NCBI GenBank assembly: GCA_904419945.1 | Contig: CAJFTM010000001.1 | Coordinates: 151,443 to 215,442, forward strand | Direction: 5' to 3' | Length of the DNA stretch: 64,000 nucleotides | Origin: an uncultured Clostridia bacterium | GTDB taxonomy: Bacteria; Bacillota; Clostridia; Christensenellales; Borkfalkiaceae | In this document: one piece after another, positions 1 to 64,000 of the stretch | How the letters are laid out: each line of letters opens with the position of its first letter | Numbering within the stretch: position 1 is the first letter of the stretch | Made by a program: the position numbers and the translations under genes | Notes under the pieces: model-generated | The model's input: only the letters and a program-made list of their open reading frames with translations | What the model was told of the DNA's origin: nothing | Database searches by the model: none

Positions 1-1858
<1,858 letters not shown>

Positions 1859-1886
1859 ACGGCTCGGTTTCGGGCAGGAGGGCGCC

Positions 1887-2303
1887 GTGCGTACATTTTT
1901 TCTTGAAATTATCACTCCGGAAAAGACATTTTTCCGCGGTGAAGTGGAGAGTATCAATATTCCCTCAGTCGGCGGGGCCTGCACGGTCATGGCGGGCCAT
2001 CAGCCCATGGTCTTTGCTGTCGAGCCGGGGGCGATCCGCATTACGGCAGACGGAAAAACGCGCGAAGCGTTTATGAGCGAGGGCTTTGTGGAGGTGCGCC
2101 CGGACGAGACGATTGCCTTTTCGCAGGCGGTCGAATGGCCGGAAGACATTAACGAGCGCCGGGCCGTCGATGCAAAGGAGAGGGCGGAGGAGCAGTTGCG
2201 GCGTAACCGAAGCGCAGCCGAATATCGCCTCAACAGAGTTGCGCTCGCGCGCGCGTTCGCGCGGCTGAAAGTCAAACATCACAATTACATGTCCGGAGAT
2301 TGA
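1887..2303 (+). CDS. atpC: ATP synthase F1 epsilon subunit
   Basis: Small stalk subunit (138 aa) with the two-part layout of the family: an N-terminal beta-sandwich (residues ~1-85, opening FFLEIITPEKTFFRGEV, with the GHQPM segment that corresponds to the usual GHAPL) and a C-terminal two-helix domain rich in Arg/Glu/Ala that can inhibit ATP hydrolysis. Start is GTG at 1887, placed 6-7 bases after CAGGAGG; there is no ATG alternative nearby. It closes the atp operon, and an intrinsic terminator lies just behind it. Confidence 0.95.
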   Translation: MRTFFLEIITPEKTFFRGEVESINIPSVGGACTVMAGHQPMVFAVEPGAIRITADGKTREAFMSEGFVEVRPDETIAFSQAVEWPEDINERRAVDAKERAEEQLRRNRSAAEYRLNRVALARAFARLKVKHHNYMSGD

Positions 2304-2307
2304 TGGA

Positions 2308-2344
2308 AAAGGGCGGGGCTTCACGGCTTTGCCCTTTATCTTTT
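2308..2344 (+). terminator. Intrinsic terminator of the atp operon
   Basis: AAAGGGC pairs with GCCCTTT around a GC-rich loop, followed by a T-rich run (TTTATCTTTT). It starts only 5 bases after the atpC stop. Confidence 0.7.
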
Positions 2345-2396
2345 GAAAAGGGATGGTGCGGCGGATCGTCATGGCGGGGATATGCGGGCGAATGAT

Positions 2397-2426
2397 TTGA
2401 CAAAGCGGGGCAAACCGTTATATAAT
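2397..2426 (+). promoter_or_regulatory. Promoter of the aconitase-like gene
   Basis: TTGACA (2397-2402), 18-base spacer, TATAAT (2421-2426): near-consensus vegetative promoter, located between the atp terminator and the hydratase start. Confidence 0.85.
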
Positions 2427-2469
2427 AGTATCATATCCATTTTATTTTTGCGTATAAGGAGACTTGGCA

Positions 2470-4698
2470 ATGATCAAACTCATCCGCGGCGGCTGCTATT
2501 ATATGGGCGGCGCGCTCGTTAAAGAAAGTCAGGCGTTTTTGACGGCTGATCAAAAAGAAGCGGCTCGTAAGGGCACGATGGCCTATCGTATTCTGCAAGC
2601 GCACAATCGCGGTTCGGAAGAAGACCTCAAGCTTAAATTTGATGCGATCGCTTCGCATGACATCACATATGTCGGCATCATCCAGACAGCGAAAGCGAGC
2701 GGGCTGAAGGAATTTCCTCTTTCTTATACGCTTACAAATTGCCATAATTCGCTCTGTGCGGTCGGCGGTACCATCAATGAAGACGACCACGTTTTCGGCC
2801 TATCTGCGGCAAAAAAATATGGGGCGAATTTTGTTCCGCCGCACATTGCGGTTATCCACCAGTATATGCGCGAGGTTGAGGCCCGCGTCGGCCGCATGAT
2901 CCTCGGCAGCGATTCGCATACCCGCTATGGTGCACTCGGTACGCTGGCGGTCGGGGAGGGCGGTCCCGAGCTCGTCAAACAGATCTTGAATAAGACGTAT
3001 GATATCAAGCGTCCGGAAACGGTTGCCGTGTATCTTCGCGGCAATTTAAAAAAGGGTGTCGGGCCGCAGGATGTCGCCATTGCCCTGTGCGGCGCCGTGT
3101 TTAAAAACGGTTTTGTCAAAAATAAGATCCTCGAATTTGTCGGCCCCGGCATCAAAAATCTCTCCATGGATTATCGAAACGGGATCGATGTCATGACGAC
3201 GGAGACGGCCTGCCTCTCTTCCATTTGGGAAACGGATGAAAAGACGCGCGAATATTATAAGATCCATGGCAGAGAGGAGGATTATAAGGAGCTGCATCCC
3301 TCCGATCCTGCATATTATGATTGCGGAATTACGATCAATTTGAGCACGATTGAGCCGATGATCGCGCTGCCCTTCCATCCGAGCAATGCATTTACCATTC
3401 GGGAGTTGCTTGCACATCCGCAAGAGATCCTTTCTGAGGTCGAAGCAGCTGGGCGCAAATTGCGCGGCGATGATAAATTTACTTTGACAGACAAGGTCCG
3501 TGACGGCGCGCTGTACGTCGATCAGGGTGTGATCGCCGGCTGTGCGGGCGGCATGTACGAGAATATCGCTGAAGCGTACGAGATTTTGAAAGGCGGCTCG
3601 ACGGGCGCGGGGGAATTTTCGCTCAGCGTCTATCCTTCCAGCCAGCCAGTCTTTAAAGCGCTCGTCGATAACGGCTATATCGGCGGCTTGATGGATGCGG
3701 GTGTCGTCGTCAAGACGGCATTCTGCGGGCCTTGTTTCGGTGCGGGGGATGTTCCCGCCAACAACGGCCTTTCGATCCGTCACACCACGCGTAACTTTGA
3801 GAGCCGCGAAGGGAGTAAACCGGCGCAGGGTCAGCTCTCGGCGGTCGCGCTCATGGATGCGCGCTCCATTGCGGCGACGGCTGCGAATGGCGGCAGACTG
3901 ACCCCTGCAACGGAGGCGGAATATACCAAAAAGGTCAAAAAGTATTTCTTCGATGCGGAGATCTACCGCAAGCGCGTCTATCGCGGCGCCGGTGAGGCGC
4001 ATCCGGAGGCGGAGCTCAAATACGGTCCGAATATCGCAGATTGGCCGGAGATGATCCCTCTCGGCCAAAATGTGCTCATCAAAGCTGTCAGCGTCATTAC
4101 AGATCCGGTCACGACGACGGACGAACTCATACCGTCGGGAGAAACTTCATCCTACCGCTCCAACCCGATGAAACTTGCAGAATTTGCGCTTTCCCGTAAA
4201 GATCCCGGTTATGTCGGCAGGGCAAAAGCGGTCAAGGCGGACGAGGATGTTCGCCGTGCGACGGGCGAGCTGCCGGAAGACGTTCTGCGTGATGTCGAGC
4301 CACTGCATATCCGCAAGGAGGGAACGATCTACGGCAGCTGTGTCGTTGCGGTCAAGCCGGGAGATGGTTCTGCGCGCGAACAGGCAGCTTCCTGTCAGCG
4401 CGTGCTGGGCGGGATTGCCAATATTGCTGAAGAGTATGCGACCAAGCGTTACCGCAGCAACTTGATCAACTGGGGAATGCTTCCTTTTACGGCCAAAAAG
4501 CTGCGTCTGTCTCTCGGCGATTACATTTATATTGAAGATATTGCCAAATACATTGCCGAGGGGGCGGAAAGCGTCCCGGCAAAGGTGCTCAGCGGTAAGA
4601 GCGTTAAAGATATTACGCTTACGCTCGGTTCTCTGACGCAGGATGAGCGCAGCATTATTTTAAAGGGCTGTCTTATCAATTTCAATGCTGCCCAATAA
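2470..4698 (+). CDS. Aconitase-superfamily hydratase (YbhJ-like)
   Basis: A 742-residue [4Fe-4S] dehydratase of the aconitase superfamily. Three cluster-type cysteines are visible: one in GCAGGMYEN (where aconitases have a SCTNS-type motif) and two in FCGPCFG. Other superfamily marks are GSDSHTRYGALG and, in the C-terminal swivel domain, NLINWGMLPF. The overall sequence resembles the unassigned E. coli YbhJ/'hydratase' group more than citric-cycle AcnA or LeuC, and no leuD or citrate gene is adjacent, so the substrate is unknown. The frame is open from TTG at 2464, but AAGGA (2456-2460) is spaced correctly for ATG at 2470, which I take as the start. It is a single-gene unit with its own promoter and terminator. 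Confidence 0.85.
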   Translation: MIKLIRGGCYYMGGALVKESQAFLTADQKEAARKGTMAYRILQAHNRGSEEDLKLKFDAIASHDITYVGIIQTAKASGLKEFPLSYTLTNCHNSLCAVGGTINEDDHVFGLSAAKKYGANFVPPHIAVIHQYMREVEARVGRMILGSDSHTRYGALGTLAVGEGGPELVKQILNKTYDIKRPETVAVYLRGNLKKGVGPQDVAIALCGAVFKNGFVKNKILEFVGPGIKNLSMDYRNGIDVMTTETACLSSIWETDEKTREYYKIHGREEDYKELHPSDPAYYDCGITINLSTIEPMIALPFHPSNAFTIRELLAHPQEILSEVEAAGRKLRGDDKFTLTDKVRDGALYVDQGVIAGCAGGMYENIAEAYEILKGGSTGAGEFSLSVYPSSQPVFKALVDNGYIGGLMDAGVVVKTAFCGPCFGAGDVPANNGLSIRHTTRNFESREGSKPAQGQLSAVALMDARSIAATAANGGRLTPATEAEYTKKVKKYFFDAEIYRKRVYRGAGEAHPEAELKYGPNIADWPEMIPLGQNVLIKAVSVITDPVTTTDELIPSGETSSYRSNPMKLAEFALSRKDPGYVGRAKAVKADEDVRRATGELPEDVLRDVEPLHIRKEGTIYGSCVVAVKPGDGSAREQAASCQRVLGGIANIAEEYATKRYRSNLINWGMLPFTAKKLRLSLGDYIYIEDIAKYIAEGAESVPAKVLSGKSVKDITLTLGSLTQDERSIILKGCLINFNAAQ

Positions 4699-4710
4699 TT
4701 GTATCAATAA

Positions 4711-4739
4711 AAAAGAACGCCCTATGGGCGTTTCTTTTC
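4711..4739 (+). terminator. Intrinsic terminator after the hydratase
   Basis: AAGAACGCCC-TAT-GGGCGTTTCTT hairpin followed by TTTT; compact stem with a 3-base loop. Confidence 0.8.
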
Positions 4740-4772
4740 ATCCACCGGTATTTGCAAAAGAGGAGGTATGGT

Positions 4773-5621
4773 ATGCTCTCTTTGGACGAATATAAAAAAA
4801 TAATCGATTTACGTTATAAACCCCGCCCTGCGGTGCATCTGAGCGAAGAGGAGAAGAGCGCCATCTGCGATGAAATGCTCGGCGTTCTTTTAGAGGAGCG
4901 CAATGAGATCGCTGCTTTCAGCTATCCATATACGATCAAGCGCGATCTTATTTGGGGATACCTAAATGAGCGTATGCCGAATCCCGTAACGCCGCGCTTT
5001 TTAGAGATCCAAGATAAGTTATTCCGGGCGGAGAGTATTGAGCGCGGCATTGTGAACGTTTCGGCGCTTGACTATAGGGAACGCATCGCTCTTTGGCAGG
5101 GAGATATTACCCGTTTGGATGCGGATGCGATCGTCAACGCGGCAAACAGTTCGCTGCTCGGCTGCTTTATCCCGCATCACAAATGTATCGATAATGTCAT
5201 TCATTCCCGCGCGGGCGTTCAGGTGCGCTTGGATTGTTCAAAAATCATGGGGGCACAGGGGGAGCCGGAACCTTCCGGATGCGCCAAGATCACGCTCGCC
5301 TATAATCTTCCATCTAAATATATCCTGCATACGGTTGGGCCGATGGTGGGGGTGCGCGTGACGGATGAGGATCGCCGAGTACTGCGCAACAGCTATCTTT
5401 CCTGCCTCAACTTGGCTCGTGAGATGGGGTTGCATACTGTAGCATTCTGTTGCATCTCGACGGGCATCTTCGGTTTTCCCGGTGACGAGGCGGCGGCGAT
5501 CGCTGTCGGTGCGGTCAAGGGATGGCTGCTCGAGGCGGGCAGCTATGATATGCGCGTTGTCTTTGATGTGTATTTGGATAAAGATTTTGCTATTTATCGC
5601 GACGTATTGCAAAATACCTGA
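4773..5621 (+). CDS. Zinc-dependent macrodomain protein (protein-ADP-ribose hydrolase)
   Basis: 282-residue protein with an N-terminal helical extension (residues 1-100) and a macrodomain (~101-282). Macrodomain marks: GDITRLDADAIVNAANSSL, and the glycine loop STGIFGFPGDEAA. The Zn-macro subgroup signature is present: C131, H135/H136 and C138 in GCFIPHHKC, the ligands that hold a catalytic zinc in the SauMacro/SpyMacro enzymes, which remove ADP-ribose from proteins. In staphylococci and streptococci these sit beside a SirTM sirtuin and lipoate genes; no such partner is next to this copy. The start is ATG at 4773 behind AGGAGG; the frame is open further upstream but without a ribosome site. 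Family call is strong, target unknown. Confidence 0.88.
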   Translation: MLSLDEYKKIIDLRYKPRPAVHLSEEEKSAICDEMLGVLLEERNEIAAFSYPYTIKRDLIWGYLNERMPNPVTPRFLEIQDKLFRAESIERGIVNVSALDYRERIALWQGDITRLDADAIVNAANSSLLGCFIPHHKCIDNVIHSRAGVQVRLDCSKIMGAQGEPEPSGCAKITLAYNLPSKYILHTVGPMVGVRVTDEDRRVLRNSYLSCLNLAREMGLHTVAFCCISTGIFGFPGDEAAAIAVGAVKGWLLEAGSYDMRVVFDVYLDKDFAIYRDVLQNT

Positions 5622-5629
5622 TCGTTCGG

Positions 5630-5836
5630 TTATGTTTGCCGCAGAATGGGGCGCAGATGCGGCATGTGCGGCAAAGTGCGCAGGGGCGGCAGTTTGTGGG
5701 GGAAAAACCCGGCAGCGACGGCCGGAACTTGCGGTGCGGCATTTGCTTCTGTTCCGTAATTTTCTGCGATCAGAATGGCGGCACACAGGCAGATACCAAT
5801 GGCGGCAAGCAGCAATATTTTTTTGAGCATATCCAT
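5630..5836 (-). CDS. Possible small membrane-anchored or secreted peptide
   Basis: A minus-strand reading frame of about 68 codons begins MDMLKKILLLAAIGICLCAAIL, which looks like a signal peptide or membrane anchor, followed by a proline/histidine-rich tail (PHKLPPLRTLPHMPHL). No good ribosome site or promoter was found for it; an earlier in-frame ATG exists at 5854. Its stop lies only 9 bases from the end of the macrodomain gene, so the two would converge. A perfect GCATAG-AA-CTATGC palindrome (5851-5864) sits at its 5' side. It may be a chance frame; the leader-like N-terminus is the only positive sign. Confidence 0.3.
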   Translation of the reverse strand: MDMLKKILLLAAIGICLCAAILIAENYGTEANAAPQVPAVAAGFFPHKLPPLRTLPHMPHLRPILRQT

Positions 5837-5934
5837 ATTTTGCTTTGTTTGCATAGAACTATGCGTGATATAAGACTGGGATCATTGAACTGATTGCGGA
5901 ACGTATTCGGCTCGCTTTTTGGATATGTATTTGC

Positions 5935-5963
5935 TTGCATTTTGCAAGAGAAGACGTTATAAT
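5935..5963 (+). promoter_or_regulatory. Promoter of the TM1266-ABC transporter operon
   Basis: TTGCAT (5935-5940), 17-base spacer, perfect TATAAT (5958-5963). Transcription would start near 5970, giving a leader of about 118 bases before the first gene. Confidence 0.85.
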
Positions 5964-5969
5964 CTATTG

Positions 5970-6087
5970 TACTGGAATCGAATAAGCCTGAATCAAAGGG
6001 TTCGCCCGACGGTAAAGGATCGCAGATAGTCGTATTATGATTATGCGGCCAAGCCTCCTTTTGCCGAACGGGCAAAGGAGGTTTTTT
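5970..6087 (+). promoter_or_regulatory. Structured 5' leader with attenuator (riboswitch candidate)
   Basis: The leader of the TM1266-type gene contains local hairpins (GAATC/GGTTC at 5989-6002; CGTAT/ATGCG near 6031-6047) and ends in a strong terminator hairpin (6051-6087). The 3' arm of that hairpin contains AAAGGAGG, the only Shine-Dalgarno for the gene, and its U-run touches the ATG. Termination and translation would therefore be controlled by the same fold. I do not recognise the consensus of TPP, c-di-GMP, THF, SAM, fluoride, preQ1 or ZTP riboswitches. The HMP-PP riboswitch class, known to be embedded in a terminator, is an alternative I could not test. Confidence 0.6.
6051..6087 (+). 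terminator. Leader terminator that sequesters the Shine-Dalgarno
   Basis: GCCTCCTTT(T)GCC pairs with GGCAAAGGAGG across a GAACG loop (11 GC-rich pairs, one bulged T, extended by A/U pairs), followed by six T residues directly in front of the ATG at 6088. Confidence 0.85.
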
Positions 6088-6336
6088 ATGTCGGAAAACA
6101 GGGTGGCTGTCGTCAGTTTGATCGTCGAAGATACGGAGCATGTGGATCGGCTGAATGCGGTGCTGCACGAATATGGCGGATATATCATCGGGCGTATGGG
6201 TATCCCATATCATGCAAAGAATATTTCGGTGCTGTCCGTCGTTATGGATGCTCCGCAGGAAGCGATCAATGCGCTTACCGGTAAGCTGGGTATGATCGGC
6301 GGCGTTTCGGCTAAGACGCTCTTTTCTAAATTTTGA
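6088..6336 (+). CDS. TM1266-family regulator (iron-only hydrogenase system, ACT-like)
   Basis: 82-residue protein of the TM1266/'iron-only hydrogenase system putative regulator' family, small ferredoxin-fold (ACT/NikR-C-like) proteins usually encoded beside [FeFe]-hydrogenase maturation genes. The family's central block is clear: HEYGGYIIGRMGIPY, then ISVLSVVMDAP and GGVSAKT near the C-terminus. It lacks a DNA-binding domain, so it may act as a small-molecule sensor bound to other proteins. Here it is the first gene of an operon with an ABC importer instead of hydE/F/G. Its ribosome binding site lies inside a terminator stem. Family call strong, role inferred. Confidence 0.85.
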   Translation: MSENRVAVVSLIVEDTEHVDRLNAVLHEYGGYIIGRMGIPYHAKNISVLSVVMDAPQEAINALTGKLGMIGGVSAKTLFSKF

Positions 6337-6369
6337 TTTTTTGTAAAAACAACAGGGAGTTTTGGAATT

Positions 6370-7440
6370 ATGAAAAAATTTTTGTCAGTGGCGCTCTCCG
6401 CGCTTATCCTCGCCTTCGGCACAGTGTTTTTTGCGGCATGCAACATAGATCCGGATGATCCGAACGATCAGCATGGAGATAATCCCGGAGGAACGGAGGA
6501 GCCCGTCGTCGCCGATATCTATGCGCCTGATGGCGCGCCCGCGTTGGCTCTTGCGCAGCTGATGAGCGAAGAGATGCAGTTCGGCGGCGATGTCACTTAC
6601 AACGTCGTAGACGCATCGACCATCCAGACCTTTGTCACCGGCAGAGAGCCGCAGGCGGAGCTGGCGATCCTGCCCGTCAACCTCGCGGCAAAGCTGCTCG
6701 GAACGGGGGAGACTTATCAGATGCTCGGCACCGTCACGCACGGAAACCTGTATATCCTCGCAAAGACGGGCGATACGCAGATCACGCAAGCCAACATCAA
6801 GGAGATGTTCGAGGGCAAAAAGGTCGGTTGCCTGCAGTTGAACAACTTTGTCGGCTATATCCTGCGCACTGTCCTCAACAATGCGGGCGTCAAGTTTGAG
6901 GTCAGGCAGGACAAGGAGGAATCGAACGGGACGATGGACACCGCTTATTTGTACGACGTGACTGGTACCGAGATCACGCCCGCCGCCGATTATGACCTGA
7001 TGATCGCCGCGGAGCCGGCTGTCCATAAAAAGACGACCGCCACCTCTTTGAAGGTCGTTGGCGACCTGCAGGCGCTGTACGGGGAGAATGGATACCCGCA
7101 GGCAGTCCTCGTAGCAAAGAAGACGCTTATCGAGGAGTCGCCTGACTTTATCGGTAATTTCGTCAAAGCGGTGGATGCGAACGCGGAATGGATCAAGACG
7201 GCGGACGCTCAGACGATCTATGACGCCGTGCAGGAAAACTACGGAGCGACGCCTACTTTTGCGGTGACCGATCTTACGGCGGAAGTCATCGCGCGCTGCG
7301 CTATCCGCTTTGAGGCGTCGGTGGAGTGTGCGCAGAGCGTCAAGACCATCCTCGCTGAACTTTCTGAGGCTGCAGACCAGACCTTTACAGTAACGGATGC
7401 CTTCTTCTACGGATTGGAGGAGGACCTGACGCAATCGTGA
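6370..7440 (+). CDS. ABC transporter substrate-binding lipoprotein (NMT1/SsuA-like)
   Basis: 356-residue extracytoplasmic solute-binding protein. It begins with a lipoprotein signal peptide (MKKFLSVALSALILAFG) and a lipobox ending FFAAC at C24, followed by an Asp/Gly/Asn-rich linker, then a two-lobe binding domain opening with IYAPDGAPALALAQLM. That start and the later AAEPAVHKK segment match the NMT1/ThiY/SsuA type of binding protein (nitrate, sulfonate, taurine or thiamine-precursor importers). The ligand is not readable. The stop codon overlaps the permease start by 4 bases, and TM1266 precedes it by 33 bases, so the genes form one transcription unit. Confidence 0.85.
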   Translation: MKKFLSVALSALILAFGTVFFAACNIDPDDPNDQHGDNPGGTEEPVVADIYAPDGAPALALAQLMSEEMQFGGDVTYNVVDASTIQTFVTGREPQAELAILPVNLAAKLLGTGETYQMLGTVTHGNLYILAKTGDTQITQANIKEMFEGKKVGCLQLNNFVGYILRTVLNNAGVKFEVRQDKEESNGTMDTAYLYDVTGTEITPAADYDLMIAAEPAVHKKTTATSLKVVGDLQALYGENGYPQAVLVAKKTLIEESPDFIGNFVKAVDANAEWIKTADAQTIYDAVQENYGATPTFAVTDLTAEVIARCAIRFEASVECAQSVKTILAELSEAADQTFTVTDAFFYGLEEDLTQS

Positions 7441-8228
7441 AGATGCGCGCGTTCTTTGCAAGCAAACAATTTAATTATATCTTTTCTGTGCTCGCGATCC
7501 TCGCGATGTGGGCAGTATGGCTGATTGCCTACGCCGTCGTCGGCAATGATTATATCGTGCCTTCCTTTGCGGATACGATGCGCAGGCTGGGAGAGCTCCT
7601 CACCGAGAGCTTTTTTTGGCGTTCTTTTGGGATGACACTCGCGCGCGCCGTCGAGGGGTGGCTGCTGGCGTTCGGCTGCGCCGTCGTCGGCATCGCATTG
7701 GGGGCGCTGAGTGAAAAGTTCCGTTTCTTTCTCGGGCCTTTTGTCGCGGTGTTGCGCGTGATCCCTACCCTCGCGGTCACCCTCATGCTGCTCCTTTGGT
7801 CGTCCGCGAACACCGTCCCCGTCATCGTCACTTTCATGATGCTCTTCCCCGTCTCCTATGCGCAGCTCGGTGCGGCGTATCGCGCCGTGGATGTGCAGTT
7901 GCTGGAGATGGCGGATGTGTACGGCCTTTCCCGCACGGATCGCATCTTCCGCATCGCCGTCCCGCAGATGCTGCCCGCGCTCTTTTCGCAGGCGGGGCCT
8001 AACCTCTCTCTCGCGATCAAGGTGGCGGTTTCCGCGGAGGTTTTGGCAAGGACATATATTTCGATGGGTGGGATCCTGGCCGATGCGAACGGTACCCTCG
8101 AGATCGCGCGCATGTTTGCCGTCACCCTCGTCCTGCTCATCTCGGGTGGACTGATCGAATTTGCCCTCGGTCATCTCACGCGCATCACAGACCGCTGGAC
8201 ACATGGGCGCGGCAAGGAGGGGGTATGA
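7437..8228 (+). CDS. ABC transporter permease (nitrate/sulfonate/taurine type)
   Basis: 263-residue integral membrane permease of the BPD_transp_1 fold, with about six hydrophobic segments. The permease coupling loop that docks on the ATPase can be placed around residues 155-185 (LEMADVYGLSRTDRIFRIAVPQMLPALF; EAA-type motif with the conserved G). Translation probably starts at GTG 7437, overlapping the end of the binding protein; an ATG at 7443 is the alternative. The end overlaps the ATPase start, giving a tightly coupled SBP-permease-ATPase set. Confidence 0.87.
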   Translation: MKMRAFFASKQFNYIFSVLAILAMWAVWLIAYAVVGNDYIVPSFADTMRRLGELLTESFFWRSFGMTLARAVEGWLLAFGCAVVGIALGALSEKFRFFLGPFVAVLRVIPTLAVTLMLLLWSSANTVPVIVTFMMLFPVSYAQLGAAYRAVDVQLLEMADVYGLSRTDRIFRIAVPQMLPALFSQAGPNLSLAIKVAVSAEVLARTYISMGGILADANGTLEIARMFAVTLVLLISGGLIEFALGHLTRITDRWTHGRGKEGV

Positions 8229-8902
8229 TCGAACTTCGCAACATTACGCAAAAATATGGCTCCCTCGCTGTGTACAGCGATTTTTCTCTCTCTTTGGAGG
8301 AGGAAAAAATCACCTGTATCCTCGGTGCAAGTGGCTGCGGCAAGACGACGCTCTTGAATATGCTCGCGGGGCTGCTGCCTTTTTCGGGAACGATCGAACC
8401 GATACAGCCGTGCTCCTATATTTTCCAGCAGCCGCGCCTTGTTCCGAACCTTACTGTGTCCGGCAATCTGCGCTTAGTCTGCAGGGATGCCGCGCGCGTT
8501 GCGGATATGCTGGCTCGCGTTGGCCTCAAGGATAAGGCGAATGCCTATCCGGTCGAACTTTCTGGCGGGCAGGCGCAGCGCGTCTCTGTTGCACGCGCGT
8601 TTTTGCATCCATCCAAACTGCTGCTGATGGATGAACCGTTTTCCTCACTCGACACGGCTTTGAAGATCCGCCTGATGAGTCTGTTCGGGGATATTTGGCG
8701 GGAAGAACGCCGTACTGTTCTGTTTGTGACACACGATGTGGAAGAGGCATATATGCTTGCGCACCGCGCGATCGTGTTGCGCGGCGGTAAAATCGCGGCA
8801 GATATCGATTGTGGGGACGGGCCGTTTCCGCGCCCGTATGGACAGGGGGCGGCTGTAAAAGATTCCCTTCTCGCGGCGCTTTTTGCAGACCGAGAGGAAT
8901 AA
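8225..8902 (+). CDS. ABC transporter ATP-binding protein (SsuB/TauB type)
   Basis: 225-residue ATPase. Walker A GASGCGKTT (~35-43), Q-loop IFQQPRLVPN, signature LSGGQAQRVSVARA, Walker B LLLMDEPF and the switch histidine in VTHDVEEA are all intact, so it should power the adjacent importer. It is shorter than most SsuB/TauB proteins (~250 aa). Start ATG at 8225 overlaps the permease stop. The operon closes with a strong terminator at 8942. Confidence 0.9.
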   Translation: MIELRNITQKYGSLAVYSDFSLSLEEEKITCILGASGCGKTTLLNMLAGLLPFSGTIEPIQPCSYIFQQPRLVPNLTVSGNLRLVCRDAARVADMLARVGLKDKANAYPVELSGGQAQRVSVARAFLHPSKLLLMDEPFSSLDTALKIRLMSLFGDIWREERRTVLFVTHDVEEAYMLAHRAIVLRGGKIAADIDCGDGPFPRPYGQGAAVKDSLLAALFADREE

Positions 8903-8941
8903 ATGTGGGTTTATGGGACATATGTTCCCTATGACGATCTG

Positions 8942-8966
8942 CGGGCGGCAGTTGCCGCCCGTTTTA
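8942..8966 (+). terminator. Terminator of the TM1266-ABC operon
   Basis: CGGGCGGCA-GT-TGCCGCCCG perfect hairpin followed by TTTTAT. Confidence 0.85.
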
Positions 8967-9045
8967 TATGTCTCGGATCGGGGACCGTTGTCTTGCTGAT
9001 TTTATACGGGGGAAAATATTCACAAATGTTTTTGATGCCGATCGA

Positions 9046-9074
9046 TTGAAAAATTGCGGCAGATGTGTTATACT
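9046..9074 (+). promoter_or_regulatory. Promoter of the HAD phosphatase gene
   Basis: TTGAAA (9046-9051), 17-base spacer, TATACT (9069-9074). It places the upstream in-frame GTG at 9065 inside the -10 region and so excludes it as a start. Confidence 0.75.
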
Positions 9075-9103
9075 GTAAAAAACTGCAAGGAAGGGCCGTG
9101 AAC

Positions 9104-9937
9104 GTGAAAACATTATTCATTTCCGATTTGGACGGCACGCTTCTCACGTCAAAGGAGAACGTGTCCGCGTACAGCCTTGCCGAACTCAATGAGATGATCG
9201 ATGAGTGCGGGTTGCTCTTTACATACGCGACCGCCCGTTCCTTGAATTCTGCAGCAAAGGCTTGTTGGGGGTTGCGTCAAAATTTGCCTGTAATCCTGTA
9301 TAACGGGGCTCTGATCATGGAGCCGTGGAACCGCAGGATGCTCTATAATAATCATTTCAATGAGGGGCAGCTCTCCTTTTTAAAGAAACTTTTTGAAAAA
9401 TACGATGTTTGGCCGCTCGTCTATTCTTTCCGCGGCGCCGTGGAGCGCGTTTCATGGGTAGAAGGAAAGGAGACGACGGGCGTTCGGCGCTATCTTGACC
9501 GACGCAGCGGAGATAGGCGCCTCAATCCCGTGCGCAATCGGGAAGAAGTTCTCGGGGATGAGATCTTTTATTTCAACTGCATCGGCAGGAAAGAGGAGCT
9601 GGATGCGCTGCATGAAGAGGTCGAGCGCAGTCTCGATATCAAATGTATCTACGAACCGGAAACATATCATACTGATTATTGGTGCGAGATCATGCCTGCC
9701 AATACGTCTAAGGGGATGGCGGCAAAGGCTTTGCGCGGTATTCTGGGTATAGACCAGATCGTTGCTTTCGGCGACGCAAAAAATGACCGTGAGCTTTTTC
9801 GTGAGGCGGATGAGTGTTATGCGGTCAAAAATGCCGATGAAGCATTGAAAGAGATCTCGACAGATGTCATCGGTTACTCGGAAGAGGATGCGGTCGCCAA
9901 ATTTATTCGCGAAAATCTCAGCCGCTATGCGGGCTGA
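9104..9937 (+). CDS. Cof-type HAD-family sugar-phosphate phosphatase
   Basis: 277-residue haloacid-dehalogenase hydrolase of the Cof/YidA (class IIB) group. Motif I ISDLDGTLL carries the nucleophile and acid/base aspartates; motif II lies in FTYATARS; motif III/IV are the SKGMAAKAL lysine and GDAKNDRELF. The cap domain sits between residues ~85 and 200. These enzymes dephosphorylate sugar phosphates, FMN or PLP; the substrate is unknown. I chose GTG at 9104 because AAGGAAGG lies ~9 bases before it; GTG 9098 is too close and GTG 9065 lies in the promoter. Confidence 0.88.
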   Translation: MKTLFISDLDGTLLTSKENVSAYSLAELNEMIDECGLLFTYATARSLNSAAKACWGLRQNLPVILYNGALIMEPWNRRMLYNNHFNEGQLSFLKKLFEKYDVWPLVYSFRGAVERVSWVEGKETTGVRRYLDRRSGDRRLNPVRNREEVLGDEIFYFNCIGRKEELDALHEEVERSLDIKCIYEPETYHTDYWCEIMPANTSKGMAAKALRGILGIDQIVAFGDAKNDRELFREADECYAVKNADEALKEISTDVIGYSEEDAVAKFIRENLSRYAG

Positions 9938-9966
9938 ATTTTTGAGGGGATTTTGGAGGATACGTT

Positions 9967-10530
9967 ATGAAAAAGGAAAAGAAGAAGAGCACATTTTGGA
10001 AGGATTTTAAAGCGTTTATTTCGCGCGGCAACATTATTGACCTCGCCGTAGGCCTGGTTGTCGGCGCTGCGTTTACCGCCATCGTCAACAGTTTGGTAAA
10101 TGACATTATCAAACCGTTGATCGCTCTTCTGGTCGGCGGCAATTTCAGCGAATTGGTCGCTGTTCTTCGCCCGGAACAGCTCAACGAAGCCGGGGAAGTT
10201 GTCGTCGAGGCGATCACTCTCAATTACGGCAATCTGATCATGGCGATCCTGACATTTTTGATCGACGCATTCGTCATCTTCACAGTCCTGCGAATCGTAC
10301 GCAGTGCGCAGCGGCGTATGAAAGAGAGCGGAGAAAAACTGAAAGAAAAATTAGCAAGGAAAGGCGAGGCTGCAGAAGCGGCGGAAGAGACGGTCGAAGC
10401 GGTTTCCGCACCGGAGCCGGTACCTTCGAAGCCGACGGCAGAGGAGTTGCTTGCGGAGATCCGCGACTTGCTGCGGGCGCAGAGCACAATGTCTGAACCA
10501 TCCGGCCCGGAGGAAAAGAAGGCGGAATAA
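9967..10530 (+). CDS. mscL: Large-conductance mechanosensitive channel
   Basis: MscL pentameric channel of the inner membrane that opens under hypo-osmotic stress. TM1 is seen in FISRGNIIDLAVGLVVGAAF and TM2 in NLIMAILTFLIDAFVIF, with the family's N-terminal amphipathic helix (FWKDFKAFI). At 187 residues it is longer than the usual 120-150: an Ala/Glu/Pro-rich linker separates TM2 from the typical C-terminal bundle helix, whose family motif EELLAEIRDLLR is present at residues ~158-170. It is followed by its own terminator. Confidence 0.95.
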   Translation: MKKEKKKSTFWKDFKAFISRGNIIDLAVGLVVGAAFTAIVNSLVNDIIKPLIALLVGGNFSELVAVLRPEQLNEAGEVVVEAITLNYGNLIMAILTFLIDAFVIFTVLRIVRSAQRRMKESGEKLKEKLARKGEAAEAAEETVEAVSAPEPVPSKPTAEELLAEIRDLLRAQSTMSEPSGPEEKKAE

Positions 10531-10539
10531 ACAAAATAG

Positions 10540-10570
10540 AAAACGCTTGATTTGTGTCAAGCGTTTTATT
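10540..10570 (+). terminator. Terminator after mscL
   Basis: AAAACGCTTGA-TTTGTG-TCAAGCGTTTT, 11-pair stem ending in T residues. Confidence 0.85.
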
Positions 10571-10660
10571 CGCGGGCGGAGCAAAAATTCAGTTGAAAAT
10601 TTTTTGCAAAAGGGGCCTTAAACAGTTTTATAAAATTTGTGTTTGTGCTATACTTGATAA

Positions 10661-10901
10661 GGAGAGGGGAAAGGTCTGCTGCGGGCGTGTTCGCAGGTCC
10701 CTTTCTTCGCTTCACTAATGAGGATTAGGATGAATGGGTGGCAGATGATGCTTGTTTCGAACCATGTTCCGCAGGGTTTATGTGCGAGAGGTGCTTTATT
10801 CGCCGCAGTTTACTCTTCCGCCGCGAACGGAACAAACCATTTGTCTTTGGAAAGCAGAACAGGTTCGTAACGGTGCGAGTGTACCTTTACGGGCCTTTTT
10901 T
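10661..10901 (+). ncRNA. ssrS: Probable 6S RNA
   Basis: A 240-base stretch without a supportable reading frame has a -10 TATACT (10649-10654) just before it and ends at GGGCCTTTTTT. It folds as one long interrupted rod: AGG(T)CCC/GGGCCT, CTTCAC/GTG(C)GAG, a purine-rich open middle (near ATGAGGATTAGGATGAATGG), then CAGATG/CATTTG, GTTT/AAAC and GTTCC/GGAAC toward the apical loop. A closed rod with a large central bubble is the 6S hallmark, and the 5' arm (CTGCGGGCGTGTTCGCAGGTCCC) resembles Firmicutes 6S as I remember it. Proximity to purE is also typical for 6S in several lineages. A covariance-model search was not possible, so this is a good but unproven call. Confidence 0.6.
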
Positions 10902-10910
10902 ATTGCTTCA

Positions 10911-11210
10911 TCAGAATGGCAGCAGTGCGATACCGCGCAGGAGGAAGAACGTAATTCCCACATTTACAACGGCGAGCACTGGCAGGAGAAGCATGAGCAG
11001 CATATCATCTGTTTTAAAGCGCAAGGCGAGCAGTGCGGCATAGGCCGCGGCCGATCCGCCCAGTGCTCCCGCTAAAATGATCTTGCGCCGCCCGCCGCGC
11101 GCGGAATCTTCTCGGGATGTTTGCTTTTGAGAACGTACGAGCAAAAAGGCGTAAAGGTTGATCGCAAGCAGGTAGACACCCGCCAACACATATGCAAAAA
11201 TAAGCAGCAT
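10911..11210 (-). CDS. DUF1294-family small membrane protein
   Basis: 99-residue integral membrane protein with the DUF1294 layout: hydrophobic N-terminal helix, the INLYAFLLV motif, a short charged cytoplasmic loop with basic residues, a glycine-rich helix (AGALGGSAAAYAALL), the FKTDD segment (family: RHKT) and a final hydrophobic helix. Function of the family is unknown. It starts at ATG 11210 with GGAG 7 bases upstream on its strand and converges on the 6S RNA gene, whose U-run ends 10 bases from its stop codon. It is divergent from purE. Confidence 0.7.
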   Translation of the reverse strand: MLLIFAYVLAGVYLLAINLYAFLLVRSQKQTSREDSARGGRRKIILAGALGGSAAAYAALLALRFKTDDMLLMLLLPVLAVVNVGITFFLLRGIALLPF

Positions 11211-11293
11211 ACAACGGCTCCTTTTGCCGCAGTATGTGTTGGGGAGGAAAAAATATACAAGACAGGTTGCGGCATGGCCGCAGGGAGGAGCGT

Positions 11294-11791
11294 ATGGCTA
11301 AAGTAGCGATCTTAATGGGCAGTAAGTCAGATTTTGCGGTCGTCAAGCCCGCCGTTGTGACATTGCAAAAATTCGGCATCGAGACGCAGGTGCGGGTCAT
11401 CTCCGCACACCGTACGCCGGATGCAGCGCATGCGTTTGCGGCGAATGCAGAGGCGGACGGCGTTGAAGCGATCATCTGCGCTGCGGGTAAGGCAGCGCAC
11501 TTGGGCGGCGTGATCGCCGCCTATACGGCGTTACCCGTTATCGGGCTTCCCGTGAAGACAGATATGATGGGCGGTTTGGACAGCCTGCTCTCCATCGTGC
11601 AAATGCCTTCCGGTATCCCGGTCGCAACTGTCGGGGTAAACGGGGGTGAAAATGCGGGCCTTTTGGCAGCGCAGATCCTTGCGCTCCGTTATCCGGAAAT
11701 CGGCGAAAAATTAAAGGCATTCAAAAAACAGATGGCGGATAAAATTTCCGCCGACGACGCGGCGTTGCAGGAAGAACTGCGCGCACTTTGA
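11294..11791 (+). CDS. purE: N5-carboxyaminoimidazole ribonucleotide mutase (class I PurE)
   Basis: 165-residue PurE that isomerises N5-CAIR to CAIR. Family marks: ILMGSKSDFAV at the N-terminus, SAHRTPD with the catalytic histidine, AGKAAHLGGVIAA and GLPVKTDMMGGLDSLLSIVQMP. Class I PurE needs PurK, which is not in this window. ATG at 11294 follows GGGAGGAG; the longer frame upstream has no ribosome site. First gene of the purine cluster. Confidence 0.96.
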   Translation: MAKVAILMGSKSDFAVVKPAVVTLQKFGIETQVRVISAHRTPDAAHAFAANAEADGVEAIICAAGKAAHLGGVIAAYTALPVIGLPVKTDMMGGLDSLLSIVQMPSGIPVATVGVNGGENAGLLAAQILALRYPEIGEKLKAFKKQMADKISADDAALQEELRAL

Positions 11792-11821
11792 AAAAGTTAT
11801 CAATTTCGGAGGAATACATCC

Positions 11822-12529
11822 ATGAAAAAACTCGGTCAGCTTTATGAAGGCAAGGCAAAAAAAGTCTTTGAGACGGACGATCCGGACATCGTGATCGTCG
11901 ATTATAAGGACGATGCGACGGCTTTCAACGGTCTGAAAAAGGGCACGATCGCCGGAAAGGGCGTCATCAATAACAAGATGAGCAACATGATGTTCCGCCT
12001 GATGGAGCAGCACGGTATTCCGACGCACTACGTCGAAGAGCTTTCCGATCGCGAAACGGCAGTGAAAAAGGTGCAGATCGTTCCGCTGGAAGTCATCATT
12101 CGCAATACGGCTGCGGGTAGCTTTTCAAAGCGTTACGGCGTACCGGAAGGTAAAAAGCTTCCCGTCGCCGTGCTTGAATTCAGCTATAAAAACGATGACC
12201 TCGGCGATCCGCTGATCAACGATTATCACGCCCTAGCCATGGAGCTGGCGACCCCTGAAGAGATCGAGACCATCAAGAAGATGGCGTTCAAGGTCAATGA
12301 GATCATGAAGGAGTTCTTCAAGACGCTCAACATCGACCTCATTGATTTTAAGCTGGAATTCGGCCGCTTCAAGGGCAGCATTATCCTCGCGGATGAAATT
12401 TCTCCCGATACGTGCCGTTTTTGGGATATGACGACGGGCGAAAAGCTGGATAAAGATCGTTTCCGCCGCGATATGGGCGGTGTGGAAGACGCCTATAAGG
12501 AAGTGTTTGCGCGCCTCACCTCTAAGTGA
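11822..12529 (+). CDS. purC: SAICAR synthetase
   Basis: 235-residue ATP-dependent ligase that joins aspartate to CAIR. Characteristic motifs: [11 protein letters not shown] near the N-terminus (ATP grip), [13 protein letters not shown], and LIDFKLEFG in the C-terminal half. Length is normal. It follows purE by 30 bases and has GGAGG before ATG 11822. The next enzyme in the route, PurB, is not in the window. Confidence 0.97.
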
Positions 12530-12544
12530 GCGGAGGACTCATCC

Positions 12545-13969
12545 ATGTATTTGCGAGACGGTAAACTTCCGTTTGACGGTATGCATGAGGAATGCGGCGT
12601 ATTCGGCGTCTACAGCACCGAAACGCGCGACGTCGCGCATACCGCTTATTACGGGTTATACGCTCTGCAACACCGAGGGCAGGAGAGCTGCGGCATCGCA
12701 GTGGCTTATGCCAATCAAATACAGTATCATAAGGGGATGGGGCTTGTGCCCGAGGTGTTCGCGAACGGAAACCTCGAGTCCCTTCCGGAAGGGGATATAG
12801 CGATCGGCCATGTCCGATATTCTACGACGGGGGCGAGTTCGCTGCTCAATGCTCAGCCCGTTGTGTTTACGGGCAAATGCGGCAAGATGGCGCTCGCCCA
12901 CAACGGCAATCTGACCAATGCTCGTCAGTTGCGCGAGGAGCTGATCCGCGGCAATGCCGTTTTTCAAACAAGCATCGACTCGGAAGTCATGGCGCTTCTC
13001 ATCAACCGCTGCAGCGACGGCGATATCGTCAAGGGGGTCCTGGAAGCGTGCAACCGTTTCTGTGGTTCCTTTGCACTCGTCGTTATGACGACGGATAAGT
13101 TGATTGCCGTACGCGATCCGTACGGGATCCGCCCGCTCGTGTTGGGGAAGAGTTTAGACGATACCATCGTTGCGAGCGAATCGTGCGCGATCGACGCGAT
13201 GGGGGCAACGTTTGTGCGTGACATCAAACCGGGCGAAGTTGTCGTCATCGATTCGACCGGTGAAAAGTCCTATTTCCTTGAACGGAAGGATCGCACGGCC
13301 GCGTGTATCTTTGAGTATGTCTATTTTGCTAGGCCGGACAGCATCATCGATGGCTGCGGAGTATACGAAGCGCGCAAGGAGGCGGGACGGATCCTGGCTC
13401 GTACCTGTAAGATCGACGCGGACATCGTCAGCGGTGTACCGGATTCCGCGGTCGTTGCGGCGCGCGGGTATTCGGAGGTATCCGGCATTCCGTATGTGGA
13501 GGCTTTGGAAAAGAACCGATACGTCGGGCGCACCTTCATTCAGCCGGATCAGCATATGCGCGAGAGCAGCGTCAGCCTTAAGATGAATGCTTTGCGAGCC
13601 AACGTGCATGACAAGCGGATCATTATTATCGATGACTCCATTGTCCGCGGGACGACCAGCCGGCGCATCGTGCGCATGCTGCGTGCGGCCGGCGCAAAAG
13701 AGGTGCACATGATGGTCTGTTCGCCCGTGGTGCAGAATCCCTGCTATCTCGGTATCGATATGCAGACGCGCTCGCAGCTTATCGGGGCAGGCCGTTCGGT
13801 TCAGGAGATCTGCGATTATATCGAAGCAGATTCCCTCCATTACCTTACAGTCGATCAGCTAAAAGAGACGTGCGGCAATTGTAAACTGAACTTTTGCACC
13901 GGTTGCTTTGACGGCGATTATCCTTATTCGCTGGAAGGTTACCGGGAAGATAAATACAAACTGGAGTGA
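12545..13969 (+). CDS. purF: Amidophosphoribosyltransferase (Fe-S type PurF)
   Basis: 474-residue first committed enzyme of purine synthesis, glutamine + PRPP to phosphoribosylamine. A 16-residue propeptide must be removed to expose the N-terminal nucleophile C17 (in EECGVFG). The PRPP-binding motif IIIIDDSIVRGTT lies at ~359-371. Cysteines at about 254, 400, 451 and 454 (CIFEY; PCYLG; CTGC) match the four ligands of the oxygen-sensitive [4Fe-4S] cluster of the Bacillus-type enzyme, in keeping with an anaerobe. Confidence 0.97.
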   Translation: MYLRDGKLPFDGMHEECGVFGVYSTETRDVAHTAYYGLYALQHRGQESCGIAVAYANQIQYHKGMGLVPEVFANGNLESLPEGDIAIGHVRYSTTGASSLLNAQPVVFTGKCGKMALAHNGNLTNARQLREELIRGNAVFQTSIDSEVMALLINRCSDGDIVKGVLEACNRFCGSFALVVMTTDKLIAVRDPYGIRPLVLGKSLDDTIVASESCAIDAMGATFVRDIKPGEVVVIDSTGEKSYFLERKDRTAACIFEYVYFARPDSIIDGCGVYEARKEAGRILARTCKIDADIVSGVPDSAVVAARGYSEVSGIPYVEALEKNRYVGRTFIQPDQHMRESSVSLKMNALRANVHDKRIIIIDDSIVRGTTSRRIVRMLRAAGAKEVHMMVCSPVVQNPCYLGIDMQTRSQLIGAGRSVQEICDYIEADSLHYLTVDQLKETCGNCKLNFCTGCFDGDYPYSLEGYREDKYKLE

Positions 13970-13998
13970 CTTCTGTCATTTCAACGGAGAAAGAACCA

Positions 13999-15027
13999 AT
14001 GGCTATTTCCTATCAAGACAGCGGTGTCGACGTCGAGCGCGGCTATAAAGCGGTCGAGTTGATGAAAAAACATGTGCAGAGCACGTTTAATGCGAATGTG
14101 CTGGGCGATATCGGCTCCTTCGGCGGCTTTTATTCGATCGCCGGGGAAAGGATGGCTGAGCCGGTGCTCGTTGCGGGGACAGACGGCGTCGGGACAAAAT
14201 TAAAGTATGCTTTTCTTGCAAATAAGCATGATACGATCGGCATCGATGCGGTCGCTATGTGCGTGAACGACATCGTTTGCCAGGGCGCAAAACCACTCTT
14301 CTTCCTCGACTATTTTGCGACGGGCAAGCTTTCGCCCGAAGTGGTCGCGACTGTCGTGTCCGGTGTTGCGGAGGGGTGCCGTCAGGCCGGTTGCGCCCTG
14401 ATCGGCGGGGAGACGGCGGAGATGCCCGGATTTTATGCGGACGGCGAATATGATATTGCCGGTTTTGCCGTGGGCATTGTCGATAAGAAAAAAATCATCA
14501 ACGGAAACTCGATCCGTCCCGGCGATTCGCTCGTCGGTATTGCGTCCAGCGGGATCCATTCCAACGGCTATTCGTTGGTGCGCCGTTTGTTCGGCGACAG
14601 CGGCAACTCGCACGATCTCGACCGCTATGACGACCGATTAAAGGATAAAGTCCTCAACGTGCTTTTGACTCCGACAAAGATCTATGTGCGCAGTATTTTG
14701 TCGCTCATCGAAAAGGTAAGTGTCAAGGGCATCGCGCATATTACGGGCGGAGGCTTTATTGAAAATATCCCGCGCATTTTTCCGAAAGGGATCGGGTGTG
14801 AGATCCGCAAAGATTCCTATCCTTTGCCGGAGATCTTCCGCATCATGCAGGAAAAGTCTGAACTGAACGACGAGCAGATCTACAATACCTTTAATATGGG
14901 TGTTGGCATGGTCGTCTGTGTAGATAAAAAGGATGTTGCCGAGACGATCGCCGCTCTTGAATCTACGGGTGAATGCGCCTATGAGATCGGCGAAACGGTA
15001 CAGGGCAAAGGAGTCACGATCCTGTGA
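13999..15027 (+). CDS. purM: AIR synthetase
   Basis: 342-residue phosphoribosylformylglycinamidine cyclo-ligase. Family marks are GTDGVGTKL, CVNDIVCQGAKPLFFLDY, GGETAEMPG and HITGGGFIENIPR. The frame is open from 13966, overlapping the purF stop, but ATG 13999 (MAISYQDSGVD) matches the family N-terminus and has GGAGA upstream. The stop overlaps the purN start by 4 bases. Confidence 0.96.
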   Translation: MAISYQDSGVDVERGYKAVELMKKHVQSTFNANVLGDIGSFGGFYSIAGERMAEPVLVAGTDGVGTKLKYAFLANKHDTIGIDAVAMCVNDIVCQGAKPLFFLDYFATGKLSPEVVATVVSGVAEGCRQAGCALIGGETAEMPGFYADGEYDIAGFAVGIVDKKKIINGNSIRPGDSLVGIASSGIHSNGYSLVRRLFGDSGNSHDLDRYDDRLKDKVLNVLLTPTKIYVRSILSLIEKVSVKGIAHITGGGFIENIPRIFPKGIGCEIRKDSYPLPEIFRIMQEKSELNDEQIYNTFNMGVGMVVCVDKKDVAETIAALESTGECAYEIGETVQGKGVTIL

Positions 15028-15641
15028 AAAAGATAGCGGTATTTGCGAGCGGCTCCGGAAGCGACTTTCAATCTGTGATCGATGCGAATGAGAAGGATCC
15101 TTTCTGTGAGATCGGGCTTCTCGTTGCGTCGAAGGAAGGGATCTATGCGTTAGAACGCGCTCAGCAACATGGTATCCCGGCAATTGTCTGTCGCGCGCGC
15201 GATTTTGCTTCTGCCGAGGCATTCGGAGAAGAATTGATTTCGCAACTGCATGCCCGCGGCATCGATTATGTCGTGCTGGCGGGTTATCTGTCTATGCTGC
15301 CGGAAAATCTGATCCGGGCTTTCCCGGACCGCATCGTCAATATCCACCCGTCCCTGATTCCGAGCTTTTGCGGAAAAGGTTTTTATGGAATCAATGTACA
15401 TCGCGCGGCGATCGAGTACGGCGTCAAAGTGTCCGGACTGACGGTACACTTTGTCGATGAGCATTATGACAACGGCGCCATCATCTTACAGCGCACCGTA
15501 CCTGTTTTGAGCGAGGATACCCCTGAATCTTTGCAGGCTCGCATTCTTGAAGAGGAGCATAAGGCACTTCCTGAGGCGGTACGGCTACTCGCGACGGGTA
15601 GATTGCAGAAAGTCGGACGCAAGGTCACAATTCTGAGCTAA
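15024..15641 (+). CDS. purN: GAR transformylase (formyl-THF dependent)
   Basis: 205-residue enzyme formylating GAR with 10-formyl-tetrahydrofolate. Catalytic Asn-His-Asp set visible in VNIHPSLIPSF and VDEHYDNGAII; N-terminal FASGSGSDFQSVI is the phosphate loop. Start is GTG at 15024 overlapping the purM stop (GTGA), which implies translational coupling. Choice of PurN rather than PurT fits a folate-based, anaerobic route. Confidence 0.96.
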   Translation: MKKIAVFASGSGSDFQSVIDANEKDPFCEIGLLVASKEGIYALERAQQHGIPAIVCRARDFASAEAFGEELISQLHARGIDYVVLAGYLSMLPENLIRAFPDRIVNIHPSLIPSFCGKGFYGINVHRAAIEYGVKVSGLTVHFVDEHYDNGAIILQRTVPVLSEDTPESLQARILEEEHKALPEAVRLLATGRLQKVGRKVTILS

Positions 15642-15690
15642 TACAGCGACCGCTTGCTGCGGCAAAAAAATACGATCGGGGGTCAAACCA

Positions 15691-16410
15691 ATGAATGTCT
15701 ATACCATTTCCGATATCGGAGAACTCATTCGCGATAACAGCTACGTCGGCCGCGGCATCGTGATCGGAAAGAGCGAGGACGGAAAAAAGGCTGTCTTTGC
15801 CTATTTTATCATGGGGCGGAGCGAAAACAGCCGCAATCGCATTTTCAGTGAAGAGGGCGAAACCGTCACGATCTATCCCTTCGATGCGAGCAAGGTGGAG
15901 GATCCGTCTCTCATTATATATTCGCCGGTTCGACGCGTCGGCAATGATATCGTCGTCACGAACGGGGATCAGACGGATACGATCTGTGAATTTTTGCAAA
16001 AGGGGAAGAGCTTTGAACAGGCGCTCGAAACGCGCTGCTTTGAACCGGATGCCCCCAACTTTACACCGCGTATCAGCGGGATCCTGCAGTTTGCGGCGGA
16101 TAACTTTACTTATAAATTGAGCATCCTCAAGAGTGCGGATGCAGCAGGCTCTGCCTGCAATCGCTATACATTTGCATATACGCCGTTGAACGGTGTCGGG
16201 CATTTTATTCACACGTATAATTGTGACGGCAACCCGATTCCGACCTTTACGGGGGAACCTGAGCGTGTCCGCATCCCGAATAATTTGCATGAGTTCGCGC
16301 AGACGCTGTGGAGTAATCTGAACGAAGACAACAAAATTTCGCTGTATGTGCGCTATATTGACCTTGCATCCGGCGCGAGCGAAAACGTCTTGATAAATAA
16401 AAATAAGTAA
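15691..16410 (+). CDS. purO: IMP cyclohydrolase, archaeal PurO-like
   Basis: 239-residue protein of the IMP_cyclohyd (PurO) family, closing the ring of FAICAR to IMP. Signs are YVGRGIVIG near residue 20, the Arg-rich GRSENSRNRI motif, and the alpha-beta-beta-alpha fold layout with NGDQTDT. The common bacterial route uses the N-terminal domain of PurH instead; that domain is absent from the next gene, so this protein supplies the activity. ATG 15691 lies 49 bases after purN with only a modest ribosome site (GGGG). Confidence 0.87.
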   Translation: MNVYTISDIGELIRDNSYVGRGIVIGKSEDGKKAVFAYFIMGRSENSRNRIFSEEGETVTIYPFDASKVEDPSLIIYSPVRRVGNDIVVTNGDQTDTICEFLQKGKSFEQALETRCFEPDAPNFTPRISGILQFAADNFTYKLSILKSADAAGSACNRYTFAYTPLNGVGHFIHTYNCDGNPIPTFTGEPERVRIPNNLHEFAQTLWSNLNEDNKISLYVRYIDLASGASENVLINKNK

Positions 16411-16423
16411 GGAGAAGGAGAGA

Positions 16424-17608
16424 ATGAAAGAATTTCAGCTCAAATACGGCTGCAACCCTAATCAAAAGCCGTCTCGTATTTTTATGTCGAACGGCGCTGA
16501 TTTGCCGATCGAGATCCTGAACGGGCGTCCTGGCTATATTAATTTCCTGGATGCGTTCAACAGCTGGCAGCTCGTAAAGGAGCTGAAGGAGAGCACGGGC
16601 ATGGTCTGTGCGACCTCTTTCAAACATGTCAGCCCGACTTCTGCGGCTGTCGGCAAAAAACTGTCCGACCGGTTGAAAAAAGCATGTTTTGTGGATGACA
16701 TCGAAGGGCTGGACGATTCTCCGCTCGCCTGTGCTTATGCGCGGGCTCGCGGCACAGACCGCATGTCTTCTTTCGGTGACTGGATTGCTCTCTCCGATGA
16801 ATGCGATGAGGTGACGGCGAACATCATCAAGCGTGAAGTTTCTGACGGCATTATTGCGCCGGGTTATACGGCCAAAGCTCTCGAGATCCTGAAAGGAAAG
16901 AAAAAGGGGGCATATAACATCGTCAAGATCGATAAAGATTATCGGCCGGATCCGATCGAGCACAAGCAGGTATTCGGGATCACGTTCGAACAGGGGCGCA
17001 ATGAATTTAAGATCGATGCGGATCTCCTGCGGAACATCGTTACTAAAAATAAAGATCTTCCCGATGAGGCGAAAACTGATTTGATCATTTCCCTCATCAC
17101 CTTGAAATATACGCAGTCGAATTCTGTCTGCTTTGCGGCAGACGGTCAGGCGATCGGTGTCGGGGCCGGGCAGCAGTCTCGCATCCATTGCACCCGTCTT
17201 GCGGGTAATAAGGCGGATCTGTGGCATCTTCGTCAAAGTGATAAGGTGTTAGGTTTGCAGTTCGCTGAAAATGTTGGCCGTCCCGATAAAAATAATATCA
17301 TCGATATCTATTTGTCTGACGAATGTGAAGATGTCCTCGGCGACTCCGTTTGGCAGCAATATTTTGCTGTTCGCCCGGAACCTTTTACGAAAGAGGAGCA
17401 GCGCGCCTATTTGTCCAAGATCAGCGGTGTTTCTTTGGGCAGTGATGCATTCTTTCCCTTCTCAGACAATATTGAGCGTGCCCGCAAGAGCGGCGTGAGT
17501 TATATCGCGCAGCCGGGCGGTTCTGTGCGGGACGACCTCGTCATCGAGGCTTGTGACAAATACGGCATGGTGATGGCTTTTACAGGAATGCGCCTGTTTC
17601 ATCATTGA
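16424..17608 (+). CDS. Stand-alone AICAR transformylase (PurH C-domain only)
   Basis: 394-residue phosphoribosylaminoimidazolecarboxamide formyltransferase without the IMP-cyclohydrolase domain of bifunctional PurH (~510 aa). Marks: LKYGCNPNQKPS at the N-terminus, SFKHVSPTSAAVG in place of the PurH KHANPCG motif, the SNSVCFA and GQQSRIHCTRLA segments, and a final AFTGMRLFHH. The catalytic Lys-His pair (K, H in FKHVSP) is kept. It follows purO by 13 bases; together the two proteins perform the last two steps to IMP. A terminator follows. Confidence 0.9.
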   Translation: MKEFQLKYGCNPNQKPSRIFMSNGADLPIEILNGRPGYINFLDAFNSWQLVKELKESTGMVCATSFKHVSPTSAAVGKKLSDRLKKACFVDDIEGLDDSPLACAYARARGTDRMSSFGDWIALSDECDEVTANIIKREVSDGIIAPGYTAKALEILKGKKKGAYNIVKIDKDYRPDPIEHKQVFGITFEQGRNEFKIDADLLRNIVTKNKDLPDEAKTDLIISLITLKYTQSNSVCFAADGQAIGVGAGQQSRIHCTRLAGNKADLWHLRQSDKVLGLQFAENVGRPDKNNIIDIYLSDECEDVLGDSVWQQYFAVRPEPFTKEEQRAYLSKISGVSLGSDAFFPFSDNIERARKSGVSYIAQPGGSVRDDLVIEACDKYGMVMAFTGMRLFHH

Positions 17609-17613
17609 TAAAA

Positions 17614-17657
17614 AAGCTCGAGAGAGCGCCGTTTAATAGGGCGCTCTCGCTTTTTTC
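17614..17657 (+). terminator. Terminator inside the purine cluster, before purD
   Basis: GAGAGCGCC-GTTTAATA-GGGCGCTCTC stem followed by GCTTTTTTCTT. It separates purE-to-AICARFT from purD-purL. Confidence 0.85.
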
Positions 17658-17717
17658 TTAAATATGCACAATACTCTATCAGACATAATATAGGTTTTAA
17701 TACGGAGGAAAGCAGTT

Positions 17718-19013
17718 TTGCAGCTGAACGTTTTGGTGATCGGTAACGGTGGCCGCGAGCATGCCATCGCAGCGGCTCTTGCCAAGAGCCCGTTGGTCGG
17801 TAAATTGTATTGCATGAAAGGGAATGCAGGCATCGCAGAGCTCGCAGAGTGCGTCGATGTCGACTATTGCGATTTGCAAGCGGTCGGCGATTGGTTGGAT
17901 GCGCATCCCGATGTCGGATATACGGTTATTGCACCGGACGATCCGCTTGCGCTGGGACTTGCAGACGAGTTGGAAAGGCGCGGGCATAAGGTCTTTGGCC
18001 CGAATAAGCGGGCTGCGCAGATCGAATCGAGCAAAGCGTTTGCAAAGGAATTGATGAAGAAATATGGCATTCCGACGGCGGCGTATGAAACGTTTGACGA
18101 TTACGGCGCCGCGCTCGCTTACATCGAAAAAGGAAAGTTCCCCGTGGTGCTGAAAGCAGACGGCTTGGCTCTCGGCAAGGGTGTGCTGATCTGTGAGACG
18201 CTCGAGGAGGCGCGGGACGGATTGCGCCGTATCATGTTGGATAAAGCGTTCGGTGCGGCGGGAAATAAAGTTGTCGTTGAAGAATATCTGAGGGGTAAAG
18301 AATTTACCCCGGGTGAAGAGGTCTCCGTTCTTACTTTTACAGATGGCAAGACCATCGTTCCGATGATTGCGAGCTGTGATCATAAGCGCGTCTTTGACGG
18401 CGACAAGGGGCCGAATACGGGCGGAATGGGGACATTTACGCCTTGCCCGTTTTATGACGATGCCGTTGCGGAGGAAGTGAGGGAGAAGATCTTGCTGCCC
18501 ACTGTCCGCGCGATGAACGCCGAAGGGCGTCCGTTTAAGGGTGTGCTCTATTTCGGGCTCATGCGCACGCCGGACGGCATGAAAGTAGTCGAATACAATG
18601 CGCGTTTCGGTGATCCGGAAACGCAGGTCGTCCTGCCCATGCTCAAGACCGACTTGATGGAGATCTTCCTTGCCGTGACAGAAGAGCGCCTCGCGGATAT
18701 CAAGATTGAATGGGAGGACGGAGCATGTGTTTGCGTCGTCCTCGCGAGCGGCGGCTATCCGCAGCATTATGAAAAGGGAAAGCCGATTGAGATCGGCGAT
18801 CTCGACGAAGGCGTATTCCTTTATCATGCGGGGACCAAGCGCGAAGGCGGCGTTCTCAAAACGAGCGGCGGCCGTGTCATCGGCGTCTGCGCCAAAGGAG
18901 CTACTGTTGCGGAGGCGCGCGAAAAGGCATATCGCAACGTGGAAAAGGTCCATTTTGAAGGGATGCAATATCGCAAGGATATCGGTATTAAATATGTTCA
19001 TGAGGAGCACTGA
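17718..19013 (+). CDS. purD: Glycinamide ribonucleotide synthetase
   Basis: 431-residue ATP-grasp ligase forming GAR. Family marks: VLVIGNGGREHAIA at the very start, FPVVLKADGLALGKGV, GTGGMGTFTPCPFYD-like sequence (NTGGMGTFTP) and EYNARFGDPETQ. Start is TTG at 17718 behind CGGAGGAAAG; no ATG lies upstream in frame with a ribosome site, and the N-terminus aligns with PurD proteins. No clear promoter was found between the preceding terminator and this gene, so read-through or a weak promoter must drive it. Confidence 0.95.
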   Translation: MQLNVLVIGNGGREHAIAAALAKSPLVGKLYCMKGNAGIAELAECVDVDYCDLQAVGDWLDAHPDVGYTVIAPDDPLALGLADELERRGHKVFGPNKRAAQIESSKAFAKELMKKYGIPTAAYETFDDYGAALAYIEKGKFPVVLKADGLALGKGVLICETLEEARDGLRRIMLDKAFGAAGNKVVVEEYLRGKEFTPGEEVSVLTFTDGKTIVPMIASCDHKRVFDGDKGPNTGGMGTFTPCPFYDDAVAEEVREKILLPTVRAMNAEGRPFKGVLYFGLMRTPDGMKVVEYNARFGDPETQVVLPMLKTDLMEIFLAVTEERLADIKIEWEDGACVCVVLASGGYPQHYEKGKPIEIGDLDEGVFLYHAGTKREGGVLKTSGGRVIGVCAKGATVAEAREKAYRNVEKVHFEGMQYRKDIGIKYVHEEH

Positions 19014-19052
19014 GGAGTGCAGGATCGCAAAATAACCGGGAGAAGAGAGAGC

Positions 19053-22000
19053 ATGATCTACAGAGTTTTTGTTGAAAAGAAGGAAAATTTGCAGGCTAAA
19101 AAGATTCGGGACGATCTCGCGGCTCAGCTCGGGATCATCGTAGAAGATCTGCGCGAAATCATCCGCTATGATGCGGAGGGGCTTACGGCGGAGGAATTGG
19201 AAGGGGCGATCATCAATGTTTTTTCCGAGCCGCCCGTCGATCATGTGTGGAGAGAAGAACTGCCCGTCAGTGCGGATTATAAAGTTTTTGCCATCGCTTT
19301 TTTGGATGGCCAGTATGATCAGCGGGCGGACAGTGCCGCACAGTGTATCCAGCTTCTGACACAAAAGACCCGCCCGCTCATCAAGTGCGCCCGCATCATT
19401 GCGGTCAAAGGGGTGACGGATGCACAGTTAGAGCGTATCAAAAGGCACCTCATCAATCCGGTCGAGAGCTCTGAGGTCTCTCTCGAAAAGCCTAAAACGC
19501 TCGTTCGCGCCAAGATGGAGACGCATGATGTTGCCAATGTGGATGGCTTCATTCGCATGAGTGAGGAGGAAATCGCTGCATACCACCGCAAAAACGGCTT
19601 TGCAATGAGCGTGGAAGATCTCATCTTTGTGCGCGATTATTTTAAGGACGAGGGACGCGATCCGACGGAGACGGAGATCAAAGTGATCGATACGTATTGG
19701 TCGGATCATTGCCGTCATACGACCTTTGCGACGGAGATCCGTGATGTAGATATTCATTCGGATAATCCGCATATTGCAAAAGCATACCGACTGTATCGCG
19801 AATTGTTCAATGAATTTAATGCGCAGCGGGCGGATAAATATCCTTGCTTAATGGATATTGCGACGATCGCCGTCAAAAAATTGAAAAAGGAAGGGCGCTT
19901 AGACAATCTCGATATCTCCGATGAGATCAACGCTTGTTCCATCTGTATCGATGCGGAGATCGACGGTAAGGTCGAAAAATATCTCGTGATGTTCAAGAAC
20001 GAGACGCATAATCACCCGACAGAGATCGAACCGTTTGGCGGCGCGGCGACATGCCTTGGCGGGGCTATCCGCGACCCTTTGTCCGGCCGTACGTATGTCT
20101 ATCAGGCAATGCGCATCACCGGTTCGGCGGATCCCCGTGAAAAAATCGAGGATACATTGCCCGGGAAGCTTCCGCAGCGCGTCATCACAAAGACGGCTGC
20201 TGCAGGCTTCTCTTCCTACGGCAATCAGATCGGGCTGGCGACGGGCATCGTCGATGAGGTCTATCATCCCGGCTATAAGGCAAAGCGTTTGGAGACGGGG
20301 TTCGTCGTGGGCGGCGCTCGCCGCGATATGGTCTATCGCGAAAAGCCGGGGAAAGGAGATGTCATTATCTTGCTCGGCGGAGAGACAGGGCGTGATGGCT
20401 GCGGCGGGGCGACCGGTTCTTCTAAGGCACACGACGCACATTCCGTGGAGACATGCGGAGCAGAAGTGCAGAAAGGGAATCCGTTGACGGAGCGCAAACT
20501 GCAGCGCCTGTTCCTGCAGCGCGAGGCGACGCGCATGATCAAAAAGTGCAACGATTTCGGGGCCGGCGGTGTTTCCGTTGCCATCGGTGAATTAGCTGAC
20601 GGCTTGGTAATCGATCTCGATAAAGTTCCTCTCAAATACGAGGGGTTGTCCGGTACGGAACTGGCTATTTCCGAGTCACAGGAGCGTATGGCTGTGGTGG
20701 TGGATGCAAAGGATTGTGACGCATTCATTGCCCTGGCTGCGCAGGAAAATCTCGCGGCGACACCTGTTGCCGTCGTCACGGACGACCGCCGGATGAAAAT
20801 GCTGTTTAAAGGACGCGAGATCGTCAATATTTCCCGCGATTTCTTGGATACAAACGGCGTCAAACAAGTCGTCACGGCAGAGATCGATGACAGTGTGCCG
20901 CATTATTTTGATGTAGCGGAGCAGAGTTTCCGCAGCGGTCTTATCCAATCTTTAGCAGATCTGAATGTCTGCTCTAAGAAAGGCTTGTCTGAGATGTTCG
21001 ATTCGACCATCGGGGCCCGTACAGTCTTTATGCCCTTTGGCGGCAAGACGCAGTTGACTCCTGCGATTGCCATGGCCGCGAAGATCTGCGGCGGCGAAAC
21101 GGATGTTGCGACCGTATCCGCCTATGGTTATTGCTCGAAGTTGATGAGCGAAAGCCCTTTTACGGGGGCAATTTACAGTATCGTCACATCGGTCGCAAAG
21201 CTGATCGCTGCGGGCTGTGATTTCGATGCGATTCGCCTTACATTCCAGGAATATTTCATGCGCCTGAATCGTGATCCGAAACGTTGGGGCGTGCCTCTGT
21301 CTGCTTTGCTCGGTGCGCTGTATGCGCAGATCGGTCTCGGCTTAGGGGCGATAGGCGGTAAGGATAGCATGAGCGGTACTTTTGAACAGATCGACGTTCC
21401 GCCCACACTCATTTCTTTTGCTCTTGCCCCCGCTAAGGCGAGCAAATTGATCACCAATGTGATCGGTGCTGCCGGCTTGAAATTATATCGCCTGCCGATG
21501 CCCCGCGACGAGAGTATGATCCCCGATTTTGCGGCGCTTTCCGATTTGTATCGCAAAGTATACAGCAATGTACAGAGCGGCAACATCCGTTTTGCCACAG
21601 TTGTTGAAAACGGCGGCATTGCCGCGGCAATTGCAAAATCCTGCCTTGGCAACGGTTTCGGTTTTCATTTTGCTAGGGATGCGTCTGAGCTTCTCGGTGA
21701 GCAGTACGGGGAACTGATTGTTTCGCTCGACGAAGTTTCGGCTCTCGATTGCGAAAAGGTTTATCTCGGCGAAACGACGGCGGACGGCAATTTTGTATGC
21801 GGGGATGAATCCGTTTCACAAGGGGAAGCGACGGAGGCATTTTGCGGTACGTTGGAAAAAGTTTTTCCCAATACGGCTGATGCGGATGGCTGTGCAAAGT
21901 CGGTCGACTTTGATTGCAGAGGCAAACGGTACGAGAATATTTCGACGAAAACGGCAAAGCCGCGCGTATTTATTCCTGTATTCCCCGGAACGAATTGCGA

Positions 22001-22754
22001 GCTGGATACGGCGCGTATGTTCCGGCTTGCCGGTGCAGAGTGTGAAGAAGTCGTCGTGCGCAATCGCAGTGCGGCGGATATCGAGGATAGCGTCCGTGCA
22101 ATCTCTGCGGCGATCGCACGCAGCAATATCATTGCCTTTCCGGGGGGATTCTCCGGCGGTGATGAACCGGATGGGAGCGGGAAATTTATTGCGACGACAT
22201 TCCGCAATCCTTATATTGCCGAACAGATCCAGCGATTGCTCGAACAGCGCGACGGCTTGATCCTCGGCATTTGCAACGGATTCCAGGCTCTGATCAAACT
22301 CGGGCTCGTGCCGTATGGGGAAATTCGTCCTCTCACGACAGAGAGTCCGACGTTGACTTACAATACCATTTCCCGCCATGTTTCGACGCTCGTCGATATC
22401 CGCGTGGCTTCGAATCGATCTCCCTGGCTCTCCGCGTGCCGTGTCGGCGACGTATACACCGTTCCCGTTTCACATGGGGAGGGGCGTATCGTAGCTCCTG
22501 CTTCAGCTCTCGAACAGATGGCGGCAAACGGTCAGATCGCGACGCAGTATTGCGATGCGTCCGGTCAGCCGACGATGAAGTATCCGTTCAATCCAAATGG
22601 TTCTTTATGGGCGATCGAAGGGATCACCTCGCCGGATGGCAGAGTGTATGGCAAAATGGGGCATACGGAACGTGCAGGAAACGATCTGTATAAAAACTGT
22701 TCTGGCAATTTTGATATGAAATTGTTTGAGAGCGGTGTTCGCTATTTCCGCTGA
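19053..22754 (+). CDS. purL: FGAM synthase, large fused PurL (PurS-L-Q)
   Basis: 1233-residue single-chain formylglycinamidine ribonucleotide synthase. Regions in order: N-terminal PurS-like region (~1-150), linker and PurM-like synthetase halves (residues ~200-950; SDHCRHTTF, FKNETHNHPTEIEPFGGAATCLGG, NDFGAGGVS), and a C-terminal class I glutamine amidotransferase (~980-1230) with the catalytic cysteine in LGICNGFQ and the histidine in SHGEGR. Many Firmicutes use three separate proteins PurS, PurL and PurQ; this organism has the fused form. I took ATG 19053 (MIYRVFVEKK) with GGGAGAAGAGAG upstream rather than the frame extension to 19017. Confidence 0.95.
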   Translation: MIYRVFVEKKENLQAKKIRDDLAAQLGIIVEDLREIIRYDAEGLTAEELEGAIINVFSEPPVDHVWREELPVSADYKVFAIAFLDGQYDQRADSAAQCIQLLTQKTRPLIKCARIIAVKGVTDAQLERIKRHLINPVESSEVSLEKPKTLVRAKMETHDVANVDGFIRMSEEEIAAYHRKNGFAMSVEDLIFVRDYFKDEGRDPTETEIKVIDTYWSDHCRHTTFATEIRDVDIHSDNPHIAKAYRLYRELFNEFNAQRADKYPCLMDIATIAVKKLKKEGRLDNLDISDEINACSICIDAEIDGKVEKYLVMFKNETHNHPTEIEPFGGAATCLGGAIRDPLSGRTYVYQAMRITGSADPREKIEDTLPGKLPQRVITKTAAAGFSSYGNQIGLATGIVDEVYHPGYKAKRLETGFVVGGARRDMVYREKPGKGDVIILLGGETGRDGCGGATGSSKAHDAHSVETCGAEVQKGNPLTERKLQRLFLQREATRMIKKCNDFGAGGVSVAIGELADGLVIDLDKVPLKYEGLSGTELAISESQERMAVVVDAKDCDAFIALAAQENLAATPVAVVTDDRRMKMLFKGREIVNISRDFLDTNGVKQVVTAEIDDSVPHYFDVAEQSFRSGLIQSLADLNVCSKKGLSEMFDSTIGARTVFMPFGGKTQLTPAIAMAAKICGGETDVATVSAYGYCSKLMSESPFTGAIYSIVTSVAKLIAAGCDFDAIRLTFQEYFMRLNRDPKRWGVPLSALLGALYAQIGLGLGAIGGKDSMSGTFEQIDVPPTLISFALAPAKASKLITNVIGAAGLKLYRLPMPRDESMIPDFAALSDLYRKVYSNVQSGNIRFATVVENGGIAAAIAKSCLGNGFGFHFARDASELLGEQYGELIVSLDEVSALDCEKVYLGETTADGNFVCGDESVSQGEATEAFCGTLEKVFPNTADADGCAKSVDFDCRGKRYENISTKTAKPRVFIPVFPGTNCELDTARMFRLAGAECEEVVVRNRSAADIEDSVRAISAAIARSNIIAFPGGFSGGDEPDGSGKFIATTFRNPYIAEQIQRLLEQRDGLILGICNGFQALIKLGLVPYGEIRPLTTESPTLTYNTISRHVSTLVDIRVASNRSPWLSACRVGDVYTVPVSHGEGRIVAPASALEQMAANGQIATQYCDASGQPTMKYPFNPNGSLWAIEGITSPDGRVYGKMGHTERAGNDLYKNCSGNFDMKLFESGVRYFR

Positions 22755-22759
22755 TGATC

Positions 22760-22798
22760 ATAGCGGGGCTTGTTAACGGCAGGCTCCGCTATTTTTTT
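22760..22798 (+). terminator. Terminator after purL
   Basis: ATAGCGG...CCGCTAT with an inner GC/GC pairing, followed by TTTTTTTATTTT. Confidence 0.85.
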
Positions 22799-22858
22799 AT
22801 TTTGCATAGTATTTTGTCTGGCATAAATAATTATAAATATAGAGTTTGTTGGGTATGG

Positions 22859-22884
22859 GGAGCTAAAAATTGGAGCTAAAAATT
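22859..22884 (+). repeat. Tandem 13-base duplication GGAGCTAAAAATT
   Basis: Two adjacent perfect copies of GGAGCTAAAAATT lie in the AT-rich spacer between the purL terminator and the nrdR promoter. Probably a replication-slippage duplication; no function evident. Confidence 0.7.
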
Positions 22885-22908
22885 TTTGGGATAAATTTGC
22901 GCGACCGC

Positions 22909-22937
22909 TTTACAAATTCTTTATATCGTGGTATACT
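22909..22937 (+). promoter_or_regulatory. Promoter of nrdR
   Basis: TTTACA (22909-22914), 17-base spacer, TATACT (22932-22937). Confidence 0.8.
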
Positions 22938-22962
22938 TTATTCATCATACTATATACTGTAT
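22916..22962 (+). promoter_or_regulatory. Paired NrdR-box-like operators
   Basis: ATACTATATACTGTAT (22947-22962) agrees with the NrdR consensus ACACwATATATwGTGT at about 13 of 16 positions. ATTCTTTATATCGTGG (22916-22931) agrees at about 11. Their centres are 31 bp apart (three helical turns), the spacing known for functional NrdR box pairs. They flank the -10 of nrdR, suggesting autorepression. Confidence 0.6.
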
Positions 22963-22975
22963 CCGGAGGGCGCTC

Positions 22976-23470
22976 ATGAAGTGTATGTATTGTGGTTGTA
23001 CGGAAAGCAAGGTGATCGACAGCCGTTCGACGGACGAAGATCGCGCAATTCGCCGCCGCCGCGAATGTATGCAGTGCGGCAGGCGGTTTACGACGTACGA
23101 GACCATTGAAATGACGCCTGTACTCGTCGTCAAAAATGGCGGCAATCGGCAGACCTTTGATCCGGGCAAAGTGAAGAACGGGATCATCAAGGCTTGCGAA
23201 AAGCGCCCCGTGCCTATGGCAAAAATCGATAAATTGGTCGAAGACATCAAAAAACAAGTTTACAATTCTCTGGAGCAGGAGATCTCTTCTAAGCGCATCG
23301 GCGAAATGGTCATGGACGGGCTAAAGAAGATCGACGAAGTCGCCTATGTGCGCTATGCATCCGTATATCGGCAGTTTACGGATATCTCTTCTTTTATGAA
23401 TGAGCTTGAGTCTCTGATGAGGGAAAATCAGCAGAACAAAGATAAGGCAGAACGGAAGCCCGATCGATGA
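22976..23470 (+). CDS. nrdR: Transcriptional repressor NrdR
   Basis: 164-residue nucleotide-sensing repressor of ribonucleotide reductase genes. Zinc ribbon at the N-terminus with C3, C6, C31 and C34 (MKCMYCGC; CMQCGRRF), followed by an ATP-cone domain (~45-140; VVKNGGNRQTFD, YVRYASVYRQF). The true start is ATG 22976 behind CGGAGGG; the longer frame upstream overlaps the promoter. Ribonucleotide reductase genes are not in the window. Confidence 0.97.
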   Translation: MKCMYCGCTESKVIDSRSTDEDRAIRRRRECMQCGRRFTTYETIEMTPVLVVKNGGNRQTFDPGKVKNGIIKACEKRPVPMAKIDKLVEDIKKQVYNSLEQEISSKRIGEMVMDGLKKIDEVAYVRYASVYRQFTDISSFMNELESLMRENQQNKDKAERKPDR

Positions 23471-23482
23471 GGGCTTCCTTCT
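23455..23482 (+). terminator. Weak terminator-like hairpin at the end of nrdR
   Basis: GAAGCCC-GATCGATGA-GGGCTTC overlapping the nrdR stop, then CTTCTCTTTC. The short T-content suggests only partial termination before ispG. Confidence 0.45.
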
Positions 23483-23515
23483 CTTTCTGTAACATAGTTT
23501 TGGGAGTGAAAAGCT

Positions 23516-24601
23516 ATGACAAAGCGGATCAATATCGGCGGTGTCACTGTGGGTGGCGGAGCGCCCGTGCGCGTACAGTCGATGACGACAACGCCGACGG
23601 TCGATGTCAGGAGCACGGTGGAGCAGATTGTTCGCTTGGCAGAAGCCGGCTGTGAGATCGTGCGCGTTGCCGTGCGTGACGAGGCGGATGCGCGCGCCAT
23701 TCGAACGCTGCGCGACCATTCACCTGTGCCGATTGTTGCCGATATCCATTTTTCTGCAGATCTCGCGGTCCTTGCGGTGGAAAACGGGGCGGACAAAATA
23801 CGCATCAATCCGGGGAATATCGGGGGCGAAGCTGCGGTTCGCCGCGTTGCGGAATGCGTGCGATCGCACGGCATTCCGGTGCGTGTTGGGGCAAATACGG
23901 GGAGCATTGAGCAGGAGTATCTGCAAAAATACGGCCGCACCGCGCGTGCCTTGGTGGAAAGCGCCCTTCTTGATGTATCCCGTTTGGAAAAATACGGCGT
24001 CGAAGATATTGTCATTTCCGTAAAAGCTTCATCTGTGCCGGTTACGGTGGAAGCGTATCGGATGCTTGCAAAGCGAACAAATTATCCGCTGCATCTGGGC
24101 GTCACGGAGGCGGGAACGGCTGAAAACGGTATTGTAAAGAGCAGTATCGGGATCGGAGCGCTCTTGTTGGACAATATCGGGGATACGATCCGCGTTTCGC
24201 TGACAGATGACCCTTTGGAAGAAGTGATCGCGGCTAAGCGCATTTTGCGCGCCTGCGGATTGGAAAAAGACTATGTCGAGGTCATTTCCTGCCCGACGTG
24301 CGGCCGCTGCGAGTGGGACTGTATGGGGCTTGCTCGTCGGGTCGAACGAGCGGTGTTCGGTATTCGTAAGCCGCTGAAAATTGCTGTCATGGGCTGTGTC
24401 GTAAACGGTCCTGGCGAAGCGCGTGACTGCGATATCGGCATTGCCGGAGGAAGAGGGAAATGCGTGTTGTTCCGCCGCGGGGAGGCGGTGCAGACGGTTC
24501 GGGCAGAGGATGCGGAAACGGTTTTTCTTTCGGCTGTGCATGCTTGTTTGGAGGAGAATGGGAGGAGTCGGCTCGAAGAGGATACAAAGGAAGATGACTG
24601 A
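23516..24601 (+). CDS. ispG: (E)-4-hydroxy-3-methylbut-2-enyl-diphosphate synthase
   Basis: 361-residue [4Fe-4S] enzyme of the non-mevalonate isoprenoid pathway. TIM-barrel N-terminal part opens with VTVGGGAPVRVQSMTTT and contains VADIHF and KIRINPGNIGG; the C-terminal cluster domain has the ligands in ISCPTCGRC and MGCVVNGPGEA. Length is normal. The C-terminus overlaps the start of the next gene by 8 bases. Confidence 0.97.
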   Translation: MTKRINIGGVTVGGGAPVRVQSMTTTPTVDVRSTVEQIVRLAEAGCEIVRVAVRDEADARAIRTLRDHSPVPIVADIHFSADLAVLAVENGADKIRINPGNIGGEAAVRRVAECVRSHGIPVRVGANTGSIEQEYLQKYGRTARALVESALLDVSRLEKYGVEDIVISVKASSVPVTVEAYRMLAKRTNYPLHLGVTEAGTAENGIVKSSIGIGALLLDNIGDTIRVSLTDDPLEEVIAAKRILRACGLEKDYVEVISCPTCGRCEWDCMGLARRVERAVFGIRKPLKIAVMGCVVNGPGEARDCDIGIAGGRGKCVLFRRGEAVQTVRAEDAETVFLSAVHACLEENGRSRLEEDTKEDD

Positions 24602-26159
24602 ACAAGAGTTTTTGGCGGCTCTGCATAAACTGGATGGGCTGCGGCATGCTGTTTTGCAAAAAATAGTTGTGGATACAAAGCTTCGCGGTTGTACGTTTGA
24701 GATTGTGACGGATCGGGCGTATTCGACGGCGGATGAACGCGCTGCGGCGGCAGTTGTCCGTTCGGCTGTCCCGCATTCGTTGGGAACGGCCGTGCGCATA
24801 CATAAGTTAGTCGCTGATGCACAGCTTATCCGCCGCAAGATCGTAGAGTATCTCGCGCGGAATCATCGCGCAGCAGCGGCGTGCGTTCGTGCGGAGGATA
24901 TCGATGTAAAAATCGAGGGGGATGCAGTCTATTTCACTTTCGGTGTGGACGCAGCGGAGCGAGGTTTTTTTGAAAAAAATGAGCAGCTTTTGCCCGGCGT
25001 CGAGCGTATGCTTGCGCATAATTTTTGCAATCGCTTTTTTGGTTCTTTGACGGAAAAAGAGAAGGGGGGGATTGTTGAGGACGAGCCGGAAGAAGAGGAA
25101 GAGCCGTTTGATTATCGTCCGGCGCGCTCGTTTCCCATCGTGGATTTTGAAGCGATCGACGAGCCGAACGTGCCGAAAGTTGCGACATATTTGTCCGACT
25201 GCGACTTTCAGAGCAGTTCCCTGACAATATGCGGGCAGATCGTGCATATCGAAGAGCGCATGACGCGCGCAAAGACGGATGCTTCCGGCGCGGTTAAGGA
25301 GGGGCGGCCGTATCTGCGATTTACGATTGCAGACGCGACCGGACGCATGTCCTTTTCTTATTTCCCGCGTAAAAAGACGGCGGATAAGATCCGCGCGCTG
25401 CAGGCGGGGGATAGCATTGTCTGCACGGGGGCCAATGAACTTTTCAATGATCGTCTCAGTTATACGGCTCGCTATATCAATCGTGGCGCTCCGCCTGCCG
25501 ATTTCGTGCCGGAAAAGCGTGCAGGAAAGGCTCTGCCACTGCATTACGGGCGTATTCATCCGGAAAAGATCACCGATTATAATCAGATGGATCTCTTTGC
25601 GCAGACTGCTCTGCCGGATGACCTCGTCGAAAACACCTTTGTCGTATTTGACTTAGAGACGACGGGCCTCGTCAATGTACCGGCTCCCGGTCGCACGATG
25701 GATGCGATTACCGAGATCGGGGCGGTCAAGATCATAGGCGGTGAGATACGTGAAAAGTTTACGACCCTTGTGGACCCGGAGCGTTCCCTCAGCGAAGAGA
25801 TCGTTAAGCTGACCGGCATTACGGACGACATGCTCAAGGGGGCTCCAAAGATCGGAGAAGTGATCGGCGATTTCTGTAAGTTTTGCGACGGGTGTATCCT
25901 CGTGGGGCACAATGTACAATTCGACTATAAGTTTATTCAATATTATGCCGCGCAGGAGGAATATGCGTTCGAGCATAAAACGTACGATACGCTTTCCATT
26001 GCGCAGGGAACGCTCTTTCTTCCCAATTATAAGCTGAATACATTGGCGGACCATTTTAAGATCTCTTTTAACCATCACCGCGCATGGGACGATGCGTATA
26101 CAACGGCAAAAATTTTTATCGAGTTGATAAAAACCAAAAAATGCTTGCCAAATGCGTAG
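24594..26159 (+). CDS. PolC-like protein lacking the polymerase: N-domain, OB fold, DEDDh exonuclease
   Basis: 521-residue protein standing where Firmicutes normally have the ~1430-residue PolC (immediately before rimP). Order: N-terminal PolC-like domain (1-155), acidic linker (EDEPEEEEEP, ~162-171), OB-fold nucleic-acid-binding domain (~209-296), then a DEDDh 3'-5' exonuclease (~348-512) with VFDLETTGL (D353, E355), HNVQFD (D444) and HHRAWDD (H495 and D499/D500). PHP, polymerase and C-terminal domains are absent, and no remnant of them follows the stop codon. It could be a stand-alone proofreading or repair exonuclease. Start ATG 24594 overlaps ispG; the frame extends further upstream inside ispG but that part is a shadow. 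Confidence 0.82.
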   Translation: MTEQEFLAALHKLDGLRHAVLQKIVVDTKLRGCTFEIVTDRAYSTADERAAAAVVRSAVPHSLGTAVRIHKLVADAQLIRRKIVEYLARNHRAAAACVRAEDIDVKIEGDAVYFTFGVDAAERGFFEKNEQLLPGVERMLAHNFCNRFFGSLTEKEKGGIVEDEPEEEEEPFDYRPARSFPIVDFEAIDEPNVPKVATYLSDCDFQSSSLTICGQIVHIEERMTRAKTDASGAVKEGRPYLRFTIADATGRMSFSYFPRKKTADKIRALQAGDSIVCTGANELFNDRLSYTARYINRGAPPADFVPEKRAGKALPLHYGRIHPEKITDYNQMDLFAQTALPDDLVENTFVVFDLETTGLVNVPAPGRTMDAITEIGAVKIIGGEIREKFTTLVDPERSLSEEIVKLTGITDDMLKGAPKIGEVIGDFCKFCDGCILVGHNVQFDYKFIQYYAAQEEYAFEHKTYDTLSIAQGTLFLPNYKLNTLADHFKISFNHHRAWDDAYTTAKIFIELIKTKKCLPNA

Positions 26160-26173
26160 CTTTATGTTATAAT
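26145..26173 (+). promoter_or_regulatory. Promoter of the rimP-nusA-infB operon
   Basis: TTGCCA (26145-26150), 17-base spacer, perfect TATAAT (26168-26173). It overlaps the end of the exonuclease gene, so the translation-factor operon can be transcribed independently. Confidence 0.85.
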
Positions 26174-26198
26174 AAACATACTGAATACGTTAGCTTGA

Positions 26199-26232
26199 GA
26201 TTGAGAGTGGGTAGCCGCTCTCAAATCTTTTT
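26199..26232 (+). terminator. Attenuator-like hairpin in the rimP-nusA leader
   Basis: GATTGAGAG pairs with CTCTC(A)AATC across a TGGGTAGCCG loop, followed by TTTTT. It lies between the promoter and rimP, about 36 bases before the rimP start, and a second small hairpin GTGCGG-CTTTT-CCGCAC follows. NusA promotes pausing and termination, so a leader terminator could give autoregulation. Confidence 0.65.
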
Positions 26233-26267
26233 ATGTGCGGCTTTTCCGCACAAATGAAGGAGGCTGT

Positions 26268-26741
26268 ATGAAGGTCAAGCCGGTGCAGGAGATCGAAGAA
26301 GCGCTTGCCCCCGTGGCGGCGGCTGTCGGGGTCGAAATTTATGAGGTTGTATTTAAGCAGGGCAAAAATCCTTCGCTGACAGTGTATCTCGATACGGAAG
26401 CGGAGGGGGGAATCGATTTGGATACCTGCGAACGGTTTCACAATGCGGCGGATCCCGTGCTCGATGAGCTCGATCCTACATTCGGCCAGGCATATACGTT
26501 TAATGTCAGCAGCCCGGGACTGGATCGGCCATTCAAAAAGGACAGGGATTTTTTGCGCAACATCGGTAAAAAGGTCGAATTGAAATTGTATGCGCCGCGC
26601 AAAGGCGAGAAAAATTTTGAGGCAGTCCTGCTCGCATATGATCCCGACGCGCGTTGCGTAGAGGTCGACAAGGCGGGAGATGTTTTTAAGCTCAACTTGA
26701 CGCAGATCGTCAAAATATCGCAGGCGATCGATTTCGACTGA
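26268..26741 (+). CDS. rimP: Ribosome maturation factor RimP
   Basis: 157-residue 30S assembly factor. Family marks: EIYEVVFKQGKNPSLTVYLD, DLDTCERFHNAADPVLDE and FNVSSPGLDRPFKK. C-terminal SH3-like domain ends with the QIVKISQAIDF strand. ATG 26268 follows AAGGAGG at normal spacing. First gene of the operon. Confidence 0.95.
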   Translation: MKVKPVQEIEEALAPVAAAVGVEIYEVVFKQGKNPSLTVYLDTEAEGGIDLDTCERFHNAADPVLDELDPTFGQAYTFNVSSPGLDRPFKKDRDFLRNIGKKVELKLYAPRKGEKNFEAVLLAYDPDARCVEVDKAGDVFKLNLTQIVKISQAIDFD

Positions 26742-26781
26742 GCGGCAACCAACGAATAAAGAGATTTTCGAGGAGAAGACA

Positions 26782-27909
26782 ATGGTTAGCAAAGAGTTCT
26801 TTGAGGCTTTGGCCGATTTGGAAGCGGAAAAAGGGATCAGCAGCGAGATTTTTATCGAGGCGCTGCGCAATGCACTCGTCTCCGCTTATAAAAAGCAGTA
26901 TGAAGGCGATGTCGGCGAGGTGGATATTCGTATCAACCCGGAAAAGTATAGTATCAAGTACTATACAGTCAAGACAGTTGTCGAAGAAGTCGTCGACCGC
27001 GAAAAGGAGATCTCTCTTGAAGAGGCACAGAAGCTGAAAAAGAGCTATAAAGTCGGCGATACCGTTTACGAAGAGTTCGTTCCGAAGGATTTCAGCCGTA
27101 TCGCCGCGCAGACGGCAAAACAGGTCATCCTGCAAAAGCTGCATGAAACGGAGCGCGACAATACGCTCAATGAGTTCAGCGATAAGAAAGATGAGCTGAT
27201 GACCTGTGTCGTTCGAAAGGTCGATGCGAAGAATGTCTATGTTGAGTTGGGCAGCGGTCAGATCGAAGGGATCATGCTCCCGCAGGATCAGGTGCCCGGC
27301 GAAAAATACGAGGTCAATGATCGGCTGAAGGTTTATGTGAAAAACATCAAGAGCGGCAGCCGCGGCGCCCAGGTGCTCGTTTCCCGTTCTTCCGTGGGCT
27401 TGGTAAAGCGCCTGTTTGAAAACGAAGTTCCCGAAATCAAAGCGGGTACCGTCGTCGTCAAGGCGATCACCCGTGAGGCGGGGCAGCGCACAAAGATGGC
27501 GATTTGCAGCGAGGATCCGCAGGTAGATGCCGTCGGCGCCTGCGTCGGCAATAAAGGATCTCGCGTGAATGCAGTCGTCGCCGAACTGGGCGGAGAAAAG
27601 GTAGATATTATCCAGTGGAGTGAAAATCCGCTTGAATTTATTGCAAAGGCCCTTTCGCCGGCCAAGGTCATTTCCGTTACAGAGATCGGGGAAAAGTCGG
27701 CCATTGCCGTTGTTCCGGACGATAAACTTTCTCTCGCGATCGGGAGAGACGGGCAGAATGCGCGCCTTGCCGCGCGTCTGACCGGCTGGAAGATCGACGT
27801 CAAGAGCGAGAGTGCCGCAGCGAAGATGGAAGAACTGCATCGCGCGGAAGAAGAATCCGCTGAAGCGGATGCTGCGGCGGAAGAAGCTGCTGCGGGGAAG
27901 GAAGAGTAA
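26782..27909 (+). CDS. nusA: Transcription termination/antitermination factor NusA
   Basis: 375 residues in the Gram-positive short form: N-terminal RNA-polymerase-binding domain (1-125), S1 domain (~130-200; VVRKVDAKNVYVEL), KH1 (~230-275) and KH2 (~300-345; LAIGRDGQNARLAARLTGWKID). An acidic Ala/Glu tail (~347-375) replaces the C-terminal repeats of enterobacteria. Start ATG 26782 with AGGAGA upstream. Co-transcribed with rimP and rnpM. Confidence 0.97.
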   Translation: MVSKEFFEALADLEAEKGISSEIFIEALRNALVSAYKKQYEGDVGEVDIRINPEKYSIKYYTVKTVVEEVVDREKEISLEEAQKLKKSYKVGDTVYEEFVPKDFSRIAAQTAKQVILQKLHETERDNTLNEFSDKKDELMTCVVRKVDAKNVYVELGSGQIEGIMLPQDQVPGEKYEVNDRLKVYVKNIKSGSRGAQVLVSRSSVGLVKRLFENEVPEIKAGTVVVKAITREAGQRTKMAICSEDPQVDAVGACVGNKGSRVNAVVAELGGEKVDIIQWSENPLEFIAKALSPAKVISVTEIGEKSAIAVVPDDKLSLAIGRDGQNARLAARLTGWKIDVKSESAAAKMEELHRAEEESAEADAAAEEAAAGKEE

Positions 27910-27949
27910 GGGCTTTGTTCTCGATCGATCAGAAGGCGAGGGGTTTTGC

Positions 27950-28219
27950 ATGAAAGTCAAAAAGATTCCGATGCGCATGTGCATAGCCTGTCATGAAATG
28001 AAGGCAAAAAAGGAGATGCTCCGCGTCGTCAAGCCTAAGGAAGGGGATGTTTTTATCGACTTTTCGGGTAAGGCGGCGGGACGAGGCGCTTATATTTGCA
28101 ACAATCCGGAATGCATCAAAAAACTCCGCAAGGGACGGTTGCTCAACCGCGCATTTGCTGCGGAGATCCCGTTGGCTGTATACGATCAAATCGAGGAGGA
28201 CTTCTTTGCAAAGAAGTAA
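27950..28219 (+). CDS. rnpM: RNase P modulator RnpM (YlxR)
   Basis: 89-residue DUF448/YlxR protein. Family pattern: PMRMCIACHEMKAKKEMLRVV, a GRGAYICNNPEC motif and KLRKGRLLNRAF. YlxR binds RNase P RNA and lowers its activity in Bacillus. The longer open frame to 27812 overlaps nusA and is ignored; ATG 27950 has GCGAGGGG upstream. RNase P RNA itself is at 40168. Confidence 0.92.
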   Translation: MKVKKIPMRMCIACHEMKAKKEMLRVVKPKEGDVFIDFSGKAAGRGAYICNNPECIKKLRKGRLLNRAFAAEIPLAVYDQIEEDFFAKK

Positions 28220-28532
28220 AGCAGAAAGTTATATCGGTTTCTGCATCAAAGCCGGCAAGCTGACGTGCGGGTTTAATGCGGTGCAGACGCTGAAGAAGGG
28301 AGTCTATCTCCTGCTGTTATGTTCGACGGCTTCCCCCAATGCAAAAAAGGAGGCAGAAAAGCTCTGCATAAGGTTTCGCTGTACGATCGTGGAATCGTGC
28401 GGCAAGCCGCTGGAAGATATCGTTGGGCGGGTCAATTGTAAGTTGGCCGCAGTGAGAGATGAAAATCTGGCAAAGGCAATTTTGTCGGTTACGGATGACA
28501 ATTTTAGAAAATATTCGGGAGGCAACATTTAG
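28206..28532 (+). CDS. L7Ae/L30e-family ribosomal protein (YlxQ-like)
   Basis: 108-residue kink-turn-binding family protein, the usual neighbour between rnpM and infB. Marks: YIGFCIKAGKLTCG, LLLLCSTASPNAKKEAEKLC, and IVGRVNCKLAAV. Start is taken as TTG 28206 (MQRSKAESYIGF), five bases after GAGGAGG, overlapping the rnpM stop by 14 bases; the longer frame upstream is a shadow of rnpM. Cellular role unproven in the family. Confidence 0.85.
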   Translation: MQRSKAESYIGFCIKAGKLTCGFNAVQTLKKGVYLLLLCSTASPNAKKEAEKLCIRFRCTIVESCGKPLEDIVGRVNCKLAAVRDENLAKAILSVTDDNFRKYSGGNI

Positions 28533-28536
28533 CAAC

Positions 28537-31329
28537 ATGGCTGAAGCAAAGAAAAATTACTCGAACATCGAAACGATCGGATCACTTTTAGGGGCGGAAG
28601 GGATCGGATCGTTGTTGCGCGAGGTGCAAGGTACCGAAAAGAAAGTGGGAGACATCTTGCGCAAGCTTTCCGACTTGGAAGCTGCGGCGCGTGTCCGCGC
28701 GCAGGAAGAAGCGGCCCGTGCCGAGGCGGAATTTGCGACAGAGACGGTATCTGCCGCGGAATCGAGTGCAGAGCCGATACAGGAGGAGCCTGTAACGGAG
28801 AGCAGCACTGAGCCGCGTACGGAAGCCCCTGCAGCGGAACAGGAGGCTCCGGTTCCGGTAAGCGAAGCCAAAAAAGAAACGCCGGTCAATATTGCTGCAG
28901 CTCCGGCGAAAGAAAAACAGCCGGAAGAAAAGACTGAGCCGATGCCGGAAGAGAATGTTCAGGCGGAGGCTGCTGTGGCCGTTCCGCCCGAAACGTCTGC
29001 GCCTTTACAGGCAGAGAAGCCTGCACCGGCACCGAAGAGTGAAGGCGGGCCGCAGATCCGTACGCAGGTGCGCGGCGGCGTAGAAGAAAAGGTCATCCGC
29101 ACACAATATGCAGACCGCCGTGCCGCTCGCCAGGAAGCGCGCGCCACATATGTCAATAATAACGCTGCAGCGCGCCCCGCGCGGCAGGAAAGGCCTTCGT
29201 ACGGTGCCGCACCGCAAGGTCCAGCGGGTCGGCCGCAGGGTACACCGCGTACCGATCGTACCGGCGGAGCGCAGCTCGCTCGTAATCCGCGCTCCGCGGC
29301 AGTTTCTCGCCCTATGGGTGCAGGCCAGCGTCCTGCAGCTCCTCGTTACGGTGCTGCTGCTCCCGTTGCTCCCGCTCCTAAAACATTTACAGCTCCCGCT
29401 AAAAAGAAAGCTTCGTACGACAAGTCGTATTCCGATTCCAAGCGCACGGTCAGCAAGCGTGCCCTTGTCAAACAGCAAGTCAGTGTTGAAGACTTCGACG
29501 AAAATAAGAGCGGTTACCGCAAACTGCGCGTTAAAAAGCAGAAACAGCAGACGGTGCAGACGATCAAGATCGATCATGCAGTCGTTACCTCCGAAAATAT
29601 TCCTTTAAAAGTATTGAGTGAAAAGCTCGGGATCACTGCAGTCGAGATCACGAAGCGGCTCTTCAAAGAGGGGATCGCCAAGACGATCAACGACTCGATC
29701 GATTATGATACGGCGGCCTATATTGCGAGCGATTTGGGAATCGAGCTCGAATATCAGCCGGAAAAGACGGCGGAAGAAACGCTTGCGGAACTCTATAAAG
29801 CACAGATCGTGGAAGACAGCGATGCCGTCGTTCGTCCGCCTGTAGTGACGGTGATGGGCCATGTCGATCACGGCAAAACGTCCCTGCTCGATAAAATTCG
29901 CAGTACGAATGTTACGGCAGGCGAAGCGGGCGGCATTACCCAGCATATCGGCGCTTATTCGGTCAATGTGGGAGGAAAGACGATCACCTTCCTCGATACG
30001 CCGGGACATGAAGCGTTTACGGCGATGCGCGCGCGCGGTGCATCCGTGACGGATATCGTCGTTCTCGTCGTTGCTGCTGACGACGGTATCATGCCGCAGA
30101 CAGTCGAGGCGATCAACCACGCAAAGGCAGCGGAGGTCCCCATTATTGTTGCTGTCAATAAAATGGATAAACCGGAAGCGAATCTTGATCGTGTCAAGCA
30201 GGGCCTCACGAATAACGGCCTTGTGCCAGAGGAGTGGGGCGGCGATACGATCATCTGCCCGGTTTCCGCAAAGACGGGCGAGGGGATCGACAATCTGCTC
30301 GAGTCCATCAATCTGGTTGCCGAAATGCGCGAATTGAAGGCAAATCCGAATCAGATGGCGCGCGGGATCATTATTGAAGCAAAGCTGGATAAGGGCAAAG
30401 GGCCGGTCGCGTCAGTCCTCATCCAGAATGGTACGCTGCACACCGGTGACAATGTCATTTCCGGTACGACGACGGGCCGTATTCGTGCTATGGTCGACGA
30501 TAAGGGGCGTACGGTCAAGTCGGCCGGACCGTCGATGGCTGTTTCTATCCTCGGTTTAGAAGAAGTGCCGAATGCTGGCGATTCGATCATTGCGGTTGAG
30601 CAGGATAAGCTGCTCAAACAGGTGCTTGACGAACGCAAGCGTAAAGAGAGCGAGGCGATGATCAAAGTGCAGACGCGCGTTACGCTGGACGATGTGTTTG
30701 GGAAAATTGCCGAGGGTCAGATCAAAGGGCTCAACATTATCATTAAGGGCGATGTGCAGGGTTCCGTCGAGGCGGTCAAACAGTCCCTTCTTAAACTGTC
30801 TAATGACGAGGTGCGCGTCAATGTATTGCACAGCGCAGCCGGAGCGATCAATGAATCCGATATTATGCTCGCCGATTCTGCGAATGCGATCGTCGTGGGG
30901 TTCAATGTCCGACCGGATACCAAAGCCAAGGCGCTTGCCGAGCGCAGCGGCGTCGATGTGCGCACTTATCGCATCATCTATGAATTGCTCGATGACATAC
31001 AGGCAGCCATGAAGGGCATGCTTGCGCCGAAGTACCGAGAGGTGATGACGGGCAAATGTGACGTTTTGCAGACGTTCAAGATCACAGGCGTCGGGATGGT
31101 CGCAGGCTGCTATGTTACCGAAGGCAAGATCGTGCGCAACGGCAAGCTGCGCATTTATCGCGATGATATAATGATCGTCGAGGGTGCAGTCCGCCAGCTC
31201 AAGCGCTTTAAAGATGACGTGAAAGAAGTTTCCGGCGGTTTTGAATGCGGTGTCAGTATCGATGGCTTTGACGGCATCAAGGTCGGCGATGTCATCGAAT
31301 GTTATATTGAGGAAGAGATCCTCGCATAA
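28537..31329 (+). CDS. infB: Translation initiation factor IF-2
   Basis: 930 residues. A long, low-complexity Ala/Pro/Glu/Arg N-terminal extension (~1-350) precedes an IF2N-type domain (~355-410) and the GTPase domain with G1 [12 protein letters not shown] (~440), G3 DTPGHEAF and G4 NKMDKPE, followed by domains II-IV. ATG 28537 (MAEAKKNY) is preferred, although its GGAGG is about 14 bases away; an in-frame ATG at 28495 lies inside the previous gene and has no ribosome site. It recruits initiator tRNA to the 30S subunit. Confidence 0.96.
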
Positions 31330-31339
31330 AGGAGGCTCT

Positions 31340-31717
31340 ATGAAATCATTGCGCGGCGAGAGGCTTTCTGCCGAGTATCAAAAGGCAGTATACGAAGTGA
31401 TTGCAACCAAACTTAAATATAAAACGGATCGCATTCGTGGGATTGTCAGTGTAACGAAGGCGGATGTTTCGCCCGATTTGAAGAATGCGAAGATTTATAT
31501 CAGTGTGCTCGGCAGAAATGCAGAGGAGAGCCGCACAACATTTGAGGCGATCAAAGAACATGCAGCGACGATCCGTTATGAACTCGCTCATATCATGCAT
31601 TCGCGTACGGTTCCGGAACTACACTTTTTATGGGATGATACGATGGAGTACGGCGACAAGATCGATCGTCTTATCAAAGAGCTGCATAAAGAGGAAAAAG
31701 GAGGCAGCCAGGAGTGA
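31340..31717 (+). CDS. rbfA: Ribosome-binding factor A
   Basis: 125-residue KH-like 16S rRNA maturation factor. Marks: RGERLSAEYQKAVYEVI, ITRIRGIVSVT-type segment (DRIRGIVSVTKADVSPDLKNAKIYISVLG) and the C-terminal HSRTVPELHFLWDDTMEYG. ATG 31340 follows AAAGGAGG. Stop overlaps the next GTG start by 4 bases. Confidence 0.96.
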   Translation: MKSLRGERLSAEYQKAVYEVIATKLKYKTDRIRGIVSVTKADVSPDLKNAKIYISVLGRNAEESRTTFEAIKEHAATIRYELAHIMHSRTVPELHFLWDDTMEYGDKIDRLIKELHKEEKGGSQE

Positions 31718-32676
31718 CGCTCACCCTGCGGGAAATGGCCGAACGGCTGAAACAACTGAAGAGTGCTTCCATTTTCTGCCACATGCGGCCGGACGGCGAT
31801 ACACTGGGTGCCGCTATGGGATTGAAATATCTGCTCGAAAGCAACGGGACAAAATGTACCGTTGCCTGTGAGAGCAAGATCCCGGATAAGTATCTGTTTT
31901 TGGCGGGGATGGAAGACATCGCGCGCGTGCCGGACGCGAGTGCTGAGGCATATATTGCGGTCGATGCGAGCGATACGCATCGCCTTGGTTTTCTATGCGA
32001 TGCATTCGAGCACGCTAAAAAACTAAAATTTAATATTGATCATCATATATCAAACACGCGGTATGGCGATTATTGTTTTGTCGAAGAGCGCGCGGCGACT
32101 TGTGAGATCATGACAGAGCTGTCCTCTTTTTTTGATGCGGGCCTTACGCCGCTTGCGGCGAATTATCTTTTGCTCGGGCTGAGTTCGGATACCGGCAATT
32201 TTGCGCATAAGAATGTAACGGAAAGCACTTTTTTGGCTGCAGCTAAACTCACGGCTTGCGGCGGTGATATCCATACCGTTCAATACAACATGTTTAAGAG
32301 ACAATCTGCGGCACGCGCGTTGCTTTTCGGGCGGACGATGTCGCATATCCGCTATTATTCGGAGGGCAGGATCGCCTTTATTTCCGTCATGCGCGCGCAG
32401 CTGCAGGATTGCGGTGCAACGTCTGACGTGACGGAAGGGTTCATCGATTTCCCTCTGTCCGTCGATGGAGTCGAGGTTGCCGTCTGCCTGCTCGAAACGG
32501 CAGATGATCGCTTTAAAGTTTCGCTTCGTTCCAAAGGAAAAGCGGATGTAAATGCGGTGGCTTCCGTCTATGGCGGAGGCGGGCATGTATTGGCGAGCGG
32601 CTGTATGTTGTCCGGCTGCTTGGAGGAAGTCATCGATCGTTTGCGGTACACAATTCAACAACATCTCGTCGACTGA
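31714..32676 (+). CDS. nrnA: DHH-family phosphoesterase (NrnA-like oligoribonuclease / pAp phosphatase)
   Basis: 320-residue DHH/DHHA1 protein. Metal-binding motifs: CHMRPDGDTLGAAMGL (motif I/II), VDASD, and NIDHHISN (motif III); DHHA1 domain ends with the GGGGHVLASG substrate loop. NrnA degrades short RNA and 3',5'-pAp; c-di-AMP hydrolases of the related GdpP type are much longer. The rbfA-nrnA-truB-ribF order is standard in Firmicutes. Start GTG 31714 overlaps rbfA. Confidence 0.9.
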   Translation: MTLTLREMAERLKQLKSASIFCHMRPDGDTLGAAMGLKYLLESNGTKCTVACESKIPDKYLFLAGMEDIARVPDASAEAYIAVDASDTHRLGFLCDAFEHAKKLKFNIDHHISNTRYGDYCFVEERAATCEIMTELSSFFDAGLTPLAANYLLLGLSSDTGNFAHKNVTESTFLAAAKLTACGGDIHTVQYNMFKRQSAARALLFGRTMSHIRYYSEGRIAFISVMRAQLQDCGATSDVTEGFIDFPLSVDGVEVAVCLLETADDRFKVSLRSKGKADVNAVASVYGGGGHVLASGCMLSGCLEEVIDRLRYTIQQHLVD

Positions 32677-32743
32677 GAGGGGCGGCGCAGCAGCGACAAA
32701 GCCTCTCTTTTTTTACAAAGAATTGCCGAAGGGCGATCGATCA

Positions 32744-33607
32744 ATGAAAAGTATGGAAATGATCAGTGGCTTTATCGATTTGAATAAACCAAAGGGTATC
32801 TCCAGCGCGGCAGCAGTCTCCCGGATTCGCCGTTTGAGCGGGATGCCGTGTGGACATATGGGGACGCTCGATCCGATGGCGAGCGGCGTACTTCCCGTTG
32901 CGGTCGGAAATGCTTCCCGTCTCTTTCAGTACATGCTTGACAAGGAGAAACAATACCGCGCGGTCTTTCGGTTCGGTGCAGAGACGGATACGCTCGATGC
33001 GACGGGTACGATCCTGCGCGACGGACTTCCCGTTCCTTCCGAAGAAGAGATCCGCGCAGTTTTGCCGACATTGATCGGCGAGGTCGACCAGCTTCCTCCC
33101 GCTTACAGCGCAAAGAGCGTTGGCGGCGTACGCGCTTATAAACTCGCCAGAGAGGGGAAGGATGTCGCGCTGCAGCCGAAGCGCGTTCAGATCCGTGACC
33201 TCACATTGCTCGGGCGCGTTTCTGAGGACTGTTTTGCCTTTGCGGTGTCTTGCGGTGGTGGAACATATATTCGTGCCATTGCGCGGGATATTGCAAAGTG
33301 TTGCGGTACTTGTGCGTTGATGACTTCGCTTGTGCGCGAGCGCAGCGGGCCGTTTACTTTAGAGGAAAGCGTTTCTCCGGAGGAATTAACTTCTGAAAAT
33401 TGGCGAGATCACCTTTTACCTCCGGAAGGCGCTTTTTCAATGCCTGCATTGCACTTTGCGGGCGAGGAAGCGTGGAGGCTGCGTAACGGGCAGAAGTTTG
33501 TTTCTGGCGCGACAGACGGGGAATACAAGCTTTGGCTGGATGGGGATTTTTATGGCATTGCGCGTATCGAGGAAGGCATCGTGCGGGCCAAGGTAAAGTT
33601 GGTGTAA
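32744..33607 (+). CDS. truB: tRNA pseudouridine-55 synthase
   Basis: 287-residue TruB that makes pseudouridine 55 in the T-loop of tRNA. Marks: INLNKPKG-type start (FIDLNKPKGISS), the catalytic aspartate in GHMGTLDPMASGVLPV, and QLPPAYSAKSVGGVRAYKLAREG. The frame is open to 32552 but overlaps the DHH gene; ATG 32744 (MKSMEM) is taken, with ATG 32753 possible. Ribosome site is weak (GAAGGG). A GAGAGG/CCTCTC hairpin with a T-run lies just before (32676-32711). Confidence 0.94.
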   Translation: MKSMEMISGFIDLNKPKGISSAAAVSRIRRLSGMPCGHMGTLDPMASGVLPVAVGNASRLFQYMLDKEKQYRAVFRFGAETDTLDATGTILRDGLPVPSEEEIRAVLPTLIGEVDQLPPAYSAKSVGGVRAYKLAREGKDVALQPKRVQIRDLTLLGRVSEDCFAFAVSCGGGTYIRAIARDIAKCCGTCALMTSLVRERSGPFTLEESVSPEELTSENWRDHLLPPEGAFSMPALHFAGEEAWRLRNGQKFVSGATDGEYKLWLDGDFYGIARIEEGIVRAKVKLV

Positions 33608-33608
33608 T

Positions 33609-34493
33609 ATGCTCCCGGTGATCGATTATGAGACGGGGTGTTGTGTGCGGCCCTGTGTTTTACTGTTAGGTTATTTTGACGGTGTTCATGTGGGACACCG
33701 CCGCCTGATTTCCCGAGCGAAGGAAGAAGCTGCCGCGCGCGGGCTCTGTGTCGGCATAATGACTTTTTATGGCGGTAAAAGCGGCAGGCAGATTTTTGAT
33801 TTTAGCGAGCGATTGTATTTATTTGAGTCGCTGGGTATCGATTTTGTCTATGCTGCTCGGTTTGACGAAGCATTTCGCGTGACGGAAGGGCAGGCATTTT
33901 TGGAACATGTCTGTGCGGCTTTGGATGTCCGGCTGTTTGTTTGCGGGGCCGATTATACCTATGGTTGCGGAGCGTCGGGGAATGCTGAATCTCTGTGCAA
34001 CTATGCAACAGAGCGCGGCATAGACGCGCTGGTCCTTCCTCTGGTCGGTTTCGGCGGGGAAAAGGCGGGAACATCGCTGGCAAAGCAGCTGCTTGATCGC
34101 GGCGATATGAAAGCACTTGCGGCATTGCTCGGTGAAAAGTATTTTATAAGGGGGACAGTCGGCACGGAGGGCAGACATGTCGGAAGGAGGATCGGGTTTC
34201 CCACTGCGAATATCCATTTGCCGTCGGAAAAGTACCCGCCGGCGCCGGGCGTCTATGCCGTGACGGTCGTTGCGGCGGGCGTGCATTGCCGAGGCATAGC
34301 CAACTATGGCGCAAGGCCGACTTTCAACGATGAGCGCGTTGTGCTCGAGGTGTATGTAGACGGTTATCATGGCGACCTTTACGGAATGCAATTGACGATA
34401 TATTTTGACTTTCGGATTCGCGATATCCGCAAATTTAACGATGCGGCACAGCTTTCCGAACAATTGCAGAGAGATTTGGAGAAAATACGATGA
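33609..34493 (+). CDS. ribF: Bifunctional riboflavin kinase / FAD synthetase
   Basis: 294 residues, two domains: N-terminal nucleotidylyltransferase (~1-165; LGYFDGVHVGHRRL, FVCGADYTYG) and C-terminal riboflavin kinase (~175-290; GRRIGFPTANI, ANYGARPTF, LEVYV). Converts riboflavin to FMN and FAD. The substrate segment differs slightly from the usual VGFDFRFG. Stop overlaps the next gene by 4 bases. Confidence 0.95.
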   Translation: MLPVIDYETGCCVRPCVLLLGYFDGVHVGHRRLISRAKEEAAARGLCVGIMTFYGGKSGRQIFDFSERLYLFESLGIDFVYAARFDEAFRVTEGQAFLEHVCAALDVRLFVCGADYTYGCGASGNAESLCNYATERGIDALVLPLVGFGGEKAGTSLAKQLLDRGDMKALAALLGEKYFIRGTVGTEGRHVGRRIGFPTANIHLPSEKYPPAPGVYAVTVVAAGVHCRGIANYGARPTFNDERVVLEVYVDGYHGDLYGMQLTIYFDFRIRDIRKFNDAAQLSEQLQRDLEKIR

Positions 34494-35353
34494 TCAAATT
34501 TGGACCGAGCGGCAATAGTGAAAGCTTTTATGCGCAGGGCTATTCGCATACCGAGCAGTCGGCAAAGTTCGTGCGCGACATGGGGCTGGATTGTTTTGAA
34601 TATTCGTTTGGCCGGGGAGTTCGCATGAGTGAGGCGAAGGCGATCTCTATCGGCGAGGCGTTTGCCGCGCAGAGCGTAGAGATCAGCGTTCACGCGCCAT
34701 ATTATATCAATTTCGCCAACCCCTCGGAGGAGAGCGCCGCTAAGTCTTATAACTATGTCTTGGACAGTGCGCGCGTTTTGAAGCTGATGGGAGGCAAGCG
34801 CTGCGTATTCCATTCAGCAACGCAGGGAAAACTGGATCGCGAAGAGGCCGTTGCGCTCACGGAAGAGCGGCTGAAGGTTTTGCGCGATTACATTTATCTA
34901 AACGGGTTGCAGGATCTGTATTTTTGTCCGGAAACGATGGGCAAGCTTGCACAGATCGGAACACTTGAGGAGATCGTCCGCTTTTGCAAGATCGATCCGA
35001 TTTATCTGCCGGCTGTCGATTTCGGTCATTTGAATGCGCGCGAGCAGGGGAGTTTAAAGACAGTCGATGACTATCGCTCTCGCCTTGAATATATGATCGG
35101 CGAGCTCGGCTACGAGCGGGTCAAATATTTTCATATCCATTTTTCTAAGATCCAATATTCTTCGAAAGGCGAGGTGCGACACCTGACATTTGCAGATGAT
35201 GTGTACGGACCGGAATTCGAACCGCTTGCAGTCGCTCTTAAACAGCTTAAATTGGAGCCGTATGTGGTCAGCGAATCGGCTGGGACGCAGGCCGAGGATG
35301 CCCTCGCCATGAAGCAAATGTATGAACGGGCAGAAGGCTCGATCATACGCTGA
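34490..35353 (+). CDS. nfo: Endonuclease IV family AP endonuclease
   Basis: 287-residue TIM-barrel protein of AP endonuclease family 2, which cuts at abasic sites in base-excision repair. Metal-binding motifs are placed as in Nfo: SVHAPYYINFANP, CVFHSA, CPETMGK, VDFGHLNAR, KYFHIHFSKIQY and SESAGTQAEDA. Some details differ from the classical Nfo signature (PETTAGQG), so it belongs to a divergent clostridial branch. Start ATG overlaps ribF by 4 bases. Confidence 0.85.
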   Translation: MIKFGPSGNSESFYAQGYSHTEQSAKFVRDMGLDCFEYSFGRGVRMSEAKAISIGEAFAAQSVEISVHAPYYINFANPSEESAAKSYNYVLDSARVLKLMGGKRCVFHSATQGKLDREEAVALTEERLKVLRDYIYLNGLQDLYFCPETMGKLAQIGTLEEIVRFCKIDPIYLPAVDFGHLNAREQGSLKTVDDYRSRLEYMIGELGYERVKYFHIHFSKIQYSSKGEVRHLTFADDVYGPEFEPLAVALKQLKLEPYVVSESAGTQAEDALAMKQMYERAEGSIIR

Positions 35354-35412
35354 AAAAGCCTTATAAGCATCATGATTCCTCTTAAATTCTATAAAAAAGC
35401 GTACGGGAAAAT

Positions 35413-35441
35413 TTGACTTGAAGAGGAAAATTTGATACAAT
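35413..35441 (+). promoter_or_regulatory. Promoter of the Xaa-Pro peptidase gene
   Basis: TTGACT (35413-35418), 17-base spacer, TACAAT (35436-35441). The start codon begins only 6 bases after the -10, so transcription should start at or next to the ATG. Confidence 0.8.
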
Positions 35442-35447
35442 ATTTAT

Positions 35448-36500
35448 ATGGACAATACGAAAAAAGTTTTCCGTGCGATCGATGCGGATGGGATGCTGAC
35501 ATATAGCCCCGATTTACGGGCATATCTGACGGGCTTTCCCAGTTCTTTCGGTTTTGTCTACACCGACGCGCAGGAGAGCATTTTCTTTACAGATCCGCGC
35601 TATGCGGAGGCGGCAAAGAAGGCGCTGAAAAATCAATTTATTGCCGTGGAGATTGCCAAGAATGAAGATACCGTTCTTGACTATATCCGCACGAAAAAAG
35701 TGCGCCGCCTTGCGGTGCCTTGTTCGCGCGTTACTCTCCCGCAGGAAGAAAAGCTGCGCAAATTTCATTTTAAGATCGTAGACAGCGATCCAGCCTTTCG
35801 GGCTGCAATGGCTGTTAAAAATATGGAGGAGCTCGCCTGTATCCGGCGCGCTTCAGAGATCGCGGAAGAGGCGTTTGGTTCGCTTTTGGGCGAATTGAAA
35901 GAGGGGATGACGGAGAATGAGGTCGCAGCGCTTCTTGAATACAAGATGCGCCGAGCCGGGGCTCAGGATCGTTCTTTTGAGACGATCGCCGCTTTTGGTA
36001 AAAATACTTCGGTTCCTCATCATGTGCCGTGCGGCGACGTTCTGTGTAAGGGAATGCCTGTATTGCTTGATTTCGGCTGTCGCTGGGGCGGTTATTGTTC
36101 GGATATAACGCGCACGTTTCTGTTCGGCAAGAGCGAAGATGCCGATTTTATGGCAGCTTATGAAGCAGTCTACAATGCGCATCGGATCGCGGCGGATGCC
36201 ATAACTTCCGGCATGACGGGAAGAGAGGCGGACGCCTTGGCGCGAGACAGTTTGGCTTCGCGCGGACTGGATAAGTTTTTTACGCATTCACTGGGGCACG
36301 GTATCGGGATCAATATCCACGAGTTTCCGACGCTCGGGCCAAACAGTCATGATAGGTTAAACGACGGCATGGTCTTTTCCATTGAGCCGGGCGTTTATTT
36401 TGAAGGAAAGTTTGGTATTCGTATCGAGGACAGTGTGACGCTGTCCGGCGGTAGAGTCATAAGTTTTATGCATTCGGATAAAAAGCTGACGGTACTGTAA
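35448..36500 (+). CDS. pepP: Xaa-Pro aminopeptidase/dipeptidase (M24)
   Basis: 350-residue M24 metallopeptidase: N-terminal creatinase-like domain (~1-125) and pita-bread catalytic domain with the dinuclear metal ligands in LLDFGCRWGGYCSDITRTF (two Asp), HSLGHGIGINIHE (His), FSIEPGVYFEG (Glu) and GIRIEDSV (Glu). It releases or cleaves residues next to proline. The family N-terminus fits ATG 35448, which has no Shine-Dalgarno and lies at the predicted transcription start. The pepP-efp order is common in Firmicutes. Confidence 0.93.
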   Translation: MDNTKKVFRAIDADGMLTYSPDLRAYLTGFPSSFGFVYTDAQESIFFTDPRYAEAAKKALKNQFIAVEIAKNEDTVLDYIRTKKVRRLAVPCSRVTLPQEEKLRKFHFKIVDSDPAFRAAMAVKNMEELACIRRASEIAEEAFGSLLGELKEGMTENEVAALLEYKMRRAGAQDRSFETIAAFGKNTSVPHHVPCGDVLCKGMPVLLDFGCRWGGYCSDITRTFLFGKSEDADFMAAYEAVYNAHRIAADAITSGMTGREADALARDSLASRGLDKFFTHSLGHGIGINIHEFPTLGPNSHDRLNDGMVFSIEPGVYFEGKFGIRIEDSVTLSGGRVISFMHSDKKLTVL

Positions 36501-36568
36501 AAAGGGATCGACGGCGAAATATAGCGGGTTGTCCGCACAGAAGAGAGATTTTTTAAGGAGAACTGTTT

Positions 36569-37126
36569 ATGGTTGCAGCAGGAGATGTCAGAAAGGGAGT
36601 CACCATCGAGTATAACGGCAACGTCTATGTCGTCGTCGAGTTCCAGCATGTCAAGCCCGGTAAGGGTGCGGCTTTTGTCCGTACAAAGCTGAAAAATGTC
36701 GTGACGGGCGCTGTTTTGGAGCAAACTTTTAACCCGTCTGAGAAGTTGGAAAATGCGCACATCGAAACAAAGAAGATGACCTATTCGTATAATGACGGCG
36801 ACCTTTATTATTTCATGGATGAAGAGTTTAATTTGACTCCGCTCAATCATGAACAAGTCGAGGATGCCCTCAAATATATTAAGGAAAACGACCCTGTTAC
36901 GGTTCGCTTCTATAAGGGTACGGCGTTCTCCGTTGAATGCGAAAACTTTGTTGAGCTGAAGATCGTCGAAGCGGAGCCCGGAGTGAAGGGGAACACTGCG
37001 ACGAATGCGACCAAGATGGCTACCTTGGAAACGGGTGCAAAGATTCAGGTTCCGATGTTCGTCAATGAAGGCGAGACCATCCGCGTGGATACTCGTACCG
37101 GCGAATACATGGAGCGCGTGAAATAA
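36569..37126 (+). CDS. efp: Elongation factor P
   Basis: 185-residue three-domain EF-P that relieves ribosome stalling at polyproline. The tip loop [11 protein letters not shown] carries K32, the position modified in many bacteria; domain III ends with [20 protein letters not shown] 36569 follows TAAGGAGA. A 23-base perfect palindrome follows the gene. Confidence 0.97.
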
Positions 37127-37149
37127 TTGGTTTCATAGTTATCGTTGAA

Positions 37150-37172
37150 GAGCCGCATGATTCATGCGGCTC
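37150..37172 (+). terminator. Palindromic hairpin after efp
   Basis: GAGCCGCATGA-T-TCATGCGGCTC, 11-base arms, followed by TCTCTGTT. Strong stem but poor U-run; partial termination before dtd is likely. Confidence 0.5.
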
Positions 37173-37192
37173 TCTCTGTTACGGAGGATGAT

Positions 37193-37630
37193 ATGCGCGC
37201 AGTGATACAGAGAGTCGGGAGGACAGTACTGTCTGTCGATGGACAGCTGATTTCGGCAATTAAAAGCGGCCTTGCCGTGTATTTGGGTATCGGCCCGGAG
37301 GATGAAAAAAGAAATGCGGAAAGCATGGCGAAAAAAATCGCGCAGCTCCGCATTTTTGAGGATGAGCAGGGCAAGATGAATCGCTCAGTCGTCGAGGTGG
37401 GAGGAGAGGTACTTCTTATTTCGCAATTTACATTGTTTGGTGACTGTACACACGGCAATCGCCCCAGCTTTATCGGCGCGGCGCGTCCTGAACAGGCAAA
37501 GCCGCTGTACGAGTATACGGCAAAATGTCTGCAGGATTACGGCATCCCTGTGCGGATGGGCATCTTTGGTGCGGATATGAAGATCGAGCAAAATAATGAC
37601 GGGCCGGTGACCATTTTGTACGAATGCTGA
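37193..37630 (+). CDS. dtd: D-aminoacyl-tRNA deacylase
   Basis: 145-residue DTD that removes D-amino acids and glycine from mischarged tRNA. The two active-site motifs are present: SQFTLFGDC and NNDGPVTILYE (GPVT cis-proline motif). ATG 37193 with ACGGAGG upstream; the open frame to 37145 crosses the palindrome and is ignored. Confidence 0.95.
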   Translation: MRAVIQRVGRTVLSVDGQLISAIKSGLAVYLGIGPEDEKRNAESMAKKIAQLRIFEDEQGKMNRSVVEVGGEVLLISQFTLFGDCTHGNRPSFIGAARPEQAKPLYEYTAKCLQDYGIPVRMGIFGADMKIEQNNDGPVTILYEC

Positions 37631-37657
37631 TAGCGATGTCTTACAGAGGGAAAAGAA

Positions 37658-38494
37658 ATGGAGATCCAGTATTTGGGAACAGCTGCGGCAGAAGGATTCC
37701 CTGCGGTATTTTGTAATTGCGCTTATTGTAAAGCTGCCCGCGCAGATCTCATGCGCGAATGGCGAACCCGATCGCAAATGCTGATCGATAGGAGGCTTTT
37801 GATCGATTTTCCTTCGGACAGTTATATGCACGCAGTACGCGCAGGAATCGATCTTTCAGCAGTCCGAACGTTGCTCGTCACCCATTCCCATACCGATCAT
37901 TTTTATGCGGAGGAGTTTGTCAATCGCGGGTATAAGTTTGCTGAGAGTATGCAATCTTCGTCGTTGGATCTGTATGGGAACAGTGAAGTCCTCGCTGTAT
38001 ATCATGAGGGAACGCGCCGCGAGATGCGTGCAGAAGTAGCCGAGAATATTCGCCTGCATGAAACCGAACCGTTCACTTGCTTTCAGACGGACGGCTATGA
38101 TATTGCCGTTTTGCCGGCAAACCATACTTTGAAAGAACAGGCACTTTTGTATGCGGTGCGCGGGGATAAAACACTGTTTTATTTGAATGATACGGGGCTG
38201 CCGAGTGAGGAGTGCTATCAGTTTTTGGCCGATCATGGGTTTTATGCTGATATTGTCAGTTTCGATTGCACATTTGCGGATACGGAAGGACCTCATTCCG
38301 GAAGACATATGGGATTTGCGGAAAATGAGTTTGTGCGAAAAAAGTTGTACGAATATCGCATTATTCAATCGGATGCGAAGTACTATGTCACACATTTTTC
38401 GCACAATAGTGCACCGTTGCGCGAACGTATTACTCGAGAGGCTGAAAAGAGAGGCTTTATCGCTGCCTTTGACGGATTGACAATCACAATTTAA
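37658..38494 (+). CDS. Metallo-beta-lactamase fold hydrolase (PhnP-like)
   Basis: 278-residue MBL-fold protein. Dizinc motif THSHTDHFYAEE, a later histidine in LPANHTLKE and aspartate in LNDTGL, and C-terminal VTHFSHN. A CNCAYC motif near residue 25 resembles the extra zinc-binding loop of PhnP phosphodiesterases. No phosphonate genes are near, so the substrate (cyclic phosphodiester or similar) is unknown. It converges with pyk on a shared terminator. Confidence 0.8.
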   Translation: MEIQYLGTAAAEGFPAVFCNCAYCKAARADLMREWRTRSQMLIDRRLLIDFPSDSYMHAVRAGIDLSAVRTLLVTHSHTDHFYAEEFVNRGYKFAESMQSSSLDLYGNSEVLAVYHEGTRREMRAEVAENIRLHETEPFTCFQTDGYDIAVLPANHTLKEQALLYAVRGDKTLFYLNDTGLPSEECYQFLADHGFYADIVSFDCTFADTEGPHSGRHMGFAENEFVRKKLYEYRIIQSDAKYYVTHFSHNSAPLRERITREAEKRGFIAAFDGLTITI

Positions 38495-38548
38495 ATGATT
38501 TTTTTCGTATCTCTGAAACGAAAGGAAGAAAATAATACTATATGTAGA

Positions 38549-38592
38549 AAAAGAGCGGCGGGCTGGTTGTATACCAGCCCGCCGCTCTTTAC
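38549..38592. terminator. Bidirectional terminator between the MBL gene and pyk
   Basis: AAAGAGCGGCGGGCTGG/CCAGCCCGCCGCTCTTT: stem of about 16 pairs with A-runs on one side and T-runs on the other, so it works for both strands. Confidence 0.9.
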
Positions 38593-38608
38593 AAAGGCTT
38601 AACAGTAA

Positions 38609-40015
38609 TCAGATTTGTTCGATGTTGATGACGTTTGAGTTGCCGGATTTTCCGTTGGGATTGCCGCCCGTGATGACGATGCGGTCTCCTTTTTGCACAA
38701 TGCCGGTATCAATGGCTGCGCGTTTGGCGTGATAGAATAGGACATCCATCGAAGTGAACTCTTCAGAGAGAACGGGGGTTACGCCCCAGGAAAGCGCAAG
38801 TTTGCGGTACGACTGCGGTTCGATGGTCATGCCAATGATGTCGATGGTCGGACGGAAACGGGAAACTTTGCGCGCTGTACCGCCGGAACGGGAACAGACG
38901 ACGATCGCTTTCGCGCCGATATCTTCAGCAAGCACACAAGCGGAGTGAGAGAGCGCGTCGATCGGATTAAGGATCGATACATCTTTATCGTCATACTTAT
39001 TGGGCAAATGTTTCTCTGTTTCGAGACAGATCTTTGCCATCGCTTCGACGGCCTGTACCGGATATTTGCCGGCAGCCGTTTCACCCGACAGCATAACGGC
39101 GCTCGTACCGTCATACACGGCGTTGGCCACATCCGAAATCTCTGCACGGGTGGGGCGCGGCTGATTGATCATTGATTCCAGCATTTCAGTCGCCGTAATG
39201 CAGCGCTTGCCCGCGCGGCGGCATTTGTCGATGAGCATTTTTTGGATTTGAGGCAGTTCTTCATACGGGACTTCAACGCCCAAGTCGCCACGGGCTACCA
39301 TGATCCCGTTCGCGACTTCGAGGATCTCGTCGATATTGTTGACGCCGCTGCGGCTCTCGATCTTTGCGATCAAGTCGATATCGGGGTCGCCATGTTCTTT
39401 GAGCAAATTGCGGATATCGATAATATCCTGTGCTTTCGAAGTAAAGGAGCAGGCAATGAAGTCGATGCCGTTTTCCACGCCGAAAATGATGTCATTGATG
39501 TCCTGTTCGCTGAGATATTTCAGGCTGAGTGTTTTATCCGGGAAAAACATGCTCTTTTTATCGGAAAGTTCACCTCCGACCATGACGGTTGTCTTTACAT
39601 CGCGGTCCGTCACTTCGGTAACTTTAAATATGAGCAGTCCGTTATTGAGCAGAATGGTATCGCCCGGCTGCAAGTCGTTGACAATCCCTTTATAGGATAC
39701 AGCGACGCGCGTTTGATCGCCTTCGATCTCGTCGATCGTAAAGGTGAATTCGTCTCCGTCGTTCAGATTGATTTTGTGATCTTTAAATGTTTTGATGCGC
39801 AGCTCCGGTCCCTTTGTGTCCAACATGATGGGGAGAGGAACATTTAACTTTTTTCGGATATCCTTGAGCATTTCAATGTTTTTCTTATGCTCTTCATAGC
39901 TGCCGTGTGAGAAATTCAGCCTCGCCACGTTCATTCCCGCAAGGATCATTTTGGAGAGCGTTTCTTCATTGCGGCAAGCGGGGCCGAGCGTGCAAACGAT
40001 CTTGGTTTTTTTCAT
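38609..40015 (-). CDS. pyk: Pyruvate kinase
   Basis: 468-residue glycolytic enzyme, PEP + ADP to pyruvate + ATP. Marks: TKIVCTLGPA at the N-terminus, MLDTKGPELRI, the signature IDLIAKIESRSGV-type segment with the catalytic lysine, and MVARGDLGVE. The ~110-residue PEP-utiliser domain added in many Bacillus/Clostridium pyruvate kinases is missing. Start is ATG at 40015 with ACGGAGG about 11 bases upstream; the long frame to 40402 runs through rnpB and is a shadow. Confidence 0.97.
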   Translation of the reverse strand: MKKTKIVCTLGPACRNEETLSKMILAGMNVARLNFSHGSYEEHKKNIEMLKDIRKKLNVPLPIMLDTKGPELRIKTFKDHKINLNDGDEFTFTIDEIEGDQTRVAVSYKGIVNDLQPGDTILLNNGLLIFKVTEVTDRDVKTTVMVGGELSDKKSMFFPDKTLSLKYLSEQDINDIIFGVENGIDFIACSFTSKAQDIIDIRNLLKEHGDPDIDLIAKIESRSGVNNIDEILEVANGIMVARGDLGVEVPYEELPQIQKMLIDKCRRAGKRCITATEMLESMINQPRPTRAEISDVANAVYDGTSAVMLSGETAAGKYPVQAVEAMAKICLETEKHLPNKYDDKDVSILNPIDALSHSACVLAEDIGAKAIVVCSRSGGTARKVSRFRPTIDIIGMTIEPQSYRKLALSWGVTPVLSEEFTSMDVLFYHAKRAAIDTGIVQKGDRIVITGGNPNGKSGNSNVINIEQI

Positions 40016-40057
40016 GTTTCGAACAAGCCTCCGTAAAACAAAAACTTTTTCTATTGT

Positions 40058-40086
40058 ATTATATCCGTTTTGCGGAAAAAACACAA
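40058..40086 (-). promoter_or_regulatory. Promoter of pyk
   Basis: On the minus strand TTGTGT (40086-40081), 17-base spacer, perfect TATAAT (40063-40058). Confidence 0.75.
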
Positions 40087-40130
40087 GTATTTGCCACCAA
40101 AAAACCTTGGCAACAGTTGCTGCGTTCCGG

Positions 40131-40160
40131 TTGACAAATTTTACTGTTTCGTTGTATAAT
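40131..40160 (+). promoter_or_regulatory. Promoter of rnpB
   Basis: Perfect TTGACA (40131-40136), 18-base spacer, perfect TATAAT (40155-40160): the strongest-looking promoter in the window, as expected for a stable RNA. Confidence 0.9.
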
Positions 40161-40167
40161 AAATAAT

Positions 40168-40516
40168 ACGATCCGAGTTGATTATACGGTCGCGCGGCAG
40201 AATATGCCGTGAGGAAAGTCCGAGCACCATAGAGCAGGACGCCGGATAACGTCCGGTGGAGGCGACTCCAAGGAAAGTGCAACAGAAACAGACCGCAGAT
40301 CATTTCTGCAAGGATGGAAAGGGGAGGTAAGAGCTCACCGGCGCTGCGGTAACGCAGCGCGCCGTGTAAACCCCGTCCGGTGCAAGATTGGGCGTTCGTC
40401 ATTGGGGCTGCTCGCCCGGCGACCGCTGTGAATATCGCTTGAACGTGCCGGCGACGGCACGGCCAGATAGATGACCGTACGCGACAGAACTCGGCTTATC
40501 GATCAAGCTCGGAATT
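40168..40516 (+). ncRNA. rnpB: RNase P RNA (class A)
   Basis: About 345-base catalytic RNA that trims tRNA 5' ends. Conserved blocks: GAGGAAAGTCCG (40211-40222, CR-I), AACGTCCGG, GGTAAGAGCTCACCG, GTGCAAG, and ACAGAACTCGGCTTAT (CR-V) near the 3' end. The P1 helix closes CCGAGTTGAT (40173-) with ATCAA(G)CTCGG (to 40512). Its protein modulator RnpM is encoded at 27950. Confidence 0.96.
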
Positions 40517-40527
40517 GCAAACAATGA

Positions 40528-40555
40528 CCCGCCGGCATTTCGCCGGCGGGTTTTT
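40528..40555 (+). terminator. Terminator of rnpB
   Basis: CCCGCCGGC-ATTTC-GCCGGCGGG followed by TTTTT. Confidence 0.95.
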
Positions 40556-40570
40556 GGATGCCGCTTTAGC

Positions 40571-40812
40571 TTGAATAATCCCCCAGTAGAACTGGGGCAA
40601 GATAAAAAATTGTTTTAGCAAATTTCAATAATTATAAAAGTCACCTTATTGTTAATGTTAATACTGTTCGATTATAGAACAAGGAACCTGTTTTACAGGT
40701 GTGTGGCGCAATAAGACGCTATAGTAAAAGCGATACCCGATAACGGGTCGGCTGGTAGTTTATCCTTTTAGGGTATGTGCAAACCACCGGTTCAACTGGT
40801 GGTTTTGATTGG
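40571..40812 (+). mobile_element. Small palindromic element resembling IS200/IS605 ends, no transposase
   Basis: A ~240-base AT-rich block between the rnpB terminator and tmcAL holds no supportable gene. It carries a hairpin near each end (CCCCAGT-AGA-ACTGGGG at 40581-40597; AACCACC-GGTTCAACT-GGTGGTT at 40781-40803) and several internal ones (ACCTGT-TTT-ACAGGT, CGCT/AGCG, ACCC-GATAA-CGGGT, ATCC-TTTTA-GGGT). Subterminal hairpins without inverted terminal repeats are typical of IS200/IS605 elements, whose right end can also make a guide-type RNA. It could instead be an unrelated structured RNA. Confidence 0.4.
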
Positions 40813-40828
40813 AGCATCTATTTGGTTT

Positions 40829-42010
40829 TTAAACGAACACTGTTCTTTTTCCATACGGTGGGGAGGAATGTGTTACTGCAGCGTAAATGTCTTCAGCGCG
40901 ACTGTCAGCAGCATGACAACGTTTTGCCGCGGGAGACAGGGCTTTTTCATCTCCGTTGCGCAACAAAATGTGCCAAGGACTTTCAGCAAGAACAGGAAGG
41001 ATTTGCTGGGCGCGGCATTTGCGGACAGCTAAAATGTTTAAATAGAGGTTTGCGCACAAACTCTCACGTATCAAAGTTTCATCGATACCGAGGACAGCAG
41101 AGGCCATGATACGGCGAATGCGGGAGGCAATGTACCGTTTGCTCGTTGCTTCCGCGACGATCGCATCGTAATCCGGTGTTTTTTTTGCGAGTGTATATAG
41201 GCGGTTCTCTAATCCTTCAGAACAGTCCAATATCTTGCGTAAGCTTTCAATGGGGAGGGTCAGGATAGCGTAGACGGCAAGTGTGCCGAAATCATGGGTA
41301 TCCGTTGTGTTTTGCAGATCTTTTAGGACAAAATCGGGGACATTGTTGCGCACTGGGTCGATGTTGCCGCCTTTCAGCGCGGAGCGGATCGCTGTGGCTG
41401 AGGAGAACTGTACATGCATTGTTGGATCGGCATAGCCTGCGCCTCGGCGGCGAACAGGGAGGATGGTGGCCTTCGGCCGTTCGGCAAGCAGCGCTTTGCA
41501 ATATTCAATGCCGAGGATATTATTGGGAGAGCGAAGCAGGGCCGCTTCCTGCGCGAGGCCACAGGACTCCAAAGCTGTGCTGCGCGCAGACGTCAGGCTG
41601 TACCCGTTGCGCAGCTGTGCGTGTAAGGCGGCGCGGAATGCTTTATCTTCATCGCGCATGGCTTTTGCAGTGGTTAAAAAAGTCTTAGCGTCGCCATTTT
41701 CACATCCGAAGGCGAGACTGGCAAAGGCTGGGATGGAAGAGAGCAAGCGGATACCGCCGCGCGCAAAAATTTCGGCGGGGGCAGTCGCAAACGCAGCGGG
41801 GAGTTCGATGACGGCGTCAGCGCCTGCAAGGATGGCGTGTCTTGCACGCACGTGCTTTTCAAGGATGGCTGCATCGCCGCGTTGTGTAAAGTTGCCGCTC
41901 ATAACGCAGAGGAGCGCATCGCAGCCGCTTTCCGCTTTTACTCGTTCGATCAGGTAGGCATGCCCGTTATGAAAGGGATTGTATTCACAGATGATGCCGC
42001 AAATTTTCAT
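40829..42010 (-). CDS. tmcAL: tRNA(Met) cytidine acetate ligase
   Basis: 393-residue TmcAL (YlbM family) that activates acetate with ATP to acetylate the wobble cytidine of elongator tRNA-Met. Nucleotidyltransferase-like N-terminus: GIICEYNPFHNGHAYLIE, then VMSGNFTQRGD and HARHAILAGADAVIELP-type sequence. Start is ATG 42010 (MKICGII); the frame extension to 42148 overlaps the pta promoter. Position beside pta-ackA is usual and fits its use of acetate. Confidence 0.94.
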   Translation of the reverse strand: MKICGIICEYNPFHNGHAYLIERVKAESGCDALLCVMSGNFTQRGDAAILEKHVRARHAILAGADAVIELPAAFATAPAEIFARGGIRLLSSIPAFASLAFGCENGDAKTFLTTAKAMRDEDKAFRAALHAQLRNGYSLTSARSTALESCGLAQEAALLRSPNNILGIEYCKALLAERPKATILPVRRRGAGYADPTMHVQFSSATAIRSALKGGNIDPVRNNVPDFVLKDLQNTTDTHDFGTLAVYAILTLPIESLRKILDCSEGLENRLYTLAKKTPDYDAIVAEATSKRYIASRIRRIMASAVLGIDETLIRESLCANLYLNILAVRKCRAQQILPVLAESPWHILLRNGDEKALSPAAKRCHAADSRAEDIYAAVTHSSPPYGKRTVFV

Positions 42011-42026
42011 TTTTTCACTGAAAACC

Positions 42027-42055
42027 TTTACATTTCTGTCCAAATAAGTTATAAT
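42027..42055 (+). promoter_or_regulatory. Promoter of pta-ackA
   Basis: TTTACA (42027-42032), 17-base spacer, perfect TATAAT (42050-42055); leader of roughly 120 bases before pta. It starts 17 bases from the tmcAL start codon on the other strand. Confidence 0.75.
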
Positions 42056-42180
42056 ACTACATGGAAATGCCGCATTGTATTGCGTGCGATCAGTTTCCTG
42101 ATTTGACGGGGACTTTGACTCTATACGATTATACACTATTTGCGGCAAAAAATAAAGCGTTAAAAGAGGTTTGAGTTTGT

Positions 42181-43215
42181 ATGACTGGTATCTTCGATCA
42201 GGTCAAAGAGAAGAAAGAAAGCGCTTTCCTTGCGGGCATCAAGCAGCGTGCGGCTGCGCTGAATAAGCATATCGTATTGCCTGAAGGAGAAGATGTGCGC
42301 GTCGTTCGTGCGGCGGCAGAGGCTGCCAAACAGAAAATCGCTCGGATCACGTTGCTCGGCAAGAAGGATGAGATCAAACGGGATAACCCGGGGGTAGATC
42401 TTTCTGCCGTCGAAATCGTAGATCCCGCAACAAGTGAAAAACGCACAGCATATGCACAGCTTTTGTTTTCTCTCCGCAAAGCAAAGGGAATGACGGAAGA
42501 GGAAGCGGACAGACTTTCCTATGATAATACCTATTTCGGAGTATTGATGGTCAAAGCGGGCGATGCGGACGGACTTGTATCCGGAGCCTGCCATTCGACG
42601 GCAAATACGTTGCGCCCGGGATTGCAGATCGTCAAGGCTGCTCCCGGCATTCCGCTTGTGTCCAGTTGCTTTTTTATGGTCGCACCGGAAGGAGGAAATC
42701 CTTATTGCGAGGACGGCGTGTTTGTCTATTCGGATTGCGGGTTAAATGAAAATCCCAACAGCGAGCAGCTTGCCGATATCGCGATCATTTCCGCAAGAAC
42801 CGCAGAAAAAATTGCCGGGTTGCAGCCGCGCGTCGCAATGCTTTCTTTTTCGACGAAGGGCAGCGCTAAACACGAGGATGTGTCTAAAGTTGCGGCGGCG
42901 GTCGCTCTTGCAAAGGAAAAGGCGCCAGAGCTTGTACTGGACGGAGAATTGCAGTTGGATGCGGCGCTCGTTCCTGCCGTTGCAAAATCCAAGGCGCCCG
43001 GTTCGCAAGTTGCCGGTCATGCCAATGTATTGATCTTCCCGGATCTGGATGCCGGCAATATCGGTTACAAGCTGACCGAGCGTCTCGGTGGATTCCAGGC
43101 GATCGGTCCGGTCTGTCAGGGGTTTGCCAGGCCGATCAACGACCTTTCCCGCGGCTGTAAATGGGAAGATATCGTAGCAACCATCGCGATTACTGTTCTG
43201 CAGACGCAGATGTGA
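42181..43215 (+). CDS. pta: Phosphate acetyltransferase
   Basis: 344-residue Pta of the short form (no N-terminal DRTGG/P-loop regulatory domain), acetyl-CoA + Pi to acetyl phosphate. Marks: IVLPEGEDVRVVRAA, YFGVLMVKAGDADGLVSGA, LSFSTKGSAKH and the C-terminal ANVLIFPDLDAGNIGYK, GPVCQGFARPINDLSRG. With ackA it forms the acetate fermentation pair that yields ATP. Confidence 0.96.
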   Translation: MTGIFDQVKEKKESAFLAGIKQRAAALNKHIVLPEGEDVRVVRAAAEAAKQKIARITLLGKKDEIKRDNPGVDLSAVEIVDPATSEKRTAYAQLLFSLRKAKGMTEEEADRLSYDNTYFGVLMVKAGDADGLVSGACHSTANTLRPGLQIVKAAPGIPLVSSCFFMVAPEGGNPYCEDGVFVYSDCGLNENPNSEQLADIAIISARTAEKIAGLQPRVAMLSFSTKGSAKHEDVSKVAAAVALAKEKAPELVLDGELQLDAALVPAVAKSKAPGSQVAGHANVLIFPDLDAGNIGYKLTERLGGFQAIGPVCQGFARPINDLSRGCKWEDIVATIAITVLQTQM

Positions 43216-43262
43216 TCGTTTGGGCGTCAACAGAAGAAATTTGAAAAGGGGTTTAGCCGATC

Positions 43263-44462
43263 ATGAAGATACTTGTCGTAAATGCCGGGAGTTCTTCCCT
43301 AAAATACCAACTGTTTGATATGGATACAGAATCCGTCATTGTTAAGGGAGGAGCCGAGCGTATCGGTATTCCCGGATCCGTTCTGAAACATAAGACGAAG
43401 GACGGTGAAAAGATCATCGAACAGGATATGCCCAACCATAAGGTTGCGATGCAACTCGTTTTGAAAGCTCTCGTCGATCCTGAATACGGCGTGATCCGTT
43501 CTATGTCCGAGATCGATGCGGTGGGGCACCGCGTTCTGCATAGCGGCGGCGATTTTGATCGTTCTGTTCTGCTCAATGACGAGGTGCTAAATATTTGCAA
43601 AAAGAACGCCGAATTAGGCCCGCTGCATATGCCTGCAAACATTTTAGGTATGGAGGCTTGTCGCGAGGTCATGCCCGATACCCCGATGGCGCTCGTCTTC
43701 GATACGGCATTTCATGCGACGATGCCGCCGCACGCCTATCTGTATGCGATCGATTACGATGATTATAAACAGTATAAGATCCGCCGCTATGGTTTCCACG
43801 GGACCAGCCACAAATATGTCTCGCAGGAGGCGATCAAATATCTCGGCGTGCCGGCTGAGCAAACGAAGATTATTACTTGTCATTTGGGCGGCGGCTCTTC
43901 GATCGCCGCGGTACGGGGCGGTAAATGTATCGATACGAGCATGGGCTTTACGCCGCTTGCAGGGGTGCCGATGGGTACCCGTTCTGGGGATATCGATCCG
44001 GCCGTACTCGAATATCTTGCGGAAAAGAAAGGGTATTCGCTCGTCGAGTGCATCACGTATTTGAATAAAAAGTGCGGCGTGGCCGGTATATCGGGTGTTT
44101 CCAGCGATTTTCGCGATCTTACAAAAGCGGCGGATGAGGGGAATGAACGGGCACAGCTTGCGCTCGATGTGTTTGCGTATGGCGTCAAAAAATATATCGG
44201 AGCCTATGCAGCGGCGATGAACGGGCTCGATTGTCTCGTCTTTACGGCCGGTATCGGTGAAAACACGTGGGAAGTACGTAAGATGATCTGCGACGGGTTG
44301 GATTATCTCGGCATTTCGCTCGATCCGGAACAGAACGGCCGCAAAAATGATGGCAGTATTCACGATATTTCCGGAAAAAATTCCAAAGTGAAAGTGCTCG
44401 TTATCCCGACGAACGAAGAACTTGTCATCGCGCGCGAGACTAAAGAATTGGTCGAGGGGTAA
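43263..44462 (+). CDS. ackA: Acetate kinase
   Basis: 399-residue ASKHA-fold kinase, acetyl phosphate + ADP to acetate + ATP. Marks: ILVVNAGSSSLKYQL, AFHATMP, FHGTSHKYV, CHLGGGSSIAA, GVPMGTRSGDIDP and FTAGIGEN. Lies 47 bases after pta with no terminator between; AAAAGGGG precedes ATG 43263. Confidence 0.98.
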   Translation: MKILVVNAGSSSLKYQLFDMDTESVIVKGGAERIGIPGSVLKHKTKDGEKIIEQDMPNHKVAMQLVLKALVDPEYGVIRSMSEIDAVGHRVLHSGGDFDRSVLLNDEVLNICKKNAELGPLHMPANILGMEACREVMPDTPMALVFDTAFHATMPPHAYLYAIDYDDYKQYKIRRYGFHGTSHKYVSQEAIKYLGVPAEQTKIITCHLGGGSSIAAVRGGKCIDTSMGFTPLAGVPMGTRSGDIDPAVLEYLAEKKGYSLVECITYLNKKCGVAGISGVSSDFRDLTKAADEGNERAQLALDVFAYGVKKYIGAYAAAMNGLDCLVFTAGIGENTWEVRKMICDGLDYLGISLDPEQNGRKNDGSIHDISGKNSKVKVLVIPTNEELVIARETKELVEG

Positions 44463-44527
44463 ACTTTCCGGATTTTTCCTTTTTGTCGGTTTTTCGGATT
44501 TTCCTGTAAAATCGCCGAATAAATAAG

Positions 44528-44556
44528 TTGACAAAGGAGGAGAAAAGGTATATAAT
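44528..44556 (+). promoter_or_regulatory. Promoter of rpmF
   Basis: Perfect TTGACA (44528-44533), 17-base spacer, perfect TATAAT (44551-44556). Confidence 0.9.
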
Positions 44557-44610
44557 TTTACAGTCAAAACGTAATTTGATCGTAAATTATAGAAACGAGG
44601 TGTTAAAAAG

Positions 44611-44796
44611 ATGGCGGTACCTAAGTCGAAACAATCCAAACAGAGAACAAATACGCGTTATGCGAACTTCAAGGCCGCGGCACCCGCTCTCGTCGAGTGC
44701 CCTCATTGCCATGAGCTCAAGCAGCCGCATAAAGTCTGCAAAAAATGCGGCTATTATGACGGGCGCGAGATCGTCAATGTCGAGGAGCAGAAGTAA
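44611..44796 (+). CDS. rpmF: 50S ribosomal protein L32
   Basis: 61-residue zinc-ribbon ribosomal protein: MAVPKSKQSKQRTNTR start and a complete CPHC...CKKC zinc site. Having all four cysteines marks the zinc-bound form. In most Firmicutes a DUF177 (YceD) gene precedes rpmF; here the gene has its own promoter and stands alone. ATG 44611 after GAGGTG. Confidence 0.97.
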   Translation: MAVPKSKQSKQRTNTRYANFKAAAPALVECPHCHELKQPHKVCKKCGYYDGREIVNVEEQK

Positions 44797-44813
44797 TCCA
44801 CTCGGAACAAAAG

Positions 44814-44846
44814 AAAGCGGCGGACTTTATAGTCCGTCGCTTTTGT
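44814..44846 (+). terminator. Terminator of rpmF
   Basis: AAAGCG(G)CGGACT-TTAT-AGTCCG(T)CGCTTTT hairpin ending in T residues. Confidence 0.85.
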
Positions 44847-44857
44847 CTAAAAAGAAA

Positions 44858-44881
44858 ACCACCGGCTATGCCGTGGTGGTG
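44858..44881. repeat. ACCACCGGC...GTGGTGGT hairpin, second copy of an IS200-like end
   Basis: AACCACCGGC-TAT-GCCGTGGTGGT resembles the hairpin at 40781-40803 (both AAACCACCGG...GGTGGT). No transposase or second end is recognisable; probably a solo relic. Confidence 0.35.
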
Positions 44882-44923
44882 CGGTACATTGCAAAATTAA
44901 CGATAAAAAATGGATTGTTATAA

Positions 44924-44963
44924 GATAAGCCCTTGTCGCATTTACAGTGGCAAGGGCTTATCT
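44924..44963. terminator. Long hairpin downstream of clpB
   Basis: AGATAAGCCCTTGTCGC-ATTTACA-GTGGCAAGGGCTTATCT forms a ~17-pair stem just after the clpB stop. It lacks a clean U-run, so it may stabilise the mRNA end as much as terminate. Confidence 0.55.
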
Positions 44964-44975
44964 GTTTGTGATGCA

Positions 44976-47570
44976 TTATTTAATTTTGACTGTGAAATCG
45001 CCGTTGAGAGCGCCGATTTCGATGGTATTTCCTGGTTGCAAATCATTCGCGATCATTGTTTTTGCGATCATCGTTTCGATTTTGCTCTGTAAATACCGTT
45101 TCAGCGGGCGTGCGCCGTAGACCGGATCGTAGCCATTTTCGATGATCAGATCCTTTGCAAGCGGAGTGATGACCAACTTGAGCTGCTTGTCTTCCAAACG
45201 TTTTTCGAGGTCGCGGATAAGCAAATCAATGATTTTCGTGATATTATCTTTAGTCAAGGGCTTGTAATAGACGATCTCGTCCAAACGGTTTAAGAATTCG
45301 GGGCGGAAGCTCTGTTTCAACAGCTGAGAAACTTTTTCCTTCGCATCTTCGCTGATGTCGCCGTTTTCATCGATGCCGTCGAGCAAGTAAGAGGAACCGA
45401 GGTTGGAAGTCAAAATAATGATTGTATTTTTGAAATCAACCGTACGGCCCTGCGAGTCTGTAATGCGGCCGTCGTCGAGGACCTGCAGGAGAATGTTAAA
45501 GACATCTGGATGCGCTTTTTCAATCTCGTCGAAGAGTACGACGGAATACGGCTTTCTGCGCACGGCTTCAGTCAACTGACCGCCTTCATCATAGCCGACG
45601 TATCCCGGAGGCGCACCGATCAGTCGGGATACAGAGAATTTTTCCATATATTCCGTCATATCGATGCGTACAAGGTTGTGTTCGTCATCAAACAAACTCT
45701 CGGCGAGCGCCTTTGCCAATTCTGTTTTACCCACGCCGGTCGGGCCGAGGAACAGGAAGGAGCCGATGGGACGGTTGGGGTCAGCGATACCCGCGCGGGA
45801 ACGGATGATCGCTTCGGTTACTTTAGTTACTGCTTCATCTTGGCCGACGACGCGCTGATGCAGGATATCGTCGAGGTGCAGGATCTTTTCGCGCTCGCCT
45901 TCCATGAGCTTTGCAAGGGGAATACCCGTCCAGCGGGATACGACTCGTGCAATTTCTTCTTCGGTAACAGTATCTCGAAGCAGGGTGTGCTTAGTATCTG
46001 TTCCGGTTTTCTGCGCTTCTTCCAACTTTTTCTGTAATTCGGGCAGACGGCTGTATTTGAGTTTGGCAGCCGTCTCATAGTCGCCGATGCGCTGCGCGGC
46101 TTCGATTTCGCCGTTGACTTTTTCGATCTCTGCCTTCGTATCCGAAACGACATGGATGCTCGCCTTTTCCGTTTCCCATTGCGCTTTCATAGCAGAGAAT
46201 TTTTCGCGCAGATCCGCAAGTTCTTTCTGCAAAGCAGTCAGCCGTTCTTTTGAGAGAGTATCCGTCTCCTTTTTTAGCGCCATTTCTTCAATTTCCAGCT
46301 GCATGATCTTTCGTGCAATATCATCCATTTCCGTCGGCATCGAGTCGATCTCGGTACGGATGGTCGCGCACGCCTCGTCCACGAGGTCGATCGCTTTATC
46401 GGGCAGAAAACGGTCAGAAATATAGCGGTGTGACAGTGTTGCCGCCGCAATAAGGGCTTGGTCGTGTATCTGAACGCCGTGGAATACTTCATAGCGCTCT
46501 TTCAGACCGCGAAGGATGGAGATCGTATCTTCTACCGTCGGCTCATCGACCATGACCGGTTGGAAACGCCGTTCGAGGGCGGCATCCTTTTCAATGTATT
46601 TGCGGTATTCGTCCAGTGTGGTCGCGCCGATGCAGTGCAGTTCACCGCGGGCGAGCATGGGTTTGAGCAGGTTGCCGGCGTCCATGGCGCCGTCCGATTT
46701 ACCGGCTCCGACGATGGTGTGCAATTCATCGATAAAGAGGATAATCTTGCCTTCACTCTTTTTGATCTCATTGAGTACCGCTTTCAATCGCTCTTCAAAT
46801 TCGCCGCGGAACTTGGCGCCAGCGATCAACGACCCCATATCCAGAGCGAAAATAGTCTTATTTTTGAGCCCTTCGGGTACGTCGCCGCGCACAATGCGCT
46901 GGGCGAGGCCCTCGGCGATGGCTGTCTTGCCGACGCCCGGTTCGCCGATCAGGACAGGGTTGTTTTTGGATTTTCTGGAGAGGATCCGAATGACGTTGCG
47001 GATCTCGTTGTCGCGCCCGATGACGGGATCCAGCTTTTGCTCTTTGGCGCGCTGTACGAGATCGAATCCGTATTTTGTGAGGGCATCATACGTATTCTCC
47101 GGTTCGTCGCTGGTCACGCGGTCAGTCTTGACCTTTTTCAATTCGGTCAAAAAATTATCTTTTGTGATTCCGAGGGAACGGAAAATATTTTTGATCTCAT
47201 CCGTTGCATGATCAAAAACTGCGAGCATGAGATGTTCGACGGAGATGTACTCATCGCGCATGGAATTGGCGAGCCGTTCCGCCTCGTTAAAGATTTTATC
47301 GGTGATGGGGGAAATATAGATTTTGTCCGGTTCCCGGCCGCTGCCGCTCACGGCAGGGATCTTTGCGATGGCGCCGTCAAGCAATGCGAGCAGGTTATCG
47401 GTATCGATGCCCATTTTTTTCAGCAGTTGCGGGATGAGCCCGCCTTCCTGGTCGACGAGCGCATAGAGCAAGTGTTCGGGCATGATCTGCATATTTTGAT
47501 TTTCAATGGCGATGCTCTGAGCCGATTGCACGGTTTCGAGCGCCTTTTTCGTTAATTTCTGTGCATTCAT
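44976..47570 (-). CDS. clpB: ATP-dependent disaggregase ClpB
   Basis: 864-residue Hsp100 chaperone: N-domain (~1-145), AAA-1 with [13 protein letters not shown], coiled-coil middle domain (~400-530), AAA-2 with [14 protein letters not shown] and [11 protein letters not shown]. With DnaK it pulls proteins out of aggregates. No ClpP-docking loop is expected. Start ATG 47570 is preceded by AAGGAGGTG and lies 18 bases after the stop of the RHH protein gene, so the two share one transcript. No CIRCE or CtsR-type operator was seen in front of the operon. Confidence 0.97.
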
Positions 47571-47588
47571 GGTGTGTTCACCTCCTTA

Positions 47589-48245
47589 TTATATAAGTTG
47601 CACGCCGCTGTTGAGATACTGCAGGTATCTCTTTTCGATATCCTGTGTGCTCGTGTAGCGGCCGGCGAGATAGTCTTTGAGCATTTCGTCAAAGGTGGCA
47701 ATATAGTGGCTGATTGCATTGCCGATCTGTTCTTCGGTATAGTCCGAGTCGTTCGGTACAGCAAATGTGCGCAAAAAACGCCCGTTTTCCATTCCGTATT
47801 CGATCGCACCTTTTTCAAAAAAGTTCTTAATATAAATATTTTCCAGCTGGATCCAGATCTTGAAAAAGCGTGTCAGTTCGAGGAGCAACTCGGATGACGT
47901 CGTGCGGAAAATAATTTTCAATTGACCGAGTGTCTTGTCCGGGCTGCGGTACATTTCCACTTCGTAACGGATCGTCGGACGGTAATGGTATTGCAGCGAA
48001 CTCTTGATGGACATGGTCATATCGTTCGGCTGCGAATAGAGCAAATAGCCGCTTTGCTGTCCGATGAAGCGCTCAATGATGTCAAAGATATTCTGCACAT
48101 GTTTCTCCGGTGTCGTCATGGAGACATATTCTGCGAGGATCTGGTTGACGAGGTTCGAGCGATTTGTACTTTTCTCTGCCGCCAAACGATCGATTTCGCG
48201 GATCACATCTTCTGCTAGCATTAAGCTGTACATGGTCTTTTTCAT
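47589..48245 (-). CDS. Ribbon-helix-helix protein, putative regulator of clpB
   Basis: 218-residue protein with an N-terminal ribbon-helix-helix DNA-binding domain (~1-45: strand MYSLMLAEDVIREIDRLA, then STNRSNLVNQILAEYV) and a C-terminal ~170-residue alpha/beta region I do not recognise (IRYEVEMYR, LKIIFRTTSSELL). RHH proteins bind DNA as dimers. Being first gene of the clpB operon, it may repress its own operon and respond to stress. Start ATG 48245 has AAAGGAGGG upstream. Confidence 0.7.
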   Translation of the reverse strand: MKKTMYSLMLAEDVIREIDRLAAEKSTNRSNLVNQILAEYVSMTTPEKHVQNIFDIIERFIGQQSGYLLYSQPNDMTMSIKSSLQYHYRPTIRYEVEMYRSPDKTLGQLKIIFRTTSSELLLELTRFFKIWIQLENIYIKNFFEKGAIEYGMENGRFLRTFAVPNDSDYTEEQIGNAISHYIATFDEMLKDYLAGRYTSTQDIEKRYLQYLNSGVQLI

Positions 48246-48274
48246 CGTTAGCCCTCCTTTCTTTTATTGCCTAT

Positions 48275-48302
48275 ATTATACACGCTTTTTAAAATTTGTC
48301 AA
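48275..48302 (-). promoter_or_regulatory. Promoter of the RHH-clpB operon
   Basis: On the minus strand TTGACA (48302-48297), 16-base spacer, TATAAT (48280-48275), i.e. a vegetative promoter in a very AT-rich context. Confidence 0.85.
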
Positions 48303-48348
48303 TAGTTTTATATAAATTTTTCAGCAAATTATAAAGATTATTTTTCTC

Positions 48349-48377
48349 TTGCAATCGCGGCGACGTTCAGCTATAAT
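48349..48377 (+). promoter_or_regulatory. Promoter of the orphan gene at 48444
   Basis: TTGCAA (48349-48354), 17-base spacer, TATAAT (48372-48377); divergent from the RHH-clpB promoter with ~47 bases between the two -35 boxes. Confidence 0.8.
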
Positions 48378-48443
48378 AGATATATGGAAAAGAACAAAAA
48401 TTACACGCGTTTCTTTTTTGGAATGTGATAAAAGGAGGTATCG

Positions 48444-48866
48444 ATGCAAAAAGAGCCGTTATTAGAAATCGTGCCGCAGGCAAAAGAACTTATCGTATAT
48501 TCAGAAGGAAGATCGTTTCGCTTTCAGAGGGAAAGCGAGGGCTTCGCTTCTGTCGTTGCCGCATGGAGGCAAATGACAGAAAATGCCGTACGAATGCCGG
48601 CTTTTGGCGTGAGTATTGACCGTTTGACACGCGAGGAAATGAAGCGTGGCCTTTGGGCGGAGTTTCTTTACGCAAGGCAGGAGGTGGTCGCTGAGATGCC
48701 CTTTACAGCACTCCTTTTTGCGGTAAAGGAGGATTTTTTCGGTTTCAATGTCGAGCGCCTGTATGAGGGTGGCTATAACGGGCGTTGTTTTTATATTGAC
48801 TTGCGGGGAACAACGATGCAAGTGTTGGCTTCGGTGCTTACGGAGCTGACTGCAAAGTTTGGATGA
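48444..48866 (+). CDS. Protein of unknown function (140 aa)
   Basis: I do not recognise this family. It is a soluble-looking protein with no signal peptide or membrane segment, mixed alpha/beta pattern, and motifs such as EGRSFRFQRES, DRLTREEMKRGLWAEF and GRCFYIDLRG. ATG 48444 follows AAAGGAGG with good spacing, it has a clean promoter and a terminator, and codon use is like its neighbours, so it is a genuine gene. It is divergently transcribed from the RHH-clpB operon, which might mean shared control. Confidence 0.8.
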   Translation: MQKEPLLEIVPQAKELIVYSEGRSFRFQRESEGFASVVAAWRQMTENAVRMPAFGVSIDRLTREEMKRGLWAEFLYARQEVVAEMPFTALLFAVKEDFFGFNVERLYEGGYNGRCFYIDLRGTTMQVLASVLTELTAKFG

Positions 48867-48891
48867 ATTTTCAAAAATGATCGCGAACAAA

Positions 48892-48928
48892 AGCCGCCCG
48901 TGTGCATCTCGCACACGGGCGGCTTTTG
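48892..48928. terminator. Bidirectional terminator
   Basis: AAAAGCCGCCCGTGTGC/GCACACGGGCGGCTTTT: long perfect stem around ATCTC, with A-run and T-run, serving the orphan gene and the converging DnaD-type gene. Confidence 0.9.
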
Positions 48929-48939
48929 AGTTGATCGCG

Positions 48940-50721
48940 TTACAATTCGATATTGGAATAAACATCCAGAATATTTTCCAGTTTTTTTTCGTCAGGAGCA
49001 TTTTCGACGCTTTCTCTATAACAATCACAAACATTTCCGTTTTTGTCAAAGCCCGTATCATTGCACTTTTTGCAGCGATATTGCGGCACGAGCATATCTT
49101 CGGTCAAATGCATCTGTGCAAGCAAGTCAGCCCGCTCCTTTCGCAGTTTCTTCAGGCTGGCGGAGGGGCTTGCCGTGTCACCGCCCAGTGCCTCCGCTTT
49201 GGCAAGTTGGATTTCGTTCGCTTTGATCGCCTCGTCGTTTACACGGAAGGCTTCGTTGCTGAAAGCGAGTTTACGGTAGTGATCGGCACGGTCTTGCGCG
49301 CGTTCTCGCAAATTAAAGTAGTAGCTTTCCACTTTTTTACGCTGGTCGTCGCTGCGCGTTTCGCGCGGCTGTCCGGAATAATAATTTCCTTGTGTCACCT
49401 GTTCCTTTGCGAGTTGTTCGGGGCTGAAAATTCCGCGCGCTTTCCAGGAGGAGAGAACGGAAGTGATATAGGGGATCGGGCTTGCCTTGCCGATGGCTGT
49501 TTCCGCTGCTTTGAGGATCATCTCATCGGAAAAATTCCATTTACGCCAGTTGCGCAGACAGTCACGATCCCAGTTATTGACGCGGCGGGACAGGCCGGCT
49601 TTTCTCAGGATTTCTGCGGCAAAAGTCTGTTCGCGCGCTTCATCTTCAATATAGGCGATGATGCTGTCCGCTGAAACGACGCCGAGAGATATAAGCTTAC
49701 GGATCAGTTCGTCCATTTTCTCAAAGGATTTACGTTCTCGGCGGAAACAATATTTGGCGAGGTTCACAAGAGAAGCATCGTCGTAACCGGCTGCCAGCCA
49801 ACCGTTGACAAAGTTATCTGTATATGTATCGATCACCTGACAATAGACGCCCAATTCGCGCGCAATGGTGAGGGTCAGCTCTCGTACCTGCTCTTTTCTG
49901 GCGAGATATTCGCGAATCTCGGCTTCTCCGAATTTTTTCCCTGCGTACAGTTCTCCGAGTACGGAATCCAGTATTGCAAGGCCTCCTTTTTTAAACTGCG
50001 ATGCCGTATAGATGATCGTATCGATATCAAATCCGTATTCTTCTGTCCACTTTTTTAGGAGCTGATAGTCGCTTGGTTCCGGCTTTTTGGCGGATCCGCA
50101 GGCGCGCAGTATGCGTGCAAGATCACCGCTGCGCACAACATAATCGGAAAGTTTGTTCTCGATCTGTTCGACTGTCGTTACGCCCTCTGCGGCAAAATTT
50201 CGCGCTACTTGCAAAATATAGTTTTGTGCAATATTTTCCCCCTTTAGGTCGATGCAATAGCGGACGATGAGCAGCAACGCTTCCGGCTTGATCGCATATT
50301 CTTCCATTACAGAAAAATATTTCATGAATTCGGAAGAAGAGATCATTTTTTTGGGCATCAGAGATTGCACCGCTTTGTTAAAGTCGGCATACTTTTCCGT
50401 GCGGATGCGCTTCGGCCTTCCTTTGGCATAATCGGCGGGGAAGTAGCGGACGGAAAACGGATCTTTTGAGACGATTTCTAAAAGATCGAAGTCTTCCCAA
50501 AAGCGAAAGAGATCGGCAACACGTTTCGGATCCATCTGCAGTGTATGAGCCGCTTCCTCGAGCGTGTATTCGCTCTGAACGTTTTGGCACAGGTATAGTC
50601 CGAAAATATAAACTTTGACCGCGTCCCCGTCGGCAGAAGCCATGTATTTTTGAATAAATTGGTTCTCGATGTTCGTATAAGAGGAGAGCGAGAACTCTCT
50701 CGAGTAAGAGCAAAATCCCAT
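48940..50721 (-). CDS. DnaD-family replication protein fused to a DnaC-type zinc motif
   Basis: 593 residues. N-terminal DnaD winged-helix region (NIENQFIQKYM, VKVYIFGLYLC, RVADLFRFWEDFDLLEI), then DnaD C-type (DDBH2) repeats (~200-270; ~330-440; the second ends with WDRDCLRNWRKWNFSDEMI, ITSVLSSW), then a C-terminal segment (~500-593) that looks like the N-terminus of clostridial DnaC helicase loaders: basic helix, LRKERADLL, and PQYRCKKCNDTGF...CDCY (CxxC-x11-CxC). No AAA+ domain follows. It probably works in primosome assembly and helicase loading. ATG 50721 (MGFCSYSREF) has GGAG 8 bases upstream; TTG 50727 is less likely. Confidence 0.8.
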   Translation of the reverse strand: MGFCSYSREFSLSSYTNIENQFIQKYMASADGDAVKVYIFGLYLCQNVQSEYTLEEAAHTLQMDPKRVADLFRFWEDFDLLEIVSKDPFSVRYFPADYAKGRPKRIRTEKYADFNKAVQSLMPKKMISSSEFMKYFSVMEEYAIKPEALLLIVRYCIDLKGENIAQNYILQVARNFAAEGVTTVEQIENKLSDYVVRSGDLARILRACGSAKKPEPSDYQLLKKWTEEYGFDIDTIIYTASQFKKGGLAILDSVLGELYAGKKFGEAEIREYLARKEQVRELTLTIARELGVYCQVIDTYTDNFVNGWLAAGYDDASLVNLAKYCFRRERKSFEKMDELIRKLISLGVVSADSIIAYIEDEAREQTFAAEILRKAGLSRRVNNWDRDCLRNWRKWNFSDEMILKAAETAIGKASPIPYITSVLSSWKARGIFSPEQLAKEQVTQGNYYSGQPRETRSDDQRKKVESYYFNLRERAQDRADHYRKLAFSNEAFRVNDEAIKANEIQLAKAEALGGDTASPSASLKKLRKERADLLAQMHLTEDMLVPQYRCKKCNDTGFDKNGNVCDCYRESVENAPDEKKLENILDVYSNIEL

Positions 50722-50741
50722 GACCAAACTCCGCGCAACGC

Positions 50742-50770
50742 TTGATTTATTTCGGAAATTGCGCTATACT
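50742..50770 (+). promoter_or_regulatory. Promoter of sbcDC
   Basis: TTGATT (50742-50747), 17-base spacer, TATACT (50765-50770); lies in the divergent region with the DnaD-type gene. Confidence 0.7.
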
Positions 50771-50865
50771 ATTATATAAATAATTTGCCGCAAAAGCAAG
50801 GAAAATCGGCAGAGAACGCGTAAATTTGCGGCTCTCAGTCATTGCCCTTTTTTGCGGGGAGGATT

Positions 50866-52035
50866 ATGAGGATATTGCATACATCTGACTGGCATATCGG
50901 AAAACGGCTCGCCGGCAAGGAGCGTTTGGAGGAACAGCGCGCCGTGTTGGATGAGATCGCGGAGATTTGCGCGCGTGAGCGGGTGGAGCTCGTTCTCGTG
51001 GCTGGGGATGTATTCGATACCTTTTTACCGTCTGCCGAGGCGGAAGATCTCTTTTACAGGGCGGTACGGCGCATAACGGCGGAAGAGCGCTGTTTGCTCG
51101 CAATCAGCGGCAATCATGACGATCCCGTTCGCCTTTCGGCTGCGACGGCACTTTCGGAAGAACTGGGGATCTATATTTATGGCAGCGTGGAGCGTAGCCC
51201 TAAGCCGTTTGCAGGCAAATATGTTCGAGCGGTCGAGGCGGGACCGGCTCATATCATATTTGAAAACAATGCCGGAGAGCGCGCCTTTGTACATGTTTTG
51301 CCTTATCCGAACGAGGCGCGGCTCAAAGAAGATAAAAACCCGGATGAGGGGTTCTTGGATAAGATGCGCCGCTGGATCGCAGCGGGAGAGCGGGAAAATC
51401 AGGCGGGCTTGCCGTCCGTCTTTTTGTCGCATATATTTGTTGCCGGAGGCCTGGTGAGTGAGGGAGAGCGCGAGATCGATCTTGGCGGTGCGCGCGCCGT
51501 TCCGCTCGATCTGCTTCCTGCATGCGATTATGTCGCTCTCGGGCATCTGCATAAAAAGCAGAGTTTCCGCGGCGGTTTGATTCGATACAGCGGTTCGATC
51601 ATGCAGTATGCCTTTGACGAAGCGGGCACGCAAAAAAGTGTTGTACTGTTCGATTTGGATCGGGCGGGCGTGCACAATCTGCGCGAGGTCCCGTTGCAAA
51701 GCGGAAAGAAATTGGTCCGCTTGGAGGCAGATAGCGTCGAAAACGCAGCAGATTTGTTGCGGCGTTGGGAAGGGGCCTATATCGAGCTCACATTGCATCT
51801 GCGCGAGCCGCTCTCTTCTATGCAGGTGCGTGCTTTGAAAGAAGCAAATGTCGGGCTCGTCAATTTGATTCCTGAGATCAGGGGAGAATTGACAGGCTCG
51901 GCCGTTGCAGGGAAGCGCACGCGATCGGCGGGGGAGCTTTTTGCTGAGTTTTATCGTGCACAGTTTGCGGAGGAACCGGCGGAAGAACTGAAGCAGCTCT
52001 TTCTATCGGCTGCGGAGGAAGCGTATGAGGCCTGA
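50866..52035 (+). CDS. sbcD: SbcD nuclease (Mre11 homologue)
   Basis: 389-residue Mn-dependent nuclease subunit of SbcCD, which opens hairpins and trims DNA ends. Phosphoesterase motifs are intact: LHTSDWHIGKR, VAGDVFD, ISGNHDDP, LSHIFVAGG and LGHLHKKQ; the capping domain follows at ~280. ATG 50866 after GGGGAGG. The stop overlaps sbcC by 11 bases. Confidence 0.95.
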   Translation: MRILHTSDWHIGKRLAGKERLEEQRAVLDEIAEICARERVELVLVAGDVFDTFLPSAEAEDLFYRAVRRITAEERCLLAISGNHDDPVRLSAATALSEELGIYIYGSVERSPKPFAGKYVRAVEAGPAHIIFENNAGERAFVHVLPYPNEARLKEDKNPDEGFLDKMRRWIAAGERENQAGLPSVFLSHIFVAGGLVSEGEREIDLGGARAVPLDLLPACDYVALGHLHKKQSFRGGLIRYSGSIMQYAFDEAGTQKSVVLFDLDRAGVHNLREVPLQSGKKLVRLEADSVENAADLLRRWEGAYIELTLHLREPLSSMQVRALKEANVGLVNLIPEIRGELTGSAVAGKRTRSAGELFAEFYRAQFAEEPAEELKQLFLSAAEEAYEA

Positions 52036-54700
52036 GCGTTTGGAGTTTTGCGGAATCAATAGTTTCTCCGAAAAAGTGATCATCGATTTTTGTAAGTTGC
52101 TTGCAGGCGGGATCTTTGGCATCTTCGGGGATACCGGCAGCGGCAAGACGACCATTTTAGACAGCATGATCTTTGCTCTATACGGCAAAGTGGACCGCGC
52201 GCGCGGCGGCAATGGATGCGAGATCATCAATTACAATTGCGACAAGGCGTATGTAATCTTTGATTTTTCCATGGAAGAAGACGGCCGCCGCCGCATTTAT
52301 CGCGTCGAACGGGAGATCCGACGCAAAAATTCACAGCAGAAGCTGAGTCTTTCTGAACGGGAAGGCAATGTTGAGCACGTCATCAGCGACGGCGTCAAGA
52401 ATACAAACGAGAAAATACGCGCTATTGTCGGGCTTTCCTTCGAAGATTTTAAAAAATGTATTGCATTGCCGCAAGGTGAGTTTGCTCAGTTTGTAAAGGA
52501 AGATCGGGGTGAGAGACTGCGCTTGATTTCTCGGCTCTTTGATCTTGAGATGTACGGAGATCGTCTCAATGCCGTATTGAAAAAGCGCTTTGATGCGGCG
52601 CGGTCTGCCCTCGATAAAAAGGATGGTGAGCTCAGCAGTTACGCTGAGTATACAGATGAGACATTGGCAGAACAAAGGGCGGATCTAGTGCGGCTGCAGA
52701 ACGAAGCGTTGGAATTAAACGCTGCGTATGAGCGCGTGCGTGCCGAGTTTACAGAGATGCAGGCGCAGATGATGCGTTCTAAAAAGTGGCGCGATTTGCG
52801 CGCTTCTCGCGAGAAGTTGGCTGCTCAAGAGCGAGAAATGAGCGCTAAGCGGGCGGATCAAACGCGACTGCCCGCGGCGACGGAGATATTCGCGATTGCA
52901 AACCGCGTCCGGAGTGCGGAACAGCAAAAGAAAGAAAGCGAAAGCAAATGTGGAAAACTTTCCGTACTTCGCGAGGAGGCGGTTAAGAATCTGGAAGCGA
53001 TCAGGAAAGAGATCGAGGAGACGAATGCAGAGGCGCAGCTGCTTGCCCTGCGCGAAAGGCGCGCAGCCGTAAAGCATGCCGAAGCGGATGCTGGGGAGCT
53101 GGCTAAATTTCGCGCGCTGCGAGCTCGCGCTGCAGAGGATTATCGTAAGGCAGAATCGCGCCGGAGCATGGAGGAAAAGGCTCTGCAAAAATGGGAGGAA
53201 GAGGAGAAAACGCTATCCCAAAAATTGAAAGAAGCAGCAGAGGCTTCTGATTTGAGCGCTTTTTTGCGCGGCAATTTGGACAGTGCCTTACTAAATGCGG
53301 AATATGCGGATGCTGAGGAATATTTTCGGGAAAAGCTGCAGGAGTTGAAGCAAGATTTTACCGGCGGGGATCTATATGATCGGGTGGAGTCCGCTCTGCG
53401 GGAGAGGTTGGAACATTATTCTTCATTGCGCGGACATATAAAAGTTGGAGATCTCGAGCAGCTGCTTCAAAAATTTCGTGCGATACAGGCGGAGCGTACG
53501 GATCTGTTACAGCGTCTGCATACGGCACAGTTGAAAAGAACAGAGGCGCAGGGAAGTCTGCGCGCAGCAGAAGAGGAGCGCGCCCGCGCGACAGAGCGCG
53601 GATTGGAAGCTAAGAACAATGCAGAGGCCGCGCTCAGCCGTCTGCGTACAGCATTGGGCGACGCCGATGCGGAAAATGTGTCTGTGATCGCTGTTCGGTT
53701 ACAGCACCAGGAAGAGGAGATTTTGGCGGTTAAAAGTCGGCGAGAAGAAGAGGTCCGTGCGCTGGAAGGGCGGATCCATGCGTTTGAGTTGGAAAAGACG
53801 CGCGAAGAGGGGCGCGTCGCCGCTTTGGAACGGGAGCGCTCTGATGCAGAGCAGTCCCTTCAAGCAAAACTGGTAGAAGGCGGATTTACGGATGAGAGAG
53901 AGGCGGAAACGCTGCGGACCCGCTATCCGGATGCGGCAGAGCTTGCGGCAGAGCTTGAAGAATATGATCGTCGCCTTGCTCAGATCGATGCGGGGATCCG
54001 CGCTGTCGAAGCGGAGGGAGAGATCGTTTTCATTGAAGAATCTTTCTTTGGGCAGAGAGAGCGGGAATTTAAAGAATTGACGCAAAAAAGGGAAAGCGTC
54101 GGGCGTCAGAGTGCCGTTTTAGAGAGCGCTGTCGCCCGATTCGCGGAAAAGCTCGCCCGGAAAAAAATTCTGGAAAAAGAGCGCGATGAGTTGCAAGGTA
54201 TATTTTCGAATATCGAGCGGTTGCGCGGATTGCTGTACGGCAACAAGTTTATGGAATTTGTGGCGGGTGAATATCTTTCGGATATTTCTGAGTCGGCAAC
54301 AGAACTTTTGCTCAAACTTACGAACGGTCGGTATTTTATCCGTTATGTGCAAGGTTTTTTTGTGGGGGATAACTTCAACGGCGGAGAATTGCGCAGCGTG
54401 AATACGCTGTCCGGCGGCGAGACGTTCCTCGTTTCTCTTTCCCTTGCGCTTGCCCTTTCTGCATCGATCTATGCGAAATCTCTGCGGCCGATCGAGTTTT
54501 TCTTCCTCGATGAAGGCTTCGGTACTTTGGATGAAAAATTGATCGATACGGTTATGGACAGTCTCGAAAAATTAAAGAATAAACATTTTGCGATCGGCCT
54601 CATCTCGCATGTAGAAGAGTTGAAGCATCGCATCGATCATAAAATCGTCGTGACGGCGGCGTCCGAAAGCGGCGGTTCGACCATAAAAATAAGCTGTTAA
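52025..54700 (+). CDS. sbcC: SbcC ATPase (Rad50-like) without zinc hook
   Basis: 891-residue SMC-like ATPase partner of SbcD. Walker A GDTGSGKTT (G35-T43), Q-loop LPQGEFAQFVKE, long coiled coil (~190-730), signature LSGGETFLVSLSLALALS and Walker B FFLDEGFGTLD. Typical SbcC has ~1000-1050 residues with a CxxC zinc hook at the coiled-coil apex. No CxxC exists anywhere in this protein; its only central cysteine is in ESKCGKL, on the ascending coil. The dimer-tethering apex must differ. Neighbour and motifs make the identity firm. Confidence 0.93.
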   Translation: MRPERLEFCGINSFSEKVIIDFCKLLAGGIFGIFGDTGSGKTTILDSMIFALYGKVDRARGGNGCEIINYNCDKAYVIFDFSMEEDGRRRIYRVEREIRRKNSQQKLSLSEREGNVEHVISDGVKNTNEKIRAIVGLSFEDFKKCIALPQGEFAQFVKEDRGERLRLISRLFDLEMYGDRLNAVLKKRFDAARSALDKKDGELSSYAEYTDETLAEQRADLVRLQNEALELNAAYERVRAEFTEMQAQMMRSKKWRDLRASREKLAAQEREMSAKRADQTRLPAATEIFAIANRVRSAEQQKKESESKCGKLSVLREEAVKNLEAIRKEIEETNAEAQLLALRERRAAVKHAEADAGELAKFRALRARAAEDYRKAESRRSMEEKALQKWEEEEKTLSQKLKEAAEASDLSAFLRGNLDSALLNAEYADAEEYFREKLQELKQDFTGGDLYDRVESALRERLEHYSSLRGHIKVGDLEQLLQKFRAIQAERTDLLQRLHTAQLKRTEAQGSLRAAEEERARATERGLEAKNNAEAALSRLRTALGDADAENVSVIAVRLQHQEEEILAVKSRREEEVRALEGRIHAFELEKTREEGRVAALERERSDAEQSLQAKLVEGGFTDEREAETLRTRYPDAAELAAELEEYDRRLAQIDAGIRAVEAEGEIVFIEESFFGQREREFKELTQKRESVGRQSAVLESAVARFAEKLARKKILEKERDELQGIFSNIERLRGLLYGNKFMEFVAGEYLSDISESATELLLKLTNGRYFIRYVQGFFVGDNFNGGELRSVNTLSGGETFLVSLSLALALSASIYAKSLRPIEFFFLDEGFGTLDEKLIDTVMDSLEKLKNKHFAIGLISHVEELKHRIDHKIVVTAASESGGSTIKISC

Positions 54701-54714
54701 CGGGGTAATTTATT

Positions 54715-56406
54715 TTGGCAAACAAAATTCTGACACCGACAACTTTATGGAACGATTTTGACGATTCTCTCCCTCTTAATGAGAGTATTCTCAGCGAAAA
54801 GCAAGCGGATAAACTGCGCCAGTATACCGTACGCTTTGCCGGGCGCGCTGTCGGATCGGAGCGGGTCGATATTTTTGCGCATTACGCAGAACCATCCGAG
54901 GGAGATAACATTCCGGCACTGCTTATTTTGCCGGATGCGGATCAGACCGTTGACGATGCCGCAGTACGCCGTTTTGCTTCATTCGGCTATGCCGTTTTGA
55001 TGCCGGATTACCGCGGCTCTTGGCGCGGAGCGGAAGGATACACAGTATATCCGGATGCCATTGCATATGCAAATCTGCGTCAGGCCGAACGGCATTTTGA
55101 CCATGCCGACGAAACGGCGCGCGAAACATGTTGGTTCGAATGGGTCGCGGTTGCGCGCTACTGCATTCGATATCTGCGGACAAAAGAGCGTATCGGCAAG
55201 ATCGGTGTGATCGGGGTACGTGCCGGGGGCGACATTGCGTGGCAGCTTGCCGCCACGTGCGAAGATCTGGCCTGTGCCATTCCGGTTTGTGCCGGCGGTT
55301 GGCGCGCCTATCGCGGCGTCAATAAATATGGCGATACTGCAGAGCTGAAGATGGACGATGAGCGGTATCGCTTTATTGCCGGCATAGAATCGCAATCTTA
55401 TGCACCGTATGTAAAGTGTCCTGTCCTGATGCTCTGTTCGACCAATGATGAATTATTTGATGCGGACCGTGCGTTTGATACGTTTTCTCGCATTTCGCCC
55501 GATCATGAAAAAACATTTTATTTTGCTGCTCGTTATAATGGGCACATCGGCAATACAGGGCTGAAGGATCTCGATCTGTTTATCGGTAAATATTTAAAAG
55601 GCAGAGAGGTGTTTATCCCGGCTCCGGCAGAAATAGCGATTGAAGAGGACGATGACGGCGAGCTTGTCGCGCGCATCCGTTTTGATCACAACGGGGAAGT
55701 AAAGTATTGTGAAGTGTACATGGCAGAGGATATGTGTGAATCAGCCATGCGCGACTGGGTGCGCTGTGAATTCAAAAAGAACGGCAATGACGATGAGCAG
55801 ATTTTCCGAATCAATGCCGTACGCGGCGCAAAGCGCGTCTTTGCCTATGCCAAGACCAAGTACAGCTGCGGTTTCGCTGTTTCATCCAAGATCGCTTTTA
55901 AGCGTATGGAAAAGGATTATGCGAACAGCACGGAGCGCAGCCGGATCTTATACAGCAGCCGAAACGGGCGAGACAGCTTTACGGTCGTTCGGTTTGATCG
56001 CGGCAGTACTATGGCTGACTGCTTTTTGGAAAACAGTCAGCCGCCCGTTTGGCTCGTTGACGGACCGTTCGGTATTTCCGGGATCGCGTCCGACTACGGG
56101 CTCAAATTATTCCGCATCAATGATCCGCGCTATCGTCCCTCCGAAAATTCACTATTAAAGTTTGACGCTTATGCCCCTGAAACGACGACGGTACAGATTA
56201 CGATCCGTGCAGCCAAGGGCGGCAAGGATATTTTGTATCAGTGTAATCTCTTTCTCCCCGGTTGTGAAAGTTGGACGGATCATGTGCTGAGCGCAAAAGA
56301 TTTTAAGACGGACGGAAATCGGCCTTTGTCGAATTTGAGCGATGCAAAGTATATTGCCTTTTATTCGGAGGGGGCGTTTTGCATCAATAATTTACTTTGG
56401 CTGTAA
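54715..56406 (+). CDS. Alpha/beta-hydrolase family protein with missing nucleophile serine
   Basis: 563 residues: alpha/beta-hydrolase domain (~1-290) similar to dienelactone-hydrolase/acetyl-xylan-esterase/prolyl-oligopeptidase types, then a ~250-residue C-terminal beta-rich region (TTTVQITIRAAKGGKD, YIAFYSEGAF). The acid and histidine seem present (STNDELFDADRAF; YNGHIGN), but the nucleophile elbow reads IGVRAGGDIAW where GxSxG is expected, with Arg in the serine position. It is therefore probably not a serine hydrolase and may be a binding pseudoenzyme. No signal peptide. Start is TTG 54715 (MANKIL), 14 bases after sbcC. Confidence 0.7.
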   Translation: MANKILTPTTLWNDFDDSLPLNESILSEKQADKLRQYTVRFAGRAVGSERVDIFAHYAEPSEGDNIPALLILPDADQTVDDAAVRRFASFGYAVLMPDYRGSWRGAEGYTVYPDAIAYANLRQAERHFDHADETARETCWFEWVAVARYCIRYLRTKERIGKIGVIGVRAGGDIAWQLAATCEDLACAIPVCAGGWRAYRGVNKYGDTAELKMDDERYRFIAGIESQSYAPYVKCPVLMLCSTNDELFDADRAFDTFSRISPDHEKTFYFAARYNGHIGNTGLKDLDLFIGKYLKGREVFIPAPAEIAIEEDDDGELVARIRFDHNGEVKYCEVYMAEDMCESAMRDWVRCEFKKNGNDDEQIFRINAVRGAKRVFAYAKTKYSCGFAVSSKIAFKRMEKDYANSTERSRILYSSRNGRDSFTVVRFDRGSTMADCFLENSQPPVWLVDGPFGISGIASDYGLKLFRINDPRYRPSENSLLKFDAYAPETTTVQITIRAAKGGKDILYQCNLFLPGCESWTDHVLSAKDFKTDGNRPLSNLSDAKYIAFYSEGAFCINNLLWL

Positions 56407-56442
56407 AAATTCACAAAATTTACTTTTTCTGCTGTCAAAAAT

Positions 56443-56610
56443 ATGGTATACTCTATAGGAGATAAGGTTATCACCAAAAAAAAACACCCGTGCGGCAATG
56501 ACGTGTGGACGATCGTGCGAATGGGAGCTGATTGGAAGATCCGCTGCGATAAGTGCGGCAGGGTCGTGCTTCTCACGCGCGATGCATTTTTGCGTGCCGT
56601 CAAAAAATAA
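56443..56610 (+). CDS. DUF951 family small zinc-ribbon-like protein
   Basis: 55-residue gene of the YyzM/DUF951 family, conserved in Firmicutes and of unknown function. Pattern: VYSIGDKVITKKKHPCGNDVW, IVRMGADWKIRCDKCGR, VVLLTRDAFLRAVKK; the cysteines in HPCG and CDKC are conserved. ATG 56443 aligns with family N-termini but has no Shine-Dalgarno, so it may rely on coupling to the gene before it (stop 37 bases upstream). It ends 8 bases before lepB. Confidence 0.85.
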   Translation: MVYSIGDKVITKKKHPCGNDVWTIVRMGADWKIRCDKCGRVVLLTRDAFLRAVKK

Positions 56611-56618
56611 GGGAACTC

Positions 56619-57236
56619 ATGCAAGATAATCCGTATTTTGAACAAGTTGCTGAAAGGCGCGATCCGCAGCGCGAAGTTCGTTCGACAGCGCGTTTTTTAG
56701 CCGTTATAGTGGCGATCGTACTCTGTGTAGCGATCCTGTTTACGCAGATTTTTCTCGGTGTACAGGTCATTGGTTCGTCGATGGAACCGACTCTTTATGA
56801 GGGCGATTATCTCTTTGTCGATACGACTGCGAGCATTCATCGGGGAGATATTGTTGTCGTCGAGGCAGACATGCAGGACAATATCCATGATGAAACAGTG
56901 TATGAGTGGATCGTTAAGCGCGTTATCGGATTACCAGGCGATACCTTGTATGCTCAAAACGGCATATTATATCGCCGGGAAGACGGAGAGGCGGAATTCT
57001 CTGTCGTAGAAGAACCGTATTTGGATGAAGCAGATGGCTGGAGGGGCAATATTCCACAAATTACCGTTCCGGATGGGCAGGTTTATTTGCTCGGCGATCA
57101 TCGCAGCGTCAGTTTGGACAGTCGTGAACTCGGCCCGCAGCCGCTCGCGCAGGTAGTCGGGGTTGTGACCGATTGGTCACTTGCCATGAAAGAATTTTTA
57201 TCCGCAACGTTCGGGCTGTTTGCCCGTAAATCATAA
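56619..57236 (+). CDS. lepB: Signal peptidase I
   Basis: 205-residue type I signal peptidase with one N-terminal membrane anchor (~25-46, FLAVIVAIVLCVAILFTQI). Catalytic serine S54 in GSSMEPTL, general base K100 in VKRVIGLPGD, and box E LGDHRSVSLDSRELG near the C-terminus. Removes signal peptides on the outer face of the membrane. ATG 56619 lies 8 bases after DUF951. Confidence 0.95.
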   Translation: MQDNPYFEQVAERRDPQREVRSTARFLAVIVAIVLCVAILFTQIFLGVQVIGSSMEPTLYEGDYLFVDTTASIHRGDIVVVEADMQDNIHDETVYEWIVKRVIGLPGDTLYAQNGILYRREDGEAEFSVVEEPYLDEADGWRGNIPQITVPDGQVYLLGDHRSVSLDSRELGPQPLAQVVGVVTDWSLAMKEFLSATFGLFARKS

Positions 57237-57254
57237 ACAAAAGGGGGCTTCGCC

Positions 57255-58106
57255 ATGAAAGATATCGTCATTACATCGGATAGTACCTGTGATCTGAGCG
57301 TGGATCTTCTCACAGCAAACGAGATCGCGATCATGCCGCTGAGCGTCATGTTGGGAGACAGAACGTATAAAGACGGGATCGATATTATGCCGTCGGATAT
57401 CTTCCGTTATGTGGATGAAACGGGGGAGCTGCCGAAGACGGCTGCGCCGAGCGTGGAGGAATATGAGCGTTTTTTCCGTTCTTTTACAGATGAGGGAAAG
57501 ACGGTGATTCATTTTAATATTTCTTCAAAGGCGAGCGGTTCGCATGGATTTGCTTTGGCTGCCGCTCAAAAAATCGGCGGTTCGCGTGTTTATGTGGTCG
57601 ATTCGCACGCTCTGTCTACAGGGCAGGGATTGCTTGTTCTGAAAGCGTGCGATCTGCGCGAAGCAGGGAAATCTGCGGCACAGATCTACCAAACGGTCTT
57701 ATCGCTGCGCGAAAAGGTCAATACTTCCTTTATTCCCGATACGCTGCTGTACCTTTACAAGGGCGGACGCTGTTCGACGTTGTCTTATTACGGGGCAAAA
57801 GTGCTCTCCATCCATCCGATGATCGACATGAAGGAAGGCCAGTTATATCCGAAGAAAAAGTATATCGGCAAAATGACTCGCTGCATTCGTTCCTATATCA
57901 ACGATCTTGTTGCGGCCTATCCGAATTACGACAGAACGCGTTGTTTCGTCACGCACAGCAATGCAGACCCTGAACTCGTCGAACTTGCGAAAAATATGGT
58001 TCAGGAGCTCTTTCGGTTTCAGGTGATTTTGGAAACTGTTGCCGGCAGTATTATTACGAGTCATTGCGGCCGAAATACATTGGGTGTGCTCTTTATCAGT
58101 GAATAA
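57255..58106 (+). CDS. DegV family fatty-acid-binding protein
   Basis: 283-residue DegV (FakB-like) protein that binds a fatty acid for the kinase FakA. Marks: IVITSDSTCDLS, MPLSVMLGDRTYKDGIDI, FNISSKASGSHGFA, VVDSHALSTGQGLLV and the C-terminal SHCGRNTLGVLF. A role in exogenous fatty-acid use is known for FakB; whether this paralogue acts so is inferred. ATG 57255 after AGGGGG. Confidence 0.92.
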   Translation: MKDIVITSDSTCDLSVDLLTANEIAIMPLSVMLGDRTYKDGIDIMPSDIFRYVDETGELPKTAAPSVEEYERFFRSFTDEGKTVIHFNISSKASGSHGFALAAAQKIGGSRVYVVDSHALSTGQGLLVLKACDLREAGKSAAQIYQTVLSLREKVNTSFIPDTLLYLYKGGRCSTLSYYGAKVLSIHPMIDMKEGQLYPKKKYIGKMTRCIRSYINDLVAAYPNYDRTRCFVTHSNADPELVELAKNMVQELFRFQVILETVAGSIITSHCGRNTLGVLFISE

Positions 58107-58165
58107 ATATAGCATATGAAGCTAAAGAGAAAACAGCAGAGCTTGTGAAGGAGGCTTACAATCAA

Positions 58166-58435
58166 ATGCATGCAGTTGTTACAGTTACAGGAAAGGATAA
58201 AAAGGGGATCATCGCGAAGGTGAGCTCTTTTCTTGCCGAGCGCGGAGTGAATGTGGAGGATATTAGCCAGACGATCCTGCAAGATTACTTTGCCATGATC
58301 ATGTTGGTCGACATTCGTGAACTGACCATTGAACTTTCAGAACTGGCAAAAGAATGCGATCGTTTGGGGCAGGAGATCGGTATGTCCATTCGTGTTCAGC
58401 ACGAAGCGATCTTCAATGCGATGCACAACATTTGA
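58166..58435 (+). CDS. ACT domain protein (UPF0237)
   Basis: 89-residue single ACT domain, HAVVTVTGKDKKGIIAKVSSFLAERGVNVEDISQ, of the UPF0237/GcvR-like group that binds small ligands, often amino acids. It is routinely paired with a PFL/UPF0210 protein, as here (22 bases). AAGGAGG at 58147-58153 fits ATG 58166; the frame to 58145 is an extension over the ribosome site. Confidence 0.92.
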   Translation: MHAVVTVTGKDKKGIIAKVSSFLAERGVNVEDISQTILQDYFAMIMLVDIRELTIELSELAKECDRLGQEIGMSIRVQHEAIFNAMHNI

Positions 58436-58456
58436 TCGATCGGAAGGAGTTCGGCT

Positions 58457-59812
58457 ATGTTCAATCAATTTGATGTACTGGAAACGATCGATATGATCGA
58501 GCGCGAGCATCTCGATATTCGAACGATCACGATGGGCATCTCTTTGCTGCCGTGTGTGCGCGGCAGCGGGGAGGAGACGGCGCAAGCAGTCTATGATACT
58601 GTCTGTTGGAAGGCGAAGGATATTGTGCGCGTTGCGGAACAGCTCTCCGGTGAATATGGTATTCCTATTGTCAATAAGCGCGTTTCGGTCACTCCTGTCA
58701 GTTTGATCTGCGCGGCTTTTCCGCAGTCGGCGCCCTTGATCGGCCGCGCGCTTGACCGTGCCGCAAAGGAGCTTGGGATTGATTTTTTAGGCGGTTATTC
58801 GGCCCTCGTCCATAAAGGGATGGCTGATTATGAAGAGATTTTTATCCGCAGCATTCCGGAAACGCTCGCGTCCACTGAACGCGTCTGTTCGTCCGTCAAT
58901 ATCGGTTCTTCTAAGTCCGGCATCAATATGGATGCCGTTCGTTTAATGGGGGAAATGGTCAAACAGACGGCTGAACTGACGAAAGACAGTGATGGGCTTG
59001 GCTGTGCAAAGTTGGTCGTCTTCGCAAATGCGGTGGAAGATAATCCCTTTATGGCGGGAGCCTTTCACGGGATCGGCGAGAGCGGTACTGTCATCAATGT
59101 CGGCGTGTCCGGTCCCGGCGTCGTCAAACATGCGCTGGAAAATATTCCGGATGCGAACTTAAATGACGCGGCAGAGATGATCAAGCGCACGGCATTCAAG
59201 ATCACGCGCGCGGGGCAGTTAATTGCCAAAGAAGCGGCAAAGCGTTTAAATGCAGAGTTCGGGATCGTTGACCTTTCACTGGCGCCGACGCCCGTAATGG
59301 GCGATTCTGTCGCGCATATTCTCGAAGAACTTGGCCTCGAATGTGTCGGAGGACACGGGACTACGGCGGCGCTGGCCATGCTCAATGACGCAGTCAAAAA
59401 GGGCGGCGTCATGGCAAGTTCACATGTCGGCGGTCTATCGGGTGCATTTATACCGGTCAGTGAAGACATCGGTATGATCAATGCCGCACAGAAAGGGCTT
59501 TTGCACATCGATAAATTGGAAGCGATGACGGCTGTCTGCTCGGTCGGGTTGGATATGATCGCTATTCCCGGCAAAACGCCTGCGACGACCATTTCGGCTA
59601 TTATTGCAGACGAGGCGGCGATCGGCATGATCAACAACAAGACGACGGCTGTGCGCGTTATTCCCGTTCCGGGAAAGGATGTGGGTGACAGCGTCGAGTT
59701 TGGCGGCCTCTTGGGCCGTGCGCCGATCATGCCGGTCAATCCGACGGACAGTTCGCGCTTTATTTTGCGCGGCGGACGTATTCCTGCCCCCATTCATAGC
59801 AATAAAAATTAG
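58457..59812 (+). CDS. PFL family protein (UPF0210/DUF711)
   Basis: 451-residue DUF711 protein, structurally related to the glycyl-radical (PFL) barrel but without the radical loop. Marks: [51 protein letters not shown] and [20 protein letters not shown]. Biochemical role unknown; the ACT protein before it may regulate it. GGAAGGAG precedes ATG 58457. Confidence 0.93.
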
Positions 59813-59820
59813 GAGTATCT

Positions 59821-61599
59821 ATGGAAAGATCGGAAGTTGAAGCAAAATATAAATGGAAAGCGGAGGATATTTTCCCATCGGATGAGGCGTGGGAAGAACA
59901 CTATAGAGCGGCAGAAGGCGGTGTATCACTCCGAAAATGGGAGGGAAAGCTGAATGATGCGGCGGCTCTTGCAGGTTTTTTTCGTGAACAGGAAAGAGTC
60001 AGTCAGTCGCTGGAACGGTTGTATTTATATGCGCACATGCGCCATGACGAAGATTCGCGCATTGCAAAATATACGGCAATGCAGTCACGGGCAATGTCCC
60101 TCTTTGTGCGCTTTTCTTCGGAAACAGCCTTCGTTGAGCCGGAACTGACGGCGCTCGATGAGTCCGTTCTTTGTTCTTTTTTGCAGGATGAGCGCCTGCG
60201 CGATTATGACTATTATCTGCGTCAGCTCATCCGCAATAAAAAACATGTCCTTTCCGCTGAAGAGGAAAAGATCCTTGCCCTGGGAGGAGAGGTCTATTCG
60301 CAATTCCAAAATATCTTTTCGATGATCGACAATGCGGATCTGCATTTCGGAGAGATCGAAGATGAATCCGGTAACCGCGTAGCGCTTACGCATGGTATGT
60401 ACAGTGTATTTTTACATGGCAGAAATCGTGAGTTGCGTCGCCGTGCCTTTGAACAGTACTATCAATCCTATATCGGCTTGACGAATACGATTGCAGCGAC
60501 CTATTTCGGCAATGTCAAGAAAGATGTGTTTTTAATGCGTGCCAGAGGTTATCATTCTTGTCTGCAGCGCGCATTGGAAGGGGAGGACGTGCCCGTTTGC
60601 GTCTATGAAAACCTCATCGCTTCCGTGCATGAAAATTTACCGGACATGCATCGCTATATTGCTTTACGCAAGCGCGTTTTGGGATATGACGAGCAGCATA
60701 TGTATGACATTTATGCTCCGCTCGTCGAAGATGCAGAACTTAAGCTCTCTTATGAAGATGCTTGTGATTTAGTTGTAGAGGGGTTGGCTCCGCTCGGGGA
60801 AGACTATGGCTCTCTCCTTCGCCGTGGGTTCGCGGAGGGCTGGGTCGATGTATGCGAGACGCCGGGGAAGCGCAGCGGTGCCTATAGTACCGGCATTTTT
60901 GGATTGCACCCGTACGTATTGCTCAATTATCAGCAAACGACAAGCGATATTTTTACCATCGCGCACGAGATGGGACATGCTTTGCATACCTATTATTCGA
61001 ATGCCAATCAGCCGTATGCAAAGGCGGATTACCGGATCTTTGTCGCTGAAGTGGCGAGCACGGTCAACGAGGTGCTTCTGCTGCGTCACATCCTGTCAAA
61101 GACAAAGGATGAAAAGATGCGGGCATATCTGCTCAACTATTTTCTTGATATGGTACGTGCGACGTTGCATCGCCAAACGATGTTCGCAGAATTTGAGGCA
61201 ATTGCACACGGCATGGTCGAAAAGGGGACTCCTTTAACCAGTGAAAATTTAAGCGAGGAATATCTCCGCCTGAACAGGCTCTATTATGGCGATGCGATCG
61301 TTCATGATGAGCAGATTGCATATGAATGGTCGCGAATCCCGCATTTTTATACCTCGTTCTATGTGTATAAATATTCAACGGGCATTGTCAGTGCGATTTC
61401 TATAGCTGACCGCATCCTGACCGAAGGAGGGGCGGCCGTTGCCGATTATAAAAAATTCCTTTCTTCGGGCGGCAGTGACGGTCCCGTGGAGCTTCTCAAG
61501 ATCGCAGGCGTCGATCTGACGACGCGAGCTCCCTTTGAGGCGGCGATGCACGCCTTTGCAGAAACGCTGGATCAGCTGGAAAAATTGCTTATAAAATAA
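59821..61599 (+). CDS. pepF: Oligoendopeptidase F
   Basis: 592-residue M3B zinc peptidase that degrades oligopeptides in the cytoplasm. Zinc motif HEMGH (H382-E383-M-G-H386) in IFTIAHEMGHALHTYYS and the second-helix glutamate in FVAEVASTVNE. Length is normal (~600). ATG 59821 lies 8 bases after the previous stop; a hairpin follows the gene. Confidence 0.96.
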   Translation: MERSEVEAKYKWKAEDIFPSDEAWEEHYRAAEGGVSLRKWEGKLNDAAALAGFFREQERVSQSLERLYLYAHMRHDEDSRIAKYTAMQSRAMSLFVRFSSETAFVEPELTALDESVLCSFLQDERLRDYDYYLRQLIRNKKHVLSAEEEKILALGGEVYSQFQNIFSMIDNADLHFGEIEDESGNRVALTHGMYSVFLHGRNRELRRRAFEQYYQSYIGLTNTIAATYFGNVKKDVFLMRARGYHSCLQRALEGEDVPVCVYENLIASVHENLPDMHRYIALRKRVLGYDEQHMYDIYAPLVEDAELKLSYEDACDLVVEGLAPLGEDYGSLLRRGFAEGWVDVCETPGKRSGAYSTGIFGLHPYVLLNYQQTTSDIFTIAHEMGHALHTYYSNANQPYAKADYRIFVAEVASTVNEVLLLRHILSKTKDEKMRAYLLNYFLDMVRATLHRQTMFAEFEAIAHGMVEKGTPLTSENLSEEYLRLNRLYYGDAIVHDEQIAYEWSRIPHFYTSFYVYKYSTGIVSAISIADRILTEGGAAVADYKKFLSSGGSDGPVELLKIAGVDLTTRAPFEAAMHAFAETLDQLEKLLIK

Positions 61600-61602
61600 A
61601 TC

Positions 61603-61629
61603 TTGCACAGAAAGACTGTGCAATAGTAT
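61603..61629 (+). terminator. Hairpin after pepF
   Basis: TTGCACAG-AAAGA-CTGTGCAA with a weak T-run (TAGTATTTTG). Confidence 0.5.
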
Positions 61630-61664
61630 TTTGTGAGCGCGCAGTATTTTGGAGTTACGACTGT

Positions 61665-63137
61665 ATGGCAAAGACGAATGTATTGCCGAATAATTTAGAG
61701 GCTGAACAGGCGTTGCTTGGCTGTCTGCTCGTCGATAACGACACGCAGACGGATATTTTGGATCAGCTATCGGAAGAAGATTTTTACCAAGAGTCACACC
61801 GATTGATTATCGGTGCGATGAAGGCCGTATTCAATGCGAGAAAGCCGGTCGACCTCGTAACATTGGCGGATGAGCTGGAAAACGAGAAGTGCCTCGATAA
61901 AGCGGGCGGCCTTACTTATATTACAGACCTTGCAAAGATTACGTTATCTGCCGCCAATTATCGATCCTATCTTGAAATCGTCAAGCGTGACAGCATCCAT
62001 CGAAAATTGATCAGAGCCTCGCAGCAGATCATCGATCACTGCATGGAGGGCGGAGAAGCAACCGACAGCATCGCTTATGCGGAAAAGTTAGTCTTTGACA
62101 TTTCAAAAAAAGCGGACACGTCCACTCTTGTCGATATGCGCGAAGACGAGAGTTATGACCGCGTTTTGAATAAATTTGAGGTCATTTCCACGGATAAAAA
62201 TGCACTGCGCGGTGTCAATACAGGCTTTACCAAGTTAGACAAGCTGACAAATGGCCTGCAAAAATCCGACTTTATTGTATTAGCTGCGCGTCCGGGCGTC
62301 GGCAAAACGACCATCGGGATGAATATCGTCGAGTATGCAGCTCTCAACGATGACCGTGTCTGTGCTGTCTTTTCGTTGGAAATGCCTCGCATTCAGCTGG
62401 CGCAGAGGTTATTGTGTTCTTATGCTCGCGTCAGTATGTCGAAGGCGTTGGCCGGCGAGTTGACGCAGAATGATTGGAAAAAGCTTTGGAAGGCAAGTTC
62501 TGACTTAAAAAAGGCAAAGATCTATATCGACGACTCTTCTAAAATTACACCGGCGGAGATCCTCTCGAAATGCCGTCGATTGAAAGCCCGCAAAGAGGGG
62601 TTGGACTTGATCATGATCGATTATATCCAGTTGATGGGCAGCGGCGAGCGTCGCCGCGAGGAGAATCGTCAGCAGGAAATTTCGAGCATTACGCGCAATT
62701 TGAAGATCATGGCAAAGGAGCTGGATGTGCCCGTCTTGGCGCTGTCGCAGCTGCGCCGTATCTCTTCTAAAGAAGAGCCGCAACTCTCCGACTTGCGTGA
62801 ATCGGGGGCAATCGAACAGGATGCAGATATGGTTATGTTCATTCACCGACCCGATGTTGCCGCGACGGAAGAGGAATTGAAAAGCGGAAAGATTATCAAG
62901 GATGCAGCGGATCTCATTATCGCCAAGCATAGAAACGGTGAATTAGGGCGCGTAAAACTGCGTTTTCGCGGCGACCAGGTGCGTTATGTCAATCCTCCGC
63001 CCGGATTTTTGCCGGATGAACCGCCGGCCCCTGCATCAAATAACAGCGAGGAGGAGAATTATCCGGACGATTACGATGCATTTGACAGAGCGATGGACGA
63101 TTTCGCAGATGTTGATCGTCGGAATACGGAGGGATAA
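61665..63137 (+). CDS. dnaB: Replicative DNA helicase DnaB
   Basis: 490-residue hexameric helicase: N-terminal primase-interacting domain (LPNNLEAEQALLGCLL), RecA-like motor with Walker A AARPGVGKTT, FSLEMPRIQLAQRL, Walker B LDLIMIDYIQLM and the arginine finger region KHRNGELGRVKLRF. A Pro/Glu/Asp-rich tail of ~40 residues extends beyond the core. Unwinds DNA at the fork; the unusual DnaD-type protein at 48940 may help load it. Stop is 2 bases before the next gene. Confidence 0.97.
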   Translation: MAKTNVLPNNLEAEQALLGCLLVDNDTQTDILDQLSEEDFYQESHRLIIGAMKAVFNARKPVDLVTLADELENEKCLDKAGGLTYITDLAKITLSAANYRSYLEIVKRDSIHRKLIRASQQIIDHCMEGGEATDSIAYAEKLVFDISKKADTSTLVDMREDESYDRVLNKFEVISTDKNALRGVNTGFTKLDKLTNGLQKSDFIVLAARPGVGKTTIGMNIVEYAALNDDRVCAVFSLEMPRIQLAQRLLCSYARVSMSKALAGELTQNDWKKLWKASSDLKKAKIYIDDSSKITPAEILSKCRRLKARKEGLDLIMIDYIQLMGSGERRREENRQQEISSITRNLKIMAKELDVPVLALSQLRRISSKEEPQLSDLRESGAIEQDADMVMFIHRPDVAATEEELKSGKIIKDAADLIIAKHRNGELGRVKLRFRGDQVRYVNPPPGFLPDEPPAPASNNSEEENYPDDYDAFDRAMDDFADVDRRNTEG

Positions 63138-63139
63138 AT

Positions 63140-64000
63140 ATGCTGACAAAAATACAAAAGATCGGCGAGCAATCGCTTGCGGAAGCAAAGGAATTGCTTT
63201 TGCAGGGAGAATGTGTTGCTTTCCCAACGGAGACCGTATACGGATTGGGCGGGGATGCACGTTCGGATGAAGCGGTGGAAAAGATCTATCGCGTTAAAGG
63301 GCGTCCGCAGGATAATCCGTTGATCGTTCATGTACATTCAGAGTATGATCTCCATTCTTTGATCTATGACGATCAGCCTTATGTAAAGAGATTGCGGGAG
63401 GCTTTTCTTCCGGGGCCGTTGACGTTGGTATACCGCAGCCGCGGCAAAGTGAGTGCAAAGGTTTCCTGCGGCTTAGATACGCTCGCGGTACGCATTCCGG
63501 AGCATCCGGGAGCACAGCGTTTTTTGAAATATGTCGATATTCCTGTCGCGGCGCCTTCTGCCAACCGCTCCAAACATGTCAGCCCTGTATCTGCTCAGCA
63601 TGTCTATGACGATTTGAACGGAAAAATTCCATTAATATTGGATGGAGGACCGTGTTCGGGCGGTATTGAGAGTACTGTGTGTGACGTAACTGGCTCATAT
63701 CCGGTTGTTTTGCGTGCGGGACTTATCACGCGTGAAATGATAGAACATGCAGTTGGCCGTTGTGATGCATATGTTCCGAAAGAAGGAGAACGGGTGCGTT
63801 CGCCGGGGATGAAATACAAGCATTATGCCCCCGCTTGTGAAACGAGGTTGTTTTCTTCGGCCGCTGTATCCGAGGCTCTTGCTGCGCTAAATGAGGCTGT
63901 TCGTTCGGGCAGACGGGTGCGTGTTCTTTGTGAGGATTGCATCGCTGGTGCCTTTCCCGCTGAGATGGTGCTCAATTTGGGGAATGACGGTATAGAGATG
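63140..64000 (+). CDS. tsaC: Threonylcarbamoyl-AMP synthase, Sua5 type (cut by window edge)
   Basis: First 287 residues of a Sua5/YwlC protein that makes threonylcarbamoyl-AMP for t6A in tRNA. The YrdC domain shows VAFPTETVYGLGGDA, KIYRVKGRPQDNPLIVH, LPGPLTLVY and APSANRSKHVSP; the linker RSPGMKYKHYAP and the start of the C-terminal Sua5 domain follow. ATG 63140 with GGAGGG upstream, 2 bases after dnaB, implying co-expression. The 3' end is outside the window. Confidence 0.95.
   Translation, partial: MLTKIQKIGEQSLAEAKELLLQGECVAFPTETVYGLGGDARSDEAVEKIYRVKGRPQDNPLIVHVHSEYDLHSLIYDDQPYVKRLREAFLPGPLTLVYRSRGKVSAKVSCGLDTLAVRIPEHPGAQRFLKYVDIPVAAPSANRSKHVSPVSAQHVYDDLNGKIPLILDGGPCSGGIESTVCDVTGSYPVVLRAGLITREMIEHAVGRCDAYVPKEGERVRSPGMKYKHYAPACETRLFSSAAVSEALAALNEAVRSGRRVRVLCEDCIAGAFPAEMVLNLGNDGIEM

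Follow-up and report, generated by a model that had tools for sequence, protein, structure and literature searches.

The operon that opens with a TM1266 family gene in the 64,000-nucleotide stretch of clostridial DNA analysed here (the window) is preceded by a leader that comparison with related genomes confirms as a genuine, evolutionarily conserved element and not a chance fold. We hold with high confidence that it is a regulated attenuator with its own sensor hairpin, a 32-nucleotide structure upstream of the terminator. Hairpin conservation, covariation, an alternative pairing and gene association were all read by comparison; together with the fold of the TM1266 protein they allow a broader proposal, which we make tentatively, that TM1266 may be a sensor that binds RNA and has a regulatory domain like that of NikR and that, with a widespread leader hairpin not listed so far, it may control [FeFe]-hydrogenase maturation and metal or cofactor importers by attenuation, in some lineages through a fused terminator and Shine-Dalgarno trap.

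Features of the leader and operon (window coordinates)
Feature	Positions	Strand	Basis or remark
Sigma-70-type promoter TTGCAT-N17-TATAAT	5935-5963	+	Read from sequence; TTGCAT 5935-5940, TATAAT 5958-5963
Conserved sensor hairpin, 32 nt	5987-6018	+	R1/R2 models, covariation
Sensor hairpin helices	P1 5987-5989/6016-6018 (CCU/AGG); P2 5992-5995/6010-6013; P3 5998-6000/6005-6007	+	
Antiterminator strand (sensor hairpin 3′ half)	6006-6020	+	Can pair with terminator 5′ arm, ~6056-6070
Variable linker hairpin between sensor and terminator	6019-6051	+	Predicted fold; sequence and length differ among relatives
Intrinsic terminator: stem-loop CCTCCTTTTGCCGAACGGGCAAAGGAGG (6054-6081), U-run TTTTTT (6082-6087)	6054-6087	+	
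Shine-Dalgarno AAAGGAGG	6074-6081	+	Entirely within terminator 3′ arm; spacing 6 to ATG 6088
TM1266 family gene, 82 aa	6088-6336	+	TIGR03959, 110.1 bits (curated cut-off 60.8); PF21699, 106 bits
NMT1-like substrate-binding lipoprotein (SBP)	6370-7440	+	PF09084, 20.2 bits, slightly below the 20.5 cut-off
ABC transporter permease	7437-8228	+	PF00528
ABC transporter ATPase	8225-8902	+	PF00005

The initial annotation of this DNA had described a clear promoter and a terminator stem whose 3′ arm holds the only Shine-Dalgarno sequence of the TM1266 gene, with the U-run abutting the ATG, and these readings hold. By inspection a TTGCNT...TATAAT-like pair is retained in the genus leaders, and transcription is predicted to start at ~5970; the leader is ~118 nt long and ends in the terminator, the last U of which is followed directly by the start codon. 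The bases of AAAGGAGG, the sole Shine-Dalgarno sequence of the gene, have ensemble pairing probabilities of 0.98-1.00, and the terminator by itself folds at -17.8 kcal/mol. The fold of 5964-6110 has a z-score of -2.44 (2 of 200 shuffles are equally good), and terminator-like patterns are frequent (9 seen in 5 kb against 5.5 expected). Fold energy on its own is modest evidence, and the leader is judged real because of its comparative conservation. The operon looks regulated, as had been claimed, and the terminator is indeed the Shine-Dalgarno trap of the annotation, but the view that one hairpin does everything does not stand: conservation centres on a second hairpin, farther upstream.

Seventeen genus leaders can be aligned over their full length, and in these the upstream hairpin, the terminator, the U-run and the spacing to the start codon are all kept. 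The strongest block of the alignment, A-CCUGA-NNNN-RA-RGS-loop-SCY-GA-NNNN-AA-AGG-GGAGA, lies upstream of the terminator and is not the terminator itself. A covariance model, R1, finds exactly one copy each in 36 of the 40 genus genomes and gives the window element 54.1 bits (E 3e-13, the window copy being part of the R1 training set). At the window locus the model match, a downstream terminator and a TM1266/SBP operon occur together, the combination that defines the type-A element. A DNA pattern search across 84,980 genomes returned 54 loci, nearly all from Clostridia or Firmicutes records, and the downstream operon was of the SBP or TM1266 kind at 23 of 24 freshly read loci. Carriers include Candidatus Borkfalkia and Pumilibacter muris, the element extends to further families and to a second order, and by script or inspection a terminator lies 3′ of it in most related leaders. 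Weak R1/R2 matches at three loci (L069, L070 and L210) resemble coding sequence and a pattern match in Electrothrix (L134) is without a related operon; all four were treated as chance. One locus (L118, genome G208) carries a second, partial copy, CGGAGGGUUCGCCCGACG, at ~5513-5530, immediately upstream of the full element.

The sensor hairpin contains two purine internal loops, GA/AA and AA/GA, and is built from two near-equal half-sites, CCUGA/AAAGG, that are near repeats of each other. In the window copy P2 contains a single A x C mismatch, and the hairpin folds alone at -9.0 kcal/mol. Across 55 distinct copies 95.6% of the pair cells are standard; the outermost P2 pair is frequently A-C and is better counted as loop-like. 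Six of the ten pairs covary, changing on both sides (45 cells); none of 500 shuffles is as good and no slid register comes close. P1 and P3 show the covariation expected of one long hairpin (CUU/AAG, AGC/GCU), which led us to reject a two-hairpin, kissing-loop alternative.

The 3′ half of the sensor hairpin, AAAGGGGAG in most relatives and AAAGGATC in the window, is complementary to the 5′ arm of the terminator. The window antiterminator duplex is worth -13.9 kcal/mol. For 57 relatives the pairing of each leader with its own partner (-13.8 kcal/mol) exceeds that with swapped partners (-13.0 kcal/mol), a result equalled in none of 200 swaps; the 5′ part of the hairpin reaches only -4.4 kcal/mol. 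Sensor and terminator together therefore exclude the antiterminator, and vice versa; from this mutual exclusion we infer that the folded sensor corresponds to termination, the OFF state.

Our best model, for which we put the chances barely above even, is an attenuation leader in which TM1266, possibly together with a ligand, targets an anti-antiterminator much as PyrR does. The sensor hairpin would fold first. When stabilised, its 3′ half would be unavailable as antiterminator, the terminator would form and transcription would stop before the ATG; any read-through RNA made in this OFF state would have its Shine-Dalgarno sequence buried. When the sensor can open, its 3′ half would pair with the terminator 5′ arm, transcription would proceed and the Shine-Dalgarno sequence would be exposed. 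The stabiliser would most likely be the TM1266 protein, probably loaded with a metal or a cofactor-related signal, and the outcome would be feedback on the operon, namely TM1266 and an importer here and hydrogenase maturation genes elsewhere.

The fusion of terminator and Shine-Dalgarno sequence varies with gene order. Where TM1266 comes first in the operon, the terminator 3′ arm in this genus usually is the Shine-Dalgarno sequence and the start codon follows the U-run directly. Where TM1266 lies elsewhere in the genome, element and terminator immediately precede the SBP gene, which has its own ribosome-binding site 3′ of them (L100, L101, L103, L105-L107 and L109-L111; also L121, L127, L149 and others). 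Since in these genomes the element remains directly in front of an SBP-permease-ATPase operon that has an ordinary ribosome-binding site, the fused arrangement is a lineage variant and not the conserved core; on this comparison the element appears to belong to the regulation of the operon rather than to one fused hairpin. The substrate-binding proteins, whose family profile matches PDB 3hn0 at 8e-22, appear in part as natural circular permutants, with the APDGAPAL half, normally N-terminal, displaced to the middle or to the C-terminal part (L121, L137, L140, L143, L157, L160, L164 and L173; L104, L106, L108 and L110); their operon position is unchanged and their genus partly shared.

The fold of TM1266 resembles the NikR regulatory domain. 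Its structure model (pLDDT 94) has as its closest solved folds 2nzc, which is TM1266, and then the C-domain of NikR. NikR binds DNA through its RHH domain, whereas TM1266 is a NikR C-domain-like regulatory fold without a DNA-binding domain; its invariant basic residues are R5, R36 and K66. Two near-repeat half-sites in the RNA are as expected for a symmetric protein. Among the 40 genus genomes, element and TM1266 are both present in 35, both absent in 4 and the element is alone in 1 (Fisher 5e-5), the exception being a genome 81% complete (G007) in which TM1266 was not found. All 20 genomes identified by way of element loci encode TM1266, mostly unlinked to the element, against 140 of 248 in the order; in seven of those read, TM1266 lies elsewhere and no element precedes it. 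The unlinked genes at L286-L288 and L290-L292 have a conserved neighbourhood in common, with a sigma-factor-like gene upstream and an SDR-like gene downstream, without the leader element. Before SBP operons the element is found in 0 of 12 TM1266-less genomes and in 7 of 8 TM1266-bearing ones (Fisher 1e-4), and a genome 97% complete that is without TM1266 (G194) keeps promoter and SBP operon while the element is absent and the leader gone. These patterns tilt us, somewhat beyond an even balance, towards TM1266 as a candidate trans factor. Part of the co-occurrence is due to shared ancestry, which can mimic much of the evidence for a trans factor; within the genus the SBP is lost along with element and TM1266, and the SBP operons of TM1266-less genomes may be paralogous.

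HydG scores above its family cut-off in none of 27 genus genomes tested, and the name 'hydrogenase regulator' may be misleading given that TM1266 is kept without it. With hydG missing from the genus, the signal in the window lineage may be the compound that the operon imports.

Beyond the genus the element takes related forms, and we consider it very likely, a little less firmly than attenuation itself, that TM1266 leaders share one element family. By inspection, a shorter version, (C)CUG-AUC-GA-UGA..UCG-GA-GAGUAAG, precedes TM1266 in further families of the order and L218 is intermediate; the TM1266 leaders of hydE-hydG operons, likewise by inspection, read CCUGA-..-AA-..-GA-..-AAAGG. Outside the order the element was identified by a written descriptor together with weak model scores. 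In a model built on a mixed MAFFT alignment (R3), P2, which is 3 or 4 bp long, was misaligned and no base pairs were obtained; for this reason a written descriptor of the structure was applied, with antisense strands and shuffles as controls. In its strict form this descriptor matches 17 of 60 TM1266 leaders sampled across the phylum in sense and none in antisense, with 0.05-0.15 matches per shuffled set, and was not found in the other 43; it was composed after some phylum leaders had been viewed, and the controls weigh more than the raw count. Model R2, trained only on type-A elements of the order, gives 26 matches at E up to 1 in phylum leaders, 24 of them sense (p 5e-6). For the hydE/hydG leaders of the order the descriptor is unreliable (strict, 1 sense and 0 antisense; relaxed, 7 and 3), so these assignments rest on inspection.

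Related sensor hairpins occur in front of TM1266 and of genes for hydrogenase assembly or nutrient import in numerous gut and anaerobic bacteria. Genes confirmed by profile downstream of TM1266 are hydG, hydE, hydF, aspA and a FecCD permease, plus, with a borderline score, an ECF-like S component; the presence of aspA in hyd operons was already known (PMC11736057). At L036 the genes of a FecCD-type importer of metal complexes follow in the same element-bearing TM1266 operon, which hints at a metal or corrinoid-like signal. By inspection, five deep-branching TM1266 leaders (L318, L331, L304, L302 and L296) show two apparent tandem CCUGA..GAGGG copies before one terminator.

The annotation's statement that no known riboswitch consensus is recognisable is borne out by Rfam. 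At gathering score Rfam 15 matches nothing in the window leader, RNase P being the sole match in the window, and none of 40 operon loci gives a match; scans of the leader and of the relatives tested at more permissive thresholds assign no family either, nor was a known riboswitch found on orthologous operons, where it was sought as a clue to the ligand. The window also holds a large purine biosynthesis cluster at 11234-22754 (by their look purE, purC, purF, purM, IMP cyclohydrolase-like, purH-like, purD and purL) without an Rfam-detectable purine riboswitch. The best Rfam match of the leader, the PyrR binding site RF00515 (E 0.38), reaches 22.6 bits against a cut-off of 54, and membership is rejected. 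PyrR attenuation shares the logic of the leader, an upstream anti-antiterminator hairpin that overlaps the antiterminator and, once stabilised, allows the terminator, but differs in sequence, loops and genes. In RAT/LicT-type antitermination a small symmetric protein binds a hairpin of ~30 nt in which a short central helix is flanked by two internal loops. That layout, likened here by description only, is similar, but the polarity is opposite and the protein is a CAT domain, whereas TM1266 is ferredoxin-like. The autoregulation of rplJL by L10(L12)4 in Bacillus subtilis (PMC4538822) involves a ribosomal protein, and both its RNA and its protein are unrelated to the leader and TM1266.

The chief rival reading makes the sensor hairpin the aptamer of a novel riboswitch for a metabolite, metal or cofactor tied to the importer and to H-cluster assembly, with the same attenuation mechanics and TM1266 merely co-regulated. 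We give this perhaps one chance in a few: the hairpin is small and compact with conserved internal loops, the apparent tandem copies in several deep leaders (L318, L331 and L304 among them) would fit, and three importer types (NMT1-like ABC, FecCD and ECF) plus a cofactor pathway are typical of orphan riboswitches, yet no TM1266-less genome but G007 has a confident element, the loops are simple and two-fold and lack the more numerous invariant bases that small-molecule aptamers usually have, and no Rfam class fits. A fixed attenuator or insulator that only lowers expression, its hairpin setting the efficiency of antitermination, is an improbable reading of the leader; such a device would not need a covarying hairpin with purine loops kept over many families and lost with TM1266, even though terminator-like patterns are common and regulation is read here from sequence. 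As its nearest known concept the annotation had named the HMP-PP (thiS) riboswitch, which shares with the leader compact terminator control before metabolic genes, and a terminator beside the start codon and an NMT1-like importer speak for it. However, HMP-PP riboswitches are ON switches with the aptamer embedded in the terminator stem, found exclusively with HET-P/thiamin genes (PMC6478431), whereas the conserved hairpin here is separate (5987-6018, upstream of 6054-6081), overlaps the antiterminator and predicts OFF, and the gene contexts of the element (TM1266, NMT1-like SBP-permease-ATPase, hydE/hydG/hydF, aspA, FecCD and ECF) are not thiamin genes. The HMP-PP covariance model matches neither the window leader (E up to 10) nor 15 loci (E up to 5) nor 20 phylum leaders (E up to 3). 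We reject membership and regard this class, or a relative with a terminator-embedded aptamer, as extremely improbable.

In the open literature searched we found no paper on RNA-level control of [FeFe]-hydrogenase maturation genes or on TM1266 function, and the candidate-structured-RNA papers checked there mention neither hydrogenase nor TM1266. TM1266 has hitherto been only a 'putative hydrogenase-system regulator', and [FeFe]-hydrogenase maturation genes are common among anaerobes. The leader element adds an RNA family absent from Rfam; tracking TM1266 through hydrogenase, ammonia-lyase and importer operons, it gives the protein a testable role, and it gives the NMT1-like importer a regulatory link.
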